Shown: positions 1-24,794 of the stretch, in pieces
Position numbering within the stretch: the stretch's first letter is position 1
How the letters are laid out: each line of letters starts with the position of its first letter
Source of the DNA: a virus
IMG/VR virus record: IMGVR_UViG_3300020439_000078
Location: 1 to 24,794 of that record
Length of the DNA stretch: 24,794 nucleotides
Direction: 5' to 3' (one strand)
The notes under the pieces: model-generated
The model's database searches: none
Seen by the model: only the letters and a program-made list of their open reading frames with translations
What the model was told of the DNA's origin: nothing
Made by a program: the position numbers and the translations under genes

Positions 1-1158
1 GCAATGGAAGCGACATTCTACGCCTCCCAGCCGAATCAACGTATATGGCTTGTTGGTCTTTCCTATGATAAAGCCGACTTGATGTTCAGAGAAGTGTGGG
101 ATAAAATGGTAAAAGGACATCAAAACGATATTATCAAGGCTTCTGAGAAAGAAAGATATATCAAATTCAAATGGGGAACTACAGTTGAAGCTAAGTCTGC
201 TGATAACCCTGATTCACTTGTAGGTGAAGGGTTAGATTTACTAATCATAGATGAGGCAGCTAAAGTTAGACCTAGAATTTGGGATATGTATTTATCTCCC
301 ACATTATCTGATAGAAAAGGAAAGGCGATATTTATATCAACGCCAGAAGGGTTTAATTGGTTATATGATTTGTTCTTGCTTGGAAAAAGTGATGAACTTT
401 GGGAATCACATCAAGCACCATCTTGGGATAATGCCTTCGCTTTTCCTGAAGGTCAAAACGACAGGTTTCTCATTGAGAGAAAACGCAATATGGCTAAGGA
501 GCTTTTTGACCAAGAGTATGGTGCTCAGTTTACGAGTTTTGAAGGTAGGGTTTATCCTTTTGATAGGAATCTTGATGTCGGTTATTATCCTTATAATCCA
601 CATCTTCCTACTTTTTGTAGTATTGATTTTGGGTATCGTATGCCAAGTGTTGGTTGGTTTCAAACGCATTTAGTAAATGGTGAGTGGCATATAAATATGA
701 TTGATGAAATAATACACGAAACTAATATAAAAACAGATGAATTAGCAGAAAGAATAAGGTCAAAACCTTATAGAGTAACAAAATATTATGGCGACCCAGC
801 AGGATTACAAGCACAAGGACAGTCAGGCGTAGGAGATATAGAGATTTTTAGAAAAAAAGGTATGTTAGTAAGAACAATAACTGATAAAGCATCAAGAAGC
901 ATAACAGCAGGTGTTAATCACGTTAGAAGTTTTATAGAAAATGCTAATGGAGAAAGATACTTGCATTTAAACAACAATTGTATAGGAATGGCACAAGATT
1001 TAGAAAGTTACAGGTATCCTGAAGCTAAAGACAGTAAACCACTAAAACAAGAGCCATTAAAAGACGGATACCACGACCACGGCTGTGATATGTTAAGATA
1101 TTTTTTTATAAATAATTTTCCAATAAGAAACAGAGAAATCAAAGTGAGGCAAAGATAA
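1..1158 (+). CDS. terL: Terminase large subunit, 5' truncated
   Basis: This is the ATPase and nuclease of the DNA packaging motor, which docks on the portal. The frame is open from base 1; the first Met at base 4 has no ribosome binding site and is internal. Counting from that Met, the Walker B segment LLIIDEA is at residues 79-85, with the catalytic acids D83 and E84. A coupling-type STPEG motif lies at 112-116. The RNase H-like nuclease half shows three likely metal-binding acids: D208 in SIDFG, D264 in YGDPAG and D362 in HDHGCDMLRYF. The Walker A loop is missing and should lie just upstream of the window edge. The stop overlaps the portal start (TAATG), so the two are translationally coupled. 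The family call is confident; the exact packaging type (cos or headful) cannot be judged here. Confidence 0.95.
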   Translation, partial: AMEATFYASQPNQRIWLVGLSYDKADLMFREVWDKMVKGHQNDIIKASEKERYIKFKWGTTVEAKSADNPDSLVGEGLDLLIIDEAAKVRPRIWDMYLSPTLSDRKGKAIFISTPEGFNWLYDLFLLGKSDELWESHQAPSWDNAFAFPEGQNDRFLIERKRNMAKELFDQEYGAQFTSFEGRVYPFDRNLDVGYYPYNPHLPTFCSIDFGYRMPSVGWFQTHLVNGEWHINMIDEIIHETNIKTDELAERIRSKPYRVTKYYGDPAGLQAQGQSGVGDIEIFRKKGMLVRTITDKASRSITAGVNHVRSFIENANGERYLHLNNNCIGMAQDLESYRYPEAKDSKPLKQEPLKDGYHDHGCDMLRYFFINNFPIRNREIKVRQR

Positions 1159-2456
1159 TGTATTATGAACAAACAGACATAATTAAAGAAAGTTTAAACA
1201 ATTTAAAGGTGTATAACCATAAAGAAAGAGAAGGTTACATAAATAAACTTCTTGATTATTACAATGGTAATGCAACTTATCAATATATTTCATCAAGATT
1301 TGATTTAGAGGCTTTTAGTGAAGTTCCACCATACGAGGCGAACATAACTAAAAAGTTTATAAATAAAATGTCTAGGATTTATACAGTTGGTGCAGATAGA
1401 AATATAAATGATAAATATAATGATTTAGCTGTACTTAAAGATTCAAAAATGAAACATATTGAAAGAATGACACGTCTTATTGGAACTATTGCTACTAGAA
1501 TAATGTATGTTGATGGCGAAATGCCTTACTTTGACTATCAACCTATATATTACTTTCACCCTTTCTTTGAAGATGACCCATTTAGACCAGTAGCATTAAC
1601 ATATCCTTTGATGCACTATAGTACAGATGCTTCAAATACTGATAATGCACAATATATACATTGGAATAACACAGAATATATTATTTTTGATGAAGAAGGT
1701 GTAATATTAGACCAAAAAGAACACGGATACGATACTTTACCTTTTGTTTTTACACATAGAGAACATCAATGTGATAATTTCTATGTTGATGGTGCAAATG
1801 ATATTGTAAATGCTAATGAGCATATAAATATTACAATGACAGAGATGCAATTAGGTTTAAGGTTTCAAATGTTTGGACAACCAGTAGTTTCTGGTGCAGA
1901 TTTAGGAAATAGACAAAGATTTGGTTCAGATGTAATACTTGAATTACCTGAAGAAGCAACTTATGATATAAAATCACCATCAGGCGATATTGAGAAGGTT
2001 ATAGAAAATGTTAAGTTCCAAATGGAGCTTGTAGCACAAAATAATCACTTATATGTACAATTTGCACAAGATGGTGGTGAAACACCTAGTGGTATTGCTC
2101 TAAAAATCAAAGATTTAGAGAGATTTGAGGATTATCAAGACGATTTAGCCCTTTGGACACAATATGAACACGAAATGTACCAAATAGAGCGTAAAATAGC
2201 ACAATCATTCAATATAGCTATGCCTGAGGCGTTAAAATTAGACTTTAATGAGCCTGAATACCCAATGACAGTACAAGACCAGATAGCATTAGATATGCAC
2301 AGGCTTAATTTAGGATTAATAAGTAAAGCTGAACTAATGGTAGAATACAATAAAGACTTGACTTTGGAAGAAGCAAATGCTAAATTACAAGAGAATCAAG
2401 AACCTATACAAATACAGGTAGACCAAAATGTTCAAAATACAGACCAGCAAAGCTAG
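1158..2456 (+). CDS. Portal protein (SPP1 gp6-like)
   Basis: The dodecameric portal forms the DNA entry vertex, binds the terminase and later joins the tail. The 432-residue length fits SPP1-type portals. The sequence has the usual plan: a helical start, a beta-rich region with aromatic strands such as YIHWNNTEYIIFDEEG, a central segment ending DGANDIVNANEHINITMTE, then a segment around SGIALKIKDLE that resembles the stem and tunnel-loop part, and a helical acidic C-terminal crown. It starts inside the stop of the terminase gene, the standard order in tailed phages. Its 3' end overlaps the next gene by 29 bases. The call rests on position and overall pattern, not on a short diagnostic motif. 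Confidence 0.85.
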   Translation: MYYEQTDIIKESLNNLKVYNHKEREGYINKLLDYYNGNATYQYISSRFDLEAFSEVPPYEANITKKFINKMSRIYTVGADRNINDKYNDLAVLKDSKMKHIERMTRLIGTIATRIMYVDGEMPYFDYQPIYYFHPFFEDDPFRPVALTYPLMHYSTDASNTDNAQYIHWNNTEYIIFDEEGVILDQKEHGYDTLPFVFTHREHQCDNFYVDGANDIVNANEHINITMTEMQLGLRFQMFGQPVVSGADLGNRQRFGSDVILELPEEATYDIKSPSGDIEKVIENVKFQMELVAQNNHLYVQFAQDGGETPSGIALKIKDLERFEDYQDDLALWTQYEHEMYQIERKIAQSFNIAMPEALKLDFNEPEYPMTVQDQIALDMHRLNLGLISKAELMVEYNKDLTLEEANAKLQENQEPIQIQVDQNVQNTDQQS

Positions 2457-2859
2457 ATTTAACAAACTTGTTAAAAAAGTAGCATCAAAAAAAGTAAGAA
2501 AAAAGATTTTACGACTATTTACTGAAGAAATAGCAGAAGAATCTAAAAAATACATCACACAGGGTAAAGTTACGCCAGAATTAGCACCTTCTACCCTTAG
2601 AAACAGAAGAAAACGTGGCGTAACCAATAAAAAACCATTATTATTCGAAAAAGGATTAAGAGATAGTATAAAAGGTACAGATGATGGCGTAGAATTTGCT
2701 GATTATGGCAAATACCACAGAAGAAGGGGTGGATATATTGCTTTTGGAAAGGTAGCAGTACCACAAAGAGAATTTATAGCATATCACGCTGATGATGGAA
2801 TAAAAAAACGAATAAAAAACAAAGTAAAACGTAGATATATGGAAGAAATCAACAAATAA
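2428..2859 (+). CDS. Phage virion morphogenesis protein (Mu gpG-like family)
   Basis: This is a 143-residue, strongly basic protein. It follows the pattern of the gpG/tail-completion family (Pfam Phage_tail_S), which acts in head-tail joining. A helical N-terminus (1-45) is followed by the signature stretch TLRNRRKRG (56-64), then KKPLLFEKGLRDSI (68-81), a small beta segment with ADYGKYH (91-97) and VPQREFI (111-117). In relatives these read as K-rich linker, PLL.TG.LR.SI and P.R.FLG. The start lies within the portal gene, with a weak AGG upstream. The match is by remembered family pattern, so moderately sure. Confidence 0.65.
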   Translation: MFKIQTSKARFNKLVKKVASKKVRKKILRLFTEEIAEESKKYITQGKVTPELAPSTLRNRRKRGVTNKKPLLFEKGLRDSIKGTDDGVEFADYGKYHRRRGGYIAFGKVAVPQREFIAYHADDGIKKRIKNKVKRRYMEEINK

Positions 2860-2867
2860 GGAGTATT

Positions 2868-3083
2868 ATGACTAATAAAGACAAAGAAGTATTCAATGCA
2901 ATACTAAAATTAATAAGCAATATGCAAGTACAGATAGATTTATTAGTAGATAACTTAATTGTTGAAACTAAAGACGAATTAAAAATTTACAATGATAAAA
3001 TAGTAGAAATAGAAAAAGACACATATCAGCAAATGTGCGAATTAATGGAAAGCAACACAATACCCTTTATGGGCATAGCATAA
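2868..3083 (+). CDS. Hypothetical small helical protein
   Basis: This 71-residue protein is predicted to be almost wholly helical, with heptad-like spacing of I, L and V over residues 10-50, so a short coiled coil or oligomer is likely. There is no signal peptide or membrane segment. An excellent ribosome binding site (AAGGAG, six bases before the ATG) supports the start. It sits between the morphogenesis gene and a small membrane-protein pair and ends 9 bases before the next start. I do not recognise a family; a structural accessory or lysis accessory role is possible from position only. Confidence 0.7.
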   Translation: MTNKDKEVFNAILKLISNMQVQIDLLVDNLIVETKDELKIYNDKIVEIEKDTYQQMCELMESNTIPFMGIA

Positions 3084-3092
3084 TGGAGAAAA

Positions 3093-3401
3093 ATGGATTT
3101 TATCACAATATTGGAACAATTTGGAATACCTGTGGCGATGACAATAGCGTTCGGATTCTTTATATGGAAACAAAACAGGTTCATACAGGAAACTCTAATG
3201 ACAGAGTTAGACCAAGACTTCAAGAGGTTGGAAGGTATTATTATTAAACTTATCGACCAGCAAAAAATGGTACAAATGGAACAAAAGAAGTTAAATGGTA
3301 TATTCAAAGCACAAGTAGAAATCATAGCAAGACTTTCAGGAAACGGATTAAAAGACAAATTTTTAAGAATGATGGAAAAAGGTGGTATGGACAATGAATG
3401 A
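3093..3401 (+). CDS. Small membrane protein, holin-like architecture
   Basis: This 102-residue protein has one N-terminal membrane segment (about residues 8-25, FGIPVAMTIAFGFFIW) followed by a charged, amphipathic helical tail rich in K, E and Q (26-100). This resembles BhlA/UviB-like bacteriocin or holin proteins. Such proteins insert in the inner membrane and help endolysin release. The start has GGAG six bases upstream. It overlaps the next membrane peptide gene by 8 bases, and paired small membrane genes are common in lysis modules. No endolysin is seen in the window, so the lysis role is inference from shape and company only. Confidence 0.55.
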   Translation: MDFITILEQFGIPVAMTIAFGFFIWKQNRFIQETLMTELDQDFKRLEGIIIKLIDQQKMVQMEQKKLNGIFKAQVEIIARLSGNGLKDKFLRMMEKGGMDNE

Positions 3402-3543
3402 AACTAAAAGCCTCAAAATAGAAACACCAATAGTTAGTATTGAAAGCGATTCAGGTAGCCACGTTAATGATTTTTTCAGTATTGTCGGCGTTATGGTGAT
3501 ATTTGTAGTATTAAAGTATTTACTTAGAAAATACGTTAGATAG
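3394..3543 (+). CDS. 49-residue membrane peptide
   Basis: A short reading frame starts within the end of the holin-like gene (ATG at 3394, stop overlap) and ends at TAG 3541-3543. The N-terminal half is polar (MNETKSLKIETP...). Residues about 26-43 form one strongly hydrophobic helix (FFSIVGVMVIFVVLKYLL), followed by a basic tail RKYVR, so the N-terminus should face out and the basic tail in. Overlap with the preceding membrane gene suggests a two-component membrane module, for example holin plus partner. The last 8 bases overlap the convergent minus-strand gene. Function is not recognised. Confidence 0.6.
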   Translation: MNETKSLKIETPIVSIESDSGSHVNDFFSIVGVMVIFVVLKYLLRKYVR

Positions 3544-4165
3544 CGTTCTCAGCTTCTATAATACTTTGTTCCCATTCTTTTCTTTGACCCTTAGTCGGTC
3601 TTTTAGCCTTTAATGGCTCTATACCCACAGCTTTAGCTCTTTTCTTCCAAGCATACCATTCTTTACGCTTCTCATTACGATTCTTTTTATTCAGCTCTGC
3701 ATCAATAACCTTTTTAAGAACTATCTTTTCTTGTTTTGGCGTTTTAGCAATCTTACGTTCAGGTAAATCTTCTGGTATAGTAACATCATCAATAACATCT
3801 ACTATTTCAGCATCTTGTATATCTTCAGCTTTTAAAAACCTCTCAAATGGACTATCTATAGTAATATTGACGTTTTTTACAAGTTTACCACTATGCTCAA
3901 GTACCAATCTAGCAGCTTGTACATTACCGTGTTTACCTTCTCTTAACATAGCGTTCAAAACAGCAGGAATTTGACTTCCATACTCTGTCATATACCTTTC
4001 ATATATTTTGTCTATAAAATCACTATTCTTACGCCATTCTTTGACACAATTTCGGCTAACACCTACTTTATCTGCTACTTCTTGTATCGTAATATTAGGG
4101 TTAAGTGCGAATAATTCTATCGCTAGTACTTTCTGTGGTGTTTTCTTTGCTATGGTAGTTTCCAT
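3536..4165 (-). CDS. Terminase small subunit-like HTH protein (phBC6A51-type)
   Basis: This 209-residue protein has an N-terminal helix-turn-helix at about residues 12-50 (TIQEVADKVGVSRNCVKEWRKN), typical of small terminases and of phBC6A51-type homeodomain proteins. A helical middle with AARLVLEHSGKL (83-94) is the usual second landmark of these proteins. The C-terminal half is highly basic and K/R-rich with PKQEK and PTKGQRKEWE, suiting DNA or terminase contact. If correct it recognises the packaging site and loads the large subunit. It lies on the opposite strand from the large terminase, 2.4 kb away, which is unusual. No good ribosome binding site precedes the ATG. A DNA-binding regulator is the alternative. 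Confidence 0.65.
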   Translation of the reverse strand: METTIAKKTPQKVLAIELFALNPNITIQEVADKVGVSRNCVKEWRKNSDFIDKIYERYMTEYGSQIPAVLNAMLREGKHGNVQAARLVLEHSGKLVKNVNITIDSPFERFLKAEDIQDAEIVDVIDDVTIPEDLPERKIAKTPKQEKIVLKKVIDAELNKKNRNEKRKEWYAWKKRAKAVGIEPLKAKRPTKGQRKEWEQSIIEAENAI

Positions 4166-4406
4166 ATCATAATTTAGTACTTTTTGGTACTTCTTTACAA
4201 TATTTTTTTAAAATTGGGGTAAGGTACTTATTTTTATGACTTTTTGTGGAATGGGAGCCGAGAGAGACCAAAAAAAAATTTGTACGCTTGGGGGGGGTGG
4301 GTGTGGTAGTTTTTAATCTGAGAGGGAGAGCAGGGAAACGCCTAATCTGAATAAAGATTTTGAACCAAAGCGTTTAAACCTGCTCCCAATCTCAGAGCAG
4401 TTAATC
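4166..4406. other. Non-coding region upstream of the small-terminase-like gene
   Basis: No convincing gene lies in these 241 bases. The stretch next to the gene start holds an inverted repeat AGTAC-six bases-GTACT (about 4174-4190) and a further GGTACTT copy near 4213, which could be operator-like. An A tract (4270-4278) and an 8-G tract (4290-4297) followed by GTGGGTGTGG stand out strongly in such AT-rich DNA. A large stem-loop fills 4318-4395. The position beside a small-terminase-like gene makes a packaging (pac or cos) site a reasonable guess, but nothing here proves it. Confidence 0.5.
4318..4395. ncRNA. Multi-part stem-loop, candidate structured RNA or DNA site
   Basis: Nested inverted repeats pair in register: CTGAGA 4318-4323 with TCTCAG 4390-4395, GAGCAGG 4328-4334 with CCTGCTC 4379-4385, and AAACGC 4336-4341 with GCGTTT 4370-4375. 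Inside these, AATCT 4344-4348 pairs with AGATT 4355-4359. The result is one long hairpin with internal loops. Neither strand has a U-run after it, so it is not a normal intrinsic terminator. It lies between the coiled-coil gene and the small-terminase-like gene, both on the minus strand, so it would be the 3' end of one transcript or the leader of the other. Confidence 0.5.
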
Positions 4407-5024
4407 TTAGTTGCTACCCCCTTCCAAGTTTGCTTTTTTAGGCGTTGGAGCCTTTTTAGTTGCAGTTTGTTTAAAGCTATCTTCTATTACATTTAATAGT
4501 TCGTTTGAATCTTCTTCTTTAAATGTATCTTTTTCTTTCATATACTTTACTTCTGTACTAGATACAACGCCTTCATCTCCTGTTTCTTGGATTCCTTCTT
4601 TAGTGGCTTCAAATCCAATAGTTTCTAGGTAATCAGATACTACATCTTCTGCAGTTGCAGTCTCTGCAAGTTCTACATCTTCTTTAACGTCTGCAAGATT
4701 CATTTTTGCGTCTTCTAGGTCTGAATCTGCAGAATCTAAAGAATTTCTAGCATCATAGCAATAAGATTCGATATCATCAAGATTACTTCTTGCATCTGAT
4801 ACTTGGTCTAGTGCTAAATCTAGTTTGTACTCTGCATCTTCTAACTTGTTTTGTAAATTAGTAACAACGCTTAAAAACTCAAACTTTGTTACGCCTAAGA
4901 TATCCATAGCAGAATTTAAAATTTTGCTATCTTGGATTAAGTCATTTAAACCTACTGAAAGGTTTTTGTATTCAATCCCTAATTTTGGGAATTTGTTAGT
5001 TGGGTTAATTTTAACTGCTTTCAT
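4407..5024 (-). CDS. Acidic coiled-coil protein, function unknown
   Basis: This 205-residue protein has a long, very acidic coiled-coil core (about residues 45-120). D, L and A recur at near-heptad spacing in units such as LDLALDQV, ARSNLDDIE, ARNSLDSAD and LEDAKMNLADV. The N-terminus (1-30) is basic to neutral, and the C-terminus is low-complexity and ends in a basic stretch (KKAPTPKKANLEGGSN). There is no membrane segment or signal peptide. A strong AAGGAG precedes the ATG by seven bases. It faces away from the early operon across a 419-base control region and lies upstream of the small-terminase-like gene. It might be a scaffold-like or structural protein, but I do not recognise a family. 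Confidence 0.75.
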   Translation of the reverse strand: MKAVKINPTNKFPKLGIEYKNLSVGLNDLIQDSKILNSAMDILGVTKFEFLSVVTNLQNKLEDAEYKLDLALDQVSDARSNLDDIESYCYDARNSLDSADSDLEDAKMNLADVKEDVELAETATAEDVVSDYLETIGFEATKEGIQETGDEGVVSSTEVKYMKEKDTFKEEDSNELLNVIEDSFKQTATKKAPTPKKANLEGGSN

Positions 5025-5217
5025 TTTTTTGTCTCCTTGACTTGTTTTTTGTTTTAGTTAAACTTTATTGTCTAACTTGAAATAAAATTACATTAAATAA
5101 ATTTAAAAACAAAGAAAAATCTAAAAATAATTAAATTTTTTTTTGCTTTGAGATATAGAAATAGCCAATCATAAAAACATCTTGTTTAATTGCTAAAAAT
5201 TTTGTATACGAATTTTA

Positions 5218-5241
5218 CCGACTACTTAGTCGGATTTTTTT
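5218..5241 (+). terminator. Intrinsic terminator or attenuator
   Basis: A perfect 7-base stem, CCGACTA (5218-5224) and TAGTCGG (5227-5233), is followed at once by ATTTTTTT. The U-run lies only on the plus-strand side, so it would stop rightward transcription. No rightward gene lies directly upstream, so it may insulate the early operon or attenuate a promoter farther upstream, for example TTGTTT with TATACG 17 bases later near 5183-5211. A palindromic operator is the other reading. Confidence 0.65.
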
Positions 5242-5301
5242 AAATAAATTTTTTAAAGGTTTTTTTTAAATGGGTTTGGGGTGTGGTTTGAAAATCTTCA
5301 G

Positions 5302-5367
5302 TTATATTTCAGAGTGTATTAATGGTTATATTTTAGAGAGGATTAAATTATATTTTAAGAAATATTA
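5302..5367 (+). repeat. Three 20-base direct repeats (iteron-like)
   Basis: Copies start at 5302, 5326 and 5348, spaced 24 and 22 bases apart, about two helical turns. Copy 2 reads TTATATTTTAGAGAGGATTA; copy 1 matches it at 17 of 20 positions and copy 3 at 15 of 20. A degenerate fourth copy may start near 5377. Same-face repeats in AT-rich DNA upstream of an early operon suit replication initiator binding sites or a multi-site operator. Confidence 0.6.
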
Positions 5368-5376
5368 AATAAATGT

Positions 5377-5404
5377 TTGTAATTTTAAATAATATGTTTA
5401 TATT
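5377..5404 (+). promoter_or_regulatory. Candidate sigma70-type promoter of the early operon
   Basis: TTGTAA (5377-5382), a 16-base spacer and TATATT (5399-5404) match the -35 and -10 consensus at 4 of 6 and 5 of 6 positions. The site lies about 40 bases before the first early gene and just after the direct repeats. In DNA this AT-rich, chance matches are common, so this is tentative. Confidence 0.4.
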
Positions 5405-5443
5405 GTTTTTGTTACTATTAACTAAATATAGGAATTATAAATT

Positions 5444-5821
5444 ATGAGTTGGAATGAAAAGCCATATAAATATGATGAAATAGAAGATTATTTTATAGAC
5501 AAAATAAATGATTATAAATGGAAAGACATAATAAAATTATTAGATGATGGAGATTTACACCACGAAATATTTAACACTGATTACTTTGTTATATACCATT
5601 ATGAAGCAATGAATTTTTTAGGAGAAGCAACATTTCAAGTAATAGACGCAGTGAAAGAATGGGAGCAGTTTAATTTTGGAGAAGTTACCACAGACTTAAC
5701 AAGTCCTCAAAGCGTTGTGAATATGTATGCGTATATAATAGGAGAAGAAGTTATATATAAATACACTAAAGACAGAGACGCTTTACTAGAATTATATAAA
5801 AATTATGGGAGGGTTGCGTAA
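5444..5821 (+). CDS. Conserved phage hypothetical (DUF7222-like pattern)
   Basis: First gene of the rightward early operon. The 125 residues contain GDLHHEIFNTDYFVIYHYEA (part of 36-55) and FGEVTTDLTSPQSVVNMYAYIIGEE (around 78-102). This arrangement recalls a widespread small phage family in which NTDYYI and NFGE..TDLS.PE.VVNMY are conserved; I recall it as DUF7222 but cannot check. It is soluble and acidic, with no membrane segment. Its stop overlaps the next start (TAATG). An early, dispensable host-interaction role would fit the position; no biochemical function is claimed. Confidence 0.8.
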   Translation: MSWNEKPYKYDEIEDYFIDKINDYKWKDIIKLLDDGDLHHEIFNTDYFVIYHYEAMNFLGEATFQVIDAVKEWEQFNFGEVTTDLTSPQSVVNMYAYIIGEEVIYKYTKDRDALLELYKNYGRVA

Positions 5822-6150
5822 TGCCTTTACGTTGGAATATAGAAAAATGTGAAAAGTTAGATTTTTTAAAATCTAGTGAATTAGAAAAAGCAAAAACTCA
5901 AATTATAATATGGAGTTCATTAGTTATAAATATAAGTAAGATTACTAAAAAGAATTATAAGGAGTTTTATAATAGGATTAATATTTATGAACGCCTAACT
6001 GAAGCAGGATTAAAATATAAAGATGGTAAAGATTATTATATTACGCTTGAAGACATTAAAAATAGAATTGGATTTCATACAAACGTGGGTGATATGTCTG
6101 ATTCTAAATTTATGAAAAATATGTTTAGAATATATAAGGAACGTAACTAA
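5821..6150 (+). CDS. Hypothetical early protein
   Basis: 109 residues, basic. A helical N-terminal two thirds is followed by YYITLEDIKNRIGFHTNVGDMSDSKFMKNMF (about 72-102), which looks like a small alpha-beta or winged-helix end: the pattern ITLEDIKNRIG followed by a turn and a basic helix is HTH-like. It starts on the stop of the preceding gene and ends on the start of the next, so it is clearly part of the same transcript. Family not recognised. Confidence 0.75.
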   Translation: MPLRWNIEKCEKLDFLKSSELEKAKTQIIIWSSLVINISKITKKNYKEFYNRINIYERLTEAGLKYKDGKDYYITLEDIKNRIGFHTNVGDMSDSKFMKNMFRIYKERN

Positions 6151-6386
6151 TGAATACAATTATAGATGCTTATGGTAATGAACGTAAATACAAAATTATA
6201 TCTGATGGTAGAACGCTTAGGAGTTTTATAAAGAAGGGTTTTATAAATGAGCCAAAATATGGAGCATATCCACAGGTTGATGCAACCTTTGACCAGTTTT
6301 TTAGAGGTTTTGAATATAAAGATAAAAAGTATATTATAAAATATTTTGATGGGAGTTTATATCCCTTCGTATGTGAAATTATATAA
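6150..6386 (+). CDS. Hypothetical early protein
   Basis: 78 residues, basic, rich in F, Y and K. It appears to be a small beta-rich fold: strands are suggested by NTIIDAYGNERKYKII near the start and KYIIKYFDGSLYPFVCEII at the end. No zinc, nucleotide or membrane motif is visible. Start and stop are coupled to the gene before (TAATG), and a good AAAGGAG for the following gene begins just after its stop. No family is recognised. Confidence 0.7.
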   Translation: MNTIIDAYGNERKYKIISDGRTLRSFIKKGFINEPKYGAYPQVDATFDQFFRGFEYKDKKYIIKYFDGSLYPFVCEII

Positions 6387-6400
6387 AGGAGATTATTAAT

Positions 6401-6706
6401 ATGGCTATTAAAAACAAAATAATAATAGATGGAATAGAAGCAGAACATTCAGATTATATATGTGGATATGGTTGTGGTAGAGATATATCTGAAACTGAAA
6501 TATCTGAAACTCCTTATGCTACTTATATATGTGGAGATATTGAGTGTTGGAATAGTTTTTGTTTGGAGTTTTGGAATCCACTTGAAGTAGAAGAAGAAGA
6601 AGTAGAAGTATGTGAAGGTTGCAGAGAAGATGAAGATACAAGTTATGATGGAATGTGTATGCTTTGTTGGGAGGAGTTAAATGAACATCTTGGAGAAGAT
6701 GTATAG
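6401..6706 (+). CDS. Cysteine-rich acidic zinc-binding-like protein
   Basis: 101 residues with two cysteine clusters. The first is C-x3-C at 21-25 with further Cys at 44 and 49 in the central segment. The second, near the C-terminus, is VCEGC then MCMLCW (about 71-91), a treble-clef or zinc-ribbon-like CxxC pair. Between them lies a run of glutamates (LEVEEEEVEV). It has a strong AAAGGAG start site and is coupled at its end (TAGTG) to the peptide deformylase gene. A zinc finger that binds protein or nucleic acid is likely; the partner is unknown. Confidence 0.75.
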   Translation: MAIKNKIIIDGIEAEHSDYICGYGCGRDISETEISETPYATYICGDIECWNSFCLEFWNPLEVEEEEVEVCEGCREDEDTSYDGMCMLCWEELNEHLGEDV

Positions 6707-7107
6707 TGAAAATAAATAAAGATATAAAACACCTAACTAAAAAATGTCAGTATGTTGAAGATGTTGAATGGAAACCAATTAAAAACAAATTGTTACTTGG
6801 TATGACTATAAGAAAAGACGCTATTGGTATTGCTTCAAATCAATTAGGTATGAATTATAATGCCTTTGTTATAAGGCATAAAAACAAACTAATGTTCTTT
6901 AAAAATCCATCTATAAAATGCTATGGAGATATATTTATACACCAAGAAAAATGCTTATCTATTAATGGAGAACATAAAGTTAAAAGATATACTAAAGTTG
7001 ATATAACTGATGATATAAATGGTAAACAAACATTTGAAGGTTATATGGCTTGTGTAATTCAACACGAATTTGACCACATACAAGGAATTTTAATAAATGG
7101 AAATTAA
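6706..7107 (+). CDS. def: Peptide deformylase
   Basis: This metalloenzyme removes the formyl group from the N-terminal methionine of new proteins. All three family motifs are present in divergent form: GIASNQLG (41-48, usual GxGxAAxQ, with Q46), EKCLS (81-85, usual EGCLS, with metal ligand C83) and QHEFDH (119-124, HExxH with H120, E121 and H124). At 133 residues it is a short, phage-type enzyme that lacks the long C-terminal helix of bacterial Def. It starts at GTG overlapping the stop of the cysteine-rich gene, with GGAGAAG upstream. Phage deformylases are known in marine phages, and the catalytic set here is complete, so it should be active. Confidence 0.9.
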   Translation: MKINKDIKHLTKKCQYVEDVEWKPIKNKLLLGMTIRKDAIGIASNQLGMNYNAFVIRHKNKLMFFKNPSIKCYGDIFIHQEKCLSINGEHKVKRYTKVDITDDINGKQTFEGYMACVIQHEFDHIQGILINGN

Positions 7108-7180
7108 TGGATATATTATTATGATACTTTTAATTTTCTGGTTATGGAATTTGTTTTTTAATAAGAATTTTAAATTATAG
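7097..7180 (+). CDS. 27-residue membrane peptide
   Basis: A very short frame starts inside the end of the deformylase gene (11-base overlap) with AAGGA some ten bases upstream, and ends at TAG 7178-7180. After MEING it is one hydrophobic, tryptophan-containing helix (YIIMILLIFWLWNLFF) with a basic end NKNFKL, as in single-pass phage membrane peptides. It otherwise fills the 80-base gap before the next gene. With so few residues it could be chance, so only moderate belief. Confidence 0.4.
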   Translation: MEINGYIIMILLIFWLWNLFFNKNFKL

Positions 7181-7189
7181 GAGTTATAT

Positions 7190-7390
7190 ATGCACTACGA
7201 AAGAAAAATACAAGCATTAGTAAATAGATTGAAAGATGAAGTAAAAGATTTAGAATCTTGCACACCAACAATATCAGAAAAAAATATGGATATTGTTACA
7301 AGAAATGAAGGGTTTATAGAGGGATTAAAACACTCTATAATAAGAATAGAAATGTTATTACCAATAAAAAACAAAAAAGGAGTAAAATGA
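7190..7390 (+). CDS. Hypothetical helical protein
   Basis: 66 residues, mainly helical. The N-terminal stretch YERKIQALVNRLKDEVKDLES is amphipathic and could form a coiled coil; a second helix with EGFIEGLKHSIIRIEMLL follows. There is no membrane segment despite the hydrophobic face. TAGGAG sits six bases before the ATG. The stop overlaps the next start (ATGA). The layout of paired helices resembles small phage proteins of unknown role; no family is recognised. Confidence 0.7.
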   Translation: MHYERKIQALVNRLKDEVKDLESCTPTISEKNMDIVTRNEGFIEGLKHSIIRIEMLLPIKNKKGVK

Positions 7391-7545
7391 AAAATTATTA
7401 TGCAGAAGTTAAAGTAAAGTGGGGAACAAGTTTTGAAGCAGATAGTAAAGAAGATTTTATTATAAAACTGAAAGAACAATTTAAACAAGACTACAATATT
7501 AAATTATCTGATAAAGAAATAAAAATTGAGGGAATATGGAAATAA
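7387..7545 (+). CDS. Hypothetical small protein
   Basis: 52 residues, starting on the stop of the preceding gene (ATGA) after AAAGGAG. The pattern is a beta strand (YYAEVKVKWGTSFEAD), a helix (KEDFIIKLKEQFKQDY) and a beta strand (KEIKIEGIWK), a compact beta-alpha-beta fold. Its 3' end overlaps the next gene by 10 bases, which supports a real coupled gene. Function not recognised. Confidence 0.6.
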   Translation: MKNYYAEVKVKWGTSFEADSKEDFIIKLKEQFKQDYNIKLSDKEIKIEGIWK

Positions 7546-7844
7546 CAGATAACAATGTAAACTTTAAAACAACAATAAAGAAAATAGAAAATATATGTTT
7601 AGATTATTCTTGGGGTAGCACAAAAAGAGAAAAAAAAGAAGTAACGTATAACATAGAAGTTAATGCAATAAAACAATATGGTTTTTTTGAAATGTATTGT
7701 GATGGTGGCGAAGAATATTATGCAGAAGGAGGTTTGTGGTTTACAGGTGGTAAACTTACAGATTATGATGGTATATTTGATTTACCAAGTACAATAAAAG
7801 AACAATTAACAAAGTGGGGTTTTGATACCTCAGAAATGGAGTGA
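7536..7844 (+). CDS. Hypothetical early protein
   Basis: 102 residues, acidic and aromatic. It appears beta-rich: KKEVTYNIEVNAIK, FFEMYCDGGEEYYAEGGLWFTGGKLTDYDG and a short C-terminal helix (STIKEQLTKWGF). The glycine-rich, tyrosine-rich hairpin in the middle (around 53-76) is the most distinctive part. The start lies within the end of the preceding gene behind GAGGGAAT. Similar layouts occur in small phage proteins of unknown function; no motif allows a functional call. Confidence 0.7.
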   Translation: MEITDNNVNFKTTIKKIENICLDYSWGSTKREKKEVTYNIEVNAIKQYGFFEMYCDGGEEYYAEGGLWFTGGKLTDYDGIFDLPSTIKEQLTKWGFDTSEME

Positions 7845-7850
7845 TAAGAA

Positions 7851-7961
7851 ATGGAAAAATTTATTTGTGGTATTTGTGGCGATTATTGTTGTGAATATAC
7901 TTACAATGAAGAAAAAGATGTAGATGAATGTAATAATTGTAAAGATAATGAAAATAACTAA
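7851..7961 (+). CDS. 36-residue zinc-ribbon-like peptide
   Basis: This very short frame encodes two CxxC knuckles, C6-x2-C9 and C27-x2-C30, plus an extra CC at 13-14, separated by an acidic loop. That is enough for a single zinc ribbon. It starts six bases after the preceding stop. The end (ENN then TAA) lies inside the first copy of the repeated 18-base leader described at 7953-8840. The regular cysteine spacing makes it likely to be real despite its size. Confidence 0.6.
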   Translation: MEKFICGICGDYCCEYTYNEEKDVDECNNCKDNENN

Positions 7962-7975
7962 TAGAAAGGAGTAAT

Positions 7976-8182
7976 ATGATTATAGAAATTGATGATTTAG
8001 ATGATTTTTACTATAAAATAGAAGATAATATTTTATATTGGTCTGAATATGGTATTGAAGAACTTAATGAAGTTGAAGATTTAACTGAATTAAAAGTCTT
8101 TCAATATCAAGAACTTGTTAAACAAATTAAACAATTATATCCAGATTATAATATAGATTATTTAATAGGTAAATTTATATAA
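7976..8182 (+). CDS. Hypothetical acidic protein, first of the repeat-led array
   Basis: 68 residues, very acidic, rich in D, E, I and Y. Two elements stand out: an N-terminal strand-like MIIEIDDLDDFYYKIEDNILYW and a C-terminal helix QYQELVKQIKQLYPDYNIDYLI. Its ribosome binding site (AAAGGAG) is supplied by the first copy of the repeated leader and its stop is inside the second. The strong acidity would suit a DNA mimic or protein-binding role, but this is only a thought. No family recognised. Confidence 0.65.
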   Translation: MIIEIDDLDDFYYKIEDNILYWSEYGIEELNEVEDLTELKVFQYQELVKQIKQLYPDYNIDYLIGKFI

Positions 8183-8203
8183 TAACTAATAGAAAGGAAT
8201 AAA

Positions 8204-8434
8204 ATGAAAAAATATAAATTAGGATATGAAGTTTATATAGATAATAAAGATAAAACATATAATACTGATGATGAAAAAATATATCTTTATATAGGCTATG
8301 ATAAAAATGAATCAGCAGATATAGAGTGTTTATATAATGATGCTATAAAAGAAGTAAGTAGAATATATAATACTAGTGAATATGAAAAAGAGTTTATGAG
8401 TACAGGAATAACAGGTTGGGAAGAATTTTTATAA
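8204..8434 (+). CDS. Hypothetical acidic protein in the repeat-led array
   Basis: 76 residues, acidic, rich in Y, D and K. The N-terminal half looks like beta strands (YKLGYEVYIDNK, KIYLYIGYDK) and the second half like a helix (ECLYNDAIKEVSRIYN) followed by a short glycine-tryptophan end (TGITGWEEFL). It begins after the second leader copy (AAAGGAAT). A 68-base non-coding gap with an added degenerate leader copy follows its stop. No family recognised. Confidence 0.65.
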   Translation: MKKYKLGYEVYIDNKDKTYNTDDEKIYLYIGYDKNESADIECLYNDAIKEVSRIYNTSEYEKEFMSTGITGWEEFL

Positions 8435-8502
8435 ATTAATACTTTAGAATATTTTATAAATACTTATAATAACTATGTTAATAACTAATAGAAAGGAATA
8501 AA

Positions 8503-8649
8503 ATGAAATATTATAAAATTTACGATAATATTGGAAATGATTATATTGGAAAATATACTAAATCTCAATTTAAAGAATATTTAAAATATTATAATAAAGA
8601 AATGGATTTAGAAGAAACAATAAAAGATTATACTTTAAAAGAATGTTAA
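8503..8649 (+). CDS. 48-residue hypothetical protein in the repeat-led array
   Basis: The short frame runs from ATG 8503 to TAA 8647-8649 and begins after the third leader copy. The sequence is aromatic and charged: MKYYKIYDNIGNDYIGKYTK, then helix SQFKEYLKYYNKEMDLEETIKDY. The strand-turn-strand-helix start echoes the neighbour at 8204 (KKYKLGYEVYIDNK), so distant kinship within the array is possible. The stop overlaps the fourth leader copy. Confidence 0.55.
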   Translation: MKYYKIYDNIGNDYIGKYTKSQFKEYLKYYNKEMDLEETIKDYTLKEC

Positions 8650-8670
8650 TAACTAATAGAAAGGCAAAAA

Positions 8671-8838
8671 ATGGAAAAAGATAAAAGATGTAGTTTTAGA
8701 GTAGTAATTGTAGTTAATGATGTAGCAGAACAATCTGTAAAAGATATGGAATACAATGCTCAAGGTTATATTAAAGACGATATTGAAAATGATAATCTTT
8801 ATATTGAAGATATTATAAAGATAGATGTTAATAACTAA
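8671..8838 (+). CDS. 55-residue hypothetical protein, last of the repeat-led array
   Basis: The frame runs from ATG 8671 to TAA 8836-8838. After a basic start it has a hydrophobic strand (SFRVVIVVNDVAEQSV), a charged helix-like segment (VKDMEYNAQGYIKDDIEND) and a second strand pair (LYIEDIIKIDVNN). It begins six bases after the AAAGGC of the fourth leader copy and ends within the truncated fifth copy, so it is flanked on both sides by repeats. No family recognised. Confidence 0.55.
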   Translation: MEKDKRCSFRVVIVVNDVAEQSVKDMEYNAQGYIKDDIENDNLYIEDIIKIDVNN

Positions 8839-9216
8839 TATTATAACCCTTATATTTGGTTTTGAGTACGGCAATCCCTTACCCCTAAGATTGTTCTTAG
8901 AGGTTGATTGCCTTTATAACCCCCACATTGTGGCTTGTCATACGGCTCGTAATATTTTATAAATGAACTCGTCTATTACGATTAATCCCAACGATTCGGC
9001 TATGTTCAAACCCCTCTTTGTAACCGATTTTATAACCAATATCGCAAAGAGTAGTAAACCAAAAACAATATTGGACAACAAATATAATCATAACTTTATA
9101 TATTTTACAAGAAAAACCTGCTATAAAATAAAAATAAAAAAATACTTGCGTAGAATTAAAGGAATCTTTAAATTCAACAAAATTATAATTGTAAATACAC
9201 AAATTTAGGAGATAGA
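8839..9216. other. Non-coding stretch with several inverted repeats
   Basis: These 378 bases lack a credible gene: open frames here have no ribosome binding site and low-complexity K/I/N products. The part from 8841 to 9074 is less AT-rich than its surroundings and carries stacked inverted repeats: 8870-8876 with 8906-8912, CGTAATA 8948-8954 with TATTACG 8974-8980, and CCAATAT 9036-9042 with ATATTGG 9068-9074. A 9-base direct repeat TTATAACCC (8841-8849 and 8914-8922) flanks the first hairpin. A perfect TATAAT at 9184-9189 may be the -10 box for the regulator gene downstream. Confidence 0.55.
8870..8912 (+). ncRNA. Strong stem-loop at the end of the repeat-led array
   Basis: An outer stem GGCAATC (8870-8876) with GATTGCC (8906-8912) encloses an inner stem CTAAGA (8885-8890) with TCTTAG (8895-8900) closed by the loop TTGT, plus a CC/GG step with one bulge. 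It is followed by TTTATAA, too short a U-run for a classic terminator. It may end the array transcript or be the first element of a structured RNA. Confidence 0.5.
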
Positions 9217-9435
9217 ATGGTAAATAACCAAATACACGAAGTGATAAAATCAAAAGGATTAACAAAGAAGTTTGTTTGTGATAAACTAGATATAAACTAT
9301 TCTGTGATGAGCCAGTTTATTAATGGAAAAATGACACCATCGCAAAGCAGATTGATAAAATTATCAAAATTTTTAGGTGTTAAGGTAAAAGATTTGTATC
9401 CTCACGCTAAACGTGTTATACACTACGAGATTTAA
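9217..9435 (+). CDS. Cro/C1-type (XRE) transcriptional regulator
   Basis: A 72-residue DNA-binding protein that is almost entirely one HTH_3 domain. Residues about 15-50 carry the classic pattern: LTKKFVCDKLDINYSVMSQFINGKMTPSQSRLIKLSKFLGVKVKDLYP. The end LGV.V.DLYP is the usual last helix of the family. There is no dimerisation or cleavage domain, so it resembles Cro-like or antirepressor-era small regulators rather than a LexA-like repressor. AGGAGA precedes the ATG. It follows the structured non-coding stretch with a TATAAT box, and leads the DNA-metabolism gene set, which it may control. The inverted repeats upstream are possible operators. Confidence 0.85.
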   Translation: MVNNQIHEVIKSKGLTKKFVCDKLDINYSVMSQFINGKMTPSQSRLIKLSKFLGVKVKDLYPHAKRVIHYEI

Positions 9436-9457
9436 TTTAGATTAAAAAGGAGAAAGA

Positions 9458-9601
9458 ATGAAAAATAAAAAAATAACAATACCAATATCAGAATGTGATA
9501 TAGAACATTTTGAAAAGCTAATATACCATAATTACGACCCATTTACTTGGACATTTGATGGAGTAGATGTAACATTTGTAAAAGAGGAGGAAATGGAATG
9601 A
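9458..9601 (+). CDS. 47-residue hypothetical protein
   Basis: The frame starts at ATG 9458 after AAAGGAG and ends at TGA 9599-9601, overlapping the next start (ATGA). After a basic start (MKNKKITIPIS) it is acidic, with an aromatic core YDPFTWTFDGVDVTFV that looks like a beta hairpin. The strong ribosome binding site and coupling at both sides support a real gene. No family recognised. Confidence 0.6.
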   Translation: MKNKKITIPISECDIEHFEKLIYHNYDPFTWTFDGVDVTFVKEEEME

Positions 9602-9747
9602 AAGTTAATGAAACTTGTAATGATTCACATTTGGTAGATATTGTATTAAGTGCCGAAGATATTAAAAAAATACAAAATGGTTTAGTTGCTCACATTGAGT
9701 GCGAAAAAGATGGAACAGAAATATTTATATTAAAGGAGAGAAGATAG
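9598..9747 (+). CDS. 49-residue hypothetical protein
   Basis: It starts on the stop of the preceding gene (ATGA at 9598) behind GAGGAGG and ends at TAG 9745-9747, one base before the next start. A helix is suggested at LVDIVLSAEDIKKIQNG, then a beta hairpin AHIECEKDGTEIFILKE. The ending GGAGAGAAG in its last codons supplies the ribosome binding site of the following gene. No family recognised. Confidence 0.6.
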   Translation: MKVNETCNDSHLVDIVLSAEDIKKIQNGLVAHIECEKDGTEIFILKERR

Positions 9748-9748
9748 A

Positions 9749-10306
9749 ATGAATATGAAAGACCTAGCAAAGAAATATGATTTAACAAAAGAAGATTATT
9801 GGAAAGAGCAACGTAGTGGTAAATATATTATAACACACGATGCTTGTGAGAAAATAGCAGATATAGAAGGTATCTCATTTGGTCCACCACAAATACTTAA
9901 TACAGAACAAAACTTTTGTAGAATGGTTGTTACTGCTAAAAAAGGAGATGTTGTGATATGGACTATTGGAGAAGCAGATAGTAAAAACTGCAAAAACTTA
10001 TACATTGGCTCAATGAGTGAGAAGCGTGGTAAAGATAGAGCAATCTTAAAACTTATTAACGCTTATGAGTATGGTATATACTCTGATGTAGAAGCAGATA
10101 GTTTTGCTAAACCTAAATATGAACACCGAACAGAGGACCAAGCCAAAGAGTTCGAAGAACTAAAAGGACACCCTGCTTTTGAAGGTCTTAAAAAGTTTTC
10201 TAATGATGAGTGGAGAAAATGTAATAGTATTCAAGACTTTGAAAATGTATTGATTAGAATGAGAAAAGAAAGAGACAAGTTTGATAGTATTACAGGAGAT
10301 GAGTAA
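9749..10306 (+). CDS. Possible Rad52-like single-strand annealing protein
   Basis: 185 residues. The core runs from YIITHDACEKIADIEGI (about 27-43) through FCRMVVTAKKGDVVIWTIGEA (56-76) to NLYIGSMSEKRGKDRAILKLI (about 83-103), then YSDVEADSF. This beta-hairpin sheet followed by a helix with EKR..DRAILKL matches a common phage family whose layout resembles the Rad52 fold (sheet then helix with repeated basic residues). Such proteins anneal complementary single strands in phage recombination. The C-terminal region is helical and charged. Neighbours (SSB-like, resolvase, NinB-like) fit recombination. The Rad52 link is inference from pattern memory; the family itself is often just hypothetical. 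Confidence 0.5.
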   Translation: MNMKDLAKKYDLTKEDYWKEQRSGKYIITHDACEKIADIEGISFGPPQILNTEQNFCRMVVTAKKGDVVIWTIGEADSKNCKNLYIGSMSEKRGKDRAILKLINAYEYGIYSDVEADSFAKPKYEHRTEDQAKEFEELKGHPAFEGLKKFSNDEWRKCNSIQDFENVLIRMRKERDKFDSITGDE

Positions 10307-10590
10307 TGAGTTGGTTTTGTAATAGTGAAGAAGCAAAAGAACATAAAAGAACTTGCACAAAAAACTCTTGGGAGTGTGGTAAATGTATTTGGATTGATGA
10401 ATCTTCTAATGCTATGTCTGAATATGGAACATTTGTAGAAAAAGAAGTTGAAATTAAACCTGTAAAACAAATACAAGCAGAAACTGAAAATGAATGGGAT
10501 ATTCTTGCAAAAAATGTAATTAAAGATGAAGATTATTCAAATTGCGACCACCCTCTGCTACCAGAAATTTTAAAGGTGTTTAAAAAATGA
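10306..10590 (+). CDS. Hypothetical cysteine-containing protein
   Basis: 94 residues. An N-terminal cysteine set C5, C17, C24 and C27 (the last pair in ECGKCIW) could hold one zinc ion. The rest is acidic and partly disordered, ending in a helix-like LLPEILKVFKK. The start overlaps the preceding stop (TAATG) and the end overlaps the next start, so it belongs to the DNA-metabolism operon. No family recognised; a small zinc-binding accessory protein is the cautious reading. Confidence 0.7.
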   Translation: MSWFCNSEEAKEHKRTCTKNSWECGKCIWIDESSNAMSEYGTFVEKEVEIKPVKQIQAETENEWDILAKNVIKDEDYSNCDHPLLPEILKVFKK

Positions 10591-10886
10591 AAAAACCAGA
10601 CCATAAAAAAATGAGAATAATGCTATCAAAAGATGTTAGCAAAGATATGAAAGATACATATATGTCAATGTCTAATGAAGATATTGTTTATGAATATGTA
10701 AAGCAGTTTGGGAGCATAGTTCCATTGAAGGAGTTAGAAGTGAACGAATTAATTAAATCAGAATTACAAGCAGAATGTAATGATTTTGCTAAAAAACTAA
10801 TGAGTATGCACGAAAATGTCCACATTGAGTTTAGTGTATTTACATTAGAAGAAATAGAAAACGAAATAGGAGATACAAGTAAATGA
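10587..10886 (+). CDS. Hypothetical helical protein
   Basis: 99 residues, mainly helical, with a basic start (MKKPDHKKMRIML) and a final strand-like HIEFSVFTLEEIENEIG. The central segment SNEDIVYEYVKQFGSIVPLKELEVNELIKSELQAECNDFAKKLMSM is probably two or three helices. It is coupled to both neighbours by 4-base overlaps, in an operon with SSB-like and recombination genes. No family or active-site pattern is seen. Confidence 0.7.
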   Translation: MKKPDHKKMRIMLSKDVSKDMKDTYMSMSNEDIVYEYVKQFGSIVPLKELEVNELIKSELQAECNDFAKKLMSMHENVHIEFSVFTLEEIENEIGDTSK

Positions 10887-11149
10887 AAATAAGTAGAATG
10901 AAAAAAGGCGAATGGTCTAAAATAAGAGCATTCTTTGATTTAGAAACTGATGAAGGATTTAATATTAAAGGTTTTAAATTGATTGAAGGTATTGAAGGTA
11001 TGTTTGTGGGATTTCCAAGCCAAAAGAACAAAGATGGCGAATACCAAGACACAATCTTTGCCGACAAAACTTTAAAACAACAAGTAAATAAATTAGCATT
11101 AGATTTTTATAGTAATGATAAATCTAATGATTCAGACGTTCCGTTTTAA
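10883..11149 (+). CDS. SpoVG-like single-strand-binding candidate with acidic SSB-type tail
   Basis: 88 residues. The N-terminal domain (1-75) has the SpoVG plan: a first strand, AFFDLETDEGFNIKGFKLIEG (part of 16-36), then GMFVGFPSQKNKDGEYQDTIFA (39-60), matching the conserved SpoVG section V.EG..GLF..MPS.....GE..D. SpoVG proteins bind nucleic acid. The C-terminus NDSDVPF (82-88) looks just like the acidic tail by which SSB recruits repair and replication partners (typically DDDIPF). Lying between annealing-like and replication-like genes, it may act as the phage SSB. The SpoVG likeness is by eye; the tail is plain. Confidence 0.7.
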   Translation: MKISRMKKGEWSKIRAFFDLETDEGFNIKGFKLIEGIEGMFVGFPSQKNKDGEYQDTIFADKTLKQQVNKLALDFYSNDKSNDSDVPF

Positions 11150-11646
11150 TGGATTTTGAAGTATTAATAAGAGATAAAAGTGGGGAGCAGAGATGGATTC
11201 ACATCTCAAAAGTCTTGGGTAAATCGAGGACCATAAAGACTTATTCCCCCTCCCCACCACTTCTCAAAGATACAAAAGGATTTGGCGAGTGGTATAATCT
11301 TTATGATAAAAAAACCACTAAGAAACAAGCAATAGATTACTGGTATAAAAATATTACAAAAGAAGATATACCAAAGATTATGGAGCACACTAAACTCTAT
11401 ATTAAAGATAGAGAAAAAGTGTATCGAAAAGACCCAATTAGATATTTAAGAGATAGGGTTTTTGAAGATGAAATTATAAAAGCTGAAAAGAAAATTGACC
11501 TTGATGAACTTTACCCTTATGATACAAGTGGATATAGCAGGAAGGGTCGTTGCTCTGCCTGTGGTGGAGTTGTTTTAGGAAATAAATTCACAATACACAA
11601 AGACGATAGTGATTGTTGTAAAGCAAAAATAAATAAATATAGGTAA
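11149..11646 (+). CDS. Replication-organizer-like protein with C-terminal zinc knuckle
   Basis: 165 residues. After a basic N-terminus, residues 45-110 (FGEWYNLYDKKTTKKQAIDYWYKNI, then YRKDPIRYLRDRVFEDEII) resemble the helical C-terminal module of phage replisome organizers and DnaD/O-like proteins. There FEEFW.LYPKK..K..A...W and P..YL....W are typical; this module helps load the replicative helicase. The end has CSACGG (C135, C138) and CC (156-157), a probable zinc knuckle. The usual N-terminal winged helix is lacking, so it may be a shortened form. It starts on the preceding stop. The function is inferred from pattern and operon context. Confidence 0.5.
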   Translation: MDFEVLIRDKSGEQRWIHISKVLGKSRTIKTYSPSPPLLKDTKGFGEWYNLYDKKTTKKQAIDYWYKNITKEDIPKIMEHTKLYIKDREKVYRKDPIRYLRDRVFEDEIIKAEKKIDLDELYPYDTSGYSRKGRCSACGGVVLGNKFTIHKDDSDCCKAKINKYR

Positions 11647-11649
11647 ATT

Positions 11650-11793
11650 ATGCAAACAGAGTATGAAACATTAGCCAAAGTATTAACAAAAGATTTAAAA
11701 ACTGCTATACAAGGTTTGGAAGCTATTGTAAACGAATCTAATGATGCAATAGCAGTTAAAATAGCAGAAGATACACTTGAAATAATTGATTAA
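11650..11793 (+). CDS. 47-residue hypothetical helical peptide
   Basis: The frame runs from ATG 11650 to TAA 11791-11793, starting three bases after the previous stop. It is a regular amphipathic two-helix peptide (YETLAKVLTKDLKTAIQGLEAIV and DAIAVKIAEDTLEIID) with good coding-like composition. The AGG in the preceding stop region is a weak ribosome binding site. It ends directly before the structured leader at 11801. No family recognised. Confidence 0.5.
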   Translation: MQTEYETLAKVLTKDLKTAIQGLEAIVNESNDAIAVKIAEDTLEIID

Positions 11794-11800
11794 ACTTATA

Positions 11801-11863
11801 GGGTAGGCATTATACCACAGAGTTTCGCACACTCAGTCGTCTCCTCCTTGAGATTGCCTACCC
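11801..11863 (+). promoter_or_regulatory. Structured leader with an anti-Shine-Dalgarno loop
   Basis: A perfect 9-base stem GGGTAGGCA (11801-11809) with TGCCTACCC (11855-11863) encloses 45 bases. Inside, GAGT and ACTC can pair around TTCGCAC, and TCTCCTCCTT (11840-11849) is complementary to an SD site and resembles the 3' end of 16S rRNA. The downstream gene has AGGAG at 11872-11876, so the loop could mask it, or a rearranged fold could free it. No U-run follows, so it is not a standard terminator. Confidence 0.5.
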
Positions 11864-11881
11864 TTCTAATTAGGAGTATGT

Positions 11882-12100
11882 ATGAAAAAATGTGTTATGT
11901 GCAAAAAAGTAAAAGCTAATTCAGAATATAATAAAGGTGGAGCACTAGCAAATACTTATTGCACTTTATGTCAAAGAATTTACAACAATAGCAAAACATC
12001 TAAAATAAAACAAAAGATACTTGATGCTACAAATAATGGTAAATGCTGGTGGGTTTACCAATCTATAATGGCTGATTTAAGTTTTAAAAGGAGTTCATAA
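11882..12100 (+). CDS. Small zinc-finger protein
   Basis: 72 residues. The start MKKCVMCKKVKANSEYNKGGALANTYCTLCQRIYNN carries C4-x2-C7 and C27-x2-C30, a treble-clef zinc finger as found in phage and HNH-related proteins. The rest is basic helix with KIKQKILDATNNGKCWWVYQSI. No HNH catalytic histidines are seen, so a nuclease is not supported. AGGAG six bases before the ATG gives a good start, and the gene ends on the next start (TAATG). Likely a small nucleic-acid-binding protein at the head of this sub-operon. Confidence 0.7.
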   Translation: MKKCVMCKKVKANSEYNKGGALANTYCTLCQRIYNNSKTSKIKQKILDATNNGKCWWVYQSIMADLSFKRSS

Positions 12101-12405
12101 TGCCGAACAAAAGTAAAGCAAAAGGTAATAGATTTGAACGTGAGATTGTAGAAGCAGTAGAATTACACGACATAAAATGTATTCGTGCTTGGGGAAGTAA
12201 TGGTAGAGCATTTGGACACCACGAAGAAGTAGACATACTTATTGATGATGACATTAAAGTTCAAGCAAAAATAAGAAAAGCATTACCTAAATGGATTAAA
12301 CCATCAGAGCACGTTGATATTACTATAATTCGTGAAAATAGAGGTAAATGCTATGTAATGCAAGAATTAAACGATTGGTTAGTAAACATAAAGGAGAAAA
12401 AATGA
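12100..12405 (+). CDS. Hjc-type Holliday junction resolvase-like nuclease
   Basis: 101 residues with the PD-(D/E)xK layout of archaeal-type Holliday junction resolvases: KGNRFEREIV (8-17, E13 as first acid), the RAWGSNGRAFG loop (29-39), VDILI (44-48, D45) and KVQAKIR (53-59, Q55 and K57 as the QxK element). Such enzymes cut branched DNA during recombination or packaging. The protein is compact, as expected. It is coupled by overlaps to both neighbours. The catalytic set looks complete; the exact substrate (junction or flap) is inferred. Confidence 0.75.
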   Translation: MPNKSKAKGNRFEREIVEAVELHDIKCIRAWGSNGRAFGHHEEVDILIDDDIKVQAKIRKALPKWIKPSEHVDITIIRENRGKCYVMQELNDWLVNIKEKK

Positions 12406-12599
12406 GCACAATCAATTTAAACAAAAGAGGGAATTGTATGCCTTCTGGAAAAAAGTCTATCAAATTATTTTATAAAGAAATGATAGAAGAATGTAAAAAG
12501 AATGTAGGTAAAAATACTGCATTTGGAACTGAAATAGACGATAAATTCATATCTATTTTAGAAAAAAGACTAAAACAATTAAATTACGATTTCGTATAA
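12402..12599 (+). CDS. Hypothetical small basic protein
   Basis: 65 residues from ATG 12402, chosen because AAGGAG lies 6 bases upstream and the start overlaps the resolvase stop (ATGA). A longer frame from 12348 inside the resolvase gene lacks a ribosome binding site. The sequence is basic: a loop MSTINLNKRGNCMPSGKKS, then helix IKLFYKEMIEECKKNVG and a final helix with KFISILEKRLKQLNYDFV. Function not recognised. Confidence 0.7.
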   Translation: MSTINLNKRGNCMPSGKKSIKLFYKEMIEECKKNVGKNTAFGTEIDDKFISILEKRLKQLNYDFV

Positions 12600-12608
12600 G
12601 GAGAAAAA

Positions 12609-12806
12609 ATGAAAAAAACATCAAAAAAAGATAAAGTATTAGCACATTTAATGACTGGACAATCAATTACACCTATAGAAGCATTAACTGAATATGGTAG
12701 TTTTAGGTTAGGAGCAATCATATTTGACCTACGAGCCGAAGGTTATAGTATAGATACAGAGATAGCTAAAGGCACAGGACACGCAATATACACATTGAAT
12801 AAATAA
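12609..12806 (+). CDS. Helix-turn-helix protein (HTH_39-like)
   Basis: 65 residues fully covered by one winged-helix unit of the phage family known as HTH_39. Characteristic elements are VLAHLMTGQSITPIEALTEYG (10-30), SFRLGAIIFDLRAEGYSIDTE (31-51) and the wing GTGHAIYTL (55-63). Related proteins occur in many phages, usually as small DNA-binding proteins near replication or repair genes, with few functions known. AAGGAG precedes the ATG. It ends just before the double hairpin at 12811-12948. Confidence 0.8.
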   Translation: MKKTSKKDKVLAHLMTGQSITPIEALTEYGSFRLGAIIFDLRAEGYSIDTEIAKGTGHAIYTLNK

Positions 12807-12810
12807 ATTG

Positions 12811-12948
12811 TTAAGAGATAGGTGGTGGGTTTTGTTCATTCTCCCTACCTTTAGCGTTTCCCTTTCTTCGCACTATCTCTTTAAATTGAGAGAGTTTTGA
12901 CGGCTATAAAAACCTAACATTCGTTATTCAGCAAGGGTTCTCTCTCAA
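12811..12948 (+). promoter_or_regulatory. Double structured leader before a small-gene cluster
   Basis: Two hairpins lie back to back. The first pairs AGAGATAG (12814-12821) with CTATCTCT (12873-12880), with inner pairing of GGTGGG and CCCTACC. The second pairs TTGAGAGAG (12886-12894) perfectly with CTCTCTCAA (12940-12948). ATTCTCC (12838-12844) in the first loop is nearly complementary to the ribosome binding site GGAGAAA (12954-12960) of the next gene. It shares TTCGCAC with the leader at 11801. No U-run follows either stem. Confidence 0.5.
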
Positions 12949-12962
12949 AAATTGGAGAAAAT

Positions 12963-13106
12963 ATGATTAAAAAAGAATTACATTTTGTATGGATAACAAA
13001 AGATGGTAAGAAATTTTTAAATGAAAATGAAGCCATTAAACATCAGAAATCATTGTTAAATGATATAGTAGATAAATGGTTTTACAAACTAAAAGGAGAA
13101 AAATGA
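12963..13106 (+). CDS. 47-residue hypothetical protein
   Basis: The frame runs from ATG 12963, eight bases after GGAGAAA, to TGA 13104-13106. It is basic, with a hairpin-like start KELHFVWITKDGKKFLNENEA and a helix IKHQKSLLNDIVDKWFYKLK. The pattern of a tryptophan hairpin then helix recurs in small phage proteins (for example KDGKxFxxxxEAxxHE). It is coupled to the next gene by a 4-base overlap. Function not recognised. Confidence 0.6.
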   Translation: MIKKELHFVWITKDGKKFLNENEAIKHQKSLLNDIVDKWFYKLKGEK

Positions 13107-13228
13107 ACTTAGATATGAAAAGTTTTATAATAGGTATGATAGTAATTATTGTATTGTTAATTTTAATGGGATTTAGTGGTGGATTAGGTTCTTCACCATA
13201 TAATCCAGTTTATGTAAAAATAGTATAG
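13103..13228 (+). CDS. 41-residue membrane protein
   Basis: It starts on the stop of the gene before (ATGA) behind AAAGGAG. After MNLDMK it is one long hydrophobic helix (SFIIGMIVIIVLLILMGF), then a short glycine/serine and proline-rich tail SGGLGSSPYNPVYVKIV. It is the first of three membrane peptides in a row. The tail after the helix may be outside the cell membrane. A role in superinfection exclusion or lysis is possible, from position and form only. Confidence 0.6.
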   Translation: MNLDMKSFIIGMIVIIVLLILMGFSGGLGSSPYNPVYVKIV

Positions 13229-13236
13229 GAGAAAAA

Positions 13237-13329
13237 ATGGACTTTGTAATTAATATGTTTTGTGTAAGTATAGCAATTATTATGTTGGGATACATAGTAG
13301 AATGTATAGAAAATTGGAAGGAAAATTAA
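13237..13329 (+). CDS. 30-residue membrane peptide
   Basis: ATG 13237 follows AGGAGAAAA, and the frame ends at TAA 13327-13329, which overlaps the next start (TAATG). The peptide is one hydrophobic helix with two cysteines (FVINMFCVSIAIIMLGYIVECI) and a charged tail ENWKEN. Good ribosome binding site and tight coupling favour a real gene despite the size. Confidence 0.5.
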   Translation: MDFVINMFCVSIAIIMLGYIVECIENWKEN

Positions 13330-13427
13330 TGTTAGATTGGACTAATTTATTAGTATACACAATTATAGGAGTTTTAGGTTTATTGTTTTGGTATGCAATC
13401 ATAATGCGATTTCTTGAGCTTTGTTAA
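13329..13427 (+). CDS. 32-residue membrane peptide
   Basis: This third membrane peptide is coupled by TAATG to the genes on both sides. It is a single strongly hydrophobic helix (NLLVYTIIGVLGLLFWYAIIM) with a basic residue and glutamate at the end (RFLEL). A weak site, GGAAGG, precedes it at 13318-13323. The run of three tiny membrane genes is more regular than expected by chance. Confidence 0.5.
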   Translation: MLDWTNLLVYTIIGVLGLLFWYAIIMRFLELC

Positions 13428-13684
13428 TGAAAGATTACTTAAAATATATAAAGTCTAAAAATTGTTTGGTGTGTGGAGTGTCGCCAGTAGACCCAGACCA
13501 TTTAGAACATTTAGGTATGGGTGGAGCAAACAAGGGTGGTCTTAAAGACTACTCTTGTGTGCCTCTATGCAGAAAACATCATACAGAAAGACATAATATG
13601 GGTATAAAAGATTTTGAGTGGACTTATGGTATTAATCTATGGAAAGAAGCGTTTTATTTATTAAGGGGGTATTTTGCAGAATGA
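13427..13684 (+). CDS. HNH/Ref-like endonuclease (DUF968-like)
   Basis: 85 residues from ATG 13427, chosen because it overlaps the preceding stop; the frame can extend to a TTG at 13421 without support. The layout is C13-x2-C16, then D24-H25 (PDHLEHLGMGG), C49 with PLCRKHHTERH (H51, H52, H56). This is the beta-beta-alpha-metal HNH form seen in phage P1 Ref and DUF968 proteins, which nick DNA in recombination. The tail (FEWTYGINLWKEAFYLLRGYF) is typical of the family. It stands beside a NinB/Orf-like gene, as in lambda-type recombination blocks. Confidence 0.8.
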   Translation: MKDYLKYIKSKNCLVCGVSPVDPDHLEHLGMGGANKGGLKDYSCVPLCRKHHTERHNMGIKDFEWTYGINLWKEAFYLLRGYFAE

Positions 13685-13827
13685 AATGTTGGCATTGTAA
13701 TACAGAAATTATATGGGGTGGCGACCACGATTTTGAAGATTATGGATATGAAGGTGAAGGTATTGTTAGTAATTTTCATTGTCCTAATTGCCAAGCCGAG
13801 TATGAATGTAGGTATAAAACAAAATGA
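13681..13827 (+). CDS. 48-residue zinc-ribbon protein
   Basis: ATG 13681 overlaps the previous stop (ATGA); a start at 13639 would lie inside the nuclease gene and is not supported. The sequence has C3-x2-C6 and C33-x2-C36, plus C42, separated by an acidic, glycine-rich loop (GGDHDFEDYGYEGEG). This is a classic rubredoxin-like zinc ribbon (CWHC ... HCPNC) as found in many phages. Its partner is unknown. It overlaps the next gene by 4 bases. Confidence 0.7.
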   Translation: MKCWHCNTEIIWGGDHDFEDYGYEGEGIVSNFHCPNCQAEYECRYKTK

Positions 13828-14174
13828 AATTCGCAGGTAAAATTAAGAATGGTAAATTAACACTTGATGATAATCTTGGTTTTAAGGATTATTTATGTCA
13901 AATTGAGGGTGATGTTCACTTAGAAATAAAACCTGCCGAAAAGGTGCGTTCTCCACAACAAAATGCCTATTATAGAGTTATTATAAGAATATTATCAAAA
14001 GAATTAGGTTATACTGAAGCCGAAATGCACAATGCTATAAAAGAAAAGTATGAGATAGAATCAACTAAACAACTATCAAAGCCAGAGTTTACTGAACTAC
14101 TTGAAACTATAAAAAGATGGGCAGTTATAGATATGGGTATTGTTCTGCCGAACGCTAAGCAATCTCATCAATAG
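13824..14174 (+). CDS. NinB/Orf-like recombination mediator
   Basis: 116 residues. Hallmarks of the lambda Orf/NinB family are present: RSPQQNAYYRVIIRILSKELGYTEAEMHNAIKEKY (42-76), where S..QN.YYW and E.GYT.EE.H are conserved, then ESTKQLSKPEFTELLETIKRWA (79-100) and a final IVLPN. NinB binds single-stranded DNA and helps load the annealing protein. The gene ends the rightward operon and overlaps the convergent tail gene by 20 bases, with no space for a terminator. The HNH gene just upstream fits a recombination cassette. Confidence 0.8.
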   Translation: MKFAGKIKNGKLTLDDNLGFKDYLCQIEGDVHLEIKPAEKVRSPQQNAYYRVIIRILSKELGYTEAEMHNAIKEKYEIESTKQLSKPEFTELLETIKRWAVIDMGIVLPNAKQSHQ

Positions 14175-15261
14175 TCATACTTACTTTATAAGTATTAAAA
14201 GCTACTTGTTGTACACTTAAACTATTTTCTCTAAAATTACATATAGCATATCTATCAGGTTCGTTAGAATCTTTATCGTCTGTGAATATAAACGGCAAAG
14301 TACCACCTAATGTACAATTCCACACAAAATTAAAACTATTATCTGATAACATAGGGTTTGGCGTATTATTATTAGGCGTTACATCGTCTGACGTTAGTGT
14401 GTTAGAAACCTCATTATCTATCCACATATCACTTTCAGATATATAAGAAAATGTTAATTTCCAACTCCTTAATCCTTTACGACCTATACCACTTTTTGAT
14501 ATTTGGTTAAAATCATTTATTTGCTCATTAATATCATCAGTATTTTCATCGTCTGTGGTTGATGCAACTGTTGCTAAATCTAACTCAAATGGTGGATATT
14601 TATAAGTTCCATTAGGACCATTCATAGTCCATTCTGTTGGTCCATCATAGTATATATTGGCAAGTGTTTTACCACCTACAGTTTTTTGACGTTTTATACC
14701 ATCAAATCGTCTTGACATTGTAAGGTTTAAATCAGGCGAATTTGGACAATCAAAATACTTACCTACCACTAAAGAACCTAATTGTTGTGTTCCTAAAATT
14801 TCATTACCCAAACCATAATATATACTAAATGACCTCCAGTATTGGTTATCAGAAGCAAAATCAAAAATAGTTGTTCCATTGTAAGTTGGATTTATTTGAT
14901 TATAAGAAGAGTTAGAATTTAGTATTTCGTTTACAGGTTGAAATGTTATGTCAGTTGTTTCAGATGTTAATCCATACTTACCATAAAATTTAAATGTACT
15001 TTCATTAGAACCTAAATTGTGATTTAATAAAGCACAAAAATTAACAGGAAAAGATGTTTTTGTTGTATTGTTAATATGGTTACCAATACGAGCTACTTCA
15101 TTTACACTTAATGTATTTACTTGTTTTGTATAAGGATTAGCACAATTCATATATAATAATTCTGCACCACCATTACCATCATCCCAACCTAGTTGTCCTG
15201 TGGCGTGTAAAAATGTTACCATATCTACATAAAATCTTGGCGTTTTAACTTGCTTTCCCAT
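14155..15261 (-). CDS. Tail-tip or baseplate structural protein, last of the tail operon
   Basis: 368 residues, polar, rich in N, T, S, D and Y, typical of extracellular virion proteins. Beta-rich stretches appear throughout (for example WRSFSIYYGL, RSWKLTFSYISESDMW and TYKVSMTIDEIA), with a low-complexity acidic linker TTDDENTDDINEQINDF near the middle. No catalytic motif is visible. The distal position after the tail-hub and cohesin-like genes suggests a tail-tip or receptor-facing part. It starts on the stop of the upstream gene, and its 3' end overlaps the NinB-like gene by 20 bases. The family is not recognised; position is the main support. Confidence 0.55.
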   Translation of the reverse strand: MGKQVKTPRFYVDMVTFLHATGQLGWDDGNGGAELLYMNCANPYTKQVNTLSVNEVARIGNHINNTTKTSFPVNFCALLNHNLGSNESTFKFYGKYGLTSETTDITFQPVNEILNSNSSYNQINPTYNGTTIFDFASDNQYWRSFSIYYGLGNEILGTQQLGSLVVGKYFDCPNSPDLNLTMSRRFDGIKRQKTVGGKTLANIYYDGPTEWTMNGPNGTYKYPPFELDLATVASTTDDENTDDINEQINDFNQISKSGIGRKGLRSWKLTFSYISESDMWIDNEVSNTLTSDDVTPNNNTPNPMLSDNSFNFVWNCTLGGTLPFIFTDDKDSNEPDRYAICNFRENSLSVQQVAFNTYKVSMTIDEIA

Positions 15262-15770
15262 TAATATCCTCCTGTACTACTACGTCTTGTTTGGGTTTTA
15301 ATTTTTGTTTTTTTAGTTGGTTGTGCTTCTGGTAATCCATAATCAGGTAAGTTGTACTTAGTTGTTGTCGCCTTACCTTTTTTTACTTTACTTTTGAAAT
15401 TATCCCATTGGTCTGCTTCTGCACTCATAGACCATTGTTGGTTTGTCCAAACAGGGTTTACATTTTCAATATTACATATTATACGTCTTGCTTCATTGTT
15501 TGCTACAATTACCTTTTTTATCGTAAAACTACCCTCATAAGTGAATAGTTTTTGATTTTTAATAGGTAAGCCTTGTAACCCTATTAGTAGCATTTTATTT
15601 TTATTTCCTTGCATTATCCAGCCATCTGGAAGTGTTGGCGTAATATCTGCTATACCTACAAAATCAATCTCTATACCTAGTATATCTACATTAGATTCTA
15701 TAGTACAATCGCCATCATTACATATAATTGATGACTTACCTGTTGCTGGTTCTGTTTTATTGTATATCAT
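15261..15770 (-). CDS. Tail-operon protein with a cohesin-like domain
   Basis: 169 residues. Residues about 23-95 look like a cohesin-type beta sandwich: an early strand ILGIEIDFVGIADI (30-43; cohesins often have AGFQFDI), then DGWIMQGNKNKMLLIGLQGLPIKNQKLFTYEGSFTI (part of 49-84; compare the usual G...S.....V.GFS..G..I..G.G.L..I.F). The C-terminus is basic and disordered (KKTKIKTQTRRSSTGGY). The gene directly follows the dockerin-bearing tail protein on the same strand, with no gap, so the two could bind to each other. The cohesin reading is by eye only and needs a profile search; another virion beta-sandwich is the alternative. Confidence 0.5.
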   Translation of the reverse strand: MIYNKTEPATGKSSIICNDGDCTIESNVDILGIEIDFVGIADITPTLPDGWIMQGNKNKMLLIGLQGLPIKNQKLFTYEGSFTIKKVIVANNEARRIICNIENVNPVWTNQQWSMSAEADQWDNFKSKVKKGKATTTKYNLPDYGLPEAQPTKKTKIKTQTRRSSTGGY

Positions 15771-18700
15771 TTAAATACCTAATATTTGATTGACTAATAT
15801 TACCATATCTAACACATTAATTTGATTGTCTTGATTCATATCTACAATATACTTACCATCTAAATCTATAGGAATATTACTAAAATCGGCTTGTGTTATT
15901 GCAACTACTGTTCCAACAATATCTAAAATGTTTACGACACCATCTTGATTCAAATCACCATAAATACCATTAAAATTGTTTCTAAGTATAATTTGATTAA
16001 AATTTAAAGCATAATTATCTTGAGTAACATTAGATTTTATTATTATATTGTAATTTAATATTGCTCTTTGCTGATTATCTAAAAACTGTACATTTTCTGT
16101 ATACATATTAGGTGTTATATCAACATTATCACCATATACAGAATCATTTTCTACAACAATTGCATTTACTAAGTCAGTTGCATCTATTCCTACTAATCCA
16201 CTATCTATATTAACACCATTATGCTCTATATTAGCTGTAGATGATATTAATGTAACGCTTTCAATGGTAACGCTAGTTTCATAATTTGTGTTAGTTACTG
16301 CTGATATAAGACCTGATGTTAAATTTGCATCATCTTGATACCATACACCATTAAAAGTTGTTTCTTCATCATCTATCTCATCTTGATATATATTACGTTC
16401 ATAAGGGTTAGGTATGTTGTAAAATCCTAAATCATCATCACTCATACCAAAGTCGCCACGATGTACTTGTACTAACTCTAAACTTACTTTACTTAACGAT
16501 TTAGAAGCCTTAGTAACAAAAAACACAGGATACATAAGTTGTCCATTTTTAACAAACTCTTGTGTGTAATCAAAACCAAAAGCAAGTTTACCACCTAACA
16601 ACTCGTCTATTCTAATATAATCACCAGTTTCTATGTACATATAACTAGGAGGTAAATCTATTTTAGCTGTTAGATGTTGGTTAGCATACCACATTAGCAA
16701 TCTTCTTTGTAGTTTTCGTGCCGTATCCTTATCTCTAATATACTCAGATTCTATCTCTAATTTACCATCATCATCTTTTAATCCGTAATATGCAACATCA
16801 TAAAGCATACTAGGAGTTAATTCTTGTGTTAATTCGTCTAAGGTATCTACAAAATTACCATTGTTATCTTCTATACCATAAGTAGTTTCTTCTGAAAAAT
16901 CACCTGAACCATAATCTTTCTTGTATTTAACATTAACTTGATTTTTTACATCTTCTAATTTTGTAAGACCAAAAGAGTATTTAATAACATCTAAACTATC
17001 AACAATCTCAAACTGATTATAATCTTCTATATTTTGTTTTAAATCAATAAACTTAAAATTACCAGAACTATCAAAAGAAGGTATATAAATTGACGATTTA
17101 CATAAGTTATCTATTACATTTTTAGCTTCTTGTTGTTCTATTAATGTAAAACTATTAATCCAATCATCATCTATATCTTGATTAGGAAAAGTAAAGTCTT
17201 TTTGATAATCAAGTTCTGTTTGTAGTAAGTTTTGTAATATTTCATAAGGTTTAGTCATAACCTTTTCATTGTCATCTAATCTACCTTTAATACTTCCATA
17301 AAAAGATTCTTGTGTGTAATCTGTGATTAATATGTCTTGTAACAAATAAAATTGTTTTAAGTTTGCAATTCCTGATTGCATTTCACCTCTTGAATCTATT
17401 GATGGTAATCCCCATTGTATACTATCAAAAGCATCAGTTCTATTAAATTGTCTAATTTGATTGTTATACAAATCGCCACCTAAATCATCATTAGTGTATC
17501 TAAATTCAGAATCAAAATTTTCAAATGTATGTTGATGGTTAGGAACTTGACAATGAGTTTCCCAATCATTTGTATCAGGATAATTTTCGTCCCATTTGTT
17601 TTTATCTGTAATCATATCTTCAAAGGTTTTATTACGAATATCATCTCTAATTGTTAAGCCTCTTTCAGCCCAAAAAGTAACAGGGTGCGAAGAAGTTTGT
17701 GTAACAATTGAATTTTGAAAATTACTAGGTATAAAATAATCAATTTTATAAAATATTTTTGAAGCACATACATAACTTCCTATATCTGCAAATTGTAGTC
17801 TTGCAAAACTACCAGTAGTATTTTCGTAAGGACCATTATTTTGTGCAGTTAAATGCAATCCACTTGTATTATTTGCATTTTGAATCCATTGTACTGGAAA
17901 TGTAGCTATTTTATTTTGTGATTTGTAATTATTATCTAATTCTTCAACTATACCTTCTTGATTATTTGTATTACTTTCATTATTTAAATTAGTAGGTTTC
18001 CACCAAGAAAATGTAGCATTTGGATTTGTTTCGTTCCAATCTGCATCATAATAAGTATCTCCAATACTAAACAAGTTGTCTAAATCTTGGTCGGCTGAAT
18101 CATTACTAAAATTGTATACTGATTTTGCAGCATCAAGCATTTCATTGTTGTTAAATCCAAAAAACTTATTGCAAGAACCAAACCACCATTCATCTAAGTT
18201 ACTACCACCTTCAACAAAATATGGTTGATGATTATTTGCAAAAAATGATACCTTTTCGACAGGTCTATAAATTCGTGTAGGTATACCTTGTTTATTTTCA
18301 TCTAAATCTTCACCTAATACCCAATTTTGATATATATAATCACCTATAATATTAACTTTTGCTGAATTGTCTACAGTAGAGCTTTCAAACTCATAAATAG
18401 GCATATCTTCATAATAACCAGAATATTTCATACCAAAATTATATGGTAATCTTTCAGATATAGGTAAATAACCATCTTTATATACAAATATGTGTGTGTT
18501 TTCTGACAAATAATTAGGGTATAATATAGTTTGTTTAATATATGGATTTAATTCCTCTATATTAGCCACATTAGTCCATAATCCACCTATTTCTGTATTA
18601 GACTGTTCTATTATTAGTTCATTGTCTTTTGTAAGTATTAAAGGAGATTTATCAACATAACCATAAACTAATGGAAATGGTTTACCTTGAATTTCGTCAT

Positions 18701-19208
18701 CATATACATATTTATCATCTATAGTAGTAGATGGTATCTGTGTTTTAAGTTTTTGTTCAGTTAAATCTTCTAGTGTAAGGTTTAAAGTTTCTGCCGATTG
18801 ACTATAACGTCTAATAGTACCTGTATACACTAAAAGACAATCATCTAAGGTTTCTAATCCATTAGCAGCATAATACACTTGTACTACTGCATTTAGTAAA
18901 CTAGGAATATCGTCTGAGAAAATCTTGCCATTATAGGGAGCATTTGATATAGATAGGGATACACTCGAAATTGTGTATTTATTGTTTATAATGTCTGCTT
19001 TTGAGCTAATAGAAGGACTATTAAGTAGTAAACCCTTATACGCCTCACCACCTATGTTTGTTTCCTTAATTGATAAATTAATTACTTCTGTCGCCGAATC
19101 TAATGATTCATCTATCTGCACACCCTTATAAATCCTAACCAAAGGGTATAAAGACGTTCTAGTACCATTACCTAGTGCTTGTTTGAATTTAGGAGGTAAC
19201 GTCAGCAT
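15771..19208 (-). CDS. Large tail-tip/hub protein with C-terminal dockerin-like domain
   Basis: 1145 residues. The N-terminal part (1-200) resembles tail-hub proteins: strands with RIYKGVQIDE, DIPSLLNAVVQVYYAANGLE and a YGYV-type loop before KSPLI. A long asparagine- and aspartate-rich middle (350-650) may be an extended receptor-facing domain. Residues about 700-930 return to hub-like strands. The C-terminus (1084-1145) has two calcium-loop repeats of dockerin type I: GDLNQDGVVNILD (1084-1096) and VDMNQDNQINVLD (1122-1134), each D.N.D followed by N..D and a helix, ending NQILGI. Dockerins bind cohesins. It directly follows the tape measure in operon order and directly precedes the cohesin-like gene. 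Confidence 0.7.
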   Translation of the reverse strand: MLTLPPKFKQALGNGTRTSLYPLVRIYKGVQIDESLDSATEVINLSIKETNIGGEAYKGLLLNSPSISSKADIINNKYTISSVSLSISNAPYNGKIFSDDIPSLLNAVVQVYYAANGLETLDDCLLVYTGTIRRYSQSAETLNLTLEDLTEQKLKTQIPSTTIDDKYVYDDEIQGKPFPLVYGYVDKSPLILTKDNELIIEQSNTEIGGLWTNVANIEELNPYIKQTILYPNYLSENTHIFVYKDGYLPISERLPYNFGMKYSGYYEDMPIYEFESSTVDNSAKVNIIGDYIYQNWVLGEDLDENKQGIPTRIYRPVEKVSFFANNHQPYFVEGGSNLDEWWFGSCNKFFGFNNNEMLDAAKSVYNFSNDSADQDLDNLFSIGDTYYDADWNETNPNATFSWWKPTNLNNESNTNNQEGIVEELDNNYKSQNKIATFPVQWIQNANNTSGLHLTAQNNGPYENTTGSFARLQFADIGSYVCASKIFYKIDYFIPSNFQNSIVTQTSSHPVTFWAERGLTIRDDIRNKTFEDMITDKNKWDENYPDTNDWETHCQVPNHQHTFENFDSEFRYTNDDLGGDLYNNQIRQFNRTDAFDSIQWGLPSIDSRGEMQSGIANLKQFYLLQDILITDYTQESFYGSIKGRLDDNEKVMTKPYEILQNLLQTELDYQKDFTFPNQDIDDDWINSFTLIEQQEAKNVIDNLCKSSIYIPSFDSSGNFKFIDLKQNIEDYNQFEIVDSLDVIKYSFGLTKLEDVKNQVNVKYKKDYGSGDFSEETTYGIEDNNGNFVDTLDELTQELTPSMLYDVAYYGLKDDDGKLEIESEYIRDKDTARKLQRRLLMWYANQHLTAKIDLPPSYMYIETGDYIRIDELLGGKLAFGFDYTQEFVKNGQLMYPVFFVTKASKSLSKVSLELVQVHRGDFGMSDDDLGFYNIPNPYERNIYQDEIDDEETTFNGVWYQDDANLTSGLISAVTNTNYETSVTIESVTLISSTANIEHNGVNIDSGLVGIDATDLVNAIVVENDSVYGDNVDITPNMYTENVQFLDNQQRAILNYNIIIKSNVTQDNYALNFNQIILRNNFNGIYGDLNQDGVVNILDIVGTVVAITQADFSNIPIDLDGKYIVDMNQDNQINVLDMVILVNQILGI

Positions 19209-21934
19209 TAACCGATACCAAAATCGCTACCTCTACGGACAGCTTCTTTAATTGATTCTGCAAGTTCACCTTCTACAAAATCTTGTGTTAAAACATTACC
19301 TGTAACGTTTACATTGATGTTTCCACCACCACCTGTTTGATTCATTTGGTTAAGTGTTTCTAAACCGATAGATTCTACTGCATTTCTACTCATTACAAAC
19401 TCGCCACGTTCTGCTTCTATAATAGTACCACCTTGTGAGTGTGGTCTACCACCAACATAACCACCTTGCTCAAATTGTAAAAAAGGAGAACCTCCACTAG
19501 CAGAATTAGACATATTATCTTTATTTCCTGAAATCACAGAACTTAAAGCTGCAAACATAGCTGCACCAAGTGCAGGAACACCTAAATTTGCAGGAAATGG
19601 AAGTTTAGCCATAGCCTTTGCCATATGTGTTATTACAGTTTCTGATAGTTTTGCCATAATAACATCTTTAGCAGCAGCTTTAGCTGCAGCAGAAGCAGTT
19701 TTATAACCTTTACCTGTTTGAATAGCAGATTGTAGAATTTGTTTATTAAGTGATACTTGTTGATTTTGTAATTGTAATTTATCTTTATCGCTATTCAATC
19801 CATCTTTATCGACTTCATTTAATTTATTTTTTTGTGTTATTAATTCTTCTATTTTTTGACGTAAAAAATCAATACCTTCTGCTTCTTTTTCATTTAATTG
19901 ACCCATCATATTCATTAAAAGAGCTTTGTTGAGCATAGCTTGATTTTCTTGTATTTGAACATCTAAATCTTGTTTTCTTAAATTAAGCAGTTCAGACTTT
20001 ACATCAGCCATATCTTGTTCAGCGTCATTTAAACCTTGTTGAGTAATCTTTAATTCTTCTAATTCAGTTATTAAATCTTTTTGTATTTGACTTAATTCAT
20101 AACCAAGCTCTATTTCTTTTTTTCTAATAACTAAAGCTGCACCACTTAGTGTCATCTCTGCTTGTAATGTTTGAATTTGTTTGCTAAGAGCATCTTCATA
20201 TTCTAATGCAGTTTTAACTCTTTCCATTTCAGATTCATTTAGTTCATCACCTTTATTTCTAGTAAGTCCCATCTGAAAAGCAACTTCATCAATCCTTTTT
20301 TGTAATTCTGCTTGTGATTCTGTAACTTCATCTGTAGATGCTCCGTATGTTTTAAGTATAGTTACAAGACCTGCTACTGCTGAAGCTGCTGCAATATATG
20401 GATTTGCACTAACTGCAAGATTAAAAGCTACTTGTTTTACAGTTGCCCTTGTAAGTGTTATAGCATATAAATTTTTAGCAGCAGTTACAAGAGAAGTTGC
20501 TATAGCCACAGCAGTAAATCCTGCTTTAGCAGTAAGTAATGCAGTTGCTAAACCTACAAAACCTGCTGTTAGTTTTCTAAAAAACTCTAAAGAAGTGCCT
20601 TCTGCTATACTTTTAAGAGATGAAGCTAAACTAAGAACTAAAGGAACTAATGCTTCACCTAATCTTTCTTGCATATCACCAAAAGCATTATTTGCTTGTG
20701 CTAATTGACCTTTAGTTGTCTGTGCCATTAATTGTGCTAATTCACCAAACTTTTCATTTACACCTTCGGTTATAGCTTGAAATCTTTCTTGACCTTTAAG
20801 TGTAGAATCTACTTCTATCCCATATCTTGATAATGCGTTAGTACTAGAACTAAATGTTTTTGCTATTAATTGTCCAGCAGTATTTAAATCTAAACCTAAA
20901 CCTTCTGCTAAATTTAATGTAGCTTCAGTTAAACCTTTTGCTTGTTCTTCATTAGCACCAAATGAACCCATTGTAGCAATTACTGAGTTTATAACTTCAT
21001 CACCAAATCTAGTAACCTTTTGTAATTCTCCAGAATATTCATTAAGACCTTTTGCTGCTTTAGTACCAAAAACTCTGCCTAATCTTAATACACTTTCTTC
21101 TTGTTCTGCAAAAGCCTTTACTTGCCGTATTATAGCACTAGACACTAATGTCATAGCAAATGATGCAAGTAATAATTTAGAACGTAGTGTAGCAAAACTA
21201 TTAGCTAATAATCTACCACCATTAGTAATGTCAAACATTCCTGTTTTTGTTTTTTTGATTGTTATGTTGGCTAATTGTAAAGATTTTCTCATTTGCCCTA
21301 TAGCAACTGAGTTACCTTGTAATGCTTTTTTAACTGTTCTGAGACTTATTCCTAATTCTTTAAAGTTTTTTCCAGCAGCTTTTGCAGATATTGTTAGATT
21401 TTGTACTTCTTTTCTAGCTAAAACTCTAACTTGTTTTAAATCTTTTTCTACTTGTATTTGTTTTTTTGCAGTTTCTACGAGTTTTTGTTCTGCTGCTCTA
21501 ATTCTTTTAAGTCGTGCTATTCTTCTTTTTTTACCTGCTCTTGCCCTTCTTTTTTTAGCAAGTCTTTCTCTTTCTCTTTCTACATCTAAAAGGTTTTGGT
21601 GTGCTATTCCTTGTTGATGTGCTAAATCTAATAATTTTTTATCTGTATTTGCTGCTCTTTCTTTTTCTTTGTTTGCTTTTTTTTCTGCAGCAGCATTAGC
21701 TTTTTGTATTTGAGCTTGTTTTTTAGCTTCATCATTTAATTTCTTTTGAGTTTTAGCTAAATCTGATTGTTGTTTTTTTAATTTTTTTTGTTCTGCTACT
21801 AAAGACTTTTGTGTTTTTAATAGTTTGTCTGCAGATTTAGTAAATTTATCTACAACTTTGACTAATTTTTCAAATCCTTGTTTAAATCCAGTATCTTCTA
21901 TGGATACTTTTATCTTAATATCTGGTTCAGCCAT
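19208..21934 (-). CDS. Tail tape measure protein
   Basis: 908 residues, the second-longest gene, as usual for the protein that sets tail length and lines the tail tube. The first 190 residues are K/A/Q-rich coiled coil (for example KKLKKQQSDLAKTQKKL). A hydrophobic stretch near 250-270 (LLLASFAMTLVSSAI) leads into the tape-measure core with FGTKAAKGLNEYSGELQKVT and FGANEEQAKGLTEATLNLAEGLGLD. More hydrophobic helices follow at about 460-530 and 795-825, and a second coiled coil lies between. The end GGYVGGRPHSQGGTIIEAERGEFVMS is a typical phage tape-measure ending. Order relative to the chaperones and tail hub is standard. Confident. Confidence 0.92.
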   Translation of the reverse strand: MAEPDIKIKVSIEDTGFKQGFEKLVKVVDKFTKSADKLLKTQKSLVAEQKKLKKQQSDLAKTQKKLNDEAKKQAQIQKANAAAEKKANKEKERAANTDKKLLDLAHQQGIAHQNLLDVERERERLAKKRRARAGKKRRIARLKRIRAAEQKLVETAKKQIQVEKDLKQVRVLARKEVQNLTISAKAAGKNFKELGISLRTVKKALQGNSVAIGQMRKSLQLANITIKKTKTGMFDITNGGRLLANSFATLRSKLLLASFAMTLVSSAIIRQVKAFAEQEESVLRLGRVFGTKAAKGLNEYSGELQKVTRFGDEVINSVIATMGSFGANEEQAKGLTEATLNLAEGLGLDLNTAGQLIAKTFSSSTNALSRYGIEVDSTLKGQERFQAITEGVNEKFGELAQLMAQTTKGQLAQANNAFGDMQERLGEALVPLVLSLASSLKSIAEGTSLEFFRKLTAGFVGLATALLTAKAGFTAVAIATSLVTAAKNLYAITLTRATVKQVAFNLAVSANPYIAAASAVAGLVTILKTYGASTDEVTESQAELQKRIDEVAFQMGLTRNKGDELNESEMERVKTALEYEDALSKQIQTLQAEMTLSGAALVIRKKEIELGYELSQIQKDLITELEELKITQQGLNDAEQDMADVKSELLNLRKQDLDVQIQENQAMLNKALLMNMMGQLNEKEAEGIDFLRQKIEELITQKNKLNEVDKDGLNSDKDKLQLQNQQVSLNKQILQSAIQTGKGYKTASAAAKAAAKDVIMAKLSETVITHMAKAMAKLPFPANLGVPALGAAMFAALSSVISGNKDNMSNSASGGSPFLQFEQGGYVGGRPHSQGGTIIEAERGEFVMSRNAVESIGLETLNQMNQTGGGGNINVNVTGNVLTQDFVEGELAESIKEAVRRGSDFGIG

Positions 21935-22358
21935 CTACCTTTGCCTCTTTCTCTGCTTTTTCCTGCATATCTCTTTCTTTTTTAGCTAAAGCATTTTTTA
22001 TTATAAAAAAATATTCAATCCAAGTTGCTGGTTGCTCTCCGTAACTACCAGAATATGCTGGTGTATTGGTTTCTGTGCAATACAAATACTTGGTTAAAAG
22101 TTTTAAATACTTTTCATTCCTTATATGGTTTATACAAGTAAAGAAAGGTATTTGCGATATTACACTTTTAGCAATATCAAACTGTTTGTTTTTAGTCTTA
22201 TTAAATTCTTTGGTTTCTTGGACAATTAAATCAATAACTGCCCATACATCACCAACTTCTTTAAAAGTACGTTTTTCGTAACCTTTTTCTGTCTTTACAG
22301 GTAATTGTGCTTCATAAGGAAATTCACAATAAGAACAGCCTCCACAGCCGTCAGACAA
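21927..22358 (-). CDS. Second tail assembly chaperone candidate, TTG start
   Basis: 143 residues between the first chaperone and the tape measure, in the position of the GT-type chaperone. It begins with a cysteine cluster CGGCSYC (5-11), then mixed helices with VGDVWAVIDLIVQETKEF and ATWIEYFFIIKNALAKKE. The earliest start is TTG at 22358 with no good ribosome binding site. The frame remains open upstream across the end of the preceding gene, to about 22433, in the -1 register, so it could be read by frameshifting. The stop overlaps the tape-measure start by 8 bases. Function from position. Confidence 0.6.
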   Translation of the reverse strand: MSDGCGGCSYCEFPYEAQLPVKTEKGYEKRTFKEVGDVWAVIDLIVQETKEFNKTKNKQFDIAKSVISQIPFFTCINHIRNEKYLKLLTKYLYCTETNTPAYSGSYGEQPATWIEYFFIIKNALAKKERDMQEKAEKEAKVDG

Positions 22359-22369
22359 TATAGTCAGCT

Positions 22370-22651
22370 CTACTTGGAGGCTTTTTCTTCCCCCACAAGA
22401 TAAAAGTTCTGCATTTCTGCAAATATTTCTGTCTTATCTTGTAGTGATAATGTTTTTAGGAACTCATCAGATGTGTCTCCATCTACACCTATACGAATCC
22501 ATTTAGTCATTGTCGAGTGCATCATTTTTACCCCAGCAATTTCACCTTTATCCGTATAATCGTATTGTACCGAATCCATCATATCGTCTCTCTCGTCTAT
22601 TGACACATCTTTTAACTTTATCTTTTTACCTGATTTAAGTTTGATTTCCAT
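22370..22651 (-). CDS. Tail assembly chaperone (G-like)
   Basis: 93 residues, acidic C-terminus. The short strand-rich start (MEIKLKSGKKIKLKDVSIDER) followed by helices and a DTSDEFLKTLSLQDKTEIFAEMQNFYL tail matches the usual small chaperone encoded between the major tail protein and the tape measure. Chaperones of this type bind the tape measure before tube assembly. AAGGA precedes the ATG. The gene ends 12 bases before the start of the next frame, so a -1 frameshift into it would make the longer GT-like form. Confidence 0.7.
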   Translation of the reverse strand: MEIKLKSGKKIKLKDVSIDERDDMMDSVQYDYTDKGEIAGVKMMHSTMTKWIRIGVDGDTSDEFLKTLSLQDKTEIFAEMQNFYLVGEEKASK

Positions 22652-22669
22652 TTATTTTCCTTTTATTTA

Positions 22670-23698
22670 TTATAGTGCTATTGTTAAAACAGCTCCACTA
22701 CTATTATCACCTACAGCTTTTACTGAACAGTCAAGCATCATAATATCGCCTTCGTTAAAAGCAACATTTGTTAATATACCTTGACTAATTTTATATCCAA
22801 ATGTACCATTAGCAGGTGTAGAAGCATTTGCTAATAATGTTTCAGCAACACTTGATGCACCTGTTTGTGCTTGGAATGTTCCAATTAAAGGTTCAGTATT
22901 AGAATCATATTTAATTGACATATCTGAAGTTACAGACATTTCTGCTGCTCTTGCTACTGCTTCTGCATTACCACTAGCATCATAACCAATAAATGTAGCA
23001 TCGTGCTCAATATTTAAAGAAAATGATTGTGGTATAACGTGTGTTACTCCGTGAACTTTTCTATATTGTGGGTCAGCAGCTTCAGTCATAAAAGCATCAT
23101 CTGTCCCTAAAGCAGCTATAGTGCCATCAGCAGAAGATAAAGCAGCCTGTGTAATAACAGAACCTGTTTTAGCTGTTACTGAATATTTTAATCTACCAGC
23201 TTCAGTTCCTAAATCTCCTGATATTGTTAAATTAGTAACAACGCAGTCTTTAAGTATCATTGTTGAATCTGAAACAGCAGATGATATAGCAAATGTTAAA
23301 ACTAAGTTATTATCTGCATCTGGAGGCGTTTCATCAGTACCTGAACCATCACCAAGTATAGCAGGTGTAAAATTAGAATTTAACGTATATACACCAGTTG
23401 AGCTTTCGTTATTTATAATATTTTCTAAAAATATATCTGCATAACTTTCTTTTAAAGTTCCTGAAAAAGATATTTCAGTAACTGTTTTTTTATTTGTTTG
23501 AAATATATCGTTTTTTTGCACCATATATTTACTACCTGCTTTTAAATCTAAAACTTGTATTGGGTTTAGACTTGGAAAACTTATGGATTCAACATCTAAT
23601 CTTTTCATATCATTTGTTAATCCTGTTCCATAAGCAGTTTGTGCTTGTACTCCAACAATAAATTGATTTGGAGAGTGTGTAGCATATTTTAAACTCAT
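22670..23698 (-). CDS. Major tail protein (tail tube)
   Basis: 342 residues, soluble, rich in A, S, T, N and D with many short beta strands and no membrane or catalytic motif. It lies directly before the chaperones and tape measure and after the tail terminator candidate, which is the major-tail position in siphoviruses. Segments such as ISFSGTLKESYADIFLENII and HVIPQSFSLNIEHDATFIGYDASG are like repeating tube strands and loops. A central PPDADNNLVLTFA region suggests a further small domain. The start overlaps the previous stop (TAATG) behind AAGGAG. The call rests on order and composition. Confidence 0.8.
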   Translation of the reverse strand: MSLKYATHSPNQFIVGVQAQTAYGTGLTNDMKRLDVESISFPSLNPIQVLDLKAGSKYMVQKNDIFQTNKKTVTEISFSGTLKESYADIFLENIINNESSTGVYTLNSNFTPAILGDGSGTDETPPDADNNLVLTFAISSAVSDSTMILKDCVVTNLTISGDLGTEAGRLKYSVTAKTGSVITQAALSSADGTIAALGTDDAFMTEAADPQYRKVHGVTHVIPQSFSLNIEHDATFIGYDASGNAEAVARAAEMSVTSDMSIKYDSNTEPLIGTFQAQTGASSVAETLLANASTPANGTFGYKISQGILTNVAFNEGDIMMLDCSVKAVGDNSSGAVLTIAL

Positions 23699-23883
23699 TA
23701 TTTATCTCCTTTGCTATCTTTTATTTTTTTTGGACTTACCTCAACCACAAAATCTTTAGCGTGTTTTGAAATATTATCAACTTCAATAGATTTTCCATCG
23801 TTTAACGCTTTCCAATCTTCTTCACTAAAACCCCTGAATGAAAAGGCATTATCCATCTTTTTGTCTTTAAGTTTTATTTTCAT
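23698..23883 (-). CDS. Small basic protein of the tail operon
   Basis: 61 residues: a charged start MKIKLKDKKMDNAFSFRGFSEEDWKALNDGKSIEVDNISKHAKDFV, then a basic tail. The pattern FSEEDWKALNDGKSIEVD resembles a short motif in other phages where it precedes the major tail gene (a strand, a helix with a tryptophan, then a strand). An unusually strong AAGGAGG precedes the ATG. It overlaps the major tail gene start. Its role, perhaps a small structural or assembly factor, is unknown. Confidence 0.65.
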   Translation of the reverse strand: MKIKLKDKKMDNAFSFRGFSEEDWKALNDGKSIEVDNISKHAKDFVVEVSPKKIKDSKGDK

Positions 23884-23892
23884 AAAACCTCC

Positions 23893-24336
23893 TTATCCTA
23901 TGTTACCTTGATGTTGTCCTTTCCATTCAAATTGAACAACATATTCGTTTTCATTATCTTGAGCATTTAGCTCAGTAGATACTATCCTACAATTAAAGCA
24001 ATTTGTATTATTAGCATCATCTAGTGTCATTGTTATATTATCGTGTATTAACGCCTCTATTCTTGACACATATCTTAAAACGTGGTCAAGTGATGTTTTA
24101 TTTACATTAGGGTCTGCAAAATAATAAAATATACTTATACTATATTCTCTAATTTCACTTGACAAGTTAAAGCTAGTTAAATCACTTCTAATAGGGTCTA
24201 ACCTCATATACTGTGAACCTTGCTCTTTTTGCTCGTGTCCAATATATACAGGTAGAGTACCCTTAAATTCTGTTCTTAATACGTTTCGTAATTTATTAAG
24301 AATATTAGTAAAATTGCTAGTAAAATCTATAGCCAT
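23893..24336 (-). CDS. Tail terminator candidate (gpU-like)
   Basis: 147 residues with a typical fold order: an N-terminal helix (NFTNILNKLRNVLRTEF), strands with GTLPVYIGHEQKEQGSQYMRLDP, a strand REYSISIFYYFADPN, a helix SLDHVLRYVSRIEALIHDN and final strands CFNCRIVSTELNAQDNENEYVVQFEWKG. This alpha-beta arrangement with an internal helix and final VQFEW strand suits gpU/tail-terminator and minor-tail proteins, which cap the tube and join it to the head. Its place before the major tail gene fits. The name is from layout, not from a sequence match. Confidence 0.55.
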   Translation of the reverse strand: MAIDFTSNFTNILNKLRNVLRTEFKGTLPVYIGHEQKEQGSQYMRLDPIRSDLTSFNLSSEIREYSISIFYYFADPNVNKTSLDHVLRYVSRIEALIHDNITMTLDDANNTNCFNCRIVSTELNAQDNENEYVVQFEWKGQHQGNIG

Positions 24337-24794
24337 TAGTATCTTCTTCCATAATTTCTAATTCTTGTCATTTTTACTGCTTTTCCAGTAGAAGCATCTA
24401 TATCTTCATATTTACCAAATACTTCTATTTCCCACTCATCATTTTGTATAGCATCGGCACTACCTGCAAATCTTATTTCAAGACCACCTGCAAGTGGTTG
24501 ATAATCGCCAATAATAATCTCATTTGACAAAACTTCGTTATTTTTAAGCTTTACATCATCTTTAGTAAATACTGAGTATTTTGCCGTACCTAATGGACCA
24601 CCAGTAGTAATTAAAATTCTTATTAAATCATAAGTACCAACCCACTCACCTCTAGTATCTACAGGTCTTATAGCACCTGCTGTATTGTAAACAACATCTC
24701 TAACTACACCTTGTGCAGAATCTCTTGTTACTTGCCAAGATAATGCAGCCTTGCCTTGATTGATGTTTTCTATATTTTGCATCGCTTCTTCCAT
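24336..24794 (-). CDS. Virion structural protein, possibly 5' truncated
   Basis: 152 residues with many beta strands (YDLIRILITTGGPLGTAKYSVFTKDDVKL, EIIIGDYQPLAGGLEIRFAGSAD and DEWEIEVFGKY), N- and D-rich, no membrane segment. The first ATG is at the window's last base, so the true start could be outside. The leading helix-like part MEEAMQNIENINQGKAALSWQVTRDSAQG may be an N-terminal arm. It leads the minus-strand operon and overlaps the next gene at its stop. Head-tail connection or tail structure is likely from position; no exact family is recognised. Confidence 0.55.
   Translation of the reverse strand: MEEAMQNIENINQGKAALSWQVTRDSAQGVVRDVVYNTAGAIRPVDTRGEWVGTYDLIRILITTGGPLGTAKYSVFTKDDVKLKNNEVLSNEIIIGDYQPLAGGLEIRFAGSADAIQNDEWEIEVFGKYEDIDASTGKAVKMTRIRNYGRRY

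Follow-up and report, generated by a model that had tools for sequence, protein, structure and literature searches.

A putative split dockerin-cohesin module in the tail operon of an uncultured marine phage family

The virus contig described here encodes a dockerin at the end of one predicted tail protein and a cohesin-like domain in the protein that follows it, and we judge it probable that the two form a calcium-dependent joint that fixes the smaller protein, hereafter p169, to the tail hub or tip. Computation establishes the domains, their universal linkage, a predicted docked arrangement and fused homologues, and it is from these that we infer binding in the virion and a need for calcium. 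By sequence comparison, the contig carries what appears to be a split form of a dockerin-cohesin module related to that of its likely host.

The analyzed stretch (the window) is a 24,794-base IMG/VR virus record that is probably a fragment, since both of its ends interrupt open frames; its relatives reach about 35 kb. The minus strand carries a siphovirus-like tail operon in the order tail-terminator-like gene (PF20765, E 0.003), tail genes, tape measure, 1145-aa protein, p169 and 368-aa protein. Specifically, the 908-aa tape-measure protein (19208..21934, minus strand; phrog_3336, E 2.1e-9) is followed directly by the gene for the 1145-aa protein (15771..19208, minus strand), relatives of which occupy about 76 IMG/VR loci. 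This protein has no match to known hub profiles and is classed as hub- or tip-like by gene position only. Downstream of p169 (15261..15770, minus strand), the 368-aa protein (14155..15261, minus strand) is the next gene wherever the contigs of relatives extend so far. Searches with it gave weak matches only, including a weak hit of one relative to the tail-fiber family phrog_4209 (E 0.0012), and it is a possible next component of the tail tip. Elsewhere, the plus strand encodes a phage peptide deformylase (6706-7107; PF01327, E 1e-20), a SpoVG-like protein (10883-11149; PF04026, E 4e-13) followed by a 165-aa ORF, and an HNH-nuclease-like or DUF968 protein (13421-13684).

The original prediction, made from the sequence of the window alone, placed a type I dockerin with two calcium loops at the C-terminus of the 1145-aa protein, and this assignment is borne out. 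The dockerin occupies residues 1083-1145 (15774..15962, minus strand), of which 1083-1143 align to the full length of PF00404. The score falls just below the cut-off of 22.9 bits when the whole protein is searched by hmmscan (20.1 bits) and exceeds it in a six-frame search (25.6 bits). Furthermore, PF00404 is matched by all 16 aligned family members, at best with E 2e-12, and a profile of the family matches solved dockerins (6kg9, E 3e-8). Calcium loop 1 (15921..15956, minus strand; residues D1085 to D1096, DLNQDGVVNILD) and calcium loop 2 (15807..15842, minus strand; residues D1123 to D1134, DMNQDNQINVLD) belong to tandem loop/helix repeats with the D-x-[ND]-x-D...N..D spacing by which dockerins are recognized. 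Across 27 aligned sequences (alignment numbering), D2, D6, N10 and D13 are invariant in the first loop and D40, D44 and D51 in the second, where N48 is nearly so. Because the coordinating positions are kept in both loops, the dockerin is probably functional. It is preceded by a variable domain (residues about 985-1080; 15969..16256, minus strand) whose beta or Ig-like character was judged by eye only.

The relation of p169 to cohesins is visible only through structure and intermediate families. Searches with p169 by phmmer and by profile gave no direct sequence match in Pfam, PHROG or PDB, and the cohesin profile PF00963 matches none of 43 p169 relatives; we therefore call the protein cohesin-like and do not file it under that family. 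Thus, the profile and structure searches proposed with the original prediction succeeded for PF00404 and for structural similarity to cohesins, and failed for PF00963. An AF2 model of p169, built with 23 aligned phage relatives, has nine strands at residues 12-103 (15462..15737, minus strand) with pLDDT of about 80. When this model was compared with 350,542 PDB chains by Foldseek, ranks 1-11 were all cohesins, led by 6kgc_A (E 1.3e-4, probability 1.00) and with modest TM-scores of 0.33-0.46 against the top cohesins; a repeat with a better model placed cohesins at ranks 1-13. The predicted cohesin fold thus stands, with different limits: the core is longer than the region of residues 23-95 first proposed, and it is followed by a basic tail ending in GGY.

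Profile comparison supplies the intermediate families. It connects p169 to p169-like domains of Marinimicrobia at 99.7%, these domains to small Pfam-positive Marinimicrobia cohesins at 90%, and the latter to canonical cohesins at 95%, compared with about 0-1% for controls comprising type IX sorting domains, the beta domain of the tip protein and dockerins (0.08% for p169 against type IX sorting domains). The p169 tail (residues 104-169; 15264..15461, minus strand) is predicted to be disordered, and is as conserved as the core when judged by invariant alignment columns. It carries a TxYNLPDYxLP motif, a basic stretch and the C-terminal GGY; among 55 distinct sequences, 53 have the GGY end and 45 have LPDYxLP.

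The two genes adjoin on the same strand after the tape measure, as originally noted, and in fact they touch. The stop codon of the tip gene meets the p169 start codon in frame (TAA/ATG, 15768..15773, minus strand, with the ATG at 15770), and an identical touching junction occurs in about 11 relatives, with TAA or, in L012, TAG. To model docking, the tip stop codon was read as glycine, giving a single chain of dockerin, Gly and p169 residues 1-108; this is a modelling device, and read-through is not claimed. The alignment comprised 53 rows, including 11 natural pairs. In a single AF2 prediction, the fused chain reached a mean pLDDT of 90.5 and a pTM of 0.87; the linker is modelled less firmly than the rest, and p169 again has nine strands. 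By our arithmetic (d0 about 5 Å, 177 residues), a chain whose two domains fold well but have no defined placement should give a pTM of about 0.6, and so the relative placement of the dockerin and p169 is predicted with confidence. The judgment rests on the pLDDT and pTM of one fused chain, and AF2 may know cohesin-dockerin geometry; dockerin and p169 are in this sense predicted to dock. The original prediction had named the lack of a cohesin fold in p169, or of a surface in it compatible with the dockerin, as grounds for giving up the pairing. Instead, the fold is predicted and AF2 docks both domains confidently.

Linkage of the two domains is universal among the phage relatives that can be read. 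IMG/VR scans with the tip protein, p169 and both alignments yielded 62 distinct tip ends, and all 58 that are readable have a dockerin and an adjacent p169. Of the remaining four, two are the separate tip halves of L296, one has a broken frame and one lies on a contig that stops 57 bases further on. Nowhere among the relatives examined does p169 occur without a dockerin. We rejected trivial operon structure, with its short overlaps, as the reason for this linkage because of the adjacency in every readable relative, the absence of p169 without a dockerin, and the fusion of the domains in host proteins. Queries with the tip protein, p169 and a dockerin consensus, the last used because the dockerin alignment is too variable for pattern scans, had no match in 50,697 deposited phage records; for the dockerin consensus this null is weak evidence, given a short query and active low-complexity filtering.

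The best evolutionary argument for a joint is L296, a 35,220-base contig on which the two domains are fused. There, a 974-aa ORF carries a dockerin (residues 777-834) and a p169-like domain (845-935, E 8e-21). The tip, encoded at 6998-11760, is split at a different site, and a p169-like tail (LPD...RRGGY) ends the N-terminal half; the GGY tail is apparently an element that can move. Three divergent p169 queries yielded little, and it was the scan with the tip alignment that uncovered this contig. The split form predominates, with one fused tip among the IMG/VR relatives. Provided that the two domains bind, one and the same assembled object would result from either arrangement, split or fused. 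Among viral protein models, the dockerin-p169 model finds a match in BFVD entry A0A516LNX3 (1389 aa; 167 aligned columns, TMq 0.61), which is possibly a fully fused tip.

Fusion is also the rule in Marinimicrobia. Neomarinimicrobiota are among the closest dockerin-like matches on genome contigs, at up to 66% identity. When 199 Marinimicrobia genomes were searched with a p169 profile, 25 had relatives at E<=0.1 and about 21 still did at E<=0.001, with a best match of 1.3e-18 and up to 11 copies per genome; the profile found none in 629 genomes of Bacteroidota (345), Poribacteria (85) and Planctomycetota (199). A scan of genome contigs with peptide patterns from the p169 alignment found no cellular relative, which reflects a limit of that method because the profile search did find relatives within Marinimicrobia. 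In all 36 proteins examined, a dockerin lies directly before the p169-like domain, with a linker of 3-21 aa, and in 35 of them a type IX sorting domain follows. Many secreted proteins (L197-L211, L218, L222-L241) have these three domains as a C-terminal cassette. Together with the fused phage protein, these 36 proteins lend support to the dockerin-cohesin pairing first proposed.

In an unrooted tree, a well-supported branch (98/96) separates the phage sequences from the rest, which is consistent with a single acquisition by phages; transfer from host to phage is the more likely direction. The shared domains suggest that Marinimicrobia are the likely hosts. Two further observations concern these bacteria. 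Three of their small proteins (L162, L164 and L165), encoded adjacent to TrkA-type potassium-uptake-like genes, combine a Pfam cohesin with a type IX sorting tail and are possible surface cohesins. In addition, Marinimicrobia bins contain tip homologues of about 700 aa (L219 and L220) with no dockerin in the part seen, that of L219 lying directly after a tape-measure-like ORF.

Based on these data, we propose that the tip dockerin and the cohesin-like domain of p169 would bind each other in a calcium-dependent manner. Made as a protein of its own, p169 would thereby be secured to the tail tip, and its conserved LPDY...GGY tail would in turn engage another tail component, for which the 368-aa protein is a possible candidate. 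As a possible consequence, the joint would lock only after lysis, in calcium-rich seawater. The arrangement looks like a borrowed bacterial fastener that is reused for holding a phage tail tip together.

An explanation that we regard as unlikely, yet more probable than the other alternatives, is that the domains serve host attachment by mimicry, with the tip dockerin binding a cohesin on the host surface, p169 binding host dockerins, or both; before they meet host partners, the two phage domains may keep each other covered. Potential partners are plentiful, as eight Marinimicrobia genomes hold 46-112 dockerins each, Pfam cohesins occur in 119 of the 199 genomes, and the p169-like domains of Marinimicrobia reside mostly on proteins with type IX tails. 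The pattern of variation also speaks for this explanation. Residues from about 985 to 1080 are the most variable region of the 1145-aa protein, and among close relatives p169 is 96-99% identical while dockerins are 52-58% identical. Between L007 and L015 the dockerin alone has been exchanged (56% identity, against 98% for p169), whereas in the pairs L002/L003 and L067/L073 beta domain and dockerin were exchanged together between near-identical flanking tip sequence and p169. Exchange of this kind is expected of a host-range determinant, and the variability of the tip end would fit a host-facing role as well. Regardless, the C-terminal end of the tip, judged by these alignments, behaves as a variable, recombining module that faces a constant p169. 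The suggested role of p169 as an exchangeable receptor-binding module is not supported in that form, as the part exchanged between close relatives is the beta domain and dockerin of the tip. A tightly co-evolving interface between dockerin and p169, which we expected as support for mutual binding, is not seen among 54 phages: distances correlate with r 0.41 between dockerin and p169, compared with 0.84 between p169 and the C-terminal part of the hub. Against mimicry, the constant co-encoding of the two domains and their fusion in L296 and in the host fit mutual binding, and the V/I-L positions after each calcium loop are conserved although the rest of the dockerin varies. These positions are usually important for cohesin recognition, and p169 could thus still bind all of the dockerin variants.

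A specific form of attachment, which we hold to be distinctly improbable, is that the phage adsorbs by calcium-dependent partner exchange with cohesins and the dozens of dockerins on the surface of a Marinimicrobia cell. In free virions, dockerin and p169 would keep each other capped, and at the host they would switch to its partners. If true, virus-receptor recognition of this kind would be new, and it would account for the fact that variation and exchange in the tip fall on its dockerin end. Slightly more doubtful still is a permanent structural module, in which the pair forms a stable two-part fold that serves as spacer or cap where the hub ends, the gene split is neutral and no regulated joint exists. 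The fused homologues in the host and in L296, with their short linkers, suggest that pairing was ancestrally intramolecular, and a short linker suffices in the docked model. However, the split form predominates, and a p169 tail conserved like the core suggests a binding role beyond capping. Finally, the genes could be chance neighbours, with the dockerin a leftover or a binder of something else and p169 an unrelated beta-sandwich tail protein. The missing direct Pfam cohesin match, the likeness of many beta-sandwich folds and the weak co-variation agree with this, but the exclusively cohesin top ranks in the structure search, the universal adjacency, the invariable dockerin before the p169-like domain in the host and the high pTM make it very improbable. 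The joint between tip and p169 therefore remains our preferred reading.

The closest known counterparts are the secreted Marinimicrobia proteins (e.g. L197, L198, L202 and L204), which have homologous domains in matching order with a similar short linker. There the cassette lies on one secreted chain, whereas the phage uses two touching genes, and the place of the LPDY...GGY tail of p169 is taken by a sorting domain in the host proteins. Cellulosomal type I pairs (6kgc, 4dh2 and 2vn5) likewise join a two-loop dockerin to a nine-stranded partner, as in the docked phage model, but the phage partner is shorter (about 92 aa), has no PF00963 match and is encoded by a virus. The window contains a single cohesin-like domain and a dockerin, with no scaffoldin and no dockerin-bearing glycoside hydrolases, and the carbohydrate-binding domains typical of cellulosomes are absent from the phage system. 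Non-cellulosomal cohesins from Archaeoglobus fulgidus (2xdh) and Clostridium perfringens (2vo8, 2w1n) are among the nearest Foldseek matches of p169, yet these are cellular domains on surface or secreted proteins. With siphovirus hub or Tal-type proteins, the phage tip shares its position after the tape measure and a variable insert flanked by conserved N- and C-terminal regions; it differs by an end dockerin with a dedicated cohesin-like partner, and its membership in this group is by position only. Another uncultured bacterial phylum, Cloacimonadota, also uses dockerins and cohesins together with a C-terminal surface-attachment domain of type IX kind, but it has a tandem-cohesin scaffoldin, and no phage link (PMC8542988). 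In the openly available literature, we found no description of a dockerin-cohesin pair in a phage tail or virion, nor of the Marinimicrobia cassette as a unit, which is apparently undescribed; the isolated dockerin annotations that do appear in phage papers refer to different matters (PMC5967307, PMC3558961).

If the preferred reading is true, a virus has taken from the secretion repertoire of its host an orthogonal plug and socket, gated by calcium, with which it fastens parts of its tail. Cohesin-dockerin binding is among the strongest of protein joints, known from cellulosomes and from bacterial and archaeal surfaces. Cytoplasmic calcium is too low for dockerin folding, whereas seawater holds about 10 mM, and for this reason the joint could act as a timing device. 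Marinimicrobia (SAR406) are abundant deep-ocean bacteria with few known phages. The finding would tie an uncultured marine phage family to these bacteria, and it exposes in them an apparently undescribed dockerin-cohesin-type IX cassette.
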